From Bradymonas sediminis (GTDB taxonomy: Bacteria; Myxococcota_A; Bradymonadia; Bradymonadales; Bradymonadaceae), in assembly GCF_003258315.1 (NCBI RefSeq), contig NZ_CP030032.1, positions 1,526,001-1,590,000 of the forward strand: 64,000 nucleotides of DNA. The letters are read 5' to 3'. Below are positions 1-64,000 of the stretch, piece after piece (positions within the stretch are counted from its first letter, which is position 1; the number at the start of each line of letters is the position of its first letter). The position numbers were made by a program, and so were the translations under genes. The notes beneath the pieces are model-generated. The model saw only the letters and a list, made by a program, of their open reading frames with translations, was not told the origin of the DNA and searched no databases.

Positions 1-838
1 GGCGCATAATTATCAGGCGCCCGAGCTATTCTGGTGCATCAGCGACGTGACCGGTGATTCGCTGCAGTTGGCGCGCGAGGCGGCGGAGTCGTCGGCGGAT
101 GTGCTGGTGATGTGCGGGGTGCACTTTATGGCCGAGACCTCGAAGGTGCTTAACCCGGAGCAGGTGGTGCTGATTCCGGACCCGGAGGCCGGGTGTTCGC
201 TGGCGGAGTCGATCACCGCGCAGGACGTGCGGGATTTGCGCAAAGCGCACCCCGGCGTGCCGGTGGTTACCTATGTGAACACGTCGGCGGCGGTCAAAGC
301 GGAGTGCGACATTTGCTGCACCTCGTCGAACGCGGTGAAGGTGGTGGAGGCGCTGGGCGTGCCCCGGGTGATCTTTGTGCCGGACGGGCACCTGGGAAAA
401 TACGTGGCCTCACAGACGGACGTCGAGATCATCGGGTGGGATGGTATGTGCATCGTCCACGATGAGTTTCGCCCCTCCGATATGGCCGCGCTGCGGGCGG
501 CGCACCCGGGCATTGAGGTGTTGGTGCACCCGGAGTGCCGAAAAGAGGTGCAGGACGTCGCCGATAGCATCGGGTCGACCTCCCAATTGCACCGCTATAT
601 CGCCGAGAATTCGCCGAAAAAGGTCGCGCTTATTACCGAGTGCACGATGGCCGGCAACCTGAGCGTCGCGTTCCCCGAGACGGAGTTTATTCAGCCGTGC
701 AGCCTGTGCCCCTATATGAAGAAGATCACCCTGGAGAAGGTCTATCGTTCCCTAAAAACGTTGAGCCCGCAGGTTGACATCGACCCGGAGGTCGCCGCGC
801 GCGCGCGGCGATCTTTGCAGGCAATGCTCGATATTTGA
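1..838 (+). CDS. nadA: Quinolinate synthase NadA, 5'-truncated
   Basis: NadA condenses iminoaspartate (from NadB) with dihydroxyacetone phosphate to make quinolinate, the first pyridine intermediate of de novo NAD synthesis, using a [4Fe-4S] cluster. The frame is open from base 2 and starts with the family's AHNYQ block, so the true start lies upstream of the window and the GTG at 47 is internal. Conserved blocks seen in order: DVTGDSLQLAR, GVHFMAETSKVLNP, DPEAGCSLAES, YVNTSAAVKAECDICCTSSN, HPEC and PCSLCPYMKKITLE. The Cys in the last three blocks match the three cluster ligands known for the family. The stop overlaps the longest possible nadB frame by 4 nt, so the two genes are translationally linked or at least one transcript. 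Confidence 0.97.
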   Translation, partial: AHNYQAPELFWCISDVTGDSLQLAREAAESSADVLVMCGVHFMAETSKVLNPEQVVLIPDPEAGCSLAESITAQDVRDLRKAHPGVPVVTYVNTSAAVKAECDICCTSSNAVKVVEALGVPRVIFVPDGHLGKYVASQTDVEIIGWDGMCIVHDEFRPSDMAALRAAHPGIEVLVHPECRKEVQDVADSIGSTSQLHRYIAENSPKKVALITECTMAGNLSVAFPETEFIQPCSLCPYMKKITLEKVYRSLKTLSPQVDIDPEVAARARRSLQAMLDI

Positions 839-876
839 CGCAGAAATTAAACCGCCGAATGCTCGGGAGCGCGGCC

Positions 877-2463
877 ATGAAATCCTCCAAAATGTCTTAT
901 TGTGATCTTCTCATCATCGGCGGCGGGCTGGCGGGCATGCAGGTTGCGCTGCACGCCGCGGCGGGGCTTCAGGTGATGCTCGTCGACGGAGGTGTGGTCG
1001 GCGAGAGCGGCGCGAGCCCGCAGGCCAAGGGTGGGGTTGCGGTGGCGGTTGGCGATGGCGATGCGCCGCGTTTTCATGCCGCCGACACCGAGGTCGCCGG
1101 CGCAGGGTTTTGCGACGCGGGGATCGTGAAGTTGGTCTGCGACGCAGGCCCCGCGCGGCTGGCCGAGTTGCTCGACGTCGGCGTTCCCTTTGACCGGGCC
1201 GAGGGCGACCTGCTCATGTTGAACCACGAGGCAGCGCATCGCCACCGTCGGGTGGTGCGCGCGGGCGGAGACCGAAGTGGCCTTCTTATCTGTCAGACCC
1301 TCGCCGGGCGATTGCGCGCGGCGGCCCATATTGAGCTGCGCCAGGGGTGCAAGGTGGTCGCGCTGATCAATGAGGCGGATGAGGTCGTCGGGGCCTGGCT
1401 TGAGCATTCGAGCGGACGGCGCGAGGCGGTGCTCGCCAAGGCCACGGTGTTGGCTACGGGTGGGCTGGGACAACTCTACGCCCGAAGCTCGAATCCTGCG
1501 GAGGCGATGGGCAGCGGGCTAACCCTGGCGATTCGAGCCGGAGCGCAATTGGCGGATCTTGAGTTCGTGCAATTTCATCCCACCGGTTTGTGGGAAGGCG
1601 CGCAGGCCGCGGGGCGGCCGGTTGCGCTCTTGTCGGAGGCGATTCGTGGCGAGGGCGCGCTGCTCGTCAATGAGCGTGGGCATCGGTTTATGTGCGCTAT
1701 TCACCCGGACGCCGAGCTAGCCCCGCGCGACATTGTGTCGCGCGGAATCTGGGCGGAGCAGGCAAAAGGGGAGCGTGTTTATCTGGACGCCACGGCGCTC
1801 GGCGAGGCGTTCGCCCGCCGGTTTCCATCGGCCTTTGAGGATTGTCGGCGGGCGGGCTTTGACCCGGCGCGCCAGCGCCTGCCGATCACGCCCGTGGCGC
1901 ACTACCATATGGGCGGGGTGAAGGTGGACGCGGACGGGCGCACGTCGGTCAGCGGCTTGTGGGCCTGCGGCGAGGTTGCGTCGACGGGGCTCCACGGGGC
2001 GAACCGACTGGCGAGCAATTCTCTATTGGAGGCGTTGGTCTTTGGGGAGCGGGTGGCGCGCGCTGCGTCCGAGTGGGCCGAGAATCGCGAGGCGCCGAGA
2101 TCTTCGGCGGCCGACCTCGAAGGTGGTCAGCGGCCGGCGCCGGTCGACGCGGCGCAGGCTGCGCGGGCGCTGCATGAGGTGCGGGAATTGATGTGGTCCA
2201 CGGTCGGCGTGGTGCGAAACGCGGCCGACCTTGAGCAGACCCTGGAGCGATTCGACGCGCTGTCGGCTGAGTTTCCGGCCGACAGCGCGATCCACGACAC
2301 GATTGGGTTGGCGAGCCTGATGGCGCTGGCCGCGCTTCGCCGCTGTGAGTCGCGCGGCGGGCATTATCGCAGTGACTTTCCCCAACCCAGCGAGCGGTGG
2401 CAAATGCACACGATCTTTGACTCCAGCGGGATTCGCAGCGAGGCGCTTATTGAGTCGCGCTGA
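877..2463 (+). CDS. nadB: L-aspartate oxidase NadB
   Basis: FAD enzyme that oxidises L-aspartate to iminoaspartate, the substrate of NadA encoded just upstream. Seen: N-terminal dinucleotide-binding GGGLAG, HRRVVRAGGDRSG, GGLGQLYARSSNP, EFVQFHPTGLW, LVNERGHRFM, HYHMGGVKVD and the C-terminal GLHGANRLASNSLLEA, all in the order of the NadB/succinate dehydrogenase flavoprotein family. The length, about 528 residues, is typical. Start choice: a TTG at 835 overlaps the nadA stop and an ATG lies at 859. The ATG at 877 has a GGGAG ribosome-binding site 7 nt upstream and begins about 9 residues before the FAD motif, so it is preferred. It forms a nadAB operon and should act in the cytoplasm. Confidence 0.95.
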   Translation: MKSSKMSYCDLLIIGGGLAGMQVALHAAAGLQVMLVDGGVVGESGASPQAKGGVAVAVGDGDAPRFHAADTEVAGAGFCDAGIVKLVCDAGPARLAELLDVGVPFDRAEGDLLMLNHEAAHRHRRVVRAGGDRSGLLICQTLAGRLRAAAHIELRQGCKVVALINEADEVVGAWLEHSSGRREAVLAKATVLATGGLGQLYARSSNPAEAMGSGLTLAIRAGAQLADLEFVQFHPTGLWEGAQAAGRPVALLSEAIRGEGALLVNERGHRFMCAIHPDAELAPRDIVSRGIWAEQAKGERVYLDATALGEAFARRFPSAFEDCRRAGFDPARQRLPITPVAHYHMGGVKVDADGRTSVSGLWACGEVASTGLHGANRLASNSLLEALVFGERVARAASEWAENREAPRSSAADLEGGQRPAPVDAAQAARALHEVRELMWSTVGVVRNAADLEQTLERFDALSAEFPADSAIHDTIGLASLMALAALRRCESRGGHYRSDFPQPSERWQMHTIFDSSGIRSEALIESR

Positions 2464-2465
2464 GG

Positions 2466-3476
2466 TTATTCCTCGTCGCGAAAGTCCATCGCGTAGATGA
2501 CGCCGAGCGAATAGGATTTAATCTGCGGGATATTCGCGCCCCAGACCACCTGGTCATAGGACAGGCGCATCTCGACATCCTGGACCTTGAGGATCACGCC
2601 GCCTTCGACGCTGACATAATCCTTATCCTGGGTAATATCGATGGCTTCGACGTCGCTGACTAAAAACTCATTGCTCGGCTTGTCGGGGGTGCGGGTGATA
2701 AAGGATTGGCCGATCGACTCGCCGTCGAAAATGGTATAGGCGCCGCGCGCGCCGGCGAATACGAGCACGGAGCTGCCGATATATTGGCCGAAGCTCAGCG
2801 AGGCGAAGCCCTGGTCGCCGGGCGGCCCGAAGCGGTGCGCGTACCCGATATCCAAGCGCGCGAAGCTATTGGTCGGCGGGATATATACTCCAAATAAAAA
2901 CGCCTGGGCCAGGTCTGTTTGCCCGTCGCCCAGGGTCACGTCGTCTTGGATGCCGGCCGGGTTGGGGGTGTCCTCGGAGAAGGTACCCCGCGGGGTGGAG
3001 TAGCCGATGGGGAAGCTGAGGGAGGTCTGCGAGGTGACCATCAGCAGGCTTCGATAGAGGTTATATCGCCCGAAGATTCGCCCGTCGCCCAGGCCAGTCT
3101 CGCTATGGCTGAAGTCGAAGATGGAGGCGTTGACCTGGCTAAGATCGGTGGGGTCATCGGGCAGGCCGAGCACGATGGGGTCGGACTGATAGGAGACCTG
3201 CTTGATATTGAAATCAAAGGCCACCTCGAAATCGTCGCTGATGCCGTAGCGCGCGCCCGGGGTGAAGGTGAAGGCGCTGAACTCTCCCTGAAGGGGGAAG
3301 GATTGCAGCGTGCCGTCGGGGAGGAATTCCTGGTCGGCGTTCTGGAAATTTGAGTCCAGCGTAATCAGTAAATATTTCTCCGGCAGGGTCCACGGTGAGG
3401 CTTGGGCGCTCGTTGGGAGCGCCGAAAAAAACAGCGCGCAGGCAATAAAGACGAGGGGGCGTTGTGGTGAAAACAT
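2466..3476 (-). CDS. Secreted outer-membrane beta-barrel-like protein
   Basis: No enzyme family is recognised. The N-terminus MFSPQRPLVFIACALFFSAL followed by PTSAQA is a clear Sec signal peptide with an AQA-type cleavage site. The rest (about 310 residues) alternates polar and aromatic residues in short strands separated by turns, with repeated GARYGISDDFEVAFDF-like and LDIGYAHRFG-like segments, as in Gram-negative outer-membrane barrels of the transporter/phenol-degradation MetA type. The last residues are not the classic terminal Phe. Two starts are possible: ATG 3497 has no ribosome-binding site, whereas ATG 3476 has AGGA about 9 nt upstream and leaves a standard signal peptide. It lies just after the kinase gene on the same strand, so co-transcription is likely. 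Function unknown. Confidence 0.7.
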   Translation of the reverse strand: MFSPQRPLVFIACALFFSALPTSAQASPWTLPEKYLLITLDSNFQNADQEFLPDGTLQSFPLQGEFSAFTFTPGARYGISDDFEVAFDFNIKQVSYQSDPIVLGLPDDPTDLSQVNASIFDFSHSETGLGDGRIFGRYNLYRSLLMVTSQTSLSFPIGYSTPRGTFSEDTPNPAGIQDDVTLGDGQTDLAQAFLFGVYIPPTNSFARLDIGYAHRFGPPGDQGFASLSFGQYIGSSVLVFAGARGAYTIFDGESIGQSFITRTPDKPSNEFLVSDVEAIDITQDKDYVSVEGGVILKVQDVEMRLSYDQVVWGANIPQIKSYSLGVIYAMDFRDEE

Positions 3477-3502
3477 CGTGGGGATCCTAAACTTCATAAA
3501 AA

Positions 3503-5086
<1,584 letters not shown>

Positions 5087-5390
5087 CACTCTCCTGCGCT
5101 CTAATAGTCGACACCCTAACTTATAGAGTAAAAACCGTCTGATCACACGCCTCAAGGCGCATGATTTTGGAGTTTTGGCGCGGAACACCGTCGCTATGAT
5201 ATGCGTTGGGTCAGTTGAGTTGCGGTGTTTTGTTGGGTTGGCACGCCTATTGCGTTCTGCTGCGAGGCTCGTCGCGGCGGTTTATATACGCGCGATTCGC
5301 GTGTAGATCAGCGTAGCTAGTTGCTGTGGCATTCGAATCACGACTCGAGAACGAAACGACGAGACGATAAGTCAAAGGAGAGAAAGGAAG
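5087..5390. other. Divergent intergenic region between kinase and CRP/FNR regulator
   Basis: About 300 bp without a gene. It carries the sigma-54-like promoter at 5238-5254 pointing at the regulator and an imperfect palindrome at 5287-5305 (TACGCGCG, 3-nt spacer, CGCGTGTA; one G-T pair) inside the presumed leader, which could be an operator or a leader hairpin. The ribosome-binding sequence AAAGGAGAG lies shortly before the regulator ATG. Confidence 0.6.
5238..5254 (+). promoter_or_regulatory. Sigma-54 (RpoN) -24/-12 promoter
   Basis: TTGGCACGCCTATTGCG matches the RpoN consensus TGGCACG-N4-TTGC, with the GG (5240-5241) and GC (5252-5253) separated by exactly 10 nt. It faces the CRP/FNR-type gene, whose ATG is about 137 nt downstream. 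RpoN promoters need an enhancer-binding ATPase; none is encoded in this window. Confidence 0.7.
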
Positions 5391-6107
5391 ATGGCCTCAG
5401 ACAATACTAAGAAGATGGACCAATTGCGTGAGCTATCGCTATTTGAGTCGATTCCGAGCGAAATTTTGGAGCCGCTACTGGGGCATTTTGTGTCGCGTAA
5501 ATTCCAGCGAGGCGACACCATTTGGCGCCAGGGCAGCCCGGCAAATCAGTTCACTTTTATTGTCCAAGGCAAGGTCAAAGTCCTGAAATATCAGAACGAT
5601 GGCAAAGAGATCATCCTGGGGATCTTCGGGGAAGGAGAGCCGGTCGGTGAGATCGCGGTGTACCAACGCATCGAGTTTCCGGCCAGCGCTGTGGCGCTTG
5701 AGGAGACCGAGGTGTTGCAGATTCATCGCGATCATTTTTATGGCACCATAAAGTCCAACACTCAGCTGCTGGAGGCGACCATCAACTCGATGATGCGCCG
5801 CAATCAGCACCTTGTGGGGCGGATCGATGAGCTTGCGACCGACGGGGCTGAGCAGCGCCTGGCGATGCTCTTCTGCAAATTCAGCGAGAAAATGGGCCGG
5901 CGCACGCATCTGGTCGATGGCACGATGGGGGTGCATATCGACCTGGATCTCACGCGTCGCGACATCGCCGACCTCATCAATACGCGCGTTGAGACGGCGA
6001 TTCGCATCATGAGTCGCTGGAATAAAGAAGGCCCGGTGACGACCGAAAAGGATGGTTTTTTGGTGATCGACATTCAGAAACTCGACCAGCTCGCGCGCGC
6101 TATATAA
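5391..6107 (+). CDS. CRP/FNR-family transcriptional regulator
   Basis: Two-domain regulator of 238 residues. An N-terminal cyclic-nucleotide-binding fold (about 10-130; FESIPSEILEPLL, GDTIWRQGSPANQFTFIVQG, FGEGEPVGEIAVY) is followed by a long dimerisation helix and a C-terminal winged helix (about 150-235; recognition region RRDIADLINTRVETAIRIMS, typical of the FNR/DNR branch). Only one Cys is present, in the middle of the protein (FCKF), so it cannot carry the four-Cys [4Fe-4S] cluster of FNR. A haem, NO, nucleotide or other signal is more likely. The strong AAAGGAG site supports the ATG at 5391. The gene sits upstream of hemN, a gene often controlled by FNR-type proteins, which suggests redox or haem-linked control. 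The promoter looks RpoN-dependent. Confidence 0.9.
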   Translation: MASDNTKKMDQLRELSLFESIPSEILEPLLGHFVSRKFQRGDTIWRQGSPANQFTFIVQGKVKVLKYQNDGKEIILGIFGEGEPVGEIAVYQRIEFPASAVALEETEVLQIHRDHFYGTIKSNTQLLEATINSMMRRNQHLVGRIDELATDGAEQRLAMLFCKFSEKMGRRTHLVDGTMGVHIDLDLTRRDIADLINTRVETAIRIMSRWNKEGPVTTEKDGFLVIDIQKLDQLARAI

Positions 6108-6118
6108 GTCGCGAAAAA

Positions 6119-6145
6119 TTTGCGCATCACTCCTGAGGGCGCAAA
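6119..6145. repeat. Inverted repeat upstream of hemN
   Basis: TTTGCGC (6119-6125) and GCGCAAA (6139-6145) are perfect 7-nt arms around a 13-nt spacer, between the regulator stop and the hemN start. No T-run follows, so it is not a typical terminator. It could be an operator for the adjacent regulator or an mRNA hairpin. It is not a canonical FNR box (TTGAT-N4-ATCAA). Confidence 0.5.
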
Positions 6146-6227
6146 TGCTGCGCCCACTCCGGCGATATATCTAGGTATCAAGTCCGTTATTTGGTTACTT
6201 AAATTACCTCCACTCAGGAGATACAGC

Positions 6228-7625
6228 ATGAGTGCAAACCCGCAGCAAAAGACAACCGCCGACCCCGGCGCGGTCGACCTCGAGCTTCTCCGCAAATACG
6301 ACGTCGCCGGGCCGCGCTACACGTCCTATCCGACGGCCGCGCATTTTCACGAGGACGTCGACGCCCAGGCGGTGGTCCCCAGGCTTGAGCAAAGTGATTG
6401 CGACAGCCCCGTGTCGGTCTATGTGCATTTGCCGTTTTGCCGCAAACTTTGCTGGTATTGCGCCTGCACCAAGATCATCACCAAGGATAGCCAGCGCGCG
6501 GCGGATTATTTGGTGGCGTTGGACAAAGAGATGCAGCTTAAGGCGGCGGTGATCGGCCGGCGTCCGGTGGTGCAATTGCACCTGGGCGGTGGGACGCCGA
6601 CCTTTTTGTCGGCCGCCCAGATCCGGCAGCTCGGTGAGTCGATTCGCCGCCACTTTAATGTCACTCCCGGGGTTGAGGCGAGCGTCGAGATCGACCCGCG
6701 GGAGTGCGATGAAGAGAAGGTGAATGCGCTGGCCGAGGCGGGCTTTCGCCGGGCTTCGCTGGGTGTGCAGGACGTGGACCCGCGGGTCCAGGAGGCCATC
6801 GGGCGGGTGCAGCCGATGGAACTCAACACCAAGGCGGTGCGATTGCTGCGCGCGCGCGGGTTTGAGTCGGTCAACGTCGACTTGATCTACGGGCTTCCGC
6901 ATCAAACCCCCGAGACCTACGCGCAGACGCTTGACCGCGTGCTCACCCTGCAGCCGGAGCGCTTCGCCATCTATAGTTATGCGCATGTGCCGTGGGTCAA
7001 CGCGGCTCAAAAGAACCTGGAGCGCGTCGGGCTCCCGGCCGCCGAGGTGAAGCTGCGCTTGCTCAAATATATCATCGAGCGCCTGGTCGACGCGGGGTAT
7101 GTCTATATCGGCATGGACCATTTTGCCCGGCCCGAGGATGAGTTGGCGCGGGCGCTGCGTGAGAATTCTCTGCAGCGCAATTTTCAGGGCTATAGCACCC
7201 ACGCCGGCGTCGAGATTGTGGGCCTTGGGATGTCGGCCATCTCGCAATCCGAGGACCTCTATTATCAAAATACGAAGGACCTGGAGGTCTATTCGGCGCG
7301 GGTCGAAGAAGGGCACTGGCCGGTGGTTCGGGGGTGTCAACTCAGCGCGGAAGACCGGATTCGGCGCGGGGTGATCAACGAGATCATGTGTCGCGCGCGC
7401 ATCGATTTTGCCGCGATCTCGGCGCGCTTGGGCATCGACTTTAGCGCCTATTTTAAGGACGAACTCGCCGCGCTCGCCCCCTTCGTCGACGACGGCCTCG
7501 TCGACCTCGGCCCGGGCGAACTAAGGATCACCGACCGGGGCCGGCTCTTCGTGCGAAATATCGCCATGACCTTCGACGCGCACCTGAGCGGCGAGGGCGA
7601 GCGGCGCTATTCTCAGACCGTTTAG
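6228..7625 (+). CDS. hemN: Oxygen-independent coproporphyrinogen III dehydrogenase HemN
   Basis: Radical-SAM enzyme of anaerobic haem synthesis that decarboxylates coproporphyrinogen III to protoporphyrinogen IX. The ATG at 6228 has CAGGAG upstream, and a frame extension to 6120 has no support. Seen: RKYDVAGPRYTSYPTA at the N-terminus, the cluster motif CRKLCWYCAC near residues 71-80 (CxxxCxxC plus the extra Cys typical of true HemN), HLGGGTPTFL, EIDPRE, ASLGVQD and VNVDLIYGLPHQ. The C-terminal HemN domain follows. The 465-residue length fits the enzyme (about 457 in E. coli) rather than the shorter HemW paralogs. It follows a CRP/FNR-type regulator in the same direction, about 120 nt away, and is probably a target of it. 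Confidence 0.95.
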   Translation: MSANPQQKTTADPGAVDLELLRKYDVAGPRYTSYPTAAHFHEDVDAQAVVPRLEQSDCDSPVSVYVHLPFCRKLCWYCACTKIITKDSQRAADYLVALDKEMQLKAAVIGRRPVVQLHLGGGTPTFLSAAQIRQLGESIRRHFNVTPGVEASVEIDPRECDEEKVNALAEAGFRRASLGVQDVDPRVQEAIGRVQPMELNTKAVRLLRARGFESVNVDLIYGLPHQTPETYAQTLDRVLTLQPERFAIYSYAHVPWVNAAQKNLERVGLPAAEVKLRLLKYIIERLVDAGYVYIGMDHFARPEDELARALRENSLQRNFQGYSTHAGVEIVGLGMSAISQSEDLYYQNTKDLEVYSARVEEGHWPVVRGCQLSAEDRIRRGVINEIMCRARIDFAAISARLGIDFSAYFKDELAALAPFVDDGLVDLGPGELRITDRGRLFVRNIAMTFDAHLSGEGERRYSQTV

Positions 7626-7637
7626 CCCCCCAGGCGC

Positions 7638-8384
7638 TCAGCGCCCGGCCGGCTGCAGCAAGATATCGCGCATCTTCATCGGTATCTTGCCCCAGCTTTG
7701 GTCGAGCGCGTCCTGCGACATAAACTTCTGGGTGAGGACACGCGGGTTGAGGCGAAGCGACAACTCCGCCGGGGCGAAGGGCCAATTGTCGACCTCCACG
7801 CGCGCGTCGCTTCGCCAACGAATCCGCACCGTGTGCCCATCGGGGGCGCGCGACCAGGCGTCGGGGTCCTGCAGCCACCTCGGAATTGCGTCGCGCAGGG
7901 CGCCGGGCCCGGTAAGACATAGCGCCAGCGAGAAGATATCAAAGAACTTAAGCCACCGAAGCGCGTCATCTTTTTGGGCGAGGTAGCCCGGCGCGATGAG
8001 CTCGGCCAATCGGGCGCGTCGCGCGGCTTCGGTTTGCTGAAACCCCTCGATATTGAGCGTGCCGGCGAAGGTGCAATAATGCTTGCTCACCATCGAGGCC
8101 AGCCAGGGGTCGACGTCTTCGAGCATATCGACGCCGCGCCGATATAATGCAATTTTTGGGGCCATCGGATAGTTGATAAAGTCGAAGGGAAGACCCGTGG
8201 CCGGATTATAGAGCGGTTGGGCGTCCGAGGCGCGCCAGGCGTTGTCGTGGGCGCCGATAAGTTGCACGAGCATCGGGTCCAGGCGGGTCGGCTTCCAGGC
8301 CGCCGCGAGCGCGCCTGAGACCAGGGCGTGCTGTTCCTGGGAGATGCACTCGAAGGTCGCGTCGGTCGTATTTCGAATGAGCAT
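7638..8384 (-). CDS. DUF3891 family protein
   Basis: A 248-residue soluble protein, convergent with hemN (12 nt apart). The N-terminal half has the features of DUF3891: ISQEQHALVSGALAAAW, then IGAHDNAWRASDAQPLY, a FDFINYP block and the SKHYCTF motif, with several conserved His and Asp residues that suggest metal binding of the HD type (inference). The C-terminal half (about 150-248) holds a predicted beta-rich portion with FAPAELSLRLNPRVL. The biochemical function of the family is not established. No signal peptide or membrane helix. Confidence 0.75.
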   Translation of the reverse strand: MLIRNTTDATFECISQEQHALVSGALAAAWKPTRLDPMLVQLIGAHDNAWRASDAQPLYNPATGLPFDFINYPMAPKIALYRRGVDMLEDVDPWLASMVSKHYCTFAGTLNIEGFQQTEAARRARLAELIAPGYLAQKDDALRWLKFFDIFSLALCLTGPGALRDAIPRWLQDPDAWSRAPDGHTVRIRWRSDARVEVDNWPFAPAELSLRLNPRVLTQKFMSQDALDQSWGKIPMKMRDILLQPAGR

Positions 8385-8465
8385 GGGATTCCCGGCTGAG
8401 TTTATGGGCGCGATGATTTATGCTGGCGACAGCGAAATGACGATGAATTTATACCAAAGGTAATC

Positions 8466-9068
8466 ATGTCGGACAAAAATGGATGGGTTGAGGCCTGGGA
8501 AGCGGGGCGAACGCCCTGGGATACCGGCCAGGCGGCGGGCGCGTTGGTTGAGCTTGTCGAGGGCGGAACGCTGCCTGAGGGGCGCGCGTTGGTCCCCGGC
8601 GCGGGCTCCGGCTACGACGTGTTGGCGCTGGCTTCTCCGACCCGTGAGGTGATCGGTTTGGACCTGGCCGAAGGTGCGAAACAGCGTTTTGAGGGGCTTC
8701 GCGACGAGGCCGGGATTTCGGCCGAGCAGGCAAAGCTCGTGGTGGCCAATTTTTTCGACTATCAGCCCGATGCGCCGTTCGACATGATCTGGGACTTTAC
8801 CTTTTTGTGTGCGCTGGAGCCCGAAATGCGCGGCGATTGGGCGCGGCGCATGGACGAGTTGCTCGCGCCGGGTGGTGAGTTGGTGACGTTGATCTTTCCG
8901 GGCGTCGATAAGGCCCCGGACGATGGTCCTCCCTACGCGATGAGCCCCGAGTTGGTGCGCGGCATCCTCGAGCCAAAATTTGAGGCATATTTTCTGGAGC
9001 CAACCCCCAGCACCCACCCGGGATTTGTGAACGCAAAGGCGTGGATTGCGCGCTGGCGGCGCGCTTAG
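8466..9068 (+). CDS. SAM-dependent methyltransferase, TPMT-like
   Basis: A 200-residue class I methyltransferase of the thiopurine S-methyltransferase-like family. Seen: WEAGRTPWDTGQ at the N-terminus (the TPMT signature RTPWD), motif I LVPGAGSGYDVLALA near residue 42, acidic motif II VIGLDLAEGA near 62, then FFDY and the DMIWDFTFLCALEP block typical of the family. AAGG lies 5 nt before the ATG at 8466. Likely substrates are small thiol, halide or oxyanion compounds, as in the family, but the sequence does not say which. It is transcribed away from DUF3891 and toward pncB. Confidence 0.85.
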   Translation: MSDKNGWVEAWEAGRTPWDTGQAAGALVELVEGGTLPEGRALVPGAGSGYDVLALASPTREVIGLDLAEGAKQRFEGLRDEAGISAEQAKLVVANFFDYQPDAPFDMIWDFTFLCALEPEMRGDWARRMDELLAPGGELVTLIFPGVDKAPDDGPPYAMSPELVRGILEPKFEAYFLEPTPSTHPGFVNAKAWIARWRRA

Positions 9069-9126
9069 GTGTGTGCGCTCGCCTATGCTATTAAATCAAT
9101 GAATTACGACCCCTACGGGATTATTT

Positions 9127-10641
9127 ATGAACCATCTTAGCCTCTACGGTACCTCGCTCGCCCTGCTCACCGACCTCTATCAATTGACGATGGCGCAGGG
9201 CTATTGGAAGCAGGGGATGACCAAGACCGACGCGATCTTTCATCTGAATTTCAGGAAACCTCCATTCGGCGGCGGTTATGCGGTGGCGGCGGGGCTGAAG
9301 ACGGCCGTTGATTATATGCTCAAATATGAGTTTCAGCCCGATGATATCGAATATCTTGAGGGGCTTCGCGCCGATGATGACGAGCCGCTTTTTGACCCTG
9401 AGTTTTTGAAGTTTTTGGGGGAGATGAAGTTCTCCTGCAGCGTGGACGCGATGCCCGAGGGGAGCATTGTCTTCGGGCATGAGCCGATGCTTCGCATCGA
9501 GGGGCCGCTGATCCAATGCCAATTATTGGAGACCGCGTTGCTCAATATCATCAACTTCCAGACGCTTATCGCGACCAAGGCCGCGCGGGTTTGCCTGGCC
9601 GCCGAGGGTGAGCCGGTGCTGGAGTTCGGGTTGCGCCGGGCGCAGGGGATCGACGGCGGCATGGCTGCCTCGCGCGCCGCGTTTATCGGTGGCTGCTCGG
9701 CCACCTCCAACGTGCTCGCCGGCAAGCTCTTTGGCATCCCGGTCAAGGGTACGCACGCGCATTCCTGGATTATGAGCTTCGACTCCGAGATCGAGGCGTT
9801 TCGGGCCTACGCCGAGGCGATGCCCAATAATGTCGTCTTTTTGGTCGACACCTACGACACGATTGAGGGCGTCAAGAACGCGATCATCGTGGGCGACGAG
9901 ATGAAGAAGCTCGGCCATAAGGCCGCCGGCATTCGTCTGGACTCCGGAGACCTCGCCTGGCTCAGCATCCAGGCGCGCAAGATGCTCGATGAGGCGGGCT
10001 TTGAGGACACCGCGATCGTCGCGTCGAATAGCCTCAATGAGCGCACCATTCGCTCGCTTAAGGAGCAGGGTGCGACCATTGGGGTCTGGGGCGTGGGCAC
10101 GCATCTGGCGACCGGGTGGGACCATCCGGCGCTGGGCGGTGTGTATAAATTGTCGGCGGTGCGCGCCGAGGGCGGCGAGTGGAAGCCGAAGATTAAGGTG
10201 AGCGAGCAGCGGGTGAAGATCTCGAACCCCGGCCGCATCCAGGTGCGCCGATTCTGGCGCAATGAGCCGAGCCGCTTCGGGGGCAAAGGCGAGTTTATCG
10301 GCGATATGATCTATGACGAATTTATGGGCGAGCCGCAGACCAATATCATCGTCGACCCGCTCGATAGCACGCGCCGAAAACAGCTCGAAGGCTCCGGCTC
10401 CGACTTGCTCAAACCGATCTTCCGCGACGGCGAGTTCGTGGGCGAGGAGCACGTCAAAGACGACCTCTACGAGATTCAGGAGCACGCGCGCTATATGCTG
10501 TCGTATTTCGATGACAGCATTAAGCGCTTCGAGTATCCGCATCAATATCCGGCCGGCCTGGAGAAGAGCCTGCACGACCTCAAGACGAAGCTTATCATTG
10601 AGGCGCGCGGGTTTGAGGATGATACCTCCACCACCTGGTGA
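9127..10641 (+). CDS. pncB: Nicotinate phosphoribosyltransferase PncB
   Basis: Makes nicotinate mononucleotide from nicotinate and PRPP (Preiss-Handler salvage). Seen: [19 protein letters not shown] at the N-terminus, [16 protein letters not shown], then [20 protein letters not shown] carrying the catalytic region, [33 protein letters not shown] and GVGTHLATG. Its 504 residues match the long bacterial/eukaryotic form. No strong ribosome-binding site precedes the ATG at 9127. It is the last gene before the MoxR operon (54-nt gap) and adds to the NAD genes in this window (nadAB, pnuC, nadR). Confidence 0.95.
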
Positions 10642-10695
10642 TAGGGTTCGCGTATAAATTTAAATGCCATATATCGATAATGTGACGGTCGTACG

Positions 10696-12282
10696 ATGAG
10701 TCAATCGCATAGCGCAGACCAGGTCTCCCAGGCGCCGACGCGCCCGCCGAGCGCGGGGGCGTCTGACGCCGCTGAGTTCGACGTCGCCGACCTCTACCGG
10801 GACGCCTCGGCGGTAACTGCCTCCGAGGCGTCCACCAGCGCCCACGATGAGAAGCTGAGGCAGGCGTATTTTTGGGTCGTCAATCACGGCATAATCAGCC
10901 CGTTTTACGATATCGAGTATAACGACGCGCCGGCCCAGTCCTATAGCTTCGGGGACCAGAAGGTGCGGGTGACGCTGCCCAGCGAGCAGAGCTATTCGAG
11001 CTATGTGCTGCTGCCGCTGTTGAACCTCGCGCTTCGCCGGCGATGTTTGCTGGTGGGCGGGCCGGGGCGCGGCAAGACCGTCATCGCAAAATTGATGGGG
11101 ATTTTGTCGGGTTATAGCCTGACCGAGATTCGCCAGGGCATCCAGCACGGCCAGCCGCAGATGACGGTCGCCGACCTGTTGGGTAACCCGATCCCCTCGA
11201 CGCTGATGTCGGCCGAGACGATGGATGAGGTGCGCATCGCCTGGCGCAAATGGCTGAGCATGCGCATCAAGATTATCGACGAATATAACCGTATCCCGAC
11301 GCGCACGCAGTCCGCGCTGCTCACGGTGATGGCCGATAATTACGCCGAGATTTACGACCAGGTCTATGAGTGCCCGGAGGCCGCCTGGTACCTGACCGCC
11401 AATGATGATGCAGGCGGCGGGACCTATCAGGTGATCGAGGCGCTCAGCGACCGCATCGACGTAGTCGTGAAGGCGCTTCATTTCAATACGCGCTTTCTCG
11501 ATGACCTGGTGCTGCGCATCGAAGAGGGCGTGCGGCCGGAGACGATGGTCCCCGAGGAGATCATCTTCACGGAGGCCGAGTTTGAGGAGATGAGCCGCCA
11601 GATTCGCAAGGTGAAGTTGCCGCGAAAGCTAAGGCGTCGCTTTGAGTTTTTCGCCAGTCATTTCGAGTTCTTCGAGCCGGGGGCGCGCCAATTCGAGTAT
11701 ATGACCAAGGATACGGTAAAACTCACGGATATCGAGCTGCAGTCATTGGCCGGTGGCGACAGCGGCAAAGATGGTGTCGCGGATCTGGGGAGCCAGACGC
11801 GAAACGGCCTGTCGGTGCGTGCGCTGATGACCTGCATCGCGTTTATGAAGGGCATGGCTTATTTCCGCGGCGAAGACACGGTGTCCTACGAGGATATGCG
11901 CCAGATTCTGCCCTTCGTGCTGCATGATAAGCTCGTGCAGGAGCCCGATTCCCCGTATTTTGAGCAGACCAATCATGGGGCGCTTCGCACCGATAAGGTG
12001 AGCTGGATTCGCACGCTTTTGGACCTGTCGAGTCAGGAGTTTGAGCGCCTCAACCTGGACGCAGACGACCCGGTCGGCGCGTTCGAGATCGAGTTTGAGA
12101 AGGGCCTGGAAGATGTCAGCGCGCGCGAGGTTCGAAAGCGTATGGTGGCCATCGAGCGGGTGCTCAAGAAGTGGAGCGACGGGGGCAAGCTCTACGGTCA
12201 TATGTTCGACGATATTCTTAAATTAAAATACCTGCACCAGCGCTATACGAATTATCTGAGGTGGCTTGAGTGGAAGACTTAA
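10696..12282 (+). CDS. MoxR-type AAA+ ATPase (first gene of the metallopeptidase-VWA operon)
   Basis: A 528-residue cytoplasmic ATPase. Walker A GGPGRGKT at residues 121-128, Walker B IIDEYNRIP from 193, sensor-1 YLTANDDAGGGTYQ near 232-244 and an Arg in SDRID near 253 follow the MoxR pattern of remodelling ATPases. An N-terminal extension of about 90 residues and a C-terminal 200-residue helical region (rich in DDILKLKYLHQRYTNYLRW-like sequence) are specific to this protein. Family knowledge: MoxR ATPases usually work with VWA proteins encoded nearby, which activate or assemble client proteins. The three-part arrangement is met here, since VWA proteins follow in the same operon. The next gene overlaps its 3' end by 13 nt. 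It lacks a clear ribosome-binding site at ATG 10696. Confidence 0.9.
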   Translation: MSQSHSADQVSQAPTRPPSAGASDAAEFDVADLYRDASAVTASEASTSAHDEKLRQAYFWVVNHGIISPFYDIEYNDAPAQSYSFGDQKVRVTLPSEQSYSSYVLLPLLNLALRRRCLLVGGPGRGKTVIAKLMGILSGYSLTEIRQGIQHGQPQMTVADLLGNPIPSTLMSAETMDEVRIAWRKWLSMRIKIIDEYNRIPTRTQSALLTVMADNYAEIYDQVYECPEAAWYLTANDDAGGGTYQVIEALSDRIDVVVKALHFNTRFLDDLVLRIEEGVRPETMVPEEIIFTEAEFEEMSRQIRKVKLPRKLRRRFEFFASHFEFFEPGARQFEYMTKDTVKLTDIELQSLAGGDSGKDGVADLGSQTRNGLSVRALMTCIAFMKGMAYFRGEDTVSYEDMRQILPFVLHDKLVQEPDSPYFEQTNHGALRTDKVSWIRTLLDLSSQEFERLNLDADDPVGAFEIEFEKGLEDVSAREVRKRMVAIERVLKKWSDGGKLYGHMFDDILKLKYLHQRYTNYLRWLEWKT

Positions 12283-13367
12283 GCGGGGCCGACATCGATC
12301 GCGGCGCGCCGCGGGTTTGCGCGGCGCTGGCCGACGCCCTCAAGCGCGACCGGGATGCGTATAACGCGCGTTTTGCCCAGGCGCGCAGGCGCTGGCGTCA
12401 CCTCGATGGCGGCGCGTTCGCCGAGCATCTGGCGGACAATCTGAGCCCGATTGTCGACGCGGTGGCGGCTGTGCAGCCGGCGCGTGTCGATGCGGTGGTG
12501 CAGGGTTTATATGGGCTCTCGCTTCAGTATGTGGCGCGTCATTGGCTGGGGCCGAAGAGTCGCCAGCCCTATCTAAATCGACTGTGGCGCGAGCAACTGC
12601 CGAAGCTGTCGAGCTTTGTGGCGCAGGAGCCGGTCGCAGTGGCCCGGGCGCTCACGGTCGCGGCGCGCAGCATCGGCGGGCGATCGGAGGGCGAGAGGGC
12701 GAGGGTTTGGATGAAACGCCTCGTTGAGATCGCCGCTGCTCATCCCAAAGATTGCGCCGCCTTCGACACCGTTTTGGATGTCGGTAAGGTCCTCGCCTGG
12801 CGCTGTGGCATGGCGCATTATCGCGCCAGCGCGCTCGCGGTATGGCGTGGGTTGAGCGACGAGTTGCGCTACCAATCACTTATATTATCGCCGCCAGATG
12901 ATGGGGCGTTGCTCGATGTGGCGACGCGCCCCGGGCTTGATGCGCTCGACGCGGCGTTTGCCAACCCGTGGTTTCATCCTGCCAGGCATCGTCCCGGTGC
13001 GCTGCGCGTGAGCGAAGAAGTGCCTGATGCGTTGTCGATTCAATCGGTTGGGGGATTTGCGGGCTTTGGCTACGACTTCCACGCGCCGCCCCGGGTGATT
13101 GCGCTCGGCGAGGAGCTCTTCGCGGTGGATGGCGAGCGCTGGTTTCGCATCTTTGCCGACGCGTTTGGCACGAGCCTTCGGGCGGTCGAGCCTCGGGCAA
13201 ACGATGCTCCGCGCTTAAGCGACGCCGAGCTCGCGCGCCTGGAGAAATGGAAGTCCGCGGCCTTGGCGCTGGAGCCGAATCTTGGCGATGCGACCTCGGC
13301 CGCGCTGCTGCCGTCGACCCTCGCGCTCACCGTACCCCACAGTCATCGCGTCTTTTTGGTGAGCTGA
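12270..13367 (+). CDS. Uncharacterised protein linked to MoxR/VWA operon
   Basis: A 365-residue protein I do not recognise. It starts with GTG at 12270 (MEDLSGADIDRGA), 13 nt inside the MoxR gene, so translation is coupled. It is mostly helical by composition: an N-terminal Arg/Asp-rich helix (residues 15-50), a middle of repeated Ala/Leu/Arg/Trp helices (GLYGLSLQYVARHWLG, WMKRLVEIAAAH, ALAVWRGLSDE), and a C-terminal mixed region with GGFAGFGYDFHAPPRVIALG, a possible beta domain. No signal peptide, membrane helix, Walker or protease motif. Its position suggests an adaptor between the ATPase and the VWA-peptidases, comparable in role to the associated third component of MoxR/VWA ternary systems (inference). 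Confidence 0.75.
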   Translation: MEDLSGADIDRGAPRVCAALADALKRDRDAYNARFAQARRRWRHLDGGAFAEHLADNLSPIVDAVAAVQPARVDAVVQGLYGLSLQYVARHWLGPKSRQPYLNRLWREQLPKLSSFVAQEPVAVARALTVAARSIGGRSEGERARVWMKRLVEIAAAHPKDCAAFDTVLDVGKVLAWRCGMAHYRASALAVWRGLSDELRYQSLILSPPDDGALLDVATRPGLDALDAAFANPWFHPARHRPGALRVSEEVPDALSIQSVGGFAGFGYDFHAPPRVIALGEELFAVDGERWFRIFADAFGTSLRAVEPRANDAPRLSDAELARLEKWKSAALALEPNLGDATSAALLPSTLALTVPHSHRVFLVS

Positions 13368-13372
13368 AATCC

Positions 13373-15139
13373 ATGGCAAAAACAGACCTTTTAGGCATCC
13401 ATAAACAGTGGGAAGAGGCGTGGCCAAAGGCGCTCGGCGCGTGGAGCGACTTCACCAAAATGCAGCGGCCGATCTGGTGTTTTTCGCCCGAAGAAGAGCG
13501 AGAGGTTGGGCTTAGGGGCTCGTTCGCGGCGATTCGCCTGCTCGACCATAAGGTGATGATCAGCTTGTCTCAGATCGCGGAATATCAGCTCGAAGACTAC
13601 GGCGCGGAGATCCTCGCCCATGAGATCGGCCATCATGTCTACGCGCCGGCGAACCTCACCGACCATGCTCGGCTGTTGGCGCGTCTTCGCGCGGGGCTTG
13701 GGTCTAACGTGGAGTTTGCCGGTTTGATCGCCAATCTCTATACCGACCTGCTCATCAATGACCGATTACAGCGCGACGTCGGCATGGATATCGCGGGGGT
13801 CTATGCGAAGGTTGTCGCCCACAGCGGCCCACCCGAGCAGCCGCTGTGGCGGCTGTATTACCGCACCTACGAGGTGCTGTGGAACCTCGAGCCCGGGACC
13901 CTGGTCAGCGGCGAGGTTGAGCCGGGCATCAACCTCGACGCAACCCTGATGGCGCGGCTGATTCGGGTCTATAGCAAATATTGGCTCGAAGGGGCGGGGC
14001 GGTTTGCGCTGCTCTGCCTGGATTATTTGAAGGGGTTTCCCCCGGCGCCGGCGTCGCTCGAGGGTGTTTGGGTGACGCTCGACAGCCAGGATGCCGGCGA
14101 AGGCGGGGTGATCCCGGACGGCATCGCGCGCGAGGAGGAGGGCGAGGGTGGCGGGCTTGTGCACCCGCGCCTGGACCCCGAGCTCGGCGGGCTTGCGCCG
14201 CGCAGCTCAAAGGAGAAGTCGCCCGGCAGCCGCGACGGGCGCGAGGAGGACGGTGGGCAAAAAGGGCGATTTCGCGCCCCCGCTGAGTATATCGAGCTGA
14301 TGAAGAGCATCGGCGTTGAGCGCGATTCCAGTGAGATCGTGATTCAATATTATAAAGAGCGAGCGCGCCCTCATTATATTAAATTTCCCACCGGAAGGAT
14401 GCCCGTCGAGAACGAGCCGATTTTCGAGGGCGTCGAGCCCTGGGAGCTTGGCTCACCGGTGTCGCGCATCGATTGGGTGGAGAGCGCTGTGCGCAGCCCT
14501 TATATCATCCCCGGGGTCACGACCGTCGAGCGGACCTATCGTCAGGTGCGCAGTCCCGAGGCCGAGACGCGCCCGGTCGACCTCTATTTGGGCATTGATT
14601 GCTCGGGCTCGATGAATAACCCGAGCCGTCGCTGCTCTTATCCGGTGCTCGCCGGCGCGATTATGGTGAGCGCGGCGATGCGCGCGGGCGCGCGGGTGAT
14701 GAGCGTGCTCTCCGGGGAGCCGGGCGAATATCTGTCGAGCGACGGGTTTAGCCGCGACGAGAAAGAACATTTGGGCGTGCTGACCTCGTATCTAGGAACC
14801 GGTTATTCTTTCGGCGCTGAGCGGCTTAAGGAGGTTTTCGTCGACAAGAAAGCACCCGAGCGCGCGTGTCATATTCTGCTCCTTACTGACGCTGATATCT
14901 TTCATATGTTCGACCAAACTCCGAACGGCTGGGAGATCGCAAGAATCGCCGCCGAGCGCGCAGGCGGTGGGGCGACTTGTGTCCTGGAGATTCGCTATCC
15001 GGACTCCTGCGCCGAGCCCCTCGCGCGCCTTCGTGAGATCGGTTGGACGCCGTATTTGGTGAACGATCAGGAGGGTGTGGTGGAGTTCGCGCGCCAATTT
15101 AGCAAGGCGCATTATGAGCGAAACGGGAGGCGACGATGA
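13373..15139 (+). CDS. HEXXH metallopeptidase-VWA fusion protein, intact copy
   Basis: A 588-residue two-domain protein. N-terminal domain: HEIGH at residues 83-87 within EILAHEIGHHVYAP, the zincin motif, followed at 121-132 by NLYTDLLINDRL, whose Asp could be a third ligand. C-terminal domain (about 400-588): a VWA fold with MIDAS DCSGS at 409-413, Thr at 476 in LGTGYSFG and Asp at 506 in LLLTDADIF. A Glu/Gly-rich charged linker (about 245-300) joins them. The start at ATG 13373 aligns with the second copy of this protein. The architecture recalls the DUF2201 family (metallopeptidase-like plus VWA-like), often found next to MoxR ATPases. The start is 5 nt after the preceding gene. No secretion signal, so a cytoplasmic regulated protease or chaperone partner is likely. 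The target is unknown. Confidence 0.88.
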   Translation: MAKTDLLGIHKQWEEAWPKALGAWSDFTKMQRPIWCFSPEEEREVGLRGSFAAIRLLDHKVMISLSQIAEYQLEDYGAEILAHEIGHHVYAPANLTDHARLLARLRAGLGSNVEFAGLIANLYTDLLINDRLQRDVGMDIAGVYAKVVAHSGPPEQPLWRLYYRTYEVLWNLEPGTLVSGEVEPGINLDATLMARLIRVYSKYWLEGAGRFALLCLDYLKGFPPAPASLEGVWVTLDSQDAGEGGVIPDGIAREEEGEGGGLVHPRLDPELGGLAPRSSKEKSPGSRDGREEDGGQKGRFRAPAEYIELMKSIGVERDSSEIVIQYYKERARPHYIKFPTGRMPVENEPIFEGVEPWELGSPVSRIDWVESAVRSPYIIPGVTTVERTYRQVRSPEAETRPVDLYLGIDCSGSMNNPSRRCSYPVLAGAIMVSAAMRAGARVMSVLSGEPGEYLSSDGFSRDEKEHLGVLTSYLGTGYSFGAERLKEVFVDKKAPERACHILLLTDADIFHMFDQTPNGWEIARIAAERAGGGATCVLEIRYPDSCAEPLARLREIGWTPYLVNDQEGVVEFARQFSKAHYERNGRRR

Positions 15140-15735
15140 GGCAGGGACCGCCCATTCAAAAGTTGACGTATCGGTTGAGCGAATGCCCGCCCAAATTCCT
15201 TAAGGAGCCTGTGCTTAAGGGGCGAGGCGAGGTGCATGTGCGCGCGGTGGTCGCCGATTTGATGGCTGAGTTTGGCGCGCCCCTGTGGGCCGAAGATGCG
15301 TTCCGGAAGTTTCAGACCAAGAAGGTCGCCAAGCGAAATTGGCTGCGCGTGGTGTTGGTGGCGTCGTGGTTGCTTCACGACCCCTGGTTTCGTGATTATG
15401 CGCGGATTGAAGGCGACACATTCGCGCCACGGGTCTTGGCGTGGCTGCGCGATGACCTCAAGGAGTTCGCCCGGCTGATCGCGGTGGAGGCGTGTGTCGA
15501 AATGCCGGACCGGCGCGAGGAATTGGCACGCCGCTGCCTGGCGGGGCTGGGGCTGATGCCGGCCGGCGAATCGCCGGCGCAGGCGGAGAATCGCCTGGCG
15601 ACCCTCGATAGCATCGCGCAGCACCGTATTCTCTTCGACACAAAAAAGCGTATGGAGCGGGCGGAGCGTTTGCGCCAGAAGATGAAAGTTCAAGAAGATG
15701 CCAGACGCGCAGCCGCGCGCGCTTCGCGGGAGTGA
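15136..15735 (+). CDS. Small partner of the metallopeptidase-VWA protein, copy 1
   Basis: A 199-residue protein without a recognised family. Its ATG overlaps the stop of the metallopeptidase-VWA gene by 4 nt (ATGA) and has GGGAGG 5 nt upstream, so it is translationally coupled. It is helical, with a Trp-rich centre (NWLRVVLVASWLLHDPWFRDY), a RREELARRCLAGLGLMP block and a basic, coiled-coil-like C-terminus (KKRMERAERLRQKMKVQED). The same blocks (NWMRVVLVATWLLYDPWFR, REELARRCLMALGLLP) recur in the protein encoded at 18989, so the two are paralogs. The strict pairing with a metallopeptidase-VWA gene suggests a dedicated subunit. Confidence 0.75.
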   Translation: MRQGPPIQKLTYRLSECPPKFLKEPVLKGRGEVHVRAVVADLMAEFGAPLWAEDAFRKFQTKKVAKRNWLRVVLVASWLLHDPWFRDYARIEGDTFAPRVLAWLRDDLKEFARLIAVEACVEMPDRREELARRCLAGLGLMPAGESPAQAENRLATLDSIAQHRILFDTKKRMERAERLRQKMKVQEDARRAAARASRE

Positions 15736-15738
15736 GCG

Positions 15739-17154
15739 ATGCTACCAGGTTTTGAGGCTTTTCAATCGCTTAATCCGCTGATTACGCGGGATGGTTATGC
15801 GTTGCTCGAGCGCCTCTACACACATCCGTGCGCGCCGCGCTGGAACGAAGTCATCGGCGACCGTTTCGTCACCGAGGACCTCGCCGCGGTCGCGGCGTTT
15901 CGGCGGCGACTGCAGCAATGGCCCGGCGCCACCGCGGGGCAACCGGCGTATGCGAGCGCGCCGCCGCCGAGCATTCTCGAGTGGGTCCAGCAGATGCGCC
16001 AGCGCTCGCCCATCTTTCGCGCGCATATCCTGGAGGGCTTTCCGCTGGCGCGCGATTGGGCCTATCTGCCGACGATGAGCCGGCGTGATATCGCGGAGCG
16101 CCCTGTCGACATCACGCCGATGGACGCGGATCTTAAGCGACTCATCGTCTACGATACCACCGGGACCACCGGGCACGCGGTCATCGTCCCGCATCATCCG
16201 CGCACGCTCGCGTTTAGCCAGGCGCTGGGCGAATACGCGATGGGTCGCTACGGCGTGCAGCCGGTGTTTGGGGCTGGCCGGGTCGGGTGCTTCAATATCG
16301 GCGCGCAGGTGAATACCTATGTCTTCGCGGCGATCTTTTCGGTCTGGGAGCAATCCGGTTTTGCCAAGATTAACCTGCATCCCAAAGACTGGTCCGACGG
16401 CGCGACCTATGAGTTCGGCGAGTCGGTGGAGCGGGCCAGGGCGTATGTGGAGGCGTTTTCGCCGGAGTTTATTACCTCGGACCCGGTGGGCATCGCCGAG
16501 ATGCTCCGCTGGGAGGTCGGCCACGGCGCCAAGGCCATCTTCTCGACAGCCGTGGAGCTCAGCGCGGGCCTCAAGGCACAGGCCGAGGCGCGCTTTGGCT
16601 GTCCGGTCATCGACTGGTATTCCATGACTGAGACGGGCCCGATCGCGTTCAGCGCGCCGGACGGCGACGGGCTTGAGATCATCAGCCCGGATATCTTTGT
16701 CGAGGCGATCGACGAAGATGGCTTTCCGGTAGGTCCCGATAAAATCGGCGAGCTCACCGTGACGGGCGGGCGAAACCCGTATCTGCCGCTGCTTCGCTAC
16801 CGCACCGGCGACTTCGGGCGGGTGGCAAATGGACGCATCCACGACCTCCATGCGCGCAAGCTCGTCTTCTTTCGTGCGGCCGATGGTGCGTTGGTCAACC
16901 CGGTCGACATCGGTCGAATCATGCGACTTCATTGCGCGTTTGCGCAGCATCAATTCGTGCAGCAGGCCAACGGTGCGTGTCGAGTGCGCGTGCGGCCGGT
17001 GCCCGGAGTCGCGGTCGACCGTGAGGGGCTTCGGCGCGAACTTGCCACGCTATTCGGTGAGGAGGTAGACATAGAGGTCATTGTTGATGAGCAGCTTGGA
17101 GATGGGCAGCCGGGTGGGAAGGTCGAACCCTATATGCAGCATGGTGAGATTTGA
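15739..17154 (+). CDS. PaaK/CapK-like adenylate-forming enzyme
   Basis: A 471-residue member of the acyl-adenylate (ANL) superfamily, closest in pattern to phenylacetate-CoA ligase/CapK proteins. Seen: the phosphate-loop YDTTGTTG at residues 138-145, SMTETGP at 295-301 (the Y-G-x-T-E-type motif), YRTGDFG at 354-360 (ATP ribose-binding Asp) and a late Lys in GGKV at 459-462 that could be the adenylation Lys. These key residues look intact, so ATP-dependent activation of a carboxylate is expected. The substrate is unknown. It lies 3 nt after the small partner gene and 62 nt before the second metallopeptidase-VWA gene, so it sits inside the duplicated module. An enzyme of this family is unusual in a MoxR/VWA operon. 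Confidence 0.85.
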   Translation: MLPGFEAFQSLNPLITRDGYALLERLYTHPCAPRWNEVIGDRFVTEDLAAVAAFRRRLQQWPGATAGQPAYASAPPPSILEWVQQMRQRSPIFRAHILEGFPLARDWAYLPTMSRRDIAERPVDITPMDADLKRLIVYDTTGTTGHAVIVPHHPRTLAFSQALGEYAMGRYGVQPVFGAGRVGCFNIGAQVNTYVFAAIFSVWEQSGFAKINLHPKDWSDGATYEFGESVERARAYVEAFSPEFITSDPVGIAEMLRWEVGHGAKAIFSTAVELSAGLKAQAEARFGCPVIDWYSMTETGPIAFSAPDGDGLEIISPDIFVEAIDEDGFPVGPDKIGELTVTGGRNPYLPLLRYRTGDFGRVANGRIHDLHARKLVFFRAADGALVNPVDIGRIMRLHCAFAQHQFVQQANGACRVRVRPVPGVAVDREGLRRELATLFGEEVDIEVIVDEQLGDGQPGGKVEPYMQHGEI

Positions 17155-17216
17155 CTCACGATGGCGTGTCTGTTTTGGGCGCGTCGCCAACTTATATTGA
17201 GAAGAGGCCGAGCGTT

Positions 17217-18992
17217 ATGTCGACCAAAATCGCAGAACTCCAGGAACGCTGGGAGGCCGCCTGGCCCGAGGCGCTGAAGATGTGGGGTTCACTTTTCGTA
17301 TTGCCCAAGCCCACCTGGCAGCTCACGGAGCAGGATAAATTAGACGCCGGCTTTGAGCTCGCCATCTGGGGGAAGCCGACGTCTTCGTGGAGTCGCGAGC
17401 CATTGGCGGAGGCGTTTGAGGGGGCGCTCGGGGTGATTCGCCTGTCTGACGGTAGCGTCGCGATAAACCTTGGAAGAATCACCGACTACGGGCTCGAGGA
17501 TAATGCTCCGGAGATCCTCGCCCACCTCATCGGCCATCATTTCTATGTGCCCGGGAATCGTGTCGATAACGCCAGGCTGATGGCGAATATTCTGGACGGG
17601 CTTCTGTCAACGAGGGGAGGGGCGCTGGCGGGGGTCACGGCGAATCTCTACGCCGACCTGCTGGTGAATGACCGGCTGGTGCGAAAATTTGGCATGAATA
17701 TGGTGGGCGTTTTTGAGAAAATGATCGCCCGGGACGGCCCGCCGACGCAGCCAATTTGGAAGCTCTATTTTCGCGCCTACGAGGTGCTGTGGGATCTTTC
17801 GCCCGGCACCCTGGCCGGCGCCGATGTCTCGCCCGAGGTCAACGTCGACGCGATTCTTATCGCTCGCCTTATCCGCCACTATCATGAGAATTGGGTCGAG
17901 GGGGGCGGGGCGTTTGCGGCGCTTCTTTTCGAATATATCTTCGGCCTAAGCTCAAGCGAAATCGCGGGCGCGCCGAGCATAATGGCGATGTTTGACTGCC
18001 TGGACGCCGGGCGAGGGGCCGATATTCCGCAGGGTTTGGCGCGCCATACGCGCAGTGAAATAGCGGGCATCGCTCATCCGCGGCGTGACCCCAGGCTTGG
18101 GGGCTTCGCTCAACTTCCGACCCCGAATGCCTATGATGTGTGGGAGTCGGGCGTCGTCGACCCTGCAAATCCGCCGGTTGATTATGAAGGTGAGGGGAAC
18201 ACCGACGCCCGAGGCACCTACCGCTCACTCGAAGCCTATTTCGAGGTGATGAAGAGCGCGCTGGCCTACGATGAGATCTGGGGACATTGGGGTAATTTCG
18301 AGGCGAAACGAAGACTGATCGTTCAATATTATAAGGAGCGGGCGCGCCCTTATATTGTCCGCTTTGGGCAGGGCGATTCGGGCGAAGATCTGGCGCGAAG
18401 ACGGTGCCCCGCAGATCTCTATTTGGGGATCGACTCCTCCCAGGCGATGCCGAGTCCGCAGCACCAGCTATCGCACCCGATCTTGGCGGGGATGGTCGTG
18501 CTCGACGCGGCGCTCGAGGCTGGCGCGAAGATCATGAGCGTGAGCTCAAGCGAGCCCAAGGTGCCCGGTTCCTCGAGCGAATATTGGATGAGCGATGGGT
18601 TTGGGCAGGATGAAGCGCAGCACCAAAGAGTGCTGAGCATCTTTGGGGGCGGTGGGTATGCCTTCGGGGTGTTGAGGCTCAAAGAGACTTTTGTCGACGG
18701 GCCGAGGCGCGAGGACCCCTGCCATATCTTGATATTTACGAATGAGCGCTTCTTCCAGATGCTCGATGAGACGCCGCAGGGCTGGGAGATCGCCCAGGCC
18801 GCAGCGCAGCGAGCTGGCGGCGGCGCGACCTGTGTGCTCACCGTATCCGAAGGCGCTGATTATGCCGCGGAGCTCGCGAGGCTTAGGAAGGTTGGTTGGG
18901 TGCCTCATCTTGCGGGCGAGACCAAAGAAATGATCGCCATTGCCCGCCAATTTAGCCGGACTCATTATCTAAACGCCTCGAGGTCGCGATGA
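17217..18992 (+). CDS. Degenerate metallopeptidase-VWA paralog (pseudo-enzyme copy)
   Basis: A 591-residue paralog of the protein at 13373. ATG 17217 aligns with the start of the other copy (MSTKIAELQERWEAAWPEAL against MAKTDLLGIHKQWEEAWPKAL). The fold blocks are kept: NLYADLLVNDRL, the YYKERARP linker and a VWA-like C-terminus. The catalytic HEIGH is HLIGH (residues 103-107, Glu to Leu). The MIDAS DCSGS is DSSQA (406-410), the Thr is replaced by Gly (GGGG, near 479) and the later Asp by Asn (FTNERFF, 509). Protease and metal-adhesion functions should therefore both be lost, yet the gene is full length with no stops. It probably serves as a structural or regulatory partner (inference). It overlaps the next gene by 4 nt. 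Confidence 0.87.
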   Translation: MSTKIAELQERWEAAWPEALKMWGSLFVLPKPTWQLTEQDKLDAGFELAIWGKPTSSWSREPLAEAFEGALGVIRLSDGSVAINLGRITDYGLEDNAPEILAHLIGHHFYVPGNRVDNARLMANILDGLLSTRGGALAGVTANLYADLLVNDRLVRKFGMNMVGVFEKMIARDGPPTQPIWKLYFRAYEVLWDLSPGTLAGADVSPEVNVDAILIARLIRHYHENWVEGGGAFAALLFEYIFGLSSSEIAGAPSIMAMFDCLDAGRGADIPQGLARHTRSEIAGIAHPRRDPRLGGFAQLPTPNAYDVWESGVVDPANPPVDYEGEGNTDARGTYRSLEAYFEVMKSALAYDEIWGHWGNFEAKRRLIVQYYKERARPYIVRFGQGDSGEDLARRRCPADLYLGIDSSQAMPSPQHQLSHPILAGMVVLDAALEAGAKIMSVSSSEPKVPGSSSEYWMSDGFGQDEAQHQRVLSIFGGGGYAFGVLRLKETFVDGPRREDPCHILIFTNERFFQMLDETPQGWEIAQAAAQRAGGGATCVLTVSEGADYAAELARLRKVGWVPHLAGETKEMIAIARQFSRTHYLNASRSR

Positions 18993-19594
18993 GCCAGGGA
19001 CCATCCATACAAAGTCTCACTCGCCGGCTTCGGGATTGCCCGCCGGAGCGCTTTTCTGAGCCCAAAAGCGCGCGCGCGAACGGCATCGCCGTCGAGGCGG
19101 TGGTCGCTGATCTGATGGCCGAACTCGGCGGTGGGCCCATCGATGCTGAAACGCGGGCCGTCTTGAGCGACGCAGCGCCCGAGGTGCGCAATTGGATGCG
19201 CGTTGTGCTGGTCGCGACCTGGCTGCTCTATGACCCGTGGTTTCGCGCGCAGGCCGACCTCGTCGGTGACCCCAGCTTCGCGGCGAGCGCGTTGCGCTGG
19301 ATGCTCGAAGACCTTAGGGCGTTGGCCGGCGTCGTCGCGGCGGACCACTTGGTCGAGGAGCCCTTCGGCCGCGAAGAGTTGGCCCGGCGCTGCCTGATGG
19401 CGCTCGGGTTGCTGCCGCTTGACGAGTCCGCCGAGCAGGCAAAGATTCGTCTGGCCAATCTCGACTCCGTCGCGCGCTATCGGGTGCTTATGGGCTCAGA
19501 GGAGTATCAAAAGACCGCCGAGCGCCACCGCCAAAGAAAGGCCGAATATGAGCGTTCATTGAGGGCTCATGCGGCGCGTTGGACGCGTGAATAG
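18989..19594 (+). CDS. Small partner of the metallopeptidase-VWA protein, copy 2
   Basis: A 201-residue paralog of the protein at 15136, with its ATG overlapping the preceding stop (ATGA), the same arrangement as copy 1. Shared blocks are NWMRVVLVATWLLYDPWFR, REELARRCLMALGLLP and a basic helical C-terminus (KTAERHRQRKAEYERSLRAH). It is the last gene of the operon, and the opposing nadR gene ends 20 nt later. It may pair with the degenerate metallopeptidase-VWA protein. Function unknown. Confidence 0.75.
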   Translation: MSQGPSIQSLTRRLRDCPPERFSEPKSARANGIAVEAVVADLMAELGGGPIDAETRAVLSDAAPEVRNWMRVVLVATWLLYDPWFRAQADLVGDPSFAASALRWMLEDLRALAGVVAADHLVEEPFGREELARRCLMALGLLPLDESAEQAKIRLANLDSVARYRVLMGSEEYQKTAERHRQRKAEYERSLRAHAARWTRE

Positions 19595-19614
19595 GCTCGG
19601 GGCAAAGCTATATA

Positions 19615-20655
19615 TTAGTGTTTTGATGCGCCCGCGGGTTTTGCCTGTGCTAAGCAGCGCTCAACGGCCGCCACCGCGCGCTCGAAGCGCTCTTCCCAAG
19701 TGCCGTGAATGTGCACATAGGGGCGGTCGTTCTCCTCAAGCGTGCGCTTGCATCGCTTGAAGAACGCGCGGCGTTTATCGTGCTCGGGGAAATAGCGCTG
19801 GTTGTCGTCGACCCAGTCCACGTCGACGTCGAGGAGCAGGGTGAGGTCGTAGGTGCGGCGCCTGGCCTGGGCGCTGACCCATTCGGGGCATTTTCCGAAG
19901 AGGACGTCGCTCCAGATCGTGGTGGTCAGGGCGTCGGTGTCGCTAAAGAGGACGCGGTTGGCGCGCGGGGCCAGGGCGTCTTCGGCGGCGGCCTGGCCGC
20001 GGGCGATGCGCTCGATATCCGGGTAGTCACAGTGGCCGTCTTTAAAGTTGAGCAGCGGGCGCGCGTATTCGTGGACGTAGACGGTGTCGAAGTGCCGGGC
20101 GAGGTCGGCGGTGAGGGTCGATTTGCCGGTGGACTCCGGGCCGAAGATGCACACGCGGCGCAAATAATAGGAGCGGACTTCGTCGGGGATAAAGCGCCAG
20201 TTTGCCATCGGGTTTTCGCGAATCGCGGTGCCGCTCACGGGCATAAGTTCGCGGGCCGGGTCGACCGGCACGAATTCGGCGTCTAGCACCTCGGCCAATT
20301 TGAAGCCGTAGTCTTCGGAGGCGAAGACCAGGTCGACGCCGTCGGGCATCGCGCTGAGCACGAGGTTGCGCCAGATGGGCCAGAAGTTGGGATCTTCGTC
20401 GGGGGTCTGCGGGACGTCGTCGGTGATATGGACGACCCGGCAATCCGGGAACATCCGCCGCATCCAATGGTAGCGAAGGGCGCCGTCGATGGGTTCGCGC
20501 TCGAGCGTACAGACTAGGATGGTGAGGTCGTCGCAGTAGTTGCGCGCGAAGTCGGCCAGGTAGCGATGGCCGGCGTGTGGGGGCAAAAATTTGCCCAGGA
20601 TCATGCCCCTTGTGCGCTCAGGGGGCGCTGATTTTCGCGATGCGTTTTCATCCAT
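19615..20655 (-). CDS. nadR: NadR-like NMN adenylyltransferase/ribosylnicotinamide kinase
   Basis: Bifunctional enzyme that phosphorylates nicotinamide riboside and adenylates NMN to NAD. Seen: the nucleotidyltransferase motif GKFLPPHAGH near residue 20, SGTAIRENP (the ISGTxIR-type motif), then a P-loop GPESTGKST starting the kinase domain and a VHEYARPLL block. There is no N-terminal DNA-binding helix-turn-helix, so it lacks the repressor domain of enterobacterial NadR. Start: ATG 20655 has AGGA about 8 nt upstream. An ATG at 20604 that overlaps the pnuC stop (ATGA) is a second possibility and would cut 17 residues before the motif. It lies downstream of pnuC in one operon. Confidence 0.9.
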   Translation of the reverse strand: MDENASRKSAPPERTRGMILGKFLPPHAGHRYLADFARNYCDDLTILVCTLEREPIDGALRYHWMRRMFPDCRVVHITDDVPQTPDEDPNFWPIWRNLVLSAMPDGVDLVFASEDYGFKLAEVLDAEFVPVDPARELMPVSGTAIRENPMANWRFIPDEVRSYYLRRVCIFGPESTGKSTLTADLARHFDTVYVHEYARPLLNFKDGHCDYPDIERIARGQAAAEDALAPRANRVLFSDTDALTTTIWSDVLFGKCPEWVSAQARRRTYDLTLLLDVDVDWVDDNQRYFPEHDKRRAFFKRCKRTLEENDRPYVHIHGTWEERFERAVAAVERCLAQAKPAGASKH

Positions 20656-21221
20656 TCCAATAGTCCTGCGATCGCCAATCCTAAGAAGACGAGATAGAGC
20701 CCGCTGGTGAGGTAGAGGCCTTTGGTCAGATACACGCCAATGGCAATGACGTCGACCACGATCCAGAAGACCCACGATTCGAGGATCTTTTTGCCCAAGA
20801 ACCACTGGGCGATCAAGCTGAGCACGGTGGTCGCAGCGTCCCAATAGGGCAGGCTCGCGTCGGTATAGGTGCTCATCGCGAAGCCCAGGCCGGCGACGCC
20901 TACCGCGCCGACCGCCCAGGCCGCGCCGAATTGAGCTGTGCTCAGCCGGGTCACCTTCGCCTTGCCTCCGTCATCCTTATCTCGCCCGCCGTTGAGCCAA
21001 TAATACCAGCCATAGATCTGCATGAAGATATAGACGATTTGAAGGCCCATATCGGAGTAGAGCTTCGCGTCGTAGAAGATGAAGATATAGAGGGTGACCA
21101 TGACCAGGCCGGTCGGCCAGCACCAGATATTCTGGCGCGTGCTGAACCAGACCGAGGCCAGGCCGGTGATGGTGGCGGCGATTTCGATGGGGCTCATAAA
21201 GCTGAGCAGGGTTTCGAGCAT
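20601..21221 (-). CDS. pnuC: Nicotinamide riboside transporter PnuC
   Basis: A 206-residue inner-membrane protein with about seven hydrophobic helices. Family blocks include WFSTRQNIWCWPTGLVMV, the YSDMGLQIVYIFMQIYGWYYW block and the C-terminal WDAATTVLSLIAQWFLGKK plus VFWIVVDVIAIGVYL. PnuC carries nicotinamide riboside by facilitated diffusion, and phosphorylation by NadR traps it. The frame is open further upstream to 21386, but that part is Pro-rich and repetitive (it is the 46-bp repeat), so ATG 21221 (MLETLLSFMSP) is chosen. It overlaps nadR, forming pnuC-nadR. Confidence 0.92.
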   Translation of the reverse strand: MLETLLSFMSPIEIAATITGLASVWFSTRQNIWCWPTGLVMVTLYIFIFYDAKLYSDMGLQIVYIFMQIYGWYYWLNGGRDKDDGGKAKVTRLSTAQFGAAWAVGAVGVAGLGFAMSTYTDASLPYWDAATTVLSLIAQWFLGKKILESWVFWIVVDVIAIGVYLTKGLYLTSGLYLVFLGLAIAGLLEWMKTHRENQRPLSAQGA

Positions 21222-21319
21222 GGTCTGTGAATCGAAGGCGTTGGGTTGCGCGGGTGTTTTGGGCGCGAGTTTGGTTGGCGTATTATGCCATGGAAAAGAC
21301 GTGGGGGTAAGGGGTGGCC

Positions 21320-21411
21320 TTGGCGGTGAGTCTTGTTCACCGGCCAGGCGAGCTGGCCGGGGTCTTTGGCGGTGGGTCTTGTTCACCGGGCAGGCGAGCT
21401 GGCCGGGGCCT
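21320..21411. repeat. Two tandem 46-bp repeats with nested stem-loops
   Basis: Copies at 21320-21365 and 21366-21411 differ at three positions. Each contains a GGTG/CACC stem and the stem CCGGCCAG-GCGAG-CTGGCCGG (perfect in copy 1 at 21340-21360; one mismatch in copy 2 at 21386-21406). On the minus strand they lie after the lipoprotein stop and upstream of pnuC, so they may terminate or attenuate transcription, or form the pnuC leader. No T-run follows. I cannot match them to the known NAD+-II riboswitch. Confidence 0.75.
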
Positions 21412-22076
21412 CAGTGAATCGGTACGGCCTTCGTCGTGCGAATGGTCATGGTGGAGCCGGCGGGGAGTTCGGCGTTGGTGGTGCCGGTGCCGAGGCTGAT
21501 GGCGGTGCCGGCGCCTGCGCCGAGGATGCCGCCGACCACGGCGGAGCCGACGCTTCGGCCGATGATGGCGCCCAGGGCGATGCCGGTGACGCCGCCGACG
21601 GCTGCGCCGGTGCGCATTTCATCGCCATCCGCGTGGGCCTCGACGCCTGTTTGGGTGATGTCGGCCGACATCGGGTAGGATTGGCCGTCGAAGTTGATCT
21701 GCTGGACATCCAGGCGGATGGCGGCCTGTTCGTTTGCGCTGGTGGAGGGGGCGACGCCGGTGACGCGTCCGGTGACGGTCGCCTGGGCGGGGACGACGAC
21801 TTCACCGGCGGGGGTGACCAGCGGGTTGAGCAGGGTGGCGCTGAAGCTGTCGCCTTCGCGGGTGTCCTGGGTGTCGAGCTTTTGATTGAGCGAAAGCCTT
21901 AGGTCGGTGCCCTCGGGGATCTGGTCGGTGGAGGCGATGGGCTGTTGGGTGGTCTGGACGCCCTGGGAGCTGGTGGCGGTTGCGGTGCGGCAGCCCGGGG
22001 CGAGCAGGGCGAGGGCGGCGAGTAGGGCGGTGAGATGGGAGAGGCGGCGAAGGATATGTTTGGGGTTGCGGTTCAT
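21411..22076 (-). CDS. Lipoprotein with glycine-zipper segment
   Basis: A 221-residue lipoprotein. An N-terminal basic stretch and hydrophobic helix end in the lipobox LAPGC (Cys near residue 29), so it is exported and lipidated. The middle (about 50-140) contains EGTDLRLSLNQKLDTQ and GEVVVPAQATVTGRVTGV, a beta-rich domain seen in other envelope proteins with variable names. The last 80 residues hold a Gly/Ala-rich helix (GGVTGIALGAIIGRSVGSAV) that fits a glycine zipper inserting into or packing against membrane. Function unknown. The stop falls in the 46-bp tandem repeat. Confidence 0.75.
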   Translation of the reverse strand: MNRNPKHILRRLSHLTALLAALALLAPGCRTATATSSQGVQTTQQPIASTDQIPEGTDLRLSLNQKLDTQDTREGDSFSATLLNPLVTPAGEVVVPAQATVTGRVTGVAPSTSANEQAAIRLDVQQINFDGQSYPMSADITQTGVEAHADGDEMRTGAAVGGVTGIALGAIIGRSVGSAVVGGILGAGAGTAISLGTGTTNAELPAGSTMTIRTTKAVPIH

Positions 22077-22140
22077 GGCGAGGACTCCGGTCTAGGGGAA
22101 TGCGCTCAAGCTGAATCTTCCTCCTCTTTGATCTAAGCAA

Positions 22141-22184
22141 CAAAAAGCCCGAAGCAACGCGTGATGCTCGCGTGGCTTTGGGCT
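22141..22184 (-). terminator. Rho-independent terminator of the TPP-enzyme gene
   Basis: Read on the minus strand, the stem AGCCC..GCTT/AAGC..GGGCT plus an inner CGCG pair (22146-22184) is followed by TTTTTG. It lies about 40 nt after the stop of the TPP-dependent enzyme gene. Confidence 0.7.
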
Positions 22185-22224
22185 AAGTGTTTGAGTTTGT
22201 TTGGTTTTTGTGGGCGGTCGCCGC

Positions 22225-23982
22225 TCAGACTGAGATGGAGCCCTCGCGGAAGTCGCTGGGGGCCAGGTGCACGTTGATGAGCACCGGGATTCCCTTTTTA
22301 GCGAGTTTCTGGGCCTTTCTGATGGCGGCGTCGACCTTGGTCGGGTCGTTGACCAGGATTCCCTTGCCGCCGTAGCCCTCGGCGACCTTATGATAGTCGG
22401 TATAGCGCAGGCCGGTGCCGACCTCGTCGCCCAGGATGACGACCTGGTCGCGGGCAATCTGGGCCCAGGAGGCGTCCATTCCGACCACGGCGATGGGGGC
22501 CAGGCCGTGGCGCACGTAGGTGTCGAACTCGGCCAGGCTATAGGCGCTGGAGCCGTCGCCCCACAAGAGCCAGATCTCGGAGTCGGGGCGGCAAAGCGCG
22601 CCGCCCAGGGCGAAGCCGCCGCCGACGCCGAGCGTGCCGAACACGCCCGGGTCGAGCCAGTTGAGGGGCTGTCGGGGGCGAAGCACATACGCCCCGGTGG
22701 CGACGAAGTCCCCGCCGTCCACGGCGATGACGGCGTTGTCGCCCATGAGTTCTTCGAGGCGCTGGAAGAAATAGATCGGGTGGACGAATTCCTCGGCGTC
22801 ATTGGCGCGTGCGGCGATGTCGGCGTTGCGCGCGTCTTCGCGCTTCTGGCAATCGGCGAACCAGGACTTAGATGCGCCCGGCACATTGCCCATATAATTG
22901 GCCAATTCGATGAGGAAGTCGCCCGGGTGCATCTGGAGGCCGATGTCCGGGTTGCGGTTCTTGCGCAGGTCGGACTCGCTGAGGTTCGCCGCGATAAGCG
23001 TGGCCTTGGAGCTGATCTTTCGGCCGTAACCCAGGCGGAAGTCGAAGGGAAAACCGGTGACGATGGCGCAGTCGGTCTTTTTGAGGGCGGCGGTGCGTTT
23101 GTGGAAGAATTGCAGGTCGCTATGGCGCCCGAGCAGGCCGCGCGCGGTGCCGCCCAGCCACACCGGGATGCCCAGGCTCTCGATGGCACGCGCGATCTCG
23201 CGCGCCTGTGCCTGAGTGCGGTTGACCAGGGTTTGGCCGCCGACGACCAGGGTGGGGCGCTCGGCGCGCACCAGGGCGTCGGCCGCGGCCTCGATTTGGG
23301 AGTGAAGGCTGGCCCGAAACGGCAGCTTTACCTCGGGGGGCGACAGGTCCAGGGAGATATGCGGCTGGTGGAATTGGCGCTGCAAATACGCCTTCATGCC
23401 AAGGGCCATGCCCTTGGCGATCAGGGTTTTGGGGTTGCCGAGACCGGCTTCTTCTAAATACCAACCTTTGACGACCTCTTCGGGGTAGAGCAGGTCGATG
23501 GGGACCTCGACAAAGACCGGTCCGGGGACGCCTTCGGTGGCGACCTTGAGGGCTTTACGGATGGTGGGGCCGAGCGCGCGCACCGTGGTGACCCGGGTGC
23601 ACCATTTGGTCACCGGGGTCATAAAGGCCATCTGGTCGATGTCCTGGAGTGCGCCGCGCCCGCGCAGGATGGTGGCGGTGGCGCCGCCGAGGATCAGCAG
23701 CGGGGTCTGGGCCATCTGGGCGTTTTTTACGGCGGTCACCGTGTTGGTGACGCCCGGGCCCGCGGTCACCGCCGCCACGCCGGGTTTGCCCGACATGCGC
23801 GCGGCGGCGTCGGCCGCGAAGACCGCGGTGGCCTCATCGCGCACGTCGATGACCTTGATATCGAGTTGTTTGGCGCCCACCAGAATCGGCGAGATATGTC
23901 CGCCGCAGAGGGTGAAGAGGTATTCGATGCCGCCGTTTTGAAGTTGCTCGGCGATAATCTGTCCACCATCACGCTTCGGCAT
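22225..23982 (-). CDS. Thiamine-diphosphate-dependent enzyme, ILVBL/acetolactate-synthase-like
   Basis: A 585-residue enzyme of the acetolactate synthase/2-hydroxyacyl-CoA lyase superfamily. N-terminal PYR domain with the catalytic Glu in [38 protein letters not shown] and the LQDIDQMAF block. The central domain is followed by a PP domain (about 430-560) with [23 protein letters not shown] and [15 protein letters not shown]. The [20 protein letters not shown] stretch is the pattern of the eukaryotic ILVBL/HACL2 group rather than of biosynthetic IlvB. No ilvN-type small subunit lies nearby. After the GDG motif the usual Asn is replaced (GMDASW), so cofactor binding could be altered. The substrate is uncertain: 2-hydroxyacyl-CoA or pyruvate. 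Confidence 0.85.
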
Positions 23983-24017
23983 ATAAAGGCTCCGTGCTCT
24001 CGGTATAAAGGATCAAC

Positions 24018-25568
24018 TTAATTAAGGGGGTAATCGGTCCAGCCTTCGGTCCAGGGAATCTCGCCGGGGCGGAACGCGCCCAGGTAGACGCCGGTTGGGT
24101 CGAAGCCCTCGGCGACCGGTGGCGGGGTGATCGCGGCGCCGGTGGTATGGGTCGCGCTGGGGACCCAGCTCGGGTTGGTGAGGTCGAAGGGGCGCTCGAT
24201 GCCTGGGTCTTCGCCGAAGATATTATTAAACCCGGGTTGGGTGAAATATGCGACCTGGTCGAAATACTCGCCTTCTTCGGAGCCGCCCGGGTCGGAGTTC
24301 GTGTCGGCATCGGTTCCGCCGGCGTCCTCGCTACCTGCGTCGAGGCCCGCGTCGCCGCTGCCTGGGTCTGCGGGGACCGAGGCGCCGGCGTGAAAATAGC
24401 TGTCGCCGTTGAGGCCAACTTCATAAAAGAGGGTGTGTTGGACCACGGTGTGGCCGTCACGTGCGCCCTGAATGGATGCTTCGTCGGAGACCTCAACGCC
24501 GACGGTGTGGTGTCCCATGATGATGCCATGGGACATGAAGGCGCGCGCGCCTTCTTTAATGTGGGCGCCGCGTTGGATATCGCCGCCGCCCTGACCGCCG
24601 ATAAGCGTATAGTTATAGATCTTGATGTCGGTCAGCGGCTCTGCGGTGTGGTCTTCTTTGAGGCCGCCGATTTCCAAGGAGTTATTGCCCACCGGGTCCT
24701 GTTGGATGGCGAGGAATTGGGCGGTGCCATGCCAGCCGGTGTCGATATCGAAGGGGTCGTCGCCCGCGCGCGTCAGCAGGATATGGCGGATGTCGACAGA
24801 GCCGCCGAAGATCTCGAGGTTGTCGTCGTCGCCCTTGTGGATGTGGACGTAATCGACCGTGGTTTCTTTGCCGCAGCCGGCCAGCGTGAGGCCGTTGAGC
24901 GCGTTGTCACCCTCGACAAAGCCGCCGCCGAATTCGATGCGGGTGTATTTGATGGTGCCGCAATTCCAGTTGTCGTCGGTGCCGCCGACGATGGGCTGTT
25001 GCTCATCGGCGTTGATGCGCAGGTTGAAGTCTTCGCGACTGACCTTGGCCTTGCCGATCAGCGCGACGCCGCCCCAATCGCCCGCGCGGCGACGGCCAAC
25101 CGGCTCGGCGCTGCTGAAGACGATGGGCGCCTGGCGGGTGCCGACGGCCTCAATGCGGGCGCCGGGCAGGGCAACCAGCGCCGCGCCTTTCTCGGCCAGG
25201 ACTTTGGTCCCCGGCTCGATGGTCAGCACGGCGGGACTGGTGATCGTGATGACGTCCTTGAGCAGATAGACCTTGTCTGCGGTCCAGGTCGTGTCCTCGG
25301 CGATGATATTGATCACCGCTTCGGTGGGCGGCGGCTTGCAGATTCCCTCGGTGCAAACCCCGGCGCCGGCGCAATCCGAATCCGTGGCGCACTCGTCGAA
25401 GTCGAGGAGTAGCGAGCAGCTCTGGAGCAGCAGCAACGCCGACATTCCCAGCAGGGTGGGGAGCAAGCGGCGGCCGCGCGCGTGAAGAGTCGACAGCAGG
25501 CCTGGAGAGCAATACGGAAATTCAGAATTATACATCATAATCTCGTCGAGAGATTGGTATCGGGACAT
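24018..25568 (-). CDS. Secreted lipoprotein with parallel beta-helix-like domain
   Basis: A 516-residue exported protein. A long N-terminus precedes a hydrophobic helix ending in the lipobox LLQSC, so one of the internal Met residues (near 11-12) may be the true start; I keep the longest frame. After a Cys-rich stretch (CATDSDCAGAGVCTEGIC) come repeated short strands such as VLTIEPGTKVLAEKG, ARIEAVGTRQAPIVF, GTIKYTRIEFGGG, VDYVHIHKGDDDNLEI and VDIRHILLTRAGDD, as in right-handed beta-helices of the pectate-lyase type. The Asp/Gly-rich stretch DAGSEDAGGTDADTNSDPGG lies within the C-terminal part. Catalytic residues cannot be assigned, so surface binding or polysaccharide attachment is the best guess. 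Confidence 0.75.
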   Translation of the reverse strand: MSRYQSLDEIMMYNSEFPYCSPGLLSTLHARGRRLLPTLLGMSALLLLQSCSLLLDFDECATDSDCAGAGVCTEGICKPPPTEAVINIIAEDTTWTADKVYLLKDVITITSPAVLTIEPGTKVLAEKGAALVALPGARIEAVGTRQAPIVFSSAEPVGRRRAGDWGGVALIGKAKVSREDFNLRINADEQQPIVGGTDDNWNCGTIKYTRIEFGGGFVEGDNALNGLTLAGCGKETTVDYVHIHKGDDDNLEIFGGSVDIRHILLTRAGDDPFDIDTGWHGTAQFLAIQQDPVGNNSLEIGGLKEDHTAEPLTDIKIYNYTLIGGQGGGDIQRGAHIKEGARAFMSHGIIMGHHTVGVEVSDEASIQGARDGHTVVQHTLFYEVGLNGDSYFHAGASVPADPGSGDAGLDAGSEDAGGTDADTNSDPGGSEEGEYFDQVAYFTQPGFNNIFGEDPGIERPFDLTNPSWVPSATHTTGAAITPPPVAEGFDPTGVYLGAFRPGEIPWTEGWTDYPLN

Positions 25569-25702
25569 TCTGGCTTAAACTACCTTGCGTGGGCGTTGTC
25601 GGCAAGTGCTTTGGGGGGAAAGGTCGTTGGGGGCAGAAACGGTTGAAATCCGAAGATAGGAGGCTGGGGTTGGAGGGGATTCAGTAGCGCAGGGTAAGTG
25701 GT

Positions 25703-25741
25703 GCAGCGCGACCGCTCGGGGGAGAGGAGAGGTCGCGCTGC
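25703..25741 (-). terminator. Stem-loop after the first Gly-rich lipoprotein gene
   Basis: GCAGCGCGACC (25703-25713) pairs perfectly with GGTCGCGCTGC (25731-25741) across a 17-nt loop, 19 nt after the stop on the minus strand. It lacks a T-run, so termination would be weak or factor-assisted. Confidence 0.5.
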
Positions 25742-25759
25742 GCCGAAGTGAGGGAAGGC

Positions 25760-27778
25760 TTAGTTGGACGTGCCGAAGGCTTTGACATTCTCCTTCACGC
25801 CGTCGCGGCCGTCGGGGGCGTCGAGGGCTGCGACGCCGACTCGCCTCGCGCCGGCACCACCCGCACCGAATGCTGCGTTGCTGCTGTCGAAGGTGATGCC
25901 GGTCGAGTCGACGGTGGCGCCGTAGGTTGCCAGGCCAATGGCGTTGCCGCCCTGGCCGCCGGCGCCGTTTCCGCCGTGGCCCCCGTCGCCGCCATAGCCC
26001 CCGTCGCCGCCTTTGCCAGCCTTGGGGGAATCGGGGGCATCGCTTGAGGTCGGGGTACTGCTGCCATTTTCTTGTCCGAGGGCTCCGTAGCCCCCATCTC
26101 CGCCGTTACCACCCTTGCCCAAAATCACCCTGGATTGCTCAATATTGATCGCTGCGTCGAGCACAACAATCGCGAAAGAGCTACCGCCAGGGCTACCGTT
26201 TGTGCCCGCGCCCCCGGCGTATCCGCCATCGCCGCCGTCTCCCCCGGCGGTCCCTGCATAGAAGCAGGGAGGAAGCACAGTACAGGAGGAGAGGGTATCG
26301 GTGTGGTGATTGCCGCCCGCACCACCGCCGCCACCGCCGCCGCCGCTGGTCCCGTCGGTTGGGGGCGTGGCCAGCGCCGGAATCCAGGTACCCGTGGCGT
26401 CGAAATTGCCGAGCACACCGTCTGCCGGCAGGATGCCGGGTACGCCAGGGGTTCCCGGCGCGCCTTTTTTGCCCGGCAAACCGGACGCTGCATTCTCGTT
26501 ACATTTATGCTGACCTCCAGAACCGCCAGTGCCGGCGTCTGTGGTGAAATTTTGGCCATGGGAGCCGGGATTCGCACTGCTAGCACCGGCGCCACACTGC
26601 CGGAAGTCGCTGGCCACACCACCGCCACCGCCTTCAGGGGCGGGGGCGCTCGTGAGCTGCGAGCCATCTGCGCCGTCGCTTCCTGCAGTCGCGACGCCGC
26701 CGCGTACCGTGGTACTCTGGAGCGTTAAGCCCGGTGCGTTGAGGGCATAGACCGAGAAGGTCGAAGCGCCGTCATTGGTGGCGTCGAAGCCCTCAATCGT
26801 GAGGTTATCGAGGGTGGTCGGGTTGGTGATGGCCTCGGCTTTGACGGTGATATAGGCCGTGGTCGTTGTGTCGAAATCACTGGCCGCCGCGACAATGGTG
26901 GTGGTCTCATTGGCGATGTCGCGCGCGAAACCACTGGCTTTATATCCGCCGTAGATGCTGATGCCATCTTTCAGGACGAGCGCGCCTTGGTAGGTGCCGC
27001 CGGCGACCTGAATATGATGGCGTCCGTTATCCGCCGCGGCCTGCAGCGCTGCGCTTAAAGTGGCGAGCGGGGCGTCGGGGGTGAAGCCGTCATTTGCCGT
27101 GTCGTCGCCGCTCGGGGCGACGAAGACGATGTCTTCGAGGATGCCGTCGACGCCGTCACAGTTGCCGTCGAGGCCGTCGGCGTCGATGGGGTCGTTCGGA
27201 TTGGTGATCTCACATTCGCAGCCATCGCTTGTGTCGCCGTTGAGGTCAACGAAGCCCTCGAGGCAAAGATTGGAGTCGACCTTGCAAACCCCGCCCGTGT
27301 CGGGGTCCGGCGCGCAAAGGGGCAAATAATTCAGGTTCGTCGCCGTGCAAACGGTCCCGCAGGCGCCGCAGTTTTCGAGGTCGGCGCTGAGGTCGACCTC
27401 GCAGCCGTTGGCCGAGTCGGCGTCGCAGTCGGCGAAGCCGTCGTCGCAGGTCAGGACGCAGGTGTTGGTCGTAGTGTCGCATTCGGCGTTTTGATTTGCG
27501 TTCGATTCACAATCGTCGTCGACCTGGCACGCGGGGTCATCCGGCGTGGTGTCAGCGTCTTCACCGATCGCGTCTGCGTCCTCATTTGTGGTGTCTGGGT
27601 CTTCACCCGCGGTGTCTGGGTCTTCACCTGCGGTGTCGGCGTCTTGGTGGCCTGCATCGGAAACACCAGAGTCGAGCGTGCGGTCGTTTCGCGACGCCGG
27701 CGCGTCGCTGCAACCTGAGAGGGCAAGAAGAGAGATGAGTATCGACAGAGTTAGATGACGACCAGTAATTGTATACAT
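25760..27778 (-). CDS. Large Gly-rich lipoprotein, tandem copy A
   Basis: A 672-residue exported protein: signal peptide with lipobox LALSGC (Cys near 23), an Asp/Glu/Thr-rich linker with repeated EDPDT/EDADT units (about 40-80), Cys-rich modules (CQVDDDCESNANQ, NCGACGTVC, GCECEITNPND and LDGNCDGVDG, the last resembling the DxxCDGxxD metal-binding motif of MopE-like proteins), a DUF1565-like segment (VFVAPSGDDTANDGF and APLATLSAALQAAAD leading to VAGGTYQGALVLKDGISIYG), and a long collagen-like Gly region (GGDGGDGGYAGGAG). The C-terminus ends KAFGTSN. The next gene upstream is a close paralog. Likely a surface or adhesive protein (inference). Confidence 0.8.
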   Translation of the reverse strand: MYTITGRHLTLSILISLLALSGCSDAPASRNDRTLDSGVSDAGHQDADTAGEDPDTAGEDPDTTNEDADAIGEDADTTPDDPACQVDDDCESNANQNAECDTTTNTCVLTCDDGFADCDADSANGCEVDLSADLENCGACGTVCTATNLNYLPLCAPDPDTGGVCKVDSNLCLEGFVDLNGDTSDGCECEITNPNDPIDADGLDGNCDGVDGILEDIVFVAPSGDDTANDGFTPDAPLATLSAALQAAADNGRHHIQVAGGTYQGALVLKDGISIYGGYKASGFARDIANETTTIVAAASDFDTTTTAYITVKAEAITNPTTLDNLTIEGFDATNDGASTFSVYALNAPGLTLQSTTVRGGVATAGSDGADGSQLTSAPAPEGGGGGVASDFRQCGAGASSANPGSHGQNFTTDAGTGGSGGQHKCNENAASGLPGKKGAPGTPGVPGILPADGVLGNFDATGTWIPALATPPTDGTSGGGGGGGGAGGNHHTDTLSSCTVLPPCFYAGTAGGDGGDGGYAGGAGTNGSPGGSSFAIVVLDAAINIEQSRVILGKGGNGGDGGYGALGQENGSSTPTSSDAPDSPKAGKGGDGGYGGDGGHGGNGAGGQGGNAIGLATYGATVDSTGITFDSSNAAFGAGGAGARRVGVAALDAPDGRDGVKENVKAFGTSN

Positions 27779-27864
27779 GATTTGGTTTGCTCCCGCAGAA
27801 TTGGACGAAATATGAGATTGTATCTTATCCTTAGCACTGCTTTAAATGGAAATTAAAGTTTCAT

Positions 27865-27900
27865 AAAAAACACCCCCGACCGCGTCGCGGTTCGGGGGTG
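27865..27900 (-). terminator. Rho-independent terminator between the tandem lipoprotein genes
   Basis: On the minus strand CACCCCCGAACCGCG pairs with CGCGGTCGGGGGTG and is followed by TTTTTT. It lies about 24 nt after the stop of the gene at 27924, so the two paralogs are separately terminated. Confidence 0.9.
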
Positions 27901-27923
27901 TGGGGCGGGGAGCTCCGTGAGGC

Positions 27924-29933
27924 TTAGTTTGATGTGCCGAAGGCTTTGATATTCTCCATCACGCCGTCGCGGCCGTCGGGGGCATCAGCGACGCCGACTT
28001 GCGTGGCGCCGGTGCCTCCTGCGCCAGCTGCGGCGTTGCTGTCGTCGAAGGTGACGCCCTCAGTGCTGACCGTTGCGCCGCTGGTTGCCAGGCCAATGGC
28101 GTTGCCGCCCTGGCCGCCGGCGCCGTTTCCGCCGTGGCCACCGTCACCGCCGTAGCCACCGTCGCCGCCTTTGCCTGCCTTGGGGGAATTGGGGGCAGTG
28201 CCCGAGGAGGGGGGGCGGCTGCCATTTTCTTGTCCGAGGGCTCCGAGGCCACCATCTCCGCCGTCCCCACCGTTGCCCAAAATCACGGTGGATTGGTCGA
28301 TATTGATCGCTGCATCGAGCACAACAATCGCGAAGGAGCTACCGCCAGGGATGCCGTTTGTGCCCGCGCCCCCGGGGTATCCGCCATTGCCGCCGTTGCC
28401 CCCCGCGGTGCCTGCATAGAAGCAGGGAGGGGAGAAAGTGCAGTTAAGTACCGTATTCGTTTCGTAATTGCCGCCGGCACCGCCACCGCCGCCGCCGCCG
28501 CCGCTGGTTCCGTCGGTTGGAGGCGTGGCCAGCGCCGGAATCCAGGTGCCTGTGGCGTCGAAATTGCCGAGCAGACCGTCCGCCGGCAGGATGCCGGGGA
28601 CGCCAGGGGTTCCCGGCGCGCCTTTGTTGCCCGCCACTCCGCCCGCGGCATTTGCGTTGCATTTATGGCTACCTCCAGCACCGCCGGTGCCGGCGCTCTG
28701 GGTGAAGTTATCTCCATGGTGGCCGGGGTTTGCATCGCTGGCCCCGGCGCCACATGGCTGAAATCCACTGGTGGCACCGCCGTCGCCTCCTTCCGGGACG
28801 GGGAGGGTCTTGAGCCGCGTGCCATCTGCGCCGTCGTTACCTTTGGCCGCGACGCCGCCGCGGACCGTGGTATTCTGGATCGTCAACCCCGGTGCGTTGA
28901 GGGCATAGACCGAGAAGGTCGAAGCGCCCTTATTGGTGGCGTCGAACCCCTCAATCACCAGGTTATCAAGGGTGGTCGGGTTGGTGAGGGCGTCAGCTTT
29001 GACGGTGATATAGGCCGTGGTCGTTGCGTCGAAATCACTGGCCGCCGCGGCGATGGTGGTCGTCTCATTGGCCAGGTCGCGCGCGAATCCATCGGCTTTA
29101 AATCCGCCGTAGATGCTGATGCCATCGTGCAGGTTGAGCGCGCCTTCGTAGGTGCCGCCCGCGACGAGGATGTGGTGGCGATCGTTGTCGGCCGCGGCCT
29201 GCAGCGCAGCGCTTAAGCTGGCGAGCGGGGCGTCGGGGCTAAACCCGTCATTTGCGGTGTCGTCGCCGGTCGCGGCGACGAAGACCGAGTCGGCGAGCAC
29301 GCCGTCGACGCCGTCGCAGTTCGTGTCGGTGCCGTCGGCGTCAATAAGGTCGTTGGGATCCTCGATTTCGCATTCGCAGCCATCGTTTGCGTCGCCGTTG
29401 AGGTCGGCGAAGCCCTCGGCGCAAAGATTGGAGTCGACCTTGCAAACCCCGACCTCGTCGGGGTCCGGTGCGCAAAGGGGCAAATAATTCAGGTTCGTCG
29501 CAGAGCAAATGGTGCCGCAGGTGCCACAGTTTGCGGCGTCGCTGCTGAGATCAACCTCGCATCCGTTGCTTGGGTCGCCATCACAATCGGCAAAGCCGTT
29601 GTCACAGGCAAATTCGCAAAATTGGGTCTCCGGGTTGCAGAACCCGCCCTGGTTGGCCCCGGCGGCGCAGTCGTTTGGGCTCTCACACGGGATGCCGGTG
29701 GAGGCATCCGCGTCGTCTGAGGTATCATCGGCGTCGGCGTCCTCCGCGTCGGCATCGTTTGCGTCGGCGTCCGGTGTTTGGGTATCTTGGTCGCCGGCGT
29801 CCTGAATATCAGAATCACCCGTGTCTTGGACGATATCGGTTGCCTTTTGGGAGGGCGAATCGTCACTGCAACCCGCGAGTGCCGCGCAAAGGCAGATAAA
29901 GGTAAGGATCAAAGATGTTTTTCTAAAAGACAT
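27924..29933 (-). CDS. Large Gly-rich lipoprotein, tandem copy B
   Basis: Paralog of copy A, with long stretches of near-identical protein (such as LGNFDATGTWIPALATPPTD and SFAIVVLDAAINI) and the same domain order: lipobox (CAALAGC), Asp/Ala-rich linker (DADANDADAEDADADDTSDD), Cys modules, DUF1565-like segment, Gly-rich region and terminal AFGTSN. ATG 29933 is chosen because GGAG sits about 6 nt upstream. ATG 29936 and 29966 are alternatives. It follows the small Cys-rich lipoprotein gene at 29973 with a short gap and may share its promoter. The two copies differ mainly in the linker and in scattered substitutions, as expected after a tandem duplication. Confidence 0.8.
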   Translation of the reverse strand: MSFRKTSLILTFICLCAALAGCSDDSPSQKATDIVQDTGDSDIQDAGDQDTQTPDADANDADAEDADADDTSDDADASTGIPCESPNDCAAGANQGGFCNPETQFCEFACDNGFADCDGDPSNGCEVDLSSDAANCGTCGTICSATNLNYLPLCAPDPDEVGVCKVDSNLCAEGFADLNGDANDGCECEIEDPNDLIDADGTDTNCDGVDGVLADSVFVAATGDDTANDGFSPDAPLASLSAALQAAADNDRHHILVAGGTYEGALNLHDGISIYGGFKADGFARDLANETTTIAAAASDFDATTTAYITVKADALTNPTTLDNLVIEGFDATNKGASTFSVYALNAPGLTIQNTTVRGGVAAKGNDGADGTRLKTLPVPEGGDGGATSGFQPCGAGASDANPGHHGDNFTQSAGTGGAGGSHKCNANAAGGVAGNKGAPGTPGVPGILPADGLLGNFDATGTWIPALATPPTDGTSGGGGGGGGAGGNYETNTVLNCTFSPPCFYAGTAGGNGGNGGYPGGAGTNGIPGGSSFAIVVLDAAINIDQSTVILGNGGDGGDGGLGALGQENGSRPPSSGTAPNSPKAGKGGDGGYGGDGGHGGNGAGGQGGNAIGLATSGATVSTEGVTFDDSNAAAGAGGTGATQVGVADAPDGRDGVMENIKAFGTSN

Positions 29934-29972
29934 CATAAACTCCAGTTCGATTAATGATGGGGTCAATCCAAA

Positions 29973-30575
29973 TCAGCCAGGATCCTCGCTGGGAACACAA
30001 TCCGCGTCCGCGCTATCGCCCGCGTCGGTATCGGCGCGCTCGTAGCCCGGCTGGCACTCGTTATATGCACACCGATATGTGGGGGTAGTCGTGTTGTTTT
30101 CGTTCGGGGTGTTCTCCTCGCAGGCGGGGATGCGATTGGAGTTGTCCTCGGGGCACGAGGTGGCGCAGTCGCCGCAGTGGGTGACCGTATTTAGCGCAAA
30201 GCACTTATCGGGCTGCGCGGGGTCGCAAGCTTTATAATTATCCTTGCAAGAAAATGCACAGGTATTTGTACTGGTTAAGCAGGTAAATCGCTGCCCCTCA
30301 GTCGCATGCGGTTCACAATCGCTGACATCCGAGCAGGTGACTCTTCCGGCGTCGGCGGTCGTATCCACGCCATCCTGAATAGCGTCGCTTGCATCGGTAT
30401 CAGGGGTTGTCGAACTCGCGTCTGTTGGGGAAGCATTATTCGAGTCAGCGCGGGCATCCATCGCGGCGTTCGCGTCATTGCGCGCCTGCGGCGCATCCTC
30501 GCCCAAGATGCAGCCCGAGAGCAGCGTGAGCACCGTAAGTAGAAGGGTGTATTTTTTTATATTTTTATATCGCAT
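29973..30575 (-). CDS. Cys-rich lipoprotein
   Basis: A 200-residue lipoprotein: signal sequence with lipobox LLSGC (Cys 22), a low-complexity Asp/Ala/Ser/Thr linker (about 30-75) and a Cys-rich C-terminal part with VTCSDVSDC, STNTCAFSC, HCGDCATSC and CAYNECQPGYE. The Cys spacing resembles the modules in the two larger lipoproteins downstream, suggesting a shared building block. Function unknown. It is the first gene after a candidate sigma-70 promoter. Confidence 0.7.
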   Translation of the reverse strand: MRYKNIKKYTLLLTVLTLLSGCILGEDAPQARNDANAAMDARADSNNASPTDASSTTPDTDASDAIQDGVDTTADAGRVTCSDVSDCEPHATEGQRFTCLTSTNTCAFSCKDNYKACDPAQPDKCFALNTVTHCGDCATSCPEDNSNRIPACEENTPNENNTTTPTYRCAYNECQPGYERADTDAGDSADADCVPSEDPG

Positions 30576-30620
30576 TGGGGCATCTCTAAACGAACAGATT
30601 AAGTCAGCTTTTCAAGCAGA

Positions 30621-30649
30621 AGACTATCGCGCTGCTACAGACAGGTCAA
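30621..30649 (-). promoter_or_regulatory. Sigma-70-like promoter for the lipoprotein group
   Basis: On the minus strand TTGACC (30644-30649) and TAGTCT (30621-30626) are separated by 17 nt, about 45 nt upstream of the gene at 30575. Matches are fair rather than perfect. Confidence 0.4.
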
Positions 30650-30748
30650 ACTTCTCAATATAAAGTAGCGCATGGCTAGACAAGATGGAACTTTCGCGCG
30701 AAACGCTTAAGATCTGATCACCCACACGATACCTCATTTGGAATCACG

Positions 30749-31171
30749 ATGCCCGAGAAGATGAGCGCCGAAGAGCAGGAGCTAGAACGCAAGCAATTAT
30801 CAGTGCTGCTCTGGTGGTATTGGTTCGGAATCGTGGCGGCGACCGCGGGGGAGTTGGCCTTCGTGTTTTGGTCGAGCGCCGGGGCGAGCGGGCCTACCGG
30901 CGGGTTGTCGAATACGACGCTGGTGGTCGGGGTGATGGTCGCTTTTATGTGGCTGGGGGTCGCGGTGATCTATAAGACCCGCTTTGGCGGCAACGGCGTT
31001 CCGACCGCGTTTTTCTGCTGGATGCTGGCCAAGGGCGGGGCGATCTTGGGGTTGGTGACGTATTTTTTGGACCCGAATTGGCAATTTACCTTCGCGCTGG
31101 TGGGCGGGTTTTTGGTCATCATGGGGCTCCTGCAACCGCCGGTATTTTTACCGGAGCCCCTCGATGACTAG
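30749..31171 (+). CDS. Small integral membrane protein
   Basis: A 140-residue protein with an acidic/basic N-terminus (EEQELERKQ) and four hydrophobic segments: WYWFGIVAATAGELAFVFW, TTLVVGVMVAFMWLGVAVIY, AFFCWMLAKGGAILGLVTYF and TFALVGGFLVIMGLLQPPVF. No signal lipobox. It belongs to no family I can name. The compact four-helix layout resembles small uncharacterised inner-membrane proteins. It is convergent with the pepF gene (20 nt apart). Confidence 0.65.
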   Translation: MPEKMSAEEQELERKQLSVLLWWYWFGIVAATAGELAFVFWSSAGASGPTGGLSNTTLVVGVMVAFMWLGVAVIYKTRFGGNGVPTAFFCWMLAKGGAILGLVTYFLDPNWQFTFALVGGFLVIMGLLQPPVFLPEPLDD

Positions 31172-31191
31172 TCGCGCTTAGGCGGCGAGGC

Positions 31192-33045
31192 TTATTCGGC
31201 CTGAGCCAGGGCGTCGAGCTCCTTTTCGAGCATGCCGACCAGGGTGTCGAGCTGGGTGACGACCGCCTCTACCGTGGAGGGTTCGCTCAGATCGACGCCT
31301 GCGGCTTTGAGCAGCTCCATGGGGTGGTCGCTGCCGCCGGCGCGCAGCAAATTCAGGTAGCGCTCAACCGCTTCGGCCTGGCCTTGGCCCTCGTCGAGGA
31401 CCTCGCGCACAAGCTTGGCCGAAGACGCGTAGCAGGTCGCGTATTGATAGACATAAAAGGGCGAGTTGAAGAAATGCGGAATCCTCGCCCAGGTCGCGGC
31501 GTAGAGCGGGTCAAGCTCGGCGACGTCCCCCAGATAATGCTTCAGCCGGCTATAATAAACCTCGTTTAAGACCTCCGCGGTGATCGGCTGGTCTTCCTCG
31601 GCGAGTTGGTGGGCGCGAAGTTCGTAGTCGGCAAAGAGCGCCTGCATATAAAAGGTGCCGACGATGCCGTCGATGGCGTGCTGCAAGAGCACCGCGCGCT
31701 CCACGGGGTCTTCGGTTTGGCCGAGCATATACTCGAGCAGCAGCGCTTCGTTGAGCGTCGAGGCGACCTCGGCCACAAAGATCGTATAGTCCGAGGTTGC
31801 AAAGGGCTGGGTCTGGTTCGCGAGCAGGGTGTGCATCGTGTGGCCAAGCTCGTGGGCCAGGGTGAACACGTCCGACAGGGTGCCATTATAATTGAGCAGC
31901 ATATAGGGGTGGACGCCGTAGACGCCGGCAGAATACGCGCCTGAGCGCTTGCCCTTGGTCTCATAGACATCGATCCAGCCGCCCTCGAGCGCCTCGCGGA
32001 TCTGACGTTGATAGTCCTCGCCCAGCGGGGCGACCGAGGCGATGATGGTCTCGGCGACCGCGTCGTATTCGTATTCCAGGTCGAAATCGACCAGCGGGAT
32101 CGAGCCGTCGTATTGGTCGTATTTCTCCAGCCCGAGCACTTTTTTGCGCAACGCATGATAGCGCTGCAGCGGGGCGACGCCGGCGGCGGCGGTCTCGACC
32201 AGGGTCTCAAGCACGCTCACCGGGACGTTATTTCCGTCGAGCGCGGCGTGCACGGCGCTGTCGAAATTTCGCGCTCGCGCGCTGGCGGCGCCGCGCTGGC
32301 AGATGCCGTTATAGAGGGAGGCGTAGGTGTTGGCCTTGTCCTGGTAGATGCCGTACATCGCCTCGAATGCTTTTTTGCGATCCTCCTGGTTGCGGCAGGT
32401 GCGCAGCAGGCGGGAGTAGGCGGCGTGGCTGACCTCGACCTCGCTGCCGTCGCTGAGCTCGACGGTGTTGAACTTCACGTCGGCGGTCGACAGCGCCCGG
32501 TAGGTCTCGCCGGGGTTGCCGTTAAAGCGGCTAAAATAGGACAGCAGGCGCTCGCCTTCCTCGTCGAGCACATGCTCTCGCTGGCGAAAGACCTCGCCGA
32601 TCGGGAAGCGATAGTCCTTGAGCGCGTCCTCGGCGTCGACCCAGCCGCGCACCGTGTCTTCGTCGAGGGAGACCAACTCGGGCTCAAACCAGGCCGCTTT
32701 GGTGCCAAACTCGGCGAATAAATTCTGCACATTTTGGATGCGCGCGAGCAGCTCATTATTGCGCTGGTCGGTGTCGTAGCTAAGCTGAGGGTAGCGGAAG
32801 ATCTTATAGGCCATCATCCCAATCTGGTCGTTGAGTTGATAGGCCTCGAGCATGCGCTCGGCGCCGTCGCCGAGCGTTCCCTTCATTGCGACGAATTTGT
32901 CCATCAGCGCACGGCAGCGCGTGATGTCTTCGTCCCATGCCTCCCAATTGGGGTAGATGTCGCCAAGGTTCCATTTGTGGCGCTCGGCGATGTCGGCGCG
33001 CTCGGGGACGGCGTTGGCGGTGGATTTCTGCGTGGCTTCGCTCAT
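31192..33045 (-). CDS. pepF: Oligoendopeptidase F, M3 metallopeptidase
   Basis: A 617-residue cytoplasmic zinc peptidase that cleaves short peptides. The catalytic motif HELGHTMH lies near residue 390-400, with the downstream Glu ligand in the VAEVASTLNEALLLEYML block. Further family features: RHKWNLGDIYPNWEAWDED at the N-terminus, FAEFGTKAAWFEPEL and the terminal FYVYQYATCYASSAKLV region. Length is typical for PepF (about 600). No signal peptide. The gene starts after the bidirectional terminator at 33164-33211. It likely recycles peptides. Confidence 0.95.
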   Translation of the reverse strand: MSEATQKSTANAVPERADIAERHKWNLGDIYPNWEAWDEDITRCRALMDKFVAMKGTLGDGAERMLEAYQLNDQIGMMAYKIFRYPQLSYDTDQRNNELLARIQNVQNLFAEFGTKAAWFEPELVSLDEDTVRGWVDAEDALKDYRFPIGEVFRQREHVLDEEGERLLSYFSRFNGNPGETYRALSTADVKFNTVELSDGSEVEVSHAAYSRLLRTCRNQEDRKKAFEAMYGIYQDKANTYASLYNGICQRGAASARARNFDSAVHAALDGNNVPVSVLETLVETAAAGVAPLQRYHALRKKVLGLEKYDQYDGSIPLVDFDLEYEYDAVAETIIASVAPLGEDYQRQIREALEGGWIDVYETKGKRSGAYSAGVYGVHPYMLLNYNGTLSDVFTLAHELGHTMHTLLANQTQPFATSDYTIFVAEVASTLNEALLLEYMLGQTEDPVERAVLLQHAIDGIVGTFYMQALFADYELRAHQLAEEDQPITAEVLNEVYYSRLKHYLGDVAELDPLYAATWARIPHFFNSPFYVYQYATCYASSAKLVREVLDEGQGQAEAVERYLNLLRAGGSDHPMELLKAAGVDLSEPSTVEAVVTQLDTLVGMLEKELDALAQAE

Positions 33046-33163
33046 CTATTTGCTCTCATTTTAGGTGGACCGCGGAGTCTCAAACATCGGGTATTACGGA
33101 TGGAAATTCTTAGCAAGCAAGCCCGAAATAGACAAACGAGAAAGCCCCGGGCCGGCAGAGCAG

Positions 33164-33211
33164 AAAACCCCGCCGGCTCGCCAAATAAGTTGGCGAGCCG
33201 GCGGGGTTTTT
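33164..33211 (-). terminator. Long bidirectional terminator hairpin
   Basis: A perfect stem of about 21 bp (CCCCGCCGGCTCGCCAA and its complement) around a 5-nt loop, with T-runs on both ends (TTTT on the minus strand, TTTTT on the plus). It lies 42 nt after the stop of the repeat lipoprotein gene. Confidence 0.92.
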
Positions 33212-33252
33212 AGCGGAGCAATGCCAGGGGGCATTGCTTCAGCGCCTTGAGC

Positions 33253-35127
33253 TTAGTCGAGGCAAAGAGCGTTGCCGTCCAGGGTGACGGCGGCGGTCTT
33301 CACCTGCTGAGTGCCGGTGCGCGTCTGCCAAACGGTGACCGCGTTGGTGTCGGTGATGGCCACCTCTGCGTTGTCGAGGTTGCTCTGGTTCGAGGCGACG
33401 GTGGACATATCGGCGATCAGGGCCGGGTTCTGGGCGTCGAAGGAGGACGCGACCAGGTTGGTCTCGGTGTTGGACTTGGACACCCAGGCGATGGTGGTCT
33501 GGTCGACATAGCCGTCGCTGTCGGTGTCACGTCCGGCGAGGGCCGGCGCCACGCTGTCGTTGATGGCGTCGGTCAGCACGACCTTGGTGCCGATGGTGTT
33601 CGTGGCCAGGTTGATCGTGCTGGCGACCAGCACGCGGTTGCTGAAGCGCTTCTCGGGGAAGACCGCAAGGACTTCGTTGGCGCCGGTCTGCACGATGTCG
33701 AAGTCGCCGGTGAGCTGGTCCGCGTTGCTGGTGGTGAAGGAGCCGGTGGCGACGCCTGCCGAGTCGTAGAGGTTGCCGGCAAAACGCGTGGTCGTGGCGC
33801 CACTGGAGTTGGGCACCAGGTTCCAGGTGAGCAGCAGGCCGTTATCCAGCGCGAATGCGCGCACGGTGGCGTTAGTGCGGGGCTCGCCGACGTCGAGATT
33901 CAAGATATTAATCGAGTTAGGACGATCGTTTACGCGATAGTGGATGCCGGCGACTTTGGGCTTGGTGACCAATCCACCGACCTTGTCGACGATGCCAACG
34001 AGCACCGCGCCGTCCTGATAGGCCGCGGTAATCTGGTTGAGCTTGTCCGATGAGAGGCCGCTTCGGAAGAGTTGGACCGACGCGCCGACCGGGCTCAGCG
34101 TCGGGCTCACCGGCTGAACATAGACGTGTCTTCTGATCGTGCCCAGGGGCCCCGCGTTATCTCCCCAGATGATCTCATATCCCTGGGGGGTGGTCACCGC
34201 GGTGATAGGAGCGGCGGTGTCAGCCTCACGGGTATATTTATCGCCAACGGGTTTGCCATCGCGGTCGATATGCTGGGCCGCGAGCGTGCTCTCGTCCTCT
34301 TCGAGCCACACGACGAGCGAGGTGGCTCCGGCGGGTGCGCCAGCGGCCGCGTCAATGACGGTGGGGCTGTGGGGGCCGATATTTTGGTAGGCAACACGGT
34401 TGCTGGCGTTACCGAGGGTTTCGGCGGTCGGCTCGGCGTCATTCGCGCCCACGCCACAGCAGGCGTTGTCGACGATGCCGTCGCAATTGTTGTCCAGCCC
34501 GTCGCAGACGCGGCCTTCTTCCGGGTCGCTATTATAGTCGGAACCGTATTCAACTTCGGTGCAAGCCGCGTAATCTACGCCGTCGCAGGTCGTGGTTTGG
34601 GTACCGGCACACACGCCTTCTTGAAGGGCGCAATCCTGGCCGATCTCGGAGCCGGATTCATAGCACTCGTCGCCGCCGCTGCCGTCGGAGTCGCCACCGC
34701 TGCCGTCAGAGTCGCCGCCGCTGCCGTCGGAGTCACCGCCGCTGCCGTCGGAGTCGCCGCCGCTGCCGTCGGAGTCGCCGCCGCTGCCGTCGGAGTCACC
34801 GCCGCTGCCGTCGGAGTCGCCGCCGCTGCCGTCGAGGTCACCGCCGCTGCCGTCGGAGTCGCCACCGCTGCCGTCGAGGTCACCGCCGCTGCCGTCGGAG
34901 TCACCGCCGCTGCCGTCGGAGTCGCCACCGCTGCCGTCGGAGTCGCCACCGCTGCCGTCGGAGTCGCCGCCGCTGCCGTCGGAATCACCTGCATCGGCTT
35001 GATGGCCGGTGTCGAAATGTGACTTCAGGGCGACATCGTCGCCACTGCATGCGCTAAGCGCCAGGCTGGCGGCTAAGAAGAGTGCTGCTAATTTGGGTGA
35101 GGCTTTGAGCCACGTCGCGGTGTTCAT
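33253..35127 (-). CDS. Lipoprotein with fifteen SDGSGGD repeats
   Basis: A 624-residue exported protein. Signal peptide with lipobox ALSAC (Cys near 27), then fifteen 7-residue units (consensus SDGSGGD, two with Leu for Ser; about residues 48-152). A Cys-rich part with the MopE-like VCDGLDNNCDGIVDNAC motif follows, then a beta-rich domain of about 380 residues (VVWLEEDESTLAAQHIDRDG, YEIIWGDNAGPLG, LLLTWNLVPNSSGATTT) that looks like a repeated-strand propeller or fibronectin-like fold. The regular DxDxSGG spacing could bind calcium (inference). Likely a surface protein on a flexible stalk. No catalytic motif seen. Confidence 0.8.
   Translation of the reverse strand: MNTATWLKASPKLAALFLAASLALSACSGDDVALKSHFDTGHQADAGDSDGSGGDSDGSGGDSDGSGGDSDGSGGDSDGSGGDLDGSGGDSDGSGGDLDGSGGDSDGSGGDSDGSGGDSDGSGGDSDGSGGDSDGSGGDSDGSGGDSDGSGGDECYESGSEIGQDCALQEGVCAGTQTTTCDGVDYAACTEVEYGSDYNSDPEEGRVCDGLDNNCDGIVDNACCGVGANDAEPTAETLGNASNRVAYQNIGPHSPTVIDAAAGAPAGATSLVVWLEEDESTLAAQHIDRDGKPVGDKYTREADTAAPITAVTTPQGYEIIWGDNAGPLGTIRRHVYVQPVSPTLSPVGASVQLFRSGLSSDKLNQITAAYQDGAVLVGIVDKVGGLVTKPKVAGIHYRVNDRPNSINILNLDVGEPRTNATVRAFALDNGLLLTWNLVPNSSGATTTRFAGNLYDSAGVATGSFTTSNADQLTGDFDIVQTGANEVLAVFPEKRFSNRVLVASTINLATNTIGTKVVLTDAINDSVAPALAGRDTDSDGYVDQTTIAWVSKSNTETNLVASSFDAQNPALIADMSTVASNQSNLDNAEVAITDTNAVTVWQTRTGTQQVKTAAVTLDGNALCLD
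34672..34986 (-). repeat. Fifteen tandem 21-bp repeats inside a lipoprotein gene
   Basis: In-frame 21-bp units (plus-strand form GCCGCCGCTGCCGTCGGAGTC) with sparse third-position changes, and two units with a Ser-to-Leu change. Because 21 is a multiple of 3, gain or loss of units alters stalk length without frameshift. Confidence 0.92.
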
Positions 35128-35550
35128 TTGCTTTTACTCCATTGTTCGAGTTGGTGCTCGCAAGAACTTATTATAATGCGCGAGATTAACGTTTGGTTCG
35201 ACAAGCAATAAGAGGCCCCCAGCGGGCATCGTTGCGCGATCGATATCCCGACATCAATATTGAATGTCAAATATTCAATAGGGTTTTATCCTGTCTTTTG
35301 CGCCCGCCCTGATAACCGTGTGATCAAGAGTGCCGCTGTAATATTTCAGAAATGGCGGATTTTCGCAACCCTGGCGGATCGGTTCCCGCTAAATTTCCCC
35401 GCGGAGCGTGCCCGGTAGTCCGCCGAATACTCGAGTTGATTGAGGAGGCGGCATGAAAAATGCTGGGTTTGCAGTTTTTGATATGCCGAGGGCGTGGTGA
35501 GGAGGGGAAGCTAAAGTGAAGAATAACTTTCGTGGCTCGGTGTTTTAGCT

Positions 35551-35579
35551 TTGACATGAGGTCGGTTCGGGTGTAGGCT
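35551..35579 (+). promoter_or_regulatory. Sigma-70 promoter of the polyamine locus
   Basis: TTGACA (35551-35556), a perfect -35 box, and TAGGCT (35574-35579) are 17 nt apart. Transcription would begin near 35586, leaving a leader of about 170 nt before speD. Confidence 0.65.
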
Positions 35580-35586
35580 GCTTCTC

Positions 35587-35757
35587 CTAAATTCGTTTCC
35601 CTCGTCCTGAGGGCCCGGGTTTAGGTCCTATTTCCTGCCACGCTACGAGTGGCCCCAGACACAACCTATTGTCCCACAAAGATGCGCTATCTGAGGATTG
35701 CTGATCCCAAAGACAGAAGGGCGTTGTCTCCGCATTAACACGAGGAGGACCCTGAGG
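35587..35757 (+). promoter_or_regulatory. Structured 5' leader of speD
   Basis: Holds candidate hairpins CCCTC-GTCCT-GAGGG and GCCAC-GCTACGA-GTGGC, then ACAA/TTGT, before the AGGAGG site (35743-35748) and the speD ATG. The length and pairing suggest post-transcriptional control, perhaps by a metabolite. I do not recognise a known riboswitch class. Confidence 0.4.
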
Positions 35758-36186
35758 ATGCAAACATACGGTCGGCATTTGCTGATGGAGTACCAGGGCT
35801 GTGATCGCGAGATTTTGAATAATCCCGAGCAGCTAAAAGAATGGATGTTTCGTGCGGCCCAAGCTTCGGGAGCGACAGTGGTCGCCGATGTCTTTCACTC
35901 TTTTTCACCCTGTGGGATGAGCGGAGTGCTCGTCTTGCAGGAATCGCATTTGTCGATTCATACATGGCCGGAGAATGGATACGCGGCCATGGATTTCTAT
36001 ACTTGTGGGGATTGCGATCCCTTCGAGGGGCATCTTGTTTTATGTCAGGGTTTGAAACCTGCGCATTTCGAGATCATGGACGTGAGCCGCGGCGCGATTG
36101 AAGACGCCAACAGCCTCCAGGTCCAGGATCACACCGTTGACGCCGGCAATTTTGCCGCCAAGTTGGCCGCGGGAGGACAGCGATGA
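35758..36186 (+). CDS. speD: S-adenosylmethionine decarboxylase proenzyme
   Basis: Pyruvoyl enzyme that provides decarboxy-SAM, the aminopropyl donor for spermidine. ATG 35758 has AGGAGG 9 nt upstream. The 142-residue protein has the self-cleavage site at Glu62-Ser63 (QESHLSIHTWPE), the same numbering as the Thermotoga-type enzyme, plus His68 and Cys83 (FYTCGDCDPF), which serve in processing and catalysis. It is the short bacterial/archaeal class 1b form. It overlaps pdaD by 4 nt (ATGA). Confidence 0.95.
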   Translation: MQTYGRHLLMEYQGCDREILNNPEQLKEWMFRAAQASGATVVADVFHSFSPCGMSGVLVLQESHLSIHTWPENGYAAMDFYTCGDCDPFEGHLVLCQGLKPAHFEIMDVSRGAIEDANSLQVQDHTVDAGNFAAKLAAGGQR

Positions 36187-36653
36187 TTTTCACACAACCT
36201 ACGCATTATTTTATCGTGTCGGGTCACGCCGAGGGGTATTCCTCGCTTAACGCTTTCGACCAGGCGTTGCTTGAGTCGGGTGTCGGTGACACCAACCTGG
36301 TGCGCATGAGCTCGATTCTGCCGCCGTCCTGCCAGCGCATTGAGCGCATCGCGCTTCCCTACGGCGCGCTGGTGCCGGTGGCCTATGCCGATATGACGTC
36401 GAGCGTGCCGGGCGAAGTGATCGCCTCGGCGGTGGCCGTCGGGATTCCCGCCGACCCCGAATTGCCCGGGCTCATCATGGAGCACCACGGCGTCGGGACG
36501 CTGGAAGAGATCGAAGCGCAGGTGCGCGAAATGGCCGTGCAGGGCATGGCCTACCGCAACCGCGAAATTCGCGAGGTCGTCTCGATCGGCGCCGAGCATG
36601 TCGTCGAGAAACACGGTGCTGCGTTCGCCGGCATCGTCCTGTGGAAATTATAA
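36183..36653 (+). CDS. pdaD: Pyruvoyl-dependent arginine decarboxylase
   Basis: Converts arginine to agmatine. The 156-residue protein carries the cleavage sequence NLVRMSSILPPSC, with the Ser43-Ser44 bond as the likely self-processing site that creates the pyruvoyl group, then ALPYGALVPVAYADM, LIMEHHG and a C-terminal EREV-like block (REVVSIGAEHVVEKHG). This archaeal/chlamydial type replaces the PLP-dependent SpeA, which is absent from the locus. Translation is coupled to speD. A GGGGCGT/ACGCCCC hairpin follows at 36678-36697 and may attenuate transcription into speE. Confidence 0.93.
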   Translation: MIFTQPTHYFIVSGHAEGYSSLNAFDQALLESGVGDTNLVRMSSILPPSCQRIERIALPYGALVPVAYADMTSSVPGEVIASAVAVGIPADPELPGLIMEHHGVGTLEEIEAQVREMAVQGMAYRNREIREVVSIGAEHVVEKHGAAFAGIVLWKL

Positions 36654-36802
36654 TTCAGTCGAAATAATCACGATCGCGGGGCGTCTCAGCACGCCCCCTT
36701 CGTCCGGATATGGTGCGCCTTCTTAATGAAAGGAGAGGGCGCGCTCTGTCTGGGCTTTCGGCATCTTTTTGCCTCGATTTGGCAGAGTCTGGAGGGTTTA
36801 TT

Positions 36803-37636
36803 ATGGCGCTTTGGTACGACGAAGTTTTTGAAAATTCCCTGCGTTGCGGCCTCAAGGTCAAGCGTACTTTATTTAGCGACCAGAGCGCGTTTCAACGCGT
36901 CGAGATCGTCGAAACCGAGTTGCTCGGGAAGGCGCTGGCCTTGGACGGCCTCTGGATGACCGCGCAGGGCGATGAGAAGACCTATCACGAGATGTTGGTG
37001 CACCCGGTGATGACCACCTCGCCGAGTATCCGCCGCGTATTGATCATCGGCGGCGGCGACGGCGGCACTGCCCGCGAAGTGCTTCGCTACCCGGAAGTCG
37101 AGCATGTTGACCTGGTCGAGATCGACGGCATGGTCGTCGATGCCTGTAAGGAGTTTTTGCCCGAGATCGGCAGCGCCTGGGACGATGCGCGTCTCCATGT
37201 TCACATCGATGACGGCATCAAATGGTCGCGCCGCACCGATGTCGCGCCCTATGATGTCATCATCATCGACGGCTCCGACCCGGTTGGCCCGGCGCAAGGT
37301 CTCTTTGACCTTGAGTTCTATCAAGGCTGTGAGAATCTGCTGGCCGACGACGGCGTCTTCGTCACTCAGAGTGAGAGCCCGGTGCTCTTTCGCGACGTCC
37401 ACCTCGATATGATCCGCGTAATGAAGGGTACCTTCAAAAACGTGCACCCCTATTATGGGACCGTAACGATCTATCCGGGCGGTAGCTGGAGCTGGACCTA
37501 CGCGTCGAAATCGGTCTCGCCGCGTGATATTATCCGCGAGCGTGTAGATTTCATCTCGGAGTTCACCGAGATCTATAACGAGGATATTCACCACGGTGCG
37601 TTTGCGATCCCCAACCACATTCGGCGTGCGCTATGA
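36803..37636 (+). CDS. speE: Spermidine synthase (polyamine aminopropyltransferase)
   Basis: Transfers the aminopropyl group of decarboxy-SAM to putrescine. ATG 36803 has GGAGGG shortly upstream and starts with the family's MALWYDEVFENSL-type block; the open frame back to 36710 lacks support. Seen: GKALALDGLWMTAQGDEKTYHEML, the nucleotide-binding GGGDGGTAREVLRY and VDLVEIDGMVVDACK, catalytic IIIDGSDPVGPAQGLF and the PYYGTVTIYPGG block. Length 277 residues. It overlaps speB by 4 nt. Agmatine cannot be ruled out as an acceptor in place of putrescine. Confidence 0.95.
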   Translation: MALWYDEVFENSLRCGLKVKRTLFSDQSAFQRVEIVETELLGKALALDGLWMTAQGDEKTYHEMLVHPVMTTSPSIRRVLIIGGGDGGTAREVLRYPEVEHVDLVEIDGMVVDACKEFLPEIGSAWDDARLHVHIDDGIKWSRRTDVAPYDVIIIDGSDPVGPAQGLFDLEFYQGCENLLADDGVFVTQSESPVLFRDVHLDMIRVMKGTFKNVHPYYGTVTIYPGGSWSWTYASKSVSPRDIIRERVDFISEFTEIYNEDIHHGAFAIPNHIRRAL

Positions 37637-38535
37637 ATCGACTTTCATTTGCTGATCTGAGTTTTGGAGACGACAGCGCGCCGCTCTATATCTCGGCGGC
37701 GCGCGCGGTGGAGTTCGAGCCCGGCACGGCGGTGGTTTTTGGTGCCGCCTATGACGGAACGACCTCCTTTCGCCCGGGCACCCGCTTCGGGCCGGACGCG
37801 ATTCGTCGGGTGAGCGACGGTCTTGAGACCTATTCGCCCACCCAGCACGCGGACCTCGAGGACGCCGCGATCCTCGACGCGGGCAACCTCGACCTGCCGT
37901 TCGGCTCGCCGGAGCCGGCGGTTGATAGGGTGGCCGAAGCCGTGAGCGAAATCCTGAGCCGGGGCGGGCGACCGGTGATGCTCGGCGGCGAGCATTCGCT
38001 GACCGCCGGCGCGGTGCGCGGCGCGCTTGAGCAGCACCCCGACCTGGTCGTCGTGCAGCTCGACGCCCACGCCGACTTGCGCGCGGATTATCTTGGCGAG
38101 AAGTTCAGCCACGCGTGCGCGATGCGCCGCTGCCTGGACCTTTTGGGCGGAGCCGACGCGCCGGGCGAACACCGGCTTTTACAGGTTGGCATCCGCTCGG
38201 GAACGCGCGAGGAATTCACCGAATTGCGCGAATCCGGCCGCTATACGTCGCCCGAGGGCGTCGTGTTGGCCGAGCGGGTCGCCGAGTTCGGTCAGCGTCC
38301 GGTTTATTTGACGGTCGACCTGGACGTCTTCGACCCCGCGTATTTCCCCGGCACCGGCACCCCGGAGCCCGGTGGCATCGATTGGGCGGACTTCGAGCAA
38401 TTGCTCGCAGCGCTGTCCAACCTCAATATCATCGGCTGCGACGTCATGGAGCTTGCTCCCCAGCTTGACCCCACCGACGTCTCGGCGGTGCTCGCCGCGA
38501 AGGTCGTGCGCGAGTTATTGTTGGCGATGCGCTGA
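37633..38535 (+). CDS. speB: Agmatinase
   Basis: Binuclear manganese ureohydrolase that turns agmatine into putrescine and urea. Metal-binding motifs: GGEHS, DAHAD, SHACAMRR and TVDLDVFDPAYFPGTGTPEPGG. At 300 residues it fits agmatinase better than arginase, and its place after pdaD, which makes agmatine, supports that. The start overlaps the speE stop. A strong terminator follows 11 nt after its stop. In an aminopropylagmatine route the same enzyme could act after SpeE. Confidence 0.92.
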   Translation: MNRLSFADLSFGDDSAPLYISAARAVEFEPGTAVVFGAAYDGTTSFRPGTRFGPDAIRRVSDGLETYSPTQHADLEDAAILDAGNLDLPFGSPEPAVDRVAEAVSEILSRGGRPVMLGGEHSLTAGAVRGALEQHPDLVVVQLDAHADLRADYLGEKFSHACAMRRCLDLLGGADAPGEHRLLQVGIRSGTREEFTELRESGRYTSPEGVVLAERVAEFGQRPVYLTVDLDVFDPAYFPGTGTPEPGGIDWADFEQLLAALSNLNIIGCDVMELAPQLDPTDVSAVLAAKVVRELLLAMR

Positions 38536-38546
38536 GTGTGCTTAGA

Positions 38547-38577
38547 ATAGCCCCGCGAGAGCGGGGCTATTTTTTTG
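38547..38577 (+). terminator. Rho-independent terminator of the polyamine locus
   Basis: ATAGCCCCGC-GAGA-GCGGGGCTAT is a perfect 10-bp stem followed by TTTTTT, 11 nt after speB. Confidence 0.95.
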
Positions 38578-38728
38578 CCTAAAAATAGGCCGTCGAGAGC
38601 CATCGGTCAGGGCGCGCGTGCCCGGGGAAGATATCCTGCGAGGTTGCGCGTTGAGCGCGCGAAGCTGTATTGGAAGGGGGAGCTTGTTTGGCGCGCTTGG
38701 CCGCGATTCAATCTGTAACGGGATCTTT

Positions 38729-39589
38729 ATGAAACGCCACACCCAGAGTCTACTCAACGCCCGCGCCGCCCGCGAGGTCGCAAAGATCTGTGAGCGCGCC
38801 GGCGATGCGATCATGGAGCTCTACCAGAAACGCAATATTGGCCTGCGCTTTAAGGCGGATGATACCCCGGTGACGAAGGCGGATTTCGCGGCGCATCGGG
38901 TGGTGGTAGACGGGTTGCGCGCCTTTGCTCCGGGCATCCCGGTGCTCTCGGAGGAGTCGGTGCGAATCCCCTGGCGCACGCGCCAGGCCTGGGATGTCTA
39001 TTGGTTGGTCGACCCGCTGGATGGGACCAAGGAATTCGTCAAAAAGAACGACGACTTTACCGTGAATGTGGCGCTGATTCGCGACGGAAAGCCGATCATG
39101 GGCGTTATCTATGCGCCGGTCTACGGGCTTACCTATTGGGGCGTGCAGGGGATGGGCGCCTTTAAAGAGACCGCCCAGGGTTTTGCGCCCATTGGTGTGT
39201 CCAGGCGCGCCATTCCGCGGATCGATGCCCCGGCGTCGGATAAGACGAGCCCCCTGTCGATCATCGTGAGTCGCTCCCATATTCGCGGGGCGAACGCGCA
39301 ATTTATGACCGATATGGAGCAGATCTATCGGGCGCCGCGGTTGCTGCGCGTGGGCAGCTCCCTGAAGCTGTGCATGATCGCCGAGGGCAAGGCCGACGTT
39401 TATCCGCGGATGGGGCCGACCTCCGAGTGGGATATCGCCGCCGGCCAATGCATTTTAGAGCAGGCCGGCGGGGTCGTTCACAGGCTTGATGGCGAGCCAT
39501 TAAGCTATAATAAGGCGAACCTTTTGAACCCGCATTTTATCGCGCGCGCCCCGCAGGTTGCGCTGCCAGCGGCGCTCCAAATGGGCTGA
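38729..39589 (+). CDS. cysQ: 3'(2'),5'-bisphosphate nucleotidase, CysQ-like
   Basis: Inositol-monophosphatase-fold phosphatase that hydrolyses 3'-phosphoadenosine 5'-phosphate, a by-product of sulfate assimilation. ATG 38729 is near a GGAT site and the 286-residue length is typical; the frame open from 38618 has no support. Metal-binding motifs: VLSEES (Glu pair), WLVDPLDGTKEF (DPxDGTxxF) and TSEWDIAAGQCILEQAGG (WDxxA). The KADDTPVTKADFAAHRVVV N-terminal block is family-like. It could instead be another member such as an inositol-1-monophosphatase. Confidence 0.85.
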   Translation: MKRHTQSLLNARAAREVAKICERAGDAIMELYQKRNIGLRFKADDTPVTKADFAAHRVVVDGLRAFAPGIPVLSEESVRIPWRTRQAWDVYWLVDPLDGTKEFVKKNDDFTVNVALIRDGKPIMGVIYAPVYGLTYWGVQGMGAFKETAQGFAPIGVSRRAIPRIDAPASDKTSPLSIIVSRSHIRGANAQFMTDMEQIYRAPRLLRVGSSLKLCMIAEGKADVYPRMGPTSEWDIAAGQCILEQAGGVVHRLDGEPLSYNKANLLNPHFIARAPQVALPAALQMG

Positions 39590-39720
39590 AATTTCCGGGT
39601 GCATCCCACCCAAAATATGTTAGACAGTTGCGTCGGTTTGAGGGCGCTATCTTGCGATAGGTTTTCGAAATCGTAGCAACGGTGAAGTCGTCAAATAAAA
39701 CATTTTCAAAGAAAAGAAAT

Positions 39721-42132
<2,412 letters not shown>

Positions 42133-42157
42133 TAGATGCCGCTAAATTGGGAAGACG

Positions 42158-45100
42158 ATGATGCGAAATTATCTGCTGCGTGGGTTCATCTTGTGTGGGC
42201 TCGCGCTTGCGGGTTGTTCCGAGGGTTCGAATCAGCGTCTTCCCAATCATGACACACCTCATAGCGACGCCGGTCGTGACGCGTCGTCCTCGCCCGAGGG
42301 CGACGCGCAGCTGAGCCTCGACGCAGGCCCAACGTCCGACGCGGACGCCAGCAACCCCGATATAGATCTCGCCCCTGACCCGCTCGTGGGCGACCCCGAT
42401 ATCCGGGCGCAGCTTCGCCGCCCGGTGAAGGTGATGACCGACGCATTCGGCATGCACCATATCTTCGCCGAATCCCTCGAAGACCTCTTTTTTATCAACG
42501 GATATACCTACGCGAGCGACCGTTTCGCGCAGATGGAGTTCTACCGGCGCCTCGCGACCGGGACGCTCGCGGAGATCTGGGGCGATGCCTCAGTGGATGC
42601 GCGGCGCAGCGACGTGATGATGCGCTCGCTCGGGTTGAAGCGTAGCGCTGAGCGCTATCTGCGGGCCGAATATGACCCGGATTCGCAGTCCTCTCAGGCG
42701 TTGATGGCCTATTGCGCCGGGGTGAACGCGTTTCTGGCCAAATACCGGGCGGGGGAAGTGGCGCTCCCCGGGGGGATGGCCGAGGCGATGCCGCCCCATG
42801 CGCTGCCAGACTGGCAGCCCGCCGATGTGATGGCGGTGTCGAAATTGCTCGCCCTTTACTTGAGCTATTCGGCGCCGACCTGGATTGAGTGGCACGGGTT
42901 GCGCCAGAAGGTCCTCGACACCTTTGCCCCCGACGCCCCCAGCGGCGACTTCGCCGCGCGCCACGGGTTCCTCGCCGATGTCCTGCGCCTGGCCCCGGCT
43001 GCCCACACGACCCATATCGACGGGCTTCCCGCCGGAAATAGCAGCGCGATAATTTTGCCTAATACCTCCAGCGCGCAGGCGCCCGATGTCAGCCCCAAAT
43101 TGATCGAGCGGGCGTTGGCGCTCCACGAGGGTTTGGACGATTTAGAGGGCATGGGCGAGCTGGATATTTTCGGTCGCCGGGGCGCGTTGAAGGTGGGTGG
43201 AAATAGTTGGGTGCTTGGTGGAGAGCTCACGGAGTCGGGCAATCCGACGGTGGCAAATGACCCGCATCTTGGGCTCGGGTTGCCCACGATATTCTATCCG
43301 ATTCATATGGAGCTCAATGATGATATAGACGGGCGCGCGCCGCTGAAGTTGGTCGGCGCGGCGCTGATGGGGCTGCCTGGCGTGGCGCTTGGGCGAAGCG
43401 ATGCGGTCGCCTGGGGCGCGTCTGCGAGTCAATACGATTATAGCGATGTCTACGCAGAAGAGGTCCGTGGAGACTCAGACGCAGCTGAGATTCCCACCGT
43501 GCTATTTGAGGGGCTGCAGGTTCCGGTTGAGCGAATCACCGAAACCATCAAAGTGGGGAGCGCCGGGGAGGTGAGCGAGACGCTCGACCTGGTGGTGGAG
43601 GTGGTGCCGCACCACGGGCCGATTCTTCCGACGCTTGAAGATGGTCGGCCGCTCGTGCGTCGAAGCGGCCAGGCGCTGTCGGTCAAATGGGCGGGGCTTC
43701 GGGCAAATAATGAGATGGATTTTTTGATGGGGTTGTGGCGCGCGAAGACGCCGCTTGAAGCCGAAGCCGCGCTGAATCAGCACGGCGTTGGATTTGGGAA
43801 CTTCGTATTTGGCTTTAGCTCCGGGCAGATCTTTTATTCGGGGCAATCCGATATCGCCCGGCGCCAGGTGGACGCGCTCAATTATCATCCGCGCAACAAC
43901 CCTCGGGGCAACGCGCCCATCTTCATTCTGCCTGGGAGCGGCGGGGCGGAGTGGAGTGGTCTGCTCGACGACCGGCGCATCCCCCACGCTTATAACCCCC
44001 AAAAACGCTTCATCGTCATCGCCGACAATGACCCGACGGGCGGCGCGCTCAATAATAATCCCTTCGACGAACTCTATTATATTGGGGCGTTTTTCGACGT
44101 CGGATTTCGCGCCGAGCGCATCACTTCCCTGATCGAGAGCGCGACGGCCTTCGAGCAGACCCTGAGCGTCGACGCGCAGATGGCGATTCAACATGACGCG
44201 GTCGACCCGCTGGCCGAGCGCGTCGCGCAACGGATGGTCAACGCCATCGACGTGGTCACGACGGCGAGTCTTCACGGTTCGGATGATGAGGAAGTTAATG
44301 TATTGCTTGACCTTTACGCCGGTCGAATTGACGTATTGGTTGAGTACCGCGACCTCCTCGACGCCTGGGATTATGCGGCGCCGGCGACACGATCGCCCAC
44401 CGGCCCGGATCGCGGGCGCAGCGCGGCCGCGAGCCTATTTAACGCGGCGATGGTGGAGCTGCTCAAAGCCGTCTATGCCGATGAATTTGATAAGCTCGGC
44501 TATTTTGCGGCGGGCGAGTTTCGGTTTGCGGGCGCAAGCCAACTTCTGATTCGCTCGCTCGTTTATCTATTGGAGCAGCCAGAAGCTGCGCAGACCTACG
44601 ACCCGAGCCTTCGCGACTCCCGAATTTTTGACGACCTACGGACGCCAAATTTGGACGAAACGCGACTCAGCGCGTTGGTGCATTCGGTGGTTCGTGCGGC
44701 GGATAGATTTGCGCGTAGCGCAGCGCTTGGCGAGGCGCTCGGGCGCGCGATTCCGTCGCCTGGATCAGCGAGTTATTCGGACTGGGTTTGGGGGCGAATG
44801 CACGGCGTCGCGCTGGCGGCGAGTCTGCCGACGCCTTCGGACACCTACGCGCGGCCGGGCGCGAGCGCGCGCCAGCCGTTCTTTGGGCACGGGGGCGCCG
44901 AGTTTTCGATAAAACGGTGCCCTCATGGCTTTAATGACTTCAACTTTAGCTGCGACACCGGCGCAGCGGTACGGATGCTTCACGTGATGAATGCAGGTGA
45001 TTCCGTGAGCTATATCGCGATCCCCGGAGGCTATTCCGGGGACCCGGCAAGTCCGTTCTATATGAGCGAATTCGACGGTTGGCGCGGCGCTCCGGCGCGG

Positions 45101-45169
45101 AAGGTTGAGATAAATGAGAATCTTCTTGACGCGAATGGAGCGGGGACGATAGTTTACGCCCCGTACTGA
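42158..45169 (+). CDS. Penicillin-acylase-family lipoprotein lacking the nucleophile
   Basis: A 1003-residue lipoprotein of the S45 N-terminal-nucleophile hydrolase family. Lipobox ALAGC (Cys20) is followed by a Ser/Asp-rich linker. Family blocks: FGMHHIFAESLEDLFFINGYTYASDR, FYRRLATGTLAEIWGD, GNPTVANDPHLGLGLP, GLPGVALGRSDAVAWG and VGFGNFVFGFSSGQIFYSG. In the family the beta-chain begins at a catalytic Ser within GSNxW. Here residues 347-351 read GGNSW, so the nucleophile position (codon 43199-43201, GGA) is Gly. No proper N-terminal Ser, Thr or Cys can be generated at that place. Catalysis is therefore doubtful unless the neighbouring Ser350 serves. ATGATG at the start makes two initiation choices. 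Confidence 0.88.
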   Translation: MMRNYLLRGFILCGLALAGCSEGSNQRLPNHDTPHSDAGRDASSSPEGDAQLSLDAGPTSDADASNPDIDLAPDPLVGDPDIRAQLRRPVKVMTDAFGMHHIFAESLEDLFFINGYTYASDRFAQMEFYRRLATGTLAEIWGDASVDARRSDVMMRSLGLKRSAERYLRAEYDPDSQSSQALMAYCAGVNAFLAKYRAGEVALPGGMAEAMPPHALPDWQPADVMAVSKLLALYLSYSAPTWIEWHGLRQKVLDTFAPDAPSGDFAARHGFLADVLRLAPAAHTTHIDGLPAGNSSAIILPNTSSAQAPDVSPKLIERALALHEGLDDLEGMGELDIFGRRGALKVGGNSWVLGGELTESGNPTVANDPHLGLGLPTIFYPIHMELNDDIDGRAPLKLVGAALMGLPGVALGRSDAVAWGASASQYDYSDVYAEEVRGDSDAAEIPTVLFEGLQVPVERITETIKVGSAGEVSETLDLVVEVVPHHGPILPTLEDGRPLVRRSGQALSVKWAGLRANNEMDFLMGLWRAKTPLEAEAALNQHGVGFGNFVFGFSSGQIFYSGQSDIARRQVDALNYHPRNNPRGNAPIFILPGSGGAEWSGLLDDRRIPHAYNPQKRFIVIADNDPTGGALNNNPFDELYYIGAFFDVGFRAERITSLIESATAFEQTLSVDAQMAIQHDAVDPLAERVAQRMVNAIDVVTTASLHGSDDEEVNVLLDLYAGRIDVLVEYRDLLDAWDYAAPATRSPTGPDRGRSAAASLFNAAMVELLKAVYADEFDKLGYFAAGEFRFAGASQLLIRSLVYLLEQPEAAQTYDPSLRDSRIFDDLRTPNLDETRLSALVHSVVRAADRFARSAALGEALGRAIPSPGSASYSDWVWGRMHGVALAASLPTPSDTYARPGASARQPFFGHGGAEFSIKRCPHGFNDFNFSCDTGAAVRMLHVMNAGDSVSYIAIPGGYSGDPASPFYMSEFDGWRGAPARKVEINENLLDANGAGTIVYAPY

Positions 45170-45236
45170 ATTTTTGTGTAGCTGTGAGCCGCCAACATCT
45201 GTTGAATACTTCCTCATTCATTAAAATGGAGCGCTG

Positions 45237-45911
45237 ATGACGACCGCCGATCTGACCCTTTATTATGCCCCGCGAACCCGCGCCTTCACCGCTCTTTGGC
45301 TGCTCGAAGAACTCGGCGAAGACTACGTGTTGGAGAGTTTTGACCTGTCGACGGGCCGGCATAAGCAGCCGGATTATCTCGCGCTTAATCCGATGGGAAA
45401 GGTTCCGATGGTGGTCGACCGGGGCAGGGCGGTGCCCGAGATCGGCGCTATCGCGATCTACCTGGCCGACCTCTATGCGGAGGGCGGGTTGGCGCCTGGG
45501 GCGGATGACCCGAAGCGCCCGGATTATTTGCGCTGGATCTTCTTTGCGAGCGCGATAATTGAGCCAGCGCTCGGCGAAAAACTATTCGGTTGGACACCGG
45601 CACCTTCGAGCCTCGCCTGGGGATCGTTTGATGAGATGGTGCGCGTCGCGACCGACGGTGTTTCGCAGGGAGATTGGCTGCTCGGCGAGACGTTCAGCGC
45701 GGCGGATATCCTGGTCGGCGCGGGCCTTCGCTTTGGGATGATGTTCGGGGCGCTGCCCACGGACGGACCTATCGCCGATTATGTCGCGCGTTGCACGAGT
45801 CGCGAGGCGTTCAAGAGGGCGTTGGCGATTGACGAGCGCGAGGGGGAGCGATTCTCGCCACAGGCGTCGTCGGAGGTTGAGGCGGGCGAGGATGACGGCG
45901 GGAATTCGTAA
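45237..45911 (+). CDS. Glutathione S-transferase family protein
   Basis: A 224-residue cytosolic GST-fold protein. The N-terminal thioredoxin-like domain (LTLYYAPRTRAFTALWLLEE, NPMGKVPMVVD, PEIGAIAIYLADLY) has the conserved Pro and Glu/Ile of the glutathione site, with no Cys in the first helix, so a beta-type or related enzyme without the Cys is expected. The helical C-terminal domain includes GDWLLGETFSAADILVGAGLRF (N-capping box region). The terminal 20 residues are acidic and disordered-looking. Substrate unknown. Confidence 0.88.
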   Translation: MTTADLTLYYAPRTRAFTALWLLEELGEDYVLESFDLSTGRHKQPDYLALNPMGKVPMVVDRGRAVPEIGAIAIYLADLYAEGGLAPGADDPKRPDYLRWIFFASAIIEPALGEKLFGWTPAPSSLAWGSFDEMVRVATDGVSQGDWLLGETFSAADILVGAGLRFGMMFGALPTDGPIADYVARCTSREAFKRALAIDEREGERFSPQASSEVEAGEDDGGNS

Positions 45912-46331
45912 CACCGCACGCCTACAATCGCGCCGCCACTTTTCGAATTCCTAGGGCGGCGCGGCGCTTTCATTGCGTCGAAGCGGATGGCTACGAGTGG
46001 GCAGTTTGGTCGGCGCGATGCGCTTGGCCCGGGCGGGCTGATTTGCGTTTTCTGTGGTGAGTTGTAGCGCGGCCGTGCTGATGTAGGTGCATGTAGCATA
46101 GGGTGTGACCTATGGGGACATTCCCCCCCATTAGGGTAATGGGTGTGACAAGATGTCGCTGGTCTGGGGTCTAAATGTTCTTCAAGTCGAGAAAGTCCCC
46201 TATTTTATTGGCCCACTCAGCCGTTCTTGTCGAGATGAAGAGATGAGTGAGATTGATGTGGCACTCTACTTGCATTATTTTATAGCTGGATGGGTAATTT
46301 TTGGTCAGCAATACTTCAGCTGAGAACACAT
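45912..46331. other. Intergenic region with sigma-54 promoter and repeats
   Basis: About 420 bp without a gene. GGGTGTGAC occurs as a direct repeat at 46101-46109 and 46141-46149, 40 bp apart, with an ATGGGG/CCCCAT pair between them (46112-46131). The region becomes AT-rich toward the promoter at 46259-46274. The repeats are placed as upstream activator sites would be. Confidence 0.55.
46259..46274 (+). promoter_or_regulatory. Sigma-54 promoter of the peptidoglycan-targeting lipoprotein
   Basis: TGGCACTCTACTTGCA matches the RpoN -24/-12 consensus (TGGCAC-N5-TTGCA) with GG and GC exactly 10 nt apart. Transcription would start near 46285, about 47 nt before the ATG at 46332. Confidence 0.75.
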
Positions 46332-48875
46332 ATGACAGCTCAGAATATGAAAAGATGGCGATATCTGGTTTTTTTGCTCGTCGGATTCGTCGCCGTTGGC
46401 TGCGGGATGGCCGACGACGACTTGCCACTGCTCAACGAGGAAGGCCCTGAGTGGGAGATGCGTCGTGGAGAACTGACCGACTTTTGCTCGGTGAGGGTCG
46501 ACGGATATGGCACGCTGAATGTCGAGGATGAATACCTGGCGAAAGTCGTGACCTGTGAGAACGAGGGGGCGCCAATGGAGGCCCTGAAGGCGCAGGCGAT
46601 TGCGGCGCGAGGATACGCAAAATACATTAACGAAGTTGAGGGACGACCGCTGTCGCCGACAGTTCGCGACCAGGACTATCGTTGCAATAAACCGGTGTCT
46701 GAGCGCGCTCGCCAGGCGGTCCGTGAGACGTCCGGCCAGGTCCTGACGCACAATGGCAAGTTAATCCTGCCGTTCTATGTCGCGGGTTCCAGGAACGTGA
46801 ACTCGCGCACGTGCATGGCATCGGGGACCGCCGGCACCCAAAAACACGTGACGTATAATCAGGGGCGCATCGGTGGACGCGTCAAACCGTCGTCGCTGGG
46901 TTGGAGCAGAAGCCCCGCGAACCGCGGCGCGATGTCGCAAAACGGGGCCAATTGCCTGGGCAATAATAATTATAGCCACGAGCGCATCCTTCGCTTCTTC
47001 TACGGCGACGATATTCGTATCGCTCAATTGGGCGGTGCCTGCGTCGACACCAGCGGTGGCTCCAGCAGCAACCCCGGCGGCGAGAATAATCCGATTGGCG
47101 AAGTTGAGAGTGATAATACCTGTGACGTCAACAGCGCCGACCCGACCATCATCACCCGTTCTCAGTGGGGCGCGCTTCGTCCCAAATATAACCGCCCCAA
47201 GCATACGCCGAAGCAATTCACGATCCACCACACGGTGACCTCGAATAACGACTCGAATCCGAAGGCCACCATCCGCCAAGTTCAGCGTGACCATATGGCG
47301 CGCGAGGGCGGCACCTGGGCGGATATCGGGTACCACTACCTGGTTGACCAGCAGGGACGCATCTACGCTGGCAACCCCTCGGATCGCGTCGGCGCGCATG
47401 TCGCCGGGCAGAACACCGGCAAGCTCGGCATCTCGTTTTTGGGCAATTATAACTCGCGCCAGCCGACCGAAGAGCAATTGGCGGCCGCTGGGAAGTTGAT
47501 CCGCTATCTTGGGAAAAAATATAATATTGATGTCAGCGGCAACGTGATTTCGGCGCACCGTGACCACGGCTCGACCGAATGCCCCGGCTCAAACCTCTAT
47601 GCGCGTCTGGACCGCATCCTCAACTATGCCCGTGGCGAAGACGCGAGCTGCGATGATTCCTCGGGCGGCGGCACCTCGGGCGACACGCCTACATATCGTT
47701 ATGTGCGCGTCCGCGCGATGAGCGACTGGCCCATCGGATATAACGACACCGTCCCTGGCTTCGAGCTCGACAGCGTCTCGGTCTCGACCGCTGATGGGGC
47801 TTCGCGCATGGCCAACGCGGTGCGCTCCTCCGAGAATGCGGTTCGCCCCAGCGCCGCCCTGGGACGTCCGGACAATACGACTTGTGACAACCGCTCCTCC
47901 ACCGTCGCGGGAATCCGAACCTCAGGTGAGATCGTGCTGAGTATCGACGGGGGTTTCAGCCCCGGTGATACCATCAACGTCGTGCAGTCGAATTATGGCA
48001 GCATGAGCGATTGTGCGGTGAGCGGAACGGCACAGGTTGCCATCTCCGCCGACGGCGCGACCTGGACGGTTGTCTCCGAAGATGTCCGCGGCAACGCGGC
48101 GCTTCGAGTCTCGAATACCTTTGTGAAATTTGCCGAGCCCGCCCATGGCAGCACTCAGGAGCCGACGGTTCGCTTCTCGGTTAACGCCTCGGCGAACGTC
48201 TCGCGCGTTGAGTATATCGCAGACGGTAGCGTGACCATTGGGTCGAGCACCGCCAAGCCGAATTTCGCGATTGAGTATACCTTCAACTATATGCGCGTGC
48301 ACCCGGTGGTCGCCAACGCCTACGACGCCAATGGCAACCTTATCGCCACCGACACGATTGAGATCATCACCGAGCAGGGCAGCGGGGGCAGTGGCTCCGA
48401 GTCGGCGTCGACGCTGGGACAAGAGAGCAGCGTGTGCTCCCCGGTCGGCAACGGCGGAGGCGCCGCACGCTGCAGCAACGGGCGGGGCGGCTATAGCACC
48501 GGCTCATGTTGGAAATTCGTCAAGGCCGCGATGATTCGTGCCCAGGTGGCGACCCGCGCTGATATTGACCGCCTGGCAAGCGCGGTTGGCATGAGCGGCT
48601 ACAGTGTTCAGGTCTCCGCTGCCGGATTCAAGCGCGCGGCGGACCGCGCCTCGGCCAGCACGCTGGCTTCCACTGTTGGGCTGAAGAAAGTGAACACTCC
48701 GCCCACCCAGGCTCCTCGCGGCGCCGTGATTGCATGGGGCGCTGGCTGCATGGGAGCCCACGCGCGCTACGGGCATATCGAAGTTTCGCAGGGCGACGGT
48801 TATGCCTGCTCGGACTATTGCGGCCGCATCCGCGGCAACCCGAGCTGCGCGAGCGTCTACGTCCCGACCAACTGA
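46332..48875 (+). CDS. Multidomain peptidoglycan-targeting lipoprotein (SpoIID, amidase, CHAP-like)
   Basis: An 847-residue lipoprotein (lipobox VAVGC, Cys24; ATG 46332 preferred over 46290 and 46347). Order of domains: SpoIID/LytB-like (about 55-230; YLAKVVTCENEG, MEALKAQAIAARGYAKYI), which in SpoIID is a lytic transglycosylase acting on denuded glycans; a PGRP/Ami_2 zinc amidase (about 271-435; RSQWGALRP, FTIHHTVT, GYHYLVDQQGRIYAG, with zinc ligands His near 299, His409 and Cys417 in SAHRDHGSTECPGSN); two beta-sandwich modules (about 450-690); and a C-terminal CHAP/NlpC-like region (about 700-847; GSCWKFVKAAM, APRGAVIAWGAG, ARYGHIEVSQG). Together they could strip stems and cut both glycan and peptide. 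The envelope of prey or self is the likely substrate. Confidence 0.85.
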   Translation: MTAQNMKRWRYLVFLLVGFVAVGCGMADDDLPLLNEEGPEWEMRRGELTDFCSVRVDGYGTLNVEDEYLAKVVTCENEGAPMEALKAQAIAARGYAKYINEVEGRPLSPTVRDQDYRCNKPVSERARQAVRETSGQVLTHNGKLILPFYVAGSRNVNSRTCMASGTAGTQKHVTYNQGRIGGRVKPSSLGWSRSPANRGAMSQNGANCLGNNNYSHERILRFFYGDDIRIAQLGGACVDTSGGSSSNPGGENNPIGEVESDNTCDVNSADPTIITRSQWGALRPKYNRPKHTPKQFTIHHTVTSNNDSNPKATIRQVQRDHMAREGGTWADIGYHYLVDQQGRIYAGNPSDRVGAHVAGQNTGKLGISFLGNYNSRQPTEEQLAAAGKLIRYLGKKYNIDVSGNVISAHRDHGSTECPGSNLYARLDRILNYARGEDASCDDSSGGGTSGDTPTYRYVRVRAMSDWPIGYNDTVPGFELDSVSVSTADGASRMANAVRSSENAVRPSAALGRPDNTTCDNRSSTVAGIRTSGEIVLSIDGGFSPGDTINVVQSNYGSMSDCAVSGTAQVAISADGATWTVVSEDVRGNAALRVSNTFVKFAEPAHGSTQEPTVRFSVNASANVSRVEYIADGSVTIGSSTAKPNFAIEYTFNYMRVHPVVANAYDANGNLIATDTIEIITEQGSGGSGSESASTLGQESSVCSPVGNGGGAARCSNGRGGYSTGSCWKFVKAAMIRAQVATRADIDRLASAVGMSGYSVQVSAAGFKRAADRASASTLASTVGLKKVNTPPTQAPRGAVIAWGAGCMGAHARYGHIEVSQGDGYACSDYCGRIRGNPSCASVYVPTN

Positions 48876-48949
48876 GTCGGCCTGAACACGGGCGAAGAGC
48901 CCGAATAAGTTGTTTATAATTTGATCAACGATTGATAGAAGGCGAGACC

Positions 48950-49531
48950 ATGAAAAACTCGACGATGCTCCGGATAGTCATCTTTGCCGCGGCGCTCACC
49001 CTGTCGCTGGGCGCGGCTGCGTGTGACACGAGCAATAAGAAGCTTACAGCCGGCAATAACACCAACACCGAGACCGCTAAGCCGGACACTGGCTCCGGAG
49101 ATGAGGCCGACACCGGTGGCGTCTCGGACGAAGAGGGCGAAGGCCACGGCAAGGAGCCCGGTGAATACGAGCTGCTCGAGCCTGGATTTATGAACGGCTC
49201 TTGGCGAGTGGCTGAGCCCACTCAGGATGCGCCCGTCGCGTATTTCGATACCTTCCAGGACGAAGGCGACTCGGAGGTGACCGGTGATTTCGTTATGGGT
49301 AACGCTCTCTATGAGGGCGGCATTGACGGGCAGTCGGGCGAGATCGCCGTCGGAAGCTTCGACGGAACGACCCTCACGCTGAAGTGGAACCCCACCACCG
49401 ACCCGGACGAGATGTTTACCCTCGTGGCGACCAAGACGACCGAGGACCACCTGCAAGGGAAGATCACCGCCGATCGTAATGTTGAGTTGGACTACGCAGT
49501 GAGCGTAACCCGTCAGATGGACGATGAATAA
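48950..49531 (+). CDS. Small lipoprotein
   Basis: A 193-residue lipoprotein downstream of the lytic lipoprotein, 74 nt away and on the same strand. ATG 48950 follows GGCGAG. Lipobox SLGAAAC (Cys near 25), then a Thr/Asp/Glu/Gly-rich linker (about 30-70) and a compact beta-rich domain (FMNGSWRVAEPTQDAPVAYF, EVTGDFVMGNALYEGGIDG, LTLKWNPTTDPDEMF) that resembles lipocalin-like or Ig-like folds by strand pattern only. Possibly an accessory for the lytic protein. Function unknown. Confidence 0.7.
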   Translation: MKNSTMLRIVIFAAALTLSLGAAACDTSNKKLTAGNNTNTETAKPDTGSGDEADTGGVSDEEGEGHGKEPGEYELLEPGFMNGSWRVAEPTQDAPVAYFDTFQDEGDSEVTGDFVMGNALYEGGIDGQSGEIAVGSFDGTTLTLKWNPTTDPDEMFTLVATKTTEDHLQGKITADRNVELDYAVSVTRQMDDE

Positions 49532-49553
49532 GTTTAGGCGATAGCGCCTGACG

Positions 49554-49601
49554 CAAAAAAACGCCCCGCTCAGACGCCGATATCGGCGCTTGAGCGGGGC
49601 G
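49554..49601 (-). terminator. Terminator hairpin, mainly for the minus-strand BI-1 gene
   Basis: CGCCCCGCTCA (49562-49572) pairs with TGAGCGGGGCG (49591-49601) around an inner GCCGATATCGGC palindrome. A run of A (49554-49561) gives TTTTTTT on the minus strand, where the gene at 49627 ends. Confidence 0.85.
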
Positions 49602-49626
49602 AATTCGTTAAGCGCTAACCGCTGTT

Positions 49627-50364
49627 TCAGTCGCGGCCCATCACCAGGCTCAGGATATACCAGAACATCATCGCGATGGAGGAGAACAGCGCAAGCGCCG
49701 CGGCGACATGCTGGTCGGTGCGATAATGATGTAGCACGTTCGAGGTATAGTAGACCACATAGCCAGCCGACAGGCCGACCATCAAGATCGAGAAGCCAAG
49801 CCCAAGGCTAAAGCCGAAGCGCACACCGGCGACGATGGCGGCCATCGCCAGGGCGCTCATCACCACGAGGCCAGTGCGAAGCGCCGAGAAGTCGCGTTTA
49901 GATACCAGGACAAAGCCGGTCAACACGCTAAACACCGACAGGGTAATCAGCGCCGCGGTCGGCAGCACATGCGCCGAAGAATAGAACGCGGCCATATACA
50001 TCATCGGCACGAAGACCACCGCGTAGCTCACCACGCCCAGCGTCAGCCCGAGGTATTGCATGGGGCGCGAGTTCATATTGCGCGCCCACCAATCCGCGAG
50101 CATGCCGGTGCCGATAAAGAGCGCCATCACGATCAGCCAGGAGAAGCGCCCGCCGACCATCATCTTAATAAGTGGCTCGGCAATCGGTGAATTGATGAGC
50201 AGAGTGGTGAACGCGACGAAGAGCGCGATCGCCCCGCCCAGATGCAAATAGGTGCGCCGCATAAAGGCCAGGCGCTCGTCCAACACGGCGCTGGCCGCGT
50301 TGGCGACGCCGCCTCCGTAATACGCGCCGGGGTCGTGCTCGTTATGATATGGGTGCTGGGTCAT
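49627..50364 (-). CDS. Bax inhibitor-1/YccA-family membrane protein
   Basis: A 245-residue protein with seven hydrophobic helices. The N-terminal 30 residues are polar (HNEHDPGAYYGGG), followed by LAFMRRTYLHLGGAIALFVAF, then WLIVMALFIGTGMLADWWA, LGLTLGVVSYAVVFVPMMYM, VFSVLTGFVLVSKRDF and a closing YVVYYTSNVLHHYRTDQHVAAALALF with conserved Tyr and Asp residues of the family. Bacterial members act as pH-sensitive calcium leak channels or modulate FtsH; here neither is shown by context. GGAAAC is upstream of ATG 50364. Confidence 0.9.
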   Translation of the reverse strand: MTQHPYHNEHDPGAYYGGGVANAASAVLDERLAFMRRTYLHLGGAIALFVAFTTLLINSPIAEPLIKMMVGGRFSWLIVMALFIGTGMLADWWARNMNSRPMQYLGLTLGVVSYAVVFVPMMYMAAFYSSAHVLPTAALITLSVFSVLTGFVLVSKRDFSALRTGLVVMSALAMAAIVAGVRFGFSLGLGFSILMVGLSAGYVVYYTSNVLHHYRTDQHVAAALALFSSIAMMFWYILSLVMGRD

Positions 50365-50611
50365 GATTTGTTTCCTATCAAAAAGAAGTGAATGGGCTGT
50401 TTAGTCGCATCTTGTCCGACGCTTTTCGATTCGTTGGGAGCCGTCGAGCGCTCGCACAGGAGAACCAAATTGTGCGCGTTTCTATTCAAAGAAGATACGC
50501 TCTATCATTGGGCGATATTCGCACCGGTGTCCAGTCCTATCGACGCGCGTCTGAATCCTTCCCGAACAACACGTTTTGTGAGCGCATATTTTCGTGGGCT
50601 CCGCCGCTCGC

Positions 50612-51715
50612 CTAGGCGCTCTGGTAGGCCGGATAGTCGGTATATCCCTCGGTGCCGCCGCCGTAGATCGTCTCGGCGTTGGGCGTGGCGATCGGCCAGT
50701 TATTTTGCATGCGCGCGACCAGGTCGGGGTTTGCGATATAGGGAACCCCGAAGGCCGCTAGATCGATGAGTCCTTCGTTTAGCAGGGAGTCTGCGAGGGC
50801 GCGGTTGAGACCGCCCGCCATCATCAGCACGCCGTCATAGGCTGCGCGAAAGCGCCCCAAAAAGTCCGGCTTAATGCAGCGCTGGTCGCCGCTGAGCTGA
50901 TTATTAAAATGCACAAACGCCAGCGTTCGCGCGTTGAGCTGCTCGGCCATATAGAGCCAGGTTTGCTCCTCGTCGGCGAAGGGGTGCATATCTGCAAAGC
51001 GCCCGAATGGGGCGAAGCGAATCGCGGTGCGCTCCCCGCCAATGCGCGCGACAACGGCGTCGAGCACCTCAAGGGCGAGGCGAGCGCGGTTTTCGATGGT
51101 CGCGCCGCCGTAGCGGTCGGCGCGGGTGTTGAGCGTGGCGTTGATAAATTGCTCGATCAGGTAGCCGTTGGCGGCGTGAATCTCGACGCCATCGAAGCCC
51201 GCGCGGATCGCGTTTTCGGCCGCCTGTGCGTAATCCTCGATGGTCTGCTGGATCTCGGCGATGCTCAGGGCGCGCGGCGTGGCCGGCGGGATGCGCCCGG
51301 GTGTGCCATCGTCGCGGTAGCCATAGCAGGTCGAGTTTTTCGCCTGCACCGCCACCGAGCTTACGGGCGCGCCGCCATCGGCGCGCGCCGACGGATGAGA
51401 GATGCGCCCGACATGCCAGAGCTGGGCGAAGATGCGACCGCCTGCCTGATGCACCGACTCGGTCACCGGGCGCCACGCCTCGACCTGTGCTTCGGTGTAC
51501 AGGCCCGGCACAAAGAGATAGCCCTGACTCTGCTCAGAGATCGCGACGCCCTCACTGATGATGAGGCCGGCCGACGCGCGTTGGGTATAATAGAGCGCGG
51601 TTTGGGCGTCGGCTTTCCCCTCATCAACCGCGCGCGAGCGCGTCATCGGGGCCATTGCGACGCGATTCTTCAGGGTAATCGCCCCCAAGTTGAAAGGTTC
51701 GAAGAGGCTGGACAT
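50612..51715 (-). CDS. Old-yellow-enzyme-type ene-reductase
   Basis: A 367-residue FMN flavoprotein of the OYE/NemA family that reduces activated C=C bonds and nitro compounds with NAD(P)H. Seen: LFEPFNLGAITLKNRVAMAPMTRSRA, YTQRASAGLIISEGVAIS, GRIFAQLWHVGRISHP, FDGVEIHAANGYLIEQF, YGGATIENRARLALEVLDA and the C-terminal FGVPYIANPDL. The FDGVEIHAANGYLIEQF block contains the His-Asn pair that binds the substrate carbonyl. It is transcribed divergently from the alkylation-repair genes at 51824. No obvious regulator gene is adjacent. Confidence 0.93.
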   Translation of the reverse strand: MSSLFEPFNLGAITLKNRVAMAPMTRSRAVDEGKADAQTALYYTQRASAGLIISEGVAISEQSQGYLFVPGLYTEAQVEAWRPVTESVHQAGGRIFAQLWHVGRISHPSARADGGAPVSSVAVQAKNSTCYGYRDDGTPGRIPPATPRALSIAEIQQTIEDYAQAAENAIRAGFDGVEIHAANGYLIEQFINATLNTRADRYGGATIENRARLALEVLDAVVARIGGERTAIRFAPFGRFADMHPFADEEQTWLYMAEQLNARTLAFVHFNNQLSGDQRCIKPDFLGRFRAAYDGVLMMAGGLNRALADSLLNEGLIDLAAFGVPYIANPDLVARMQNNWPIATPNAETIYGGGTEGYTDYPAYQSA

Positions 51716-51823
51716 AATGCGTTCCTTTTAAGACCTTCGGCGTGCGAATGGATGCGCTGATTGGCATCGCTGCGCCGTATAAAATTCTCGCGGCGACTTA
51801 TCGCGACGCGCCACTGATGCGAG

Positions 51824-52420
51824 ATGAACATGAAGCAAAAAAACGCCCGGATTGGCAGCGAAGCGCCCGCGGTTTCGTATCTCCTGGGCGAATCCTCGCT
51901 CGATATGGTGTTGGTAGCGCAGACTCCCAGAGGCGTCTGCGCGATATTTATGGGGGAGGACAGCGACGCGCTTGAGCGCGCGCTGCAAAAACTCTATCCC
52001 AACGCCAGGCGCGCCGATACTAGACACGCATCGCCCAATGTGAAGGGCGTATTTGCAAAGATTATAGCCTTTATCGACGCGCCCGCCCACGAACTCGACA
52101 TCGCGCTCGACCTTCACGGAACGGAGTTTCAGCAACAGGTCTGGCAGGCGTTGCGCCAAGTCCCGCTCGGGCACCGGGCGACCTACGCCGAGATTGCCCG
52201 GGCGATCGGCCGACCCACCGCCTCACGCGCAGTCGCGGGAGCTTGCGCCGCCAACCGTGTGTCGCTGGCCGTGCCGTGTCATCGCATCGTGCGAAGTGAC
52301 GGCGGTTTGTCCGGGTATCGTTGGGGCGTCGCGCGAAAGCGCGCCTTGCTCGAGCGCGAGGCTGCCGCCCGGGGGCAGCAATTGATCTTCGAGACTTCGT
52401 CCCTGAGTGGCAAATCATGA
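51824..52420 (+). CDS. Methylated-DNA--protein-cysteine methyltransferase (Ada C-terminal type)
   Basis: A 198-residue suicide DNA-repair protein that removes alkyl groups from O6-guanine. Acceptor Cys152 lies in PCHRIVRSDG; the helix-turn-helix-like GHRATYAEIARAIGRPTASRAVA and the N-terminal LGESSLDMVLVAQTPRGVCA match the C-terminal half of Ada more than the shorter Ogt. The N-terminal phosphotriester (Ada-N) domain is absent. It overlaps alkB by 4 nt (ATGA), so the two are co-translated. The regulatory Ada function is therefore unlikely to be encoded by this gene alone. Confidence 0.93.
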   Translation: MNMKQKNARIGSEAPAVSYLLGESSLDMVLVAQTPRGVCAIFMGEDSDALERALQKLYPNARRADTRHASPNVKGVFAKIIAFIDAPAHELDIALDLHGTEFQQQVWQALRQVPLGHRATYAEIARAIGRPTASRAVAGACAANRVSLAVPCHRIVRSDGGLSGYRWGVARKRALLEREAAARGQQLIFETSSLSGKS

Positions 52421-53070
52421 CCCTGGAATTATTCAATGACCCCGGCATGGCCGGGCCCGACCGCCAGGAATTGGCCGCCGGCGCGCTGGTGCTTCGCCGC
52501 TTCGCCCAGCCCAGCATGGACGCGCTGATCCGCGGCCTGAGCCGCATTATCCGCCAGTCGCCGTTTCGCCATTGGCAGACCCCGGGCGGCCACCGCATGT
52601 CGGTCGCGATGAGCAATTGCGGGGCACTGGGTTGGGTGAGCGACCATCGCGGTTACCGCTACCAGCAGATTGATCCCAACAGCGGCCAACCCTGGCCCGA
52701 GATGCCCCAGGCCTTCAAAGCACTCGCCAAAAGCGCCGCGGCCGAGGCTGGCTTCGATGGGTTCGTCCCCGATAGCTGTCTTATCAATCAATATGAGCCC
52801 GGCGCGCGCATGTCGCTGCATCAGGACAAAAACGAGCGCGACTTCGGCCAGCCGATCGTCTCGGTCTCCCTGGGCATCGCGGCGGTTTTCGAGTTCGGCG
52901 GCATATCCCGGGGCGACCGGGTTCAGGCTGTCCCGCTGCAGCACGCCGATGTCATGGTCTGGGGCGGTCCGGCGCGCCTTCGCTTCCACGGCGTGCGAAA
53001 ACTCAGCGACGCCGAACACCCCGTGCTTGGCAGACGCCGCATCAACCTGACCTTTCGCCACGCCGGCTAA
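52417..53070 (+). CDS. alkB: AlkB alpha-ketoglutarate-dependent DNA dioxygenase
   Basis: Oxidatively demethylates 1-methyladenine and 3-methylcytosine using Fe(II) and 2-oxoglutarate. The 217-residue protein has the iron ligands His135 and Asp137 (SLHQDKNE) and His191 (FHGVRK), and the 2-oxoglutarate-binding RxNxTxR at 208-214 (RINLTFR). ATG 52417 overlaps the preceding stop. Direct reversal of both O6-alkyl and N-alkyl damage is thus encoded by adjacent genes. A MenH-like hydrolase gene follows 9 nt later. Confidence 0.95.
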   Translation: MTLELFNDPGMAGPDRQELAAGALVLRRFAQPSMDALIRGLSRIIRQSPFRHWQTPGGHRMSVAMSNCGALGWVSDHRGYRYQQIDPNSGQPWPEMPQAFKALAKSAAAEAGFDGFVPDSCLINQYEPGARMSLHQDKNERDFGQPIVSVSLGIAAVFEFGGISRGDRVQAVPLQHADVMVWGGPARLRFHGVRKLSDAEHPVLGRRRINLTFRHAG

Positions 53071-53079
53071 GCATACCCA

Positions 53080-53880
53080 ATGAGGCAAATTGTGAAGTTA
53101 GTTAGCGCAACCCAGCTATCCGAAGGTCCCGGAGCCAGCGCCCCCACGCTCGTCTTCTTACACGGGTTTATGGGCGGACCGGCCGACTATGCGCCGATGA
53201 TTGAGCGCCTGGGGAGGCGCTATCGGTGCATCGGCGTGGAGCTCGCCGGCCACGGCAAAACCCCGCTGCCGGACACCTCCATCTCACTGCGCCAGCTCGC
53301 CAGACCCTTGCGAGAAGACGTGCTCGCGCCGTTGGGGAGGCCGACGCTCGTCGGCTATTCGATGGGTGGTCGCCTGGCCCTCCAATGCGCCCTCGACTAC
53401 CCGGAGAGCGTCGCGAACCTCGTCCTAATTTCGACCTCACCGGGCATCGAGGACACCGCGCAACGCGAACTTCGTCGCGCCCAGGACGCCCTGCGCGCCA
53501 CCCGTATTCGCCAGGAATTCGACGCCTTCCTCGCCGATTGGTACCGGCTGCCCATCTTCGGCGGCCTGCGCAACACCTCCGGCTTCGAGGCGATGCTCGC
53601 CCGTCGAAAGGCTCAAAACCCCGCGGCCATCGCCCGGGTCATCACCGAGCTTAGCCCCGGGCTCCAGCCTTCAAATTGGCCGCGCCTCGACGCGCTGCGG
53701 GGCGACGCGCCCAAGACCACCTGGCTCGTCGGCGCAGACGATCCCAAATACCACCAACTCGGCCAAAAACTCGCCGCCCTCGACCACCAGGTTCGCACCG
53801 CCGCCCACGCCGCCCACGCCCTGCATATCGAGCGCCCCGAGTGGTGCGCGCAGCAGATTGAGATGCTGGTCGAAAGTTGA
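53080..53880 (+). CDS. MenH-like alpha/beta hydrolase
   Basis: A 266-residue hydrolase with FLHGFMGGPADYAPMIERL, VELAGHGKT (like the GHG signature of MenH), LVGYSMGGRLALQCAL (nucleophile Ser of GYSMG) and a late His (AAHALHIERPEW). These blocks resemble SHCHC synthase of menaquinone synthesis (MenH), which would have Ser, Asp and His as the triad. The Asp is probably in VGADDPKYHQL. No other men genes are in the window, so another ester or thioester substrate is possible. It is likely the third gene of the alkylation-repair operon. Confidence 0.85.
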   Translation: MRQIVKLVSATQLSEGPGASAPTLVFLHGFMGGPADYAPMIERLGRRYRCIGVELAGHGKTPLPDTSISLRQLARPLREDVLAPLGRPTLVGYSMGGRLALQCALDYPESVANLVLISTSPGIEDTAQRELRRAQDALRATRIRQEFDAFLADWYRLPIFGGLRNTSGFEAMLARRKAQNPAAIARVITELSPGLQPSNWPRLDALRGDAPKTTWLVGADDPKYHQLGQKLAALDHQVRTAAHAAHALHIERPEWCAQQIEMLVES

Positions 53881-53937
53881 CTCGGAGGCTTAGGCGCGCG
53901 CGCGGAGACCATCGAAGTCGCTGCGTACGCTACAAAC

Positions 53938-55752
53938 TCAAGGGCTCAGCGGCTCTACCGACGCCTCGCAGCTATCATCCTCCGCCTGCTGCAGGCGCCA
54001 CATATTCGTATAGACGCCGTTCAGGACCATGAGTTCGGCGTGGGTGCCGCGCTCGCTGATGCGGCCGCCGTCCATCACCAGGATCTCGTCGCTGTCGGTG
54101 ATGGTCGACAGGCGATGCGCGATGGAGATGGTGGTGTGCTCGGCGGCGACGTCGCGCAGCGCGCTCAAGATGGACTGCTCGCTGGCGGAGTCGAGCGAGG
54201 AGGTCGCCTCGTCGAAGATCAATATGCGCGGGTTTTTGAGCACCGCGCGGGCGATGGCCACGCGCTGCTTCTCGCCGCCCGACAGCTTCAGCCCGCGCTC
54301 GCCGACCACGGTGTCGTAGCCGTCGGGGAGGGATTCGATAAAGTCGTGGATCGCCGCCACGCGCGCGGCCTCGACGACCTCCTCGCGGGTCGCGTCGAGG
54401 TTGGCGTAGTGGATATTATAGAAGATCGTGTCGTTAAAGAGGACCGTGTCCTGGGGGACGATGGCGATGGCGTCGCGCACGCTTCGCTGGGTTGCCTTCG
54501 CGATGTCCTGCCCGTCGAGGGTGATGGTGCCGGCGTCGACGTCGTAGAATCGGTAGAGCAGGCGAGCGAGGGTGGACTTTCCGGCGCCGCTGGGGCCGAC
54601 GATGGCGAGTTTTTTGCCGGCGGGGACCCGAAAGCTCAGGCCGTGGATAATCTGGCGCTCGGCGTCATAGCCAAACTCGACCTCCTCGAAGCGCACCTCA
54701 CCAAGCTCGACCTTCAGGTCCTGGGCGTCGGGGATATCCTGGACCTCGGGCTCCCGGTCGAGCAGCTCAAACATGCGCTCCATATCGCTCAGCGCGTGCT
54801 TGATGACGCTATAGATCGTGCCGAGAAACCCGAGCGGCAAGAAGACCTGGAGCAGGTACGCGTTAACCGCGACCAGGTCGCCCACGCTCATCTCGCCGGC
54901 GACCACGCCCTTTGCGGCGAGGACCATGATGAGGGTGACGCCGACCGCGATGACCAGGCCCTGCGTCAGGTTGAGCAGCGACAGCGAGCTTTGGGAGCGC
55001 ACCGCGGCCGCCTCCCATTTGATAAGATCCTCGTCGTAGCGGGCGACCTCGAACGCCTCGTTGCCGAAATATTTAACCGTCTCATAGTTGATGAGCGCGT
55101 CGATGGCGTGGGCGTTTGCGCGCGATTCGGCCTTATTCATGGCGACGCGGTGGCGCAGCCGCCACTCGGTGACCACCAGCGTCAGCGCGACATAGATCGT
55201 GAAGGTGACGACCACCACCAACGCGAACCAGGCGTCGTAGGTTTTGAGCAAAACCGCGGCGACCAGCCCGATCTCGACCAGCGTCGGAACGATGCGAAAA
55301 AGCAGGTAATTCAACAGGTTACTGATGCTGCTCGCCCCGCGGTTGATGTCGCGGGTGATGGCGCCGGTCTGGCGTTCAAGGTGGAAGCGCAGCGACAAAT
55401 CGTGCAGGTGACTGATGACCTGCAAGGAGATCTTGCGCATGATCCCGTAGCGCATGCGCGCGAAGAGGGCCGCTCGCAATTCCTCAAAAGCCGACGCGGT
55501 AAAGCGCAGCGCCCCGTAGCCGAGCAAGAGGCCCAGCGGCAGGGCGAGTATGGCGCCCGAGGAGGCGTCGAGCACATCGACCATGCGCTTGAGCACCAGC
55601 GGCACGCTGACCGTGGCGACCTTCGCCAGCAGCAGCAGCACCATCGCGATGATCGAGCGCCCCCGATACTCCCAAATATAGGGCAGCAGGGTGCGAAAAA
55701 TCTCCCAATCTAATTTGGGTGCGGAGGGGGTCTCGGTGCGTCGTGCGCGCAT
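53938..55752 (-). CDS. ABC transporter, Atm1/ABCB7-type half exporter
   Basis: A 604-residue fused permease and ATPase. Six helices in residues 30-320 are followed by an ATPase with Walker A GPSGAGKST (near 378), signature LSGGEKQR, Walker B ILIFDEATSSLDSAS and the switch His in IAHRLST. The NYETVKYFGNEAFE block after the fourth helix is the mark of the Atm1/HMT group, whose members export glutathione-linked or sulfur/metal conjugates. As a half transporter it should dimerise. The gene stands alone on the minus strand between the MenH-like hydrolase and the acyltransferase. Confidence 0.93.
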   Translation of the reverse strand: MRARRTETPSAPKLDWEIFRTLLPYIWEYRGRSIIAMVLLLLAKVATVSVPLVLKRMVDVLDASSGAILALPLGLLLGYGALRFTASAFEELRAALFARMRYGIMRKISLQVISHLHDLSLRFHLERQTGAITRDINRGASSISNLLNYLLFRIVPTLVEIGLVAAVLLKTYDAWFALVVVVTFTIYVALTLVVTEWRLRHRVAMNKAESRANAHAIDALINYETVKYFGNEAFEVARYDEDLIKWEAAAVRSQSSLSLLNLTQGLVIAVGVTLIMVLAAKGVVAGEMSVGDLVAVNAYLLQVFLPLGFLGTIYSVIKHALSDMERMFELLDREPEVQDIPDAQDLKVELGEVRFEEVEFGYDAERQIIHGLSFRVPAGKKLAIVGPSGAGKSTLARLLYRFYDVDAGTITLDGQDIAKATQRSVRDAIAIVPQDTVLFNDTIFYNIHYANLDATREEVVEAARVAAIHDFIESLPDGYDTVVGERGLKLSGGEKQRVAIARAVLKNPRILIFDEATSSLDSASEQSILSALRDVAAEHTTISIAHRLSTITDSDEILVMDGGRISERGTHAELMVLNGVYTNMWRLQQAEDDSCEASVEPLSP

Positions 55753-55834
55753 GGAATATCTGTCGGAGGAGAGGTCGCCAGAGTAAAGAACTCGGCCAAG
55801 ACGTTGTCTTTGGCCGAGTTATAAAACAGCCGAG

Positions 55835-56476
55835 TTAAGCCGTTTCTTCGATGGATTGTTCGGCTTTTGCCGCGGCCGCTTTGGGCGCCTCAGCGGCATC
55901 CTCGGCGGCTTCGTCTTCGACCCGAAGCCTCGGAGGTGTGTATTGGTCGTGGTTTCGGCCTTCTTTGCCCGCGTAGAACTCGCGGACCTGCTCCATCACG
56001 ACCTCGACCGGCTGGGACGAGTCGATGATGGGTCCCAGGCCGCCGCGCCTGGTCTTATAGTCGAGGTAGCCCAGCACGATCGGCACATCGGCCGCGCGCG
56101 CGATATAATAGAAGCCGGACTTCCAATATTTGCGCTTGGAGCGGGTGCCCTCCGGGGCGATCCCCAAGGCCATGCGGTCGGCTTGGGCGAAGGCGTCGGC
56201 GATCTGGTCGACGAAGTTGCGGCTCTTCGATCGATCGACCGGGATGCCGCCGAGTTTTTTGAAGAGGCCGCCGACCGGCGGGCGAAACATCGTATGTTTG
56301 CCGACAAAAAAGAATTTCATGTCGATCATCGCCGCCACCGCCAGCGTGATCGGGAAGTCCCAATTGCTGGTATGCGGCGCGGCGATGATTACAAATTTGT
56401 CGACGCCTTCGGGCAGCTCGGAGTCCACGCTCCAGCCCACGAGTTTGAGGTAAATCTTGGCGAAAAATTTAAGCAC
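55835..56476 (-). CDS. 1-acyl-sn-glycerol-3-phosphate acyltransferase-like protein (PlsC fold)
   Basis: A 213-residue acyltransferase with the HxxxxD catalytic box in APHTSNWDFPI (HTSNWD), GGIPVDRSKSR, and the glycerophosphate-binding APEGTRSKRK block. It lacks the N-terminal membrane helix of many PlsC enzymes. The last 40 residues (EAAEDAAEAPKAAAAKAEQ) are a charged Ala-rich extension. It is closest in pattern to the branch of small acyltransferases acting on lysophospholipids or unusual acceptors, so the exact lipid is uncertain. Separated from the next gene by 41 nt. Confidence 0.88.
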   Translation of the reverse strand: MLKFFAKIYLKLVGWSVDSELPEGVDKFVIIAAPHTSNWDFPITLAVAAMIDMKFFFVGKHTMFRPPVGGLFKKLGGIPVDRSKSRNFVDQIADAFAQADRMALGIAPEGTRSKRKYWKSGFYYIARAADVPIVLGYLDYKTRRGGLGPIIDSSQPVEVVMEQVREFYAGKEGRNHDQYTPPRLRVEDEAAEDAAEAPKAAAAKAEQSIEETA

Positions 56477-56517
56477 GGCGTCTCGTTGGGCTGTGGTGGA
56501 TTTATGTCGAAATCGAC

Positions 56518-56880
56518 TTAGCTAGCTTTGGCCTCTTGTTTGGAGGCGTTCTTCTTGATGACGGCAGACCAGGCCGACAATAGCGTAATCACCGCGCCGC
56601 CGGCCAGCATGCTCACTAGAACGAGGGTATTATCGGTGGGGCTGATGACCAGGGGGGTCAGGATGGCGATGACGCCGGTGGCCGCCGCGGCCCAGGAGAA
56701 GGCCGGGACTTTGCTGGTAAACCCGGCCGAGGCGAACATCGCCGCACAGCAACCCGCGACATAGGTGAGCCAACCTTCGGCGATGGTCAAAGAGCTAATC
56801 TCGAGGCCCAAAACAAGCGCCAACCAAACACCGGCGAGCATGGCGACGGCGTCCTGCCAATAGATATCAAAGTCTTTCAT
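56518..56880 (-). CDS. SPW-repeat-like membrane protein
   Basis: A 120-residue protein with four hydrophobic helices and a short basic C-terminus (IKKNASKQEAKAS). The N-terminus IYWQDAVAMLAGVWLALVLG resembles the SPW repeat (WQDxxxxxxGxWLxxSP), a motif of small membrane proteins of unknown role. It lies upstream of the acyltransferase gene on the minus strand and may share its transcript. Confidence 0.65.
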   Translation of the reverse strand: MKDFDIYWQDAVAMLAGVWLALVLGLEISSLTIAEGWLTYVAGCCAAMFASAGFTSKVPAFSWAAAATGVIAILTPLVISPTDNTLVLVSMLAGGAVITLLSAWSAVIKKNASKQEAKAS

Positions 56881-57021
56881 GATTGGGTTCCTAAGGGGTT
56901 TTAGGGGCGGTTTTTACGGACTACTACCTTAACTCGGCAAGCCCTTAGCCCATCCTCGCACCGAATTAAAGCCAAGATTGTCTGTCCGCAAGGTTTGCGC
57001 GCTGGCGGGCCTCCTCAAACC

Positions 57022-58890
57022 TTAAGTTAGACCCGAGCCTAGCGTCTCAAAGAGCGCCCGGGGCACAAAGAAGTGGTTGACGCTGATGGACGGGTTGGGC
57101 CGTCCAGGGCGCGCGTAGGGATAGATGGTGCGGGTGCGCGTGGCGTAGGCGTCCATGCGCACATAGCCTGCGCGGGTCGCGCATTCGCTCCACGCCGCCC
57201 GCAGCGGCGCCCCCAGCCGCGGGGTCGGGCGAGGGGAGGCCGGGCGCAGGCATTGTCCCGACTTCTCGTGCACATATTTAAAGCCCGCGTGGTAGGTATT
57301 CCAGGCGGTCGCGCGCAGGTCGTCGATCGACAGGGCGTTCTCCTCGGTGAAGAGCAAAACGATGCCCGCATCCTGATATTCCTTAAAGATCTCGACCATG
57401 CTCGCGTCGGTCTGGTCGCGCGCTTCATGAAAGCCGTTGCCCACCAGCATCACCGCGCCCTGGGTGGATACGCCGGCGGCGCGCAGCGCGTCGAGCAGGC
57501 GCCCGGGTTTTCCGATATCGGCCTGGCGCACAAACTCCATATTTTTGGGCAGTCGCCCGGCCTGTTGTTCGAGCACCGCCGCGTCGATGGCGGCGTCTTC
57601 CAGGTCGGCGCCAAAGTAGCGAATTGTGTCTTCGCCAGAGCGCTCAAATCGCTGGCGCGTCGCCTCCCCGCGCCCAATCGCGTGTTCGATAAAAACGTCA
57701 TACGCAAAGCCGGTGTCGGCGGCGAAGCGGTCGAGCGCGTCGTTGGCCAGCCGGAAGGTCTTGCGGTTGGCGTCCTGGCTCGCCCCGACATTCTCGCCGC
57801 GGCGCACCCAGACGTTGCTGCGCCCGTGCAGAAGAATCTCGCGGGCCTGGGCCATATAGGGGTGGTAGGTTTGGATGATGCCAAAGGGGCCGGGGCCGCG
57901 CGCGAAACCGCGCGCGCCCAACGCGTTGACGCTCCACCGGGCGTCGTCGACCCGGGTGACCCAACCCGCTGACTCCAGGATATTGAGCGCCGCGCGGGCG
58001 CCTTCCTTATTGTCGGCGCTGAGGTCGCCCGGGCGAAGCGCCACGCCTTCGCGCAACTCCTTGGTTCGCCTGGCTGCGCGCAATCCCAGCACAACCGGCA
58101 CGAGCAGATAGCCCAATTGGACTTCGTCCAGGGTCGGAATCCAGTGGTTTTGCGCGACCTCGACGCGCCGCGGCGGGGCGCTCGCGCCCAGGGTTTCCAG
58201 CGCGCGCGCTTCTTCGGGGGTCAGCGTTTTTTGCGCATCGAAGAGCTTCGCCCAGACCATCGCCGCCGGGATCGGGTGGGACCCGGGAATGGGGTTCAAT
58301 TGCTCAAGCAGCGCGGCGACGCGTGGGTGGCCGGCGATGCGAAACGTCTCGTCATATTGCTCGACGATCCCGCGGGCTAGCAGAAAGTCGAGGTCGATGG
58401 CCAATTGTTCGGCGTCGAGCAAGACCTCCTCGCCGTCGACCCTGACCCGGCAATCCTGCGGGTCGATCGCCTCGCCTGCCAGCAATCGCGCGCCGAGGCC
58501 AAGCTCCTGGTGCACGCCCAGGATGTGGCGCATCAGCCATAGGTCCGGGGGCGCGGTGATCGCCGCGGTCTGCACCGCCCGCCGGACCACCTCACACGCG
58601 CGCCGCACATTCTCGGCGCCCTCAACCCCCAGCAAGTCCTCGTGTTCGGCCGCCGCCGATTTCAAGGTCTCGCAGGCGGTGAGCACCCGCGTGCCCATGG
58701 AAAATAGGTGCGCGATGGTGTCGCGAAATATCTCGAAGGCGCGCCGGTCTAGGTAGGCAAATCCCGCGCTGCTCATGCCAGTGGGGAGACTCACAACCGG
58801 CAATAATCTCAGGGCGACTGGGTCCTCGCTGAGCGCTGGATATTTTGCGAGGGTCTCTCTGATCTGTCGGGAGCTAAACTTACGATTCAT
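57022..58890 (-). CDS. Uncharacterised 622-residue protein, possible methyltransferase fold
   Basis: A long cytoplasmic protein that I cannot assign. The N-terminal half (residues 1-320) is helical with Leu/Arg/Glu repeats. The C-terminal half has blocks that recall a Rossmann-type methyltransferase: GRGEATRQRFERSG, RYFGADLEDAAIDAAVLEQ, FVRQADIGKPGRLLDAL, VMLVGNGFHEARDQTD and LLFTEENALSIDDLRATAWN. The GNGFHE motif is unlike the usual methyltransferase motif I, so a distinct family is possible. The gene stands alone, with about 300 bp to the next gene. No membrane helix or signal peptide is present. Confidence 0.65.
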   Translation of the reverse strand: MNRKFSSRQIRETLAKYPALSEDPVALRLLPVVSLPTGMSSAGFAYLDRRAFEIFRDTIAHLFSMGTRVLTACETLKSAAAEHEDLLGVEGAENVRRACEVVRRAVQTAAITAPPDLWLMRHILGVHQELGLGARLLAGEAIDPQDCRVRVDGEEVLLDAEQLAIDLDFLLARGIVEQYDETFRIAGHPRVAALLEQLNPIPGSHPIPAAMVWAKLFDAQKTLTPEEARALETLGASAPPRRVEVAQNHWIPTLDEVQLGYLLVPVVLGLRAARRTKELREGVALRPGDLSADNKEGARAALNILESAGWVTRVDDARWSVNALGARGFARGPGPFGIIQTYHPYMAQAREILLHGRSNVWVRRGENVGASQDANRKTFRLANDALDRFAADTGFAYDVFIEHAIGRGEATRQRFERSGEDTIRYFGADLEDAAIDAAVLEQQAGRLPKNMEFVRQADIGKPGRLLDALRAAGVSTQGAVMLVGNGFHEARDQTDASMVEIFKEYQDAGIVLLFTEENALSIDDLRATAWNTYHAGFKYVHEKSGQCLRPASPRPTPRLGAPLRAAWSECATRAGYVRMDAYATRTRTIYPYARPGRPNPSISVNHFFVPRALFETLGSGLT

Positions 58891-59224
58891 GGATTCACCG
58901 GGGACAATGGATATGAATCAACCCACCGCCGGGCGCGCGGCGGCGCGGGCTTGGTGGTGGTCGTCTTTGTGCGAGAAATACCGGGGGATTTAACATCATT
59001 GTCGCCGCAGATGTCCAGCCCCTCGCCGCGCGCCGGGCCGCCTGATTTCGATCATATTGGTTGCCCTGTGCCTTGCTTTCCTTCTATATTGGTGAACTCA
59101 CGATTACAGATTGAGTTCTGGTGAAGGCTGTGTGCAGGGGGGCTGGTTAGTCCGTCAAAACGTCAACGAGATGGCGTTTCTGGCCCGCGCCTCAATCTGT
59201 CAAAAACTCGCGTCGAGACGTATT
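58891..59224. other. Divergent intergenic region, orphan protein and PAS kinase
   Basis: About 330 bp. A candidate sigma-70 promoter, TTGCCC (59061-59066) and TATATT (59085-59090) with an 18-nt gap, faces the kinase gene. The part near 58920-59040 is GC-rich. No small gene is evident. Confidence 0.5.
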
Positions 59225-60949
59225 ATGAGCGCTGCATTTATCGACTATTTTATCCCCGAGAGTTCGGCGGATGTGACCGGGGTTGACGTAAAGCATGCCC
59301 GCATCGGCATCACCGTCGTCTTTGTGATCATCTTCTGGGCCTTTCTGGGCGGACTCCTCGCGATCGCGACCGGGCTGTACGGGTCGTCCATCGCCATGTT
59401 TCTGGGGATTGTTGTGGTCGGCAGCGCGCCGTTTGTGCTGCGCTCAACCGGCAACCTGAGCCTGACCGGGCATCTGGTGTTGGGGCCGGTTTTCGCGGTT
59501 CTATTGTGGACGATCTATGAGGGCGGGGGATTGTATAGCTCGTCGACCGTGTGGTTGCCGGTGCTGCCCCTGCTCGCGTCGTTATTTCAGGGCAACCGGA
59601 CCGCGCGAGTGTGGCTGGCCATCGTCGTCTTCAGCTTTCTGGGAATCCTTGGCGCGACCTTGGCAGGCGTTCCCTTCCCCGAAATTAGCTCGCAGCGCGA
59701 AGCCGATATCCAATTCGGGCTGGGGCTGGTCGGGGTGGGCGTGACCTCCTTTGTGCTCTTGCAGCTCAAGGACAATATTCAGAGCTGGCTGGCCGGGACG
59801 TTGCGCCAGAAGGAAGCCGAAACCCGCGCGGTGCTCGAGACCGCCCCCGACGGGATTCTGACCGTTCATATTGGCGGCGAAATACTCAACGCCAACCCCG
59901 CCGCCGGGTGCATCTTCGAGCGCGACCCGCAGCAAATAATCGGGCGAAATATCGCTGAGCTTGTCACCTCGCTGGACGCCGGCGCCCTGAGCCGCATCGT
60001 GGAGGGCCAGACCTTTGGCGACACCCTCGAGCATTGCGGCCAACGCGAGTCCACCGGAGAGTTCCCCCTCGAGATCGCCTTTGGCCGCCACGAGGACCGC
60101 CTCGTCCTGGTATTTCGCGACATCACCGAGCGAAAAGTGGTGAATGAGCAACTTCGTAGCGCCCGCGACGCCGCCATCGAGGCGAGTCAGGCCAAGAGCG
60201 AGTTCCTCGCCCGGATGAGCCATGAACTGCGCACGCCGCTGAACGCGGTGATTGGCTATTCGGAGATGATTCAGGAAGACATCGGCCTCATGCAGGAAGA
60301 TGAGGTCGACAATGTCGCGGCCGTCACCGGTTTTTTGCCCGATGTCGAGCGCATCCGCTCAGCCGGCAAGCATCTGCTGGCGCTGGTCAGTGACATCCTC
60401 GAGTTGTCCAAAGTCGAGGCCGGTCAAATGGACGTATATATCGAGGAATTCGACGTCGTGGAATTAGTCCAAGATATCGAGAATACCCTGGCGCCGCTGG
60501 CCATAAAGTCGGGCGATACCTTTCGCGTACAGACCGCGGAGGGCCTGGGAACGATGCGCTCTGATGCGACCAAGGTTCGCCAGATCTTATATAATTTATT
60601 GAGCAATGCCTTTAAGTTTACCAAAGACGGCGAAGTTTCCCTGCGGGTATTCGCCCCGGCGACGACGCCGCGGGCGATCCATTTTGAGATCAAGGATACC
60701 GGCGTCGGCATGAGCAGCGAGGAGATCGGGCGGGTCTTCGAGGCCTTCGCCCAGGCGGACTCCTCCACCACGCGCCAATACGGCGGCACCGGGCTGGGGC
60801 TGACGATCACGCGCCATTTCTGCGCGCTCCTGGGCGGCAGCATCGACGTTGAGTCGACCCCGGGAAATGGCAGCCTATTTCGCATTCGCCTGGCCGCGGA
60901 CATGCGCCCCGCGCCCGCGACGCCAGCGGTGCTCCCGGCGGAGGTTTAG
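59225..60949 (+). CDS. Membrane-bound PAS sensor histidine kinase
   Basis: A 574-residue kinase: a membrane region of about five or six helices in the first 185 residues (VVFVIIFWAFLGGLLAIA, IAMFLGIVVVGSAPFVL, VWLAIVVFSFLGILGATLA), a PAS domain (about 200-305; LETAPDGILTVHIGGEI), an HisKA domain with phosphoacceptor His333 (FLARMSHELRTPLNAVIGYS), and an HATPase domain with N box LYNLLSNAFKF, DTGVGM and GGTGLGLTI. No receiver domain and no response regulator gene nearby, so it is an orphan. ATG 59225 is preferred over TTG 59111. The signal is unknown. Confidence 0.92.
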   Translation: MSAAFIDYFIPESSADVTGVDVKHARIGITVVFVIIFWAFLGGLLAIATGLYGSSIAMFLGIVVVGSAPFVLRSTGNLSLTGHLVLGPVFAVLLWTIYEGGGLYSSSTVWLPVLPLLASLFQGNRTARVWLAIVVFSFLGILGATLAGVPFPEISSQREADIQFGLGLVGVGVTSFVLLQLKDNIQSWLAGTLRQKEAETRAVLETAPDGILTVHIGGEILNANPAAGCIFERDPQQIIGRNIAELVTSLDAGALSRIVEGQTFGDTLEHCGQRESTGEFPLEIAFGRHEDRLVLVFRDITERKVVNEQLRSARDAAIEASQAKSEFLARMSHELRTPLNAVIGYSEMIQEDIGLMQEDEVDNVAAVTGFLPDVERIRSAGKHLLALVSDILELSKVEAGQMDVYIEEFDVVELVQDIENTLAPLAIKSGDTFRVQTAEGLGTMRSDATKVRQILYNLLSNAFKFTKDGEVSLRVFAPATTPRAIHFEIKDTGVGMSSEEIGRVFEAFAQADSSTTRQYGGTGLGLTITRHFCALLGGSIDVESTPGNGSLFRIRLAADMRPAPATPAVLPAEV

Positions 60950-61049
60950 CCACGGCGGATGGCTGTCTACCCTTGTAAATTAGACCGTAGTTCGGGATGC
61001 TACCGGCCTCACGATTCCAATTTAGTATTCTTAATTTTGAGAGTGGATT

Positions 61050-62024
61050 ATGCGAAGAGTTATTCTGTGTTTCGTATGCGCTGCGGCTTTGGTTGGATTT
61101 TCAAGTGGCTGCGGAGATGACGAGGGAAGCAAGGCCGCGCCGGTTAGTTTGGAGTCCATGCCCCAAGCGTATTCAAGCGCCGTTTGTGAGCGTATTTTCT
61201 CCTGCTGCTCGGCGCAGGAAATCACCGAGGAGCTAAACGACGCCGCATTTAGTACAGAAGAAGAGTGTCTCAACACATTTGGCGCCCAGCTGGAAAAATC
61301 ACTCCAAGGAGTGCAGGACGCGGTCGCCCAGGGGCGCAGCAGCTACGACTCAAATAGGGCCGGCGAGTGTATTAGCGACATGCGGGCGGCGGCCTGCTCC
61401 GAGGGGCTTTGGCCCGGCGTCAATCCGGCGCCCCCCTCATGCGACCTTGTATTCGTTGGGCTGGTTGATATGGGCGGAGACTGCGCAACCACTGAGGAGT
61501 GTCGTGAGGGCCAGTGTGTCGGCGCTGAGCGCGACGAAACAACCGGTATGGCATCGAAAATGGGCGTGTGTTCGCCGCTGGGCGGGCTCGACGACCCGTG
61601 CGATTGGAAGGATGACTGCCAGGACGGGTATTTTTGCTCCTACCGCTATGATCCTGTCACTCAGGAGAGCGCCTCGAGCTGCCAGGTCATCGCTGAAGTT
61701 GGCGAGGAATGTCTGCAATTTGGCTGCGTCGACGGCGCGTATTGCGATGTGGATGCTTTCGACTCTTCGGCCTCCGAGACCTGTAAGGCGTATAAAACCA
61801 TGGGCGACACATGCGCGCCGGGCCGAGGCCAGTGCGACCCCCAGACCTCCTATTGCCCCAATTCTAGCTCGGGCGATAGCGAGTGCACCGCGCTGAAATC
61901 TATCGACGAGGCATGTGAGAGTGGCCTGGAGTGCGAGAGCAACCGCTGTGAGTCAGCCGACTCGGACAGCAGTGGTAATTTGGTGTGCGTGCCGTACGCA
62001 CCTCAAGTCTGCATGGGGGCCTGA
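61050..62024 (+). CDS. Cys-rich lipoprotein, tandem copy A
   Basis: A 324-residue lipoprotein with lipobox FSSGC (Cys21). After a short linker it has a Cys-containing helical segment (YSSAVCERIFSCCSAQEIT, residues 36-54) and then many Cys pairs (CEREG-like CATTEECREGQC, CDWKDDCQDGYFC, CSTSEEC-like repeats: ECLQFGCVDGAYCDVDAF, SCDLVFVGLVDMGGDC, RGQCDPQTSYC, ACESGLECESNRC) in the style of disulfide-linked small modules seen in surface proteins of this group. Shared blocks with the next gene show a tandem duplication. Function unknown. Confidence 0.75.
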   Translation: MRRVILCFVCAAALVGFSSGCGDDEGSKAAPVSLESMPQAYSSAVCERIFSCCSAQEITEELNDAAFSTEEECLNTFGAQLEKSLQGVQDAVAQGRSSYDSNRAGECISDMRAAACSEGLWPGVNPAPPSCDLVFVGLVDMGGDCATTEECREGQCVGAERDETTGMASKMGVCSPLGGLDDPCDWKDDCQDGYFCSYRYDPVTQESASSCQVIAEVGEECLQFGCVDGAYCDVDAFDSSASETCKAYKTMGDTCAPGRGQCDPQTSYCPNSSSGDSECTALKSIDEACESGLECESNRCESADSDSSGNLVCVPYAPQVCMGA

Positions 62025-62057
62025 TGCGTTTGCGTCCTGGTGTGTCCGGAGAAAGTT

Positions 62058-62086
62058 GGCGAGCCCGCCCTTGGGGCCGGCTCGCC
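62058..62086 (+). terminator. Stem-loop between the tandem Cys-rich lipoproteins
   Basis: GGCGAGCC (62058-62065) and GGCTCGCC (62079-62086) form an 8-bp stem with a 13-nt loop in the gap. Followed by AT-rich sequence with TT runs; could be a weak terminator or attenuator. Confidence 0.4.
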
Positions 62087-62113
62087 ATTGAATCTAATTC
62101 TTTGGAAGATGAA

Positions 62114-63085
62114 ATGCGTCCAATATTTAAACCGTTTTTACTCCTTAGCGTCATATTCACCATGTCTGTAGCCTGTGGCGACCCGGATGATGGATCCATA
62201 ACAAGAGAAGGCGAAGACTCCGATGATGCCTCAATAGCGGTAGAGCAATGGTCGAGCGCTTACGCGGCAGCGATTTGTGAACAGGCATTCTCCTGTTGCT
62301 CGACCGAAGAGATCCTATTGGCTTTCGGCCGCTATTATTCGGATTATCAGAGCGAGGCTCAATGCCGCGTTGAATTCGGCTCGATTATGTCTCTCAATAA
62401 TCAATTGAGGGTCAATGCGGTTGCAGCCGGGCGCATGGAATACAACGCTGATACAGCAGCGGAATGCCTTCGTGAACTCCAGCGGAGGTCATGTGCCGAG
62501 ACAATCATTCCGCTAGACGGTTCGATCGACGCGTGCGAGCACGTTTTCCGAGCAAAGGTCGCTGATGGCGGCGAATGTAGCGCATCGGAGGAATGTGTCG
62601 AGGGCCATTATTGCGTCGGTCTTGAGTTTGGAAATACTGACAAGTTAGGTCTATGTCGCCCGCGGACTGGCGCTGGTGACGATTGCGGAGACGCTGCTGG
62701 AGCCTGCATGGAGGGGTATGAGTGTATCCGAACATGGAGTCCCGATACAGACAACGAATGGGTCAACCACTGCGAGAAAATCGGCGAAATCGGCGAGGAG
62801 TGCGCATTTAATTGTGTTGAAGGGGCCTATTGTGATGCGGACGGTATGTGTCGTGCGAGCAAAGGGGGGGGCCAACTCTGCTCGACGAGCGAGGAGTGTG
62901 ATGCGGACACCTATTGCGACCCCGATGCTGCCGTGGGTGAGCGCACGTGTATTACAGGCTTAATCGACGATTGGGAGCCTTGCGACAATAGCGACCAATG
63001 TAGGAGCGGGAGTTGTGGAATCCACCAAGATCCAAACGCTCCAGTCTGCATTAGTGAAGCGCCTGCCGTGTGCACCAACGGGTGA
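62114..63085 (+). CDS. Cys-rich lipoprotein, tandem copy B
   Basis: A 323-residue paralog of the preceding gene. ATG 62114 is favoured because it begins the signal peptide (MRPIFKPFLLLSVIFTMSVAC, Cys21) and has GGAAG upstream; the frame extends to 61985. Shared pattern: YAAAICEQAFSCCSTEEI, ECLRELQRRSCAETI, GGECSASEECVEGHYC, AGDDCGDAAGACMEGYEC, CAFNCVEGAYCDADGMC and CSTSEECDADTYC. Cys positions line up with copy A. Expected at the cell surface. Ends just before a strong terminator. Confidence 0.75.
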   Translation: MRPIFKPFLLLSVIFTMSVACGDPDDGSITREGEDSDDASIAVEQWSSAYAAAICEQAFSCCSTEEILLAFGRYYSDYQSEAQCRVEFGSIMSLNNQLRVNAVAAGRMEYNADTAAECLRELQRRSCAETIIPLDGSIDACEHVFRAKVADGGECSASEECVEGHYCVGLEFGNTDKLGLCRPRTGAGDDCGDAAGACMEGYECIRTWSPDTDNEWVNHCEKIGEIGEECAFNCVEGAYCDADGMCRASKGGGQLCSTSEECDADTYCDPDAAVGERTCITGLIDDWEPCDNSDQCRSGSCGIHQDPNAPVCISEAPAVCTNG

Positions 63086-63126
63086 CGGCGAGGAGCCTGA
63101 GGGGCTTCGTTGACCGTATAATTTTC

Positions 63127-63169
63127 GAGGCCCCCGACTTCGCCCGGCGAAGTTGGGGGCCTCGTTTTA
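63127..63169 (+). terminator. Terminator hairpin after the lipoprotein pair
   Basis: GAGGCCCCCGACTTCG and CGAAGTTGGGGGCCTC pair around a CCCGG loop, with TTTTA following on the plus strand. Confidence 0.9.
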
Positions 63170-63226
63170 TTTCGCGCGCCTCAATAGGCCAGGGTGAAGT
63201 GGCGCCGCCGACTCTTAATGACTCAA

Positions 63227-63391
63227 TCAGTCATCGTCGCATTTAGCGCATCCGCCGCCCGATGTGGGGCCGTCGGCCGGCGCCGCTTTGAATACCAATC
63301 TTGAAACCCAGCCGGTGATACCAAAGCGCCAGAGCAGCCAATAGAAGGCGAGCAGGGCGATGCCGGCGGCGATCCAATCTTGAGTAGTCAT
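63227..63391 (-). CDS. FeoB-associated Cys-rich small membrane protein
   Basis: A 54-residue protein read directly from the sequence. One hydrophobic helix (WIAAGIALLAFYWLLWRFG) is followed by a Ser/Gly-rich tail ending GGGCAKCDDD. Its ATG (63391-63389) overlaps the feoB stop by 4 nt, so it is coupled to the ferrous iron transporter. This layout is that of FeoB-associated Cys-rich membrane proteins; the CxxC tail may bind iron or another metal. Its exact role in transport is not established. Confidence 0.85.
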   Translation of the reverse strand: MTTQDWIAAGIALLAFYWLLWRFGITGWVSRLVFKAAPADGPTSGGGCAKCDDD

Positions 63392-64000
63392 AGCAGTAGG
63401 TTTCCTATCTTCGTGGTGAGGAACGCGCCGATATAGGCCAGCAGCGTCATATAACTAAACGCGATAGCGGGCCATTTCCAGGAGCCGGTGACTCGGCGCA
63501 TGATCGCGAGGGTCGCGAAGCATTGCATGCACAGCGCGAAGAACACCATGATCGACATGGCCACCGGGATCGTAAAGACCTTGGAGCCGTCGGGGTGGCG
63601 GCTGTCCTGCAGCGCGCTCCTTAAGCCCTGGGACTCCTCGTCGGCGTCGGAGCCCACGCTATAGATGGTGCCCAGGGTCGCCACGATAATCTCACGCGCC
63701 GGGAAGCTCGCCAGCACGCTCATGCTCAACTTCCAATCCCAACCAAGCGGCGCGAATACGGGCTCAATCGTCTTCCCCATGCTCGCCAGATAGCTATGGT
63801 TGATATTGGCCGATTCCTCCTGGTGGTCGATCTCGACCAGGGCGGCGGCTTGTTTTTCCTCGTCGAATCCCTGGACCATGACCTCCTGGCGCGCCTCTTC
63901 GAATTCGAGATTTCGCACCTCGGAGCGCGGGAAATACGTCAGCGCCCAGACGACGATAGAGACGGCCAAGATGACCGTGCCCGCGTCGACGAGGAACGCC
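63388..64000 (-). CDS. feoB: Ferrous iron transport protein FeoB, C-terminal part
   Basis: The last 200 or so residues of the FeoB inner-membrane permease, continuing past the window end (open frame to 64000, AFLVDAGTVILAV at the edge). Family blocks: SYLASMGKTIEPVFAPLGWDW, MSVLASFPAREIIVATLGTIYS and VAMSIMVFFALCMQCFATLAIMRR, the last being the conserved Gate-type helix with Cys residues that FeoB uses for iron transit. N-terminal GTPase domain lies outside. The stop overlaps the start of the small Cys-rich companion. Confidence 0.95.
   Translation of the reverse strand, partial: AFLVDAGTVILAVSIVVWALTYFPRSEVRNLEFEEARQEVMVQGFDEEKQAAALVEIDHQEESANINHSYLASMGKTIEPVFAPLGWDWKLSMSVLASFPAREIIVATLGTIYSVGSDADEESQGLRSALQDSRHPDGSKVFTIPVAMSIMVFFALCMQCFATLAIMRRVTGSWKWPAIAFSYMTLLAYIGAFLTTKIGNLLL

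Follow-up and report, generated by a model that had tools for sequence, protein, structure and literature searches.

Pairs of a MoxR-type AAA+ ATPase and a VWA-domain protein are widespread, and to our knowledge few of them have a known client. MoxR and vWA proteins form the core of the ternary systems, in which VMAP, iSTAND, FtsH, or beta-propeller proteins appear as the third component, and which have been proposed to be conflict systems (Kaur et al. 2020, PMC7159879). A pair of MoxR and a metallopeptidase-vWA protein is encoded by group 2.2 jumbo phages, with a proposed role in virion assembly (PMC7824862). The locus described here lies in a 64,000-nt stretch of Bradymonas sediminis DNA (the window). 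A sequence-only reading of it had held that no described system has this combination of genes, and we found no description of the set in the literature.

All seven ORFs of that reading were present on the + strand at the coordinates it gave, and recomputation returned the same overlaps and gaps (−13, 5, −4, 3, 62, and −4 nt in order from gene 1 to gene 7). The locus and its neighbours comprise the following features.

9127..10641, + strand: NAPRT, nicotinate phosphoribosyltransferase (Pfam NAPRTase_N 1.2e-37, NAPRTase_C 3.5e-11)
10696..12282, + strand: gene 1, MoxR-type AAA+ ATPase, 528 aa (AAA_3 and AAA_lid_2 over Pfam cut-offs)
12270..13367, + strand: gene 2, X, 365 aa (orthologs between MoxR and VWA in other loci)
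13373..15139, + strand: gene 3, predicted zincin (HEIGH) - VWA (DCSGS) protein, 588 aa (alignments A3/A10)
13619..13633, + strand: putative zinc-peptidase motif HEIGH of gene 3 (HExxH in 33/34 aligned members)
14597..14611, + strand: MIDAS core DCSGS of gene 3 (DxSGS in 33/34 aligned members)
15136..15735, + strand: gene 4, small all-helical protein, 199 aa (alignment A11)
15739..17154, + strand: gene 5, PaaK-like adenylate-forming enzyme, 471 aa (NF045666, profile A4, motifs)
17217..18992, + strand: gene 6, degenerate paralog of gene 3, 591 aa (HLIGH at 17523-17537)
18989..19594, + strand: gene 7, paralog of gene 4, 201 aa (C-terminal TRE kept)
19615..20604, − strand: NadR-type NMN adenylyltransferase / ribosylnicotinamide kinase (TIGR01526, motifs)
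20601..21221, − strand: PnuC nicotinamide riboside transporter (TIGR01528, Pfam NMN_transporter)

The NAPRT gene, on the same strand as the MoxR gene, ends 54 nt before it, and the NadR gene is convergent to gene 7 at a distance of 20 nt. The NadR-type protein, which carries the motifs GKFLPPHAGH and GPESTGKS, matched TIGR01526 at 4.6e-82, yet below the cut-off of that model, and PnuC matched TIGR01528 (1e-32, over the cut-off) and NMN_transporter (4.8e-60). The NAPRT, NadR, and PnuC genes next door, just outside the region that the sequence-only reading had singled out, are the strongest functional clue. Scans for promoters and terminators found nothing beyond what chance would produce. A mobile-element origin was rejected, since searches of plasmids and phages did not find the module on either and its GC content is even with that of the window.

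Gene 1 has the AAA_3 domain (36.5 bits, cut-off 27; E 5.1e-9) with Walker A (GGPGRGKT) and Walker B (IIDE) motifs, and the AAA_lid_2 domain (30 bits, cut-off 22.7; E 4.4e-7), as is expected of a MoxR ATPase; it matched PDB 2r44 at E 1.8e-7, and its orthologs in clade A loci are 57-72% identical. Beside it, gene 3 has the MIDAS motif of a VWA co-chaperone, consisting of DCSGS and the later Asp D507, which bears out the MoxR/VWA partnership proposed from the sequence. With HEIGH and the invariant Asp126 as a candidate third ligand, its N-terminal part is a putative zincin. The fusion of the two domains also stood, as M48-like matches were found in 7 of 34 homologs (best 2.4e-5) and VWA_2 matches in 8 of 34 (best 3.4e-4). 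The HExxH, DxSGS, and late MIDAS Asp motifs are kept in 33 of the 34 compared homologs, gene 3 included. The exception is gene 6, a paralog of gene 3 (E 5e-143), where HLIGH replaces HEIGH, DSSQA replaces DCSGS, and N replaces the late Asp. In the tree, genes 3 and 6 are sisters (support 100/99), and the branch of gene 6 is long (1.01 versus 0.32). Because gene 6 lacks the catalytic Glu and the metal site, the one likely functional protease is the product of gene 3; of the two metallopeptidase-VWA proteins first proposed, the second is thus predicted to be a dead enzyme.

The X protein of gene 2 consists of a helical N-part and a beta-rich C-part with a conserved GGFxGFGGxF..PP motif; it gave no match in Pfam, NCBIfam, or PADLOC, and its structure model is poor (pLDDT 52). 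Genes 4 and 7 are paralogs (E 3e-56). The AlphaFold2 model of gene 4 is all-helical (pLDDT 81), with no Foldseek match at E 0.001 and no PDB fold match; its best VIA-align Z of 3.8 is not meaningful for a helical protein. The small protein has Glu199 at its C-terminus, which is invariant in all 19 clade A rows and is also found in those clade B loci that bear PaaK (L044, L095, L096, and L098). In related loci with a radical SAM partner (L043, L046, L048, L097) the tail is KW, and the tree places the change from RE to KW in a single evolutionary event. Neither X nor the small protein matched any Pfam family. The families of the ternary systems are reportedly contained in Pfam, where TCAD9 was confirmed, and genes 2, 4, and their relatives had no Pfam match to a VMAP, iSTAND, FtsH, or beta-propeller third component.

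Gene 5 matched NF045666, the DVU_1553-family ligase model, at E 1.4e-21, with 77 of 300 bits and hence far under the equivalog cut-off, and profile A4 of its family matched the phenylacetate-CoA ligase 9s3l in the PDB at E 8e-18. The motifs TTGTTG, YSMTE, and RYRTGD, and the Lys of the C-terminal GKV, are present in gene 5 and in its relatives; these A3/A5/A7 motifs and the Lys are those predicted for an adenylate-forming enzyme, in line with the PaaK-like assignment made at first sight.

We then compared this locus with related ones, whose neighbour ORFs were called with a codon model (GC-rich DNA, antisense ORFs). The module was found again, mostly in the same MoxR-X-VWA-small-PaaK order, in more than 20 loci across two phyla, the Myxococcota and relatives of Ca. 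Ozemobacter (the second phylum); the 13-nt MoxR/X overlap also recurs in both. Since order and content recur to this extent, the set is not a product of chance clustering. Genes 6 and 7 are a duplication of genes 3 and 4 in this genome only, which is also the origin of the paired small partners noted earlier: the paralogs exist, and their pairing is not a property of the system. The seven genes reduce to a five-gene module of MoxR ATPase, X, metalloprotease/VWA protein, small helical protein, and PaaK-like ligase. Around it, accessory genes vary from locus to locus.

Co-occurrence was examined in 379 Myxococcota genomes. The clade A VWA gene is present in 16 of them, and the PaaK ortholog in exactly those 16 (16/16 versus 0/363), also where the two genes are unlinked. 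The ligase is thus a genuine part of the system. That PaaK is a mere neighbour was rejected, because carriers without PaaK at the locus hold it elsewhere; in genome G321, a contig break had masked its adjacency to the module. Being present in every sampled carrier of the phylum and in no non-carrier, the PaaK-like enzyme becomes a candidate for a direct client or partner of the MoxR-VWA pair.

The NAD-salvage genes were followed likewise, with genomes treated as independent unless stated. PnuC is present in 9 of 16 Myxococcota carriers versus 16 of 363 others (p 4e-8; p 1e-5 when counted by genus), and NadR in 12 of 16 versus 32 of 363 (p 2e-9), four carriers being devoid of NadR. Clade B, of the same phylum, showed no PnuC association. 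Of 40 genomes in the second phylum, 7 have the VWA gene, and the same 7 have PnuC (7/7 versus 0/33, p 5e-8); the two genes are always close to each other, and in each of the seven genomes PnuC and NadR are found next to the module or not far from it. In most Myxococcota the PnuC and NadR genes do not adjoin the module, and PnuC is unlinked to it in 6 of 9 PnuC-bearing carriers. Linkage is kept across convergent, downstream, and upstream placements, and with two NadR types. Coupling to NAD is not universal, because G172, G200, and G321 have neither PnuC nor NadR; in these three genomes a radical SAM pair directly follows PaaK, and its presence is associated with absence of NadR (p 0.007, genomes treated as independent). 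NAPRT was rejected as a conserved neighbour, as no match near the VWA gene was found in other loci and it is a neighbour in this window only.

How far the link to NAD is functional bears on the choice between readings. The five-gene module could be real and its link to salvage a matter of hitch-hiking or of an ecology in which scavenging or predatory bacteria keep both. The unlinked PnuC genes in six carriers fit this, and Bradymonabacteria have been described as poly-auxotrophic predators (PMC7460792), in which an enrichment of salvage genes could have other causes. We consider it very unlikely, given the exact match in the second phylum and the short distances between the genes there, the survival of linkage through differing placements and NadR types, and the lack of association in clade B of the same phylum. 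A conflict system of the ternary kind, anti-phage or self-killing, in which nicotinamide riboside import and NadR restore NAD after attack, would agree with the role proposed for such systems (PMC7159879), with the TCAD9 domain, known from them, that a variant locus (L091) carries at E 1e-46, and with the variation in accessory genes. It is quite unlikely in view of the same ligase ortholog in every carrier, the metabolic character of the identified neighbours in the window (NAPRT, NadR, PnuC), the absence of the module from plasmids and phages, and the failure of X and the small protein to match ternary-system Pfam families. No effector was found either, and PADLOC returned only marginal AAA matches and no known anti-phage defence system.

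The remaining readings turn on the ligase. The usual substrates of PaaK enzymes are small aromatic acids. This speaks for a cofactor or small-molecule pathway, in which a pyridine or another nicotinate-related carboxylate is activated by the PaaK-like enzyme, MoxR-VWA works in the manner of a chelatase or insertase (cf. CoxD-CoxE, Mg-chelatase), and the radical SAM pair provides a different route of tailoring; the adjacent salvage genes and the pair's position after PaaK in three genomes without NadR are consistent with it. We hold this doubtful, as no cyclase, methyltransferase, or apo-enzyme is conserved with the module and the HExxH domain is left without a role. The same substrate preference speaks against a tag or carrier system, in which the C-terminal Glu of the small protein is adenylated in an E1-like manner and transferred to a target, and the zincin processes or removes the small protein under MoxR control. 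The conserved Glu of PaaK-bearing loci in both clades, the KW tail where the partner is a radical SAM enzyme, and the obligate PaaK favour such a tag, whereas the tail switch counts as one event only and the predicted fold is plain helical rather than ubiquitin-like; on balance we find it unlikely. Decidedly doubtful is its bolder form, a novel class of ATP-driven machines for protein modification or maturation, connected with the supply of nicotinamide riboside and NAD. In it, a PaaK-like enzyme would activate the invariant Glu of a small carrier under MoxR/zincin-VWA control, and in related systems radical SAM chemistry would take its place while the tail of the small protein changes from RE to KW.

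Five co-evolving genes that travel as a set, with a tie to NAD, suggest a machine that has yet to be described, not genes brought together by chance. We give about an even chance to an ATP-driven remodelling or maturation machine that has its own adenylating enzyme and, in most carriers, is coupled to the supply of NAD. The locus would encode an obligate five-protein machine, with MoxR as the ATPase ring, the zincin-VWA protein as its co-chaperone and protease arm, and X and the small protein as dedicated adaptors. The PaaK-like enzyme would adenylate a carboxylate and either be the client on which the machine acts or supply the chemistry dedicated to it. The small protein may dock on the VWA metal site through its invariant C-terminal Glu, so that ATP-driven movement of MoxR brings the bound client (either the ligase or what the ligase makes) to the HExxH site for remodelling or cleavage; in this genome, the second copy of the zincin-VWA protein would have become a non-catalytic subunit. 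Because most carriers appear to couple the machine to nicotinamide riboside import by PnuC and conversion to NAD by NadR, we expect its target to lie in pyridine-nucleotide metabolism, where it would mature, switch, or turn over a component. The PnuC/NadR link, perfect in the second phylum sampled, offers a physiological read-out in nicotinamide riboside-dependent growth and NAD pools.

The module resembles the ternary systems of Kaur et al. (PMC7159879) in its MoxR and vWA core, in having extra conserved partner genes, and in the variable additional genes of its loci, radical SAM among them. It differs in that no VMAP, iSTAND, FtsH, or beta-propeller component was recognised in it, the vWA domain is fused to an N-terminal HExxH domain, the PaaK-like ligase is obligate, and the module has a link to NAD salvage. 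With group 2.2 jumbo phages (PMC7824862) it shares a MoxR ATPase and a vWA co-chaperone with an N-terminal metallopeptidase domain, whereas no X, small protein, ligase, or NAD genes are reported there, and the P0003 search, taken as far as E 1, gave no phage relative. The DUF2201 family (PF13203/PF09967), which the sequence-only reading had named, has the same collinear HExxH, NxxxDxxxN, and VWA layout as the gene 3 family. Membership was rejected, as no DUF2201 model matched gene 3, gene 6, or their relatives (34 members) at E values up to 1; none was found in the genome of the window, and the gene 3 family is about 590 aa long versus about 400. A remote kinship was kept on the basis of a weak, collinear profile-profile similarity (P 7e-5 for VWA and 5e-4 for HExxH, with six DUF2201 rows of which L129 is probably in the wrong frame). 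Finally, gene 5 has adenylate-forming motifs and PDB matches in common with PaaK and the DVU_1553-family AMP-dependent ligases, and is set apart from them by a conserved N-terminal extension and its obligate MoxR/VWA partnership. Beyond these known systems, X and the small protein each represent an unrecognised protein family, and the conserved Glu at the end of the small protein is a further feature of the module.

The window lies in a genome assembled as one contig of 5.05 Mb (G000:C1:1526001-1590000). The coordinates and overlaps proposed from the sequence alone for its seven plus-strand genes (10696-19594) were confirmed for all seven. A Pfam search identified gene 1 as a MoxR-type ATPase, and family and PDB profile matches identified gene 5 as a PaaK-like adenylate-forming enzyme (the ligase), both as had been claimed. 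The ligase motifs are intact, and adenylate-forming motifs were also examined in relatives. Genes 2 (X, 365 aa) and 4 (the small protein) gave no meaningful family match in Pfam, NCBIfam or PADLOC, and their relatives likewise had no Pfam match. Gene 3 carries a HEIGH motif and a full MIDAS, the alignment offers its Asp126, within NxxxDxxxN, as a candidate third ligand, and its relatives match Peptidase_M48 and VWA_2. The sequence-only reading had likened this fusion to the DUF2201 family. The likeness held but membership did not: profile-profile comparison with DUF2201 proteins of related genomes gave a match that, being weak but collinear over both halves (P 6.8e-5, VWA; 4.7e-4, HExxH), probably reflects remote kinship.

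Genes 6 and 7 are paralogs of genes 3 and 4 by sequence comparison, which bears out the proposed pairing of the small proteins. The tree pairs genes 3 and 6 as sisters (support 100/99), with gene 6 on a long branch. The idea that both VWA proteins are metallopeptidases survives, by motif, for gene 3 only: gene 6 reads HLIGH, without the catalytic Glu, has DSSQA where the MIDAS core should be and no longer carries the Asp further along that site, all of which the other 33 aligned members retain. Given these losses, gene 6 is best read as a predicted non-catalytic subunit. The pair was not found at the other loci examined. One member of the 34-sequence VWA alignment matches PF04228 (neutral zinc metallopeptidase, E 2.7e-33), either a fusion or an ORF-calling artefact.

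Gene 3 and a profile built from its orthologs served as queries to gather relatives, and ORFs were then called at the loci. Close orthologs (clade A; MoxR 57-72% and VWA 38-53% identical to the window's) occur in two phyla, Myxococcota and the one to which Candidatus Ozemobacter belongs, which we take from the record name to be Riflebacteria. The order MoxR-X-VWA-small-PaaK (the module) is retained at most clade A loci, so that recurrence, a check named beforehand, extends over two phyla. In about half of them, from both phyla, MoxR and X overlap by exactly 13 nt, with starts from our own ORF caller. More distant loci (clade B) also have MoxR-X-VWA-small, accompanied in some by a PaaK-like gene and in others by a radical SAM set. 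At one locus (G011, L038:9157-13003), 736-aa and 505-aa proteins are inserted between the VWA and small genes, the former without a Pfam match. In G032 (L042:9602-14998), a PaaK-like gene and a radical SAM gene are grouped with one for a longer small-type protein of 317 aa that terminates in RRE; this second group lies about 3 kb past the VWA gene. At L091:3418-5724 (also L092, L093), a 768-aa protein with isochorismatase-like, kinase-like/TCAD9 and DSP phosphatase regions adjoins the small gene; its isochorismatase cysteine is apparently replaced, and it is a possible bridge to ternary conflict systems.

The ligase is obligate to the module. With orthologs called at E 1e-90 or better (profile A4), 16 of 379 Myxococcota genomes contain it, and a full-length match to the clade A VWA profile occurs in those 16 and no others. 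Four of these Myxococcota genomes (G229, G297, G175, G270) have it away from the module locus, as does G392 from the second phylum. The adjacency in G321 had been masked by a contig break within gene 4.

An unexpected physiological link of the module is to NAD salvage. Neighbouring genes are as follows.

In the window, after the module, convergent, NadR 20 nt from gene 7: NadR (NMN adenylyltransferase/ribosylnicotinamide kinase) and PnuC (nicotinamide riboside transporter), profile matches
In the window, 54 nt upstream of the module: NAPRT (nicotinate phosphoribosyltransferase), Pfam matches
L088:12345-14086 (G200), L094:2667-4564 (G172), L123:6207-7930 (G321): two radical SAM genes directly after PaaK
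L043:6350-9858, L046:4925-8187, L048:1693-4862, L097:5599-8634: clade B radical SAM partner sets after the small gene

At L035, L037 and L089, too, the module has NadR and/or PnuC as flanking genes, on varying sides and strands. PnuC occurred in 7 of 40 second-phylum genomes, the same 7 with the VWA gene (p 5e-8), and in 9/16 Myxococcota carriers of the clade A VWA gene versus 16/363 non-carriers (p 4e-8), p values that ignore shared ancestry; counting by genus, which lessens this effect, gave 7/13 versus 13/223 (p 1e-5). All 7 second-phylum carriers have PnuC and NadR adjacent or close to the module, often as overlapping frames directly 3' of PaaK. NadR was found in 12/16 Myxococcota carriers versus 32/363 non-carriers. 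It is of two types, about 57-62% and near 30% identical to the window's, and the proteins checked retain both nucleotidyltransferase and kinase motifs. Clade B in Myxococcota showed no PnuC association.

The three carriers with two radical SAM genes after PaaK (G172, G200, G321) have neither NadR nor PnuC. An aminotransferase class I/II gene overlaps the MoxR start in G321 (L086:4741-6012), and a separate M48 peptidase lies upstream of MoxR in G200 (L088:4384-5982). The clade B sets comprise a protein of no assigned family, a radical SAM enzyme and a third protein that by eye resembles aminotransferases and has no Pfam match.

Gene 4 gave a confident all-helical model (AlphaFold2, five sequences; pLDDT 81), for which structure searches found no solved relative. 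Across 19 clade A rows nine positions are invariant, the final Glu of the protein among them, with one Asp added after it in L089 and L090; clade B small proteins end in RE where the locus has PaaK and in KW at the four loci with radical SAM sets. An acidic residue is the typical ligand of a VWA MIDAS, as in integrin I domains and midasin, and for this reason our first reading is that the terminal Glu may dock on the VWA MIDAS. The more novel of the two readings, that the ligase adenylates the tail, would rank after docking.

The gene set and its motifs are conserved, its co-occurrence with the ligase is strict, and one paralog is degenerate. Proteins 1-4 would form a single ATP-driven complex with the ligase as client or partner, and its output would concern pyridine nucleotides. 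Since known MoxR-vWA pairs act on client enzymes, which they remodel or mature (review, PMC7159879), the most economical reading is that the module may mature or switch the ligase, or the ligase product.

Literature searches found no paper mentioning the combination of MoxR/VWA, X, small protein, ligase and PnuC/NadR, in agreement with the initial statement that no described system was known with this combination of the seven genes. Most similar are the MoxR-vWA ternary systems (PMC7159879) and a jumbo-phage MoxR and metallopeptidase-vWA pair (PMC7824862), whose descriptions include no X, small protein, ligase or PnuC/NadR. What is new here is a variant of MoxR-vWA systems with X, a small protein, a ligase and a link to NAD salvage.

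Follow-up and report, generated by a model that had tools for sequence, protein, structure and literature searches.

A degenerate duplicate of a zincin-like metallopeptidase/vWA protein in a MoxR operon of Bradymonas sediminis, lacking the catalytic Glu, most of the MIDAS and a predicted pore finger

The genome of Bradymonas sediminis encodes, within one MoxR operon, two paralogous proteins that combine an N-terminal zincin-like domain with a C-terminal vWA domain, one of which has lost residues expected to be essential in both domains and still occupies an uninterrupted reading frame. The question raised by this locus is whether that copy is a gene caught in the course of decay or an inactive protein maintained by selection. 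The original prediction favored the second answer and proposed an inactive scaffold, decoy or regulator of the active copy. The window, that is, the whole stretch of DNA analyzed here (64,000 nucleotides of contig NZ_CP030032.1), contains the following features:

10696..12282, forward strand: MoxR-type AAA+ ATPase (Pfam AAA_3, E=5e-9, and AAA_lid_2; canonical Walker A GGPGRGKT, Walker B IIDE)
12270..13367, forward strand: P2, an operon protein with a homolog in the same operon slot in most related loci
13373..15139, forward strand: intact zincin-like metallopeptidase and vWA protein (HEIGHH, DCSGSM, T475, D505, finger block 341-396)
14396..14563, forward strand: predicted finger block of the intact copy, residues 341-396 (AF2 model, alignment and NorD finger position, PMC13036017)
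15136..15735, forward strand: small1, a partner gene with an ATGA overlap with the intact copy
15739..17154, forward strand: PaaK-like adenylate-forming (AMP) ligase (motifs TTGTTG, YSMTE, RTGD)
17217..18992, forward strand: degenerate zincin-vWA copy, an uninterrupted ORF of 591 codons (591 aa)
17340..17402, forward strand: insert of 21 aa (residues 42-62) that is not in the intact copy, with residues 45-58 of low confidence in the model
17523..17540, forward strand: HLIGHH, with the catalytic Glu replaced by Leu and the zinc His kept (codon alignment)
18366..18404, forward strand: junction without the finger block, directly before vWA strand 1 (model and alignment)
18432..18449, forward strand: broken MIDAS motif 1, DSSQAM (codon alignment)
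18642..18668, forward strand: MIDAS Thr loop FGGGGYAFG, Thr replaced by Gly (codon alignment)
18738..18743, forward strand: MIDAS Asp replaced by Asn (TN) (codon alignment)
18989..19594, forward strand: small2, the duplicated partner gene, not degenerate

The two copies are identical at 250 of 539 residues (46%) in an L-INS-i alignment, and codon-level comparison bears out the full-length frame and each of the residue changes originally named. In the zincin-like domain, the catalytic Glu E83 (GAG) is replaced by L104 (CTC), with three bases different; in the MIDAS, the Gly G411 (GGC) is replaced by Q409 (CAG; three bases), the Ser S412 (TCG) by A410 (GCG; one base), the Thr T475 (ACC) by G479 (GGT; three bases), and the Asp D505 (GAC) by N509 (AAT; two bases). 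Most of these changes involve more than one base and are therefore not sequencing errors; together with the assembly of the genome as a single contig of 5,045,683 bases, the multi-base changes rule out an assembly or sequencing error. Residue by residue, the loss of the MIDAS that was originally described is partial: the first Asp and Ser (D406 and S408) are retained. A similar correction applies to the N-terminal block, which had been thought to stay: residues 1-60 show 28% identity to the intact copy and lie by the 21-aa insert, and what is kept are the zinc His residues H103 and H107 and the invariant N120, D124, N128 and E166. Near the C-terminus, the conserved F571 is replaced by Ile.

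In a table of 107 family proteins from about ten phyla, HExGH and DxSxSM are present in every other member, and the degenerate copy is alone among these homologs in having lost the catalytic Glu along with most of the MIDAS. This invariance of the motif suggests that the N-domain of the intact copy is an active peptidase. The only other oddity in MIDAS motif 1 is found in L098:7947-9755, which has DSSLSM instead of DxSGSM and an intact HEIGHH. The family also includes two subtypes of the MIDAS loop, YLGTGYxFG with TDxD or SDxD and YxGGGTxFP with SDDG, which include L050, L054, L070 and L104 among others and both carry HExGHH.

In sequence searches, the zincin-vWA proteins P0001 and P0002 have no match in Pfam, NCBIfam or PADLOC, P0001 has no sequence match in PDB, and the family profile yields only weak matches against PDB (E of 0.026 and 0.16). 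Among 64 family members, 4 show weak profile matches to Peptidase_M48 (best E 0.0042) and 16 to VWA_2. In the structural comparison, the best PDB fold matches of the intact model are the vWA domains of NorD in NorQD complexes (9qhd, E=5.6e-5; 9qh8, E=8.9e-5), and the models of both copies match vWA domains. Such domains fill the Foldseek and VIA lists, in which the fold of the N-terminal domain has no independent match.

The alignment reveals a further difference between the copies. The degenerate copy carries a deletion of intact residues 341-356 and 365-396 (about 48 in total), which are nearly invariant across the family and contain a conserved motif, IPGVTTVER. In the AF2 model of the intact protein (mean pLDDT 89.9), this block consists of a strand (347-355), a helix (367-373) and a second strand (384-391), and it precedes vWA strand 1 (402-408), at the end of which lies the MIDAS DxSxS. 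These strands of the block are missing from the model of the degenerate protein (mean pLDDT 85.6), in which the vWA fold is retained (VIA Z 14.6) and the N-domain is helical. The finger of NorD, residues 403-448, reaches into the pore of NorQ, the MoxR partner of this protein (PMC13036017), and the Thr and Asp of the NorD MIDAS are residues 534 and 562 (PMC9976466). The spacing of these elements is similar in the two proteins: from the end of the finger to the MIDAS Thr there are 86 residues in NorD and 79-84 here, and from the Thr to the Asp, 28 and 30 residues, respectively. Given this spacing, the predicted structure and the fold match to NorD, we read the missing block as the likely counterpart of the NorD finger.

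As judged from the alignment, the deletion of the putative finger is a third loss, one that the original prediction did not include, and it alters the mechanism that can be envisaged by adding uncoupling from the motor to inactivity, so that the degenerate copy is probably uncoupled as well as inactive. The effects of comparable changes in NorD have been described. The T534V and D562N mutants co-purify with NorQ, and cNOR activation is abolished (PMC9976466); replacement of the finger results in weaker but still present binding, elevated ATPase activity and abolished iron insertion, and the main contact of NorD with the ring is its C-terminus (PMC13036017). By analogy, the degenerate copy resembles the D562N, T534V and finger-deletion mutants of NorD combined. 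Given its homology to an apparently intact enzyme, the missing key catalytic residues and the open frame, it can be classified, by sequence, as a pseudo-enzyme.

Is this protein, then, under constraint? Silent sites have reached saturation between the two paralogs, with a pS of 0.647 that ranks 84 of 197 when compared with intact pairs of about the same identity, whereas pN is only 0.364; the corresponding dN and dS are 0.485 and 1.36. Had the copy evolved neutrally since the duplication, the non-synonymous sites would be near saturation as well. Neutral decay would also result in equal retention at conserved and variable columns, and the observed retention is unequal: among columns at which the intact copy shares its residue with the near outgroup, that residue is also present in the degenerate copy at 78 of the 95 conserved at 90% or more and at 65 of the 140 variable ones (Fisher p = 3e-8). 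Neutral drift was simulated with 40 runs per identity level, and at levels of 80% and lower, no run kept the frame open. A simple pseudogene as the sole explanation is ruled out by the combination of the open frame, the retention pattern and the saturated silent sites. The paralog comparison thus indirectly points to purifying selection on the remainder of the degenerate protein and shows that constraint appears to have acted for most of the time since the duplication; it may have ended recently.

The latter possibility is central to the main rival explanation, namely, that the copy remained functional long after the duplication and lost its activity later, the open frame being a transient remnant. 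The degenerate copy has a branch length of 1.61 vs 0.42 for the intact copy, a roughly fourfold difference that fits relaxed constraint too, and such late-stage decay would also be compatible with the presence of the inactive form in a single genome, the joint loss of three separate functional elements and the GC3 of the degenerate gene (0.707), which is slightly under that of its neighbors. However, the frame contains no stop or frameshift, conserved columns elsewhere are still retained, the downstream small2 is conserved, and the E to L, G to Q and T to G replacements differ at all three codon bases, so that the losses are not very recent. We consider this scenario unlikely.

The fast change could also reflect neofunctionalization, whereby the copy acquired another ligand, metal or client in a role unrelated to inhibition of the intact copy. 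The new inserts (residues 42-62, 305-323 and 349-358) and the retained zinc ligands are in line with this possibility, whereas there is no positive sign of a new site and the inserts are mostly of low confidence in the model, which makes neofunctionalization quite unlikely in our assessment. Finally, the frame might be kept open mainly for the sake of translational coupling to small2 and not for the protein itself. Indeed, the stop codon of the degenerate gene and the start codon of small2 share bases (ATGA), and small2 retains 21 of 27 conserved residues, compared to 23 of 27 in small1; coupling, however, demands an open frame and not conserved amino acids, and the retention strongly tracks the conservation class, so that we give this explanation very little credence.

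With regard to the origin of the pair, the two copies are sister to each other in the tree with 100/99 support. The small1 and small2 proteins are identical at 96 of 199 positions (48%), with dN of 0.48 and dS of 1.48, and the match of these values to those of the long pair suggests that the zincin-vWA gene and the small gene were probably duplicated together. In relatives, the second copy is absent from the corresponding position: in G014, a family relative, NadR comes immediately after the ligase gene, and in G116, a class relative, NadR and PnuC abut the ligase gene tail to tail, whereas the sequence analyzed here has the degenerate copy and small2 exactly between the ligase and NadR. By this gene order, the degenerate copy and small2 are a derived insertion that arose by lineage-specific duplication. 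Exactly one copy is present in each of 50 genomes from other collections, mostly from other phyla (for G425, L123, the two rows represent parts of a single frame), and plasmids, searched as well, gave no match; an ancient paralog family is ruled out by these single copies and by the sister pairing.

Of the genomes searched, 26 from the order, which include no congener, and 377 from the phylum, only this one was found to have two distinct copies, and the inactive form is likewise limited to it. Thus, the expectation that a degenerate copy would always be paired with an intact one across genomes did not hold, and the pattern originally associated with simple decay, a copy intact in close relatives and broken by stops in others, was not seen.

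The operon itself is widespread. The order MoxR, P2, zincin/vWA, small gene and PaaK-like ligase is kept in most of 80 loci from many phyla, ranging over Flavobacterium, Janthinobacterium, planctomycetes, acidobacteria, spirochaetes and Chloroflexi; a literature search found no description of this five-gene operon (L048-L127). Some variation is seen: in L074, L075, L078, L081, L093, L099, L102, L103 and L112, about 1 kb of extra sequence separates the zincin-vWA and small genes, with room for one gene, and in L142 (G015), from the same taxonomic family, the small gene and the ligase are located about 4 kb from the zincin-vWA gene, that is, the operon is broken up. Profile search with P2 detected no match in Pfam or NCBIfam, and the match of the PaaK-like ligase to NCBIfam NF045666 (E=1.4e-21) is under the curated cut-off.

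At positions 9127-21386 of the window, NAPRT is directly upstream of the operon, and NadR and PnuC are directly downstream. NadR homologs are present in the flanks of 44 of the 80 loci and PnuC in those of 31, a distribution that spans about ten phyla; 8 of the 9 NadR homologs inspected contain the NMNAT motif GKFxPxHxGH. A link of the MoxR/zincin-vWA system to NAD salvage is therefore a reasonable lead from gene neighborhood; our search of the literature turned up no paper that treats MoxR together with NadR and PnuC. This context bears on the possibility that the degenerate copy is a conflict decoy, a dead protein that baits an invader protein targeting the active copy, the role suggested earlier for the inactive effectors found in MoxR-vWA ternary systems (PMC7159879). 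The operon, located beside NAD-salvage genes in many phyla, reads as metabolic, and the accessory proteins show no supportive match to conflict components in Pfam, NCBIfam or PADLOC; in particular, no convincing profile match to a VMAP, iSTAND, FtsH or beta-propeller component was detected in P2 or the small proteins. A decoy role thus appears highly improbable.

Of the original proposal of a selected inactive scaffold, decoy or regulator, the loss at both sites and the constraint on the rest of the protein stand, and the choice among these roles is a matter of interpretation. We give an even chance to the reading in which the degenerate copy is a non-catalytic, motor-uncoupled binding subunit that acts as a holding platform or a brake for the intact copy. 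The intact family would consist of a ring motor, a vWA protein that presents the client and is fused to a zincin-like domain, and accessory proteins. After duplication, one copy of the vWA/metallopeptidase partner of the motor would have become a pseudo-enzyme with its folds and binding surfaces kept: peptide hydrolysis would be lost through the Glu to Leu replacement, the MIDAS-dependent grip on the client through the MIDAS changes, and the transmission of the motion of the MoxR ring with the finger. The genome encodes a single close full-length MoxR of this type (the next best has 28% identity, E=4.5e-8), and this one motor would then serve both copies. The degenerate copy retains most of its C-terminal helix and might use this helix to dock on the MoxR ring or else occupy the client or the small protein; sites occupied without processing or remodeling would make it a platform or a brake on the intact copy. 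We infer the losses of activity, the retained binding and the brake role alike. Points that speak against this reading are the occurrence of the copy in a single genome, its roughly fourfold faster evolution and the replacement of the conserved F571. The more elaborate version, a selected separation-of-function subunit of an NAD-salvage-linked MoxR/vWA machine that would tune or block the motor or client on which it docks, is tentative and, taken as a whole, rather doubtful.

Under the reading as a motor-uncoupled binding subunit, changes that researchers of MoxR/vWA systems have introduced one at a time, namely, finger deletion, MIDAS Asp to Asn and loss of the Thr, are apparently combined here by nature. 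The degenerate copy and its intact twin, with a shared motor, would provide a ready control pair for a vWA partner that binds without pulling, and the operon, if its link to NAD salvage is true, would extend MoxR/vWA machines to that pathway.

Several known systems invite comparison. Phage CobT-like/VWFA proteins give near full-length matches in the BFVD structure library, but with high rmsd and 10-14% identity, that is, the architecture alone is alike. The pseudopeptidases ADAM7 (HQLGH) and ADAM29 (HHLGH) similarly keep the zinc His in an intact frame and have lost the general base Glu (PMC11266112); they belong to an unrelated family and context, however, and here the MIDAS of the vWA domain and the predicted motor-coupling element are lost as well. 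The MoxR-vWA ternary conflict systems (Kaur et al. 2020, PMC7159879) share the combination of MoxR, vWA and accessory genes, some of their vWA domains lack the MIDAS Asp, and inactive enzymes among them have been proposed to be decoys. In contrast, the MoxR protein described here has the canonical GGPGRGKT and not the GXXXTAKS of the FtsH and beta-propeller types, and its neighbors are a ligase, a metallopeptidase partner and NAD-salvage genes. NorD and, more broadly, CbbO and ViaA resemble the present system in the MoxR neighbor and the vWA fold; the intact copy has a C-terminal vWA domain with a MIDAS, a predicted finger directly before vWA strand 1 and, compared to NorD, similar MIDAS spacing. 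The differences from NorD are the N-terminal domain with a zincin-like HExGHH motif, the lack of a detectable sequence match and, in the degenerate copy, the absence of both the finger and the complete MIDAS DxSxS-T-D.
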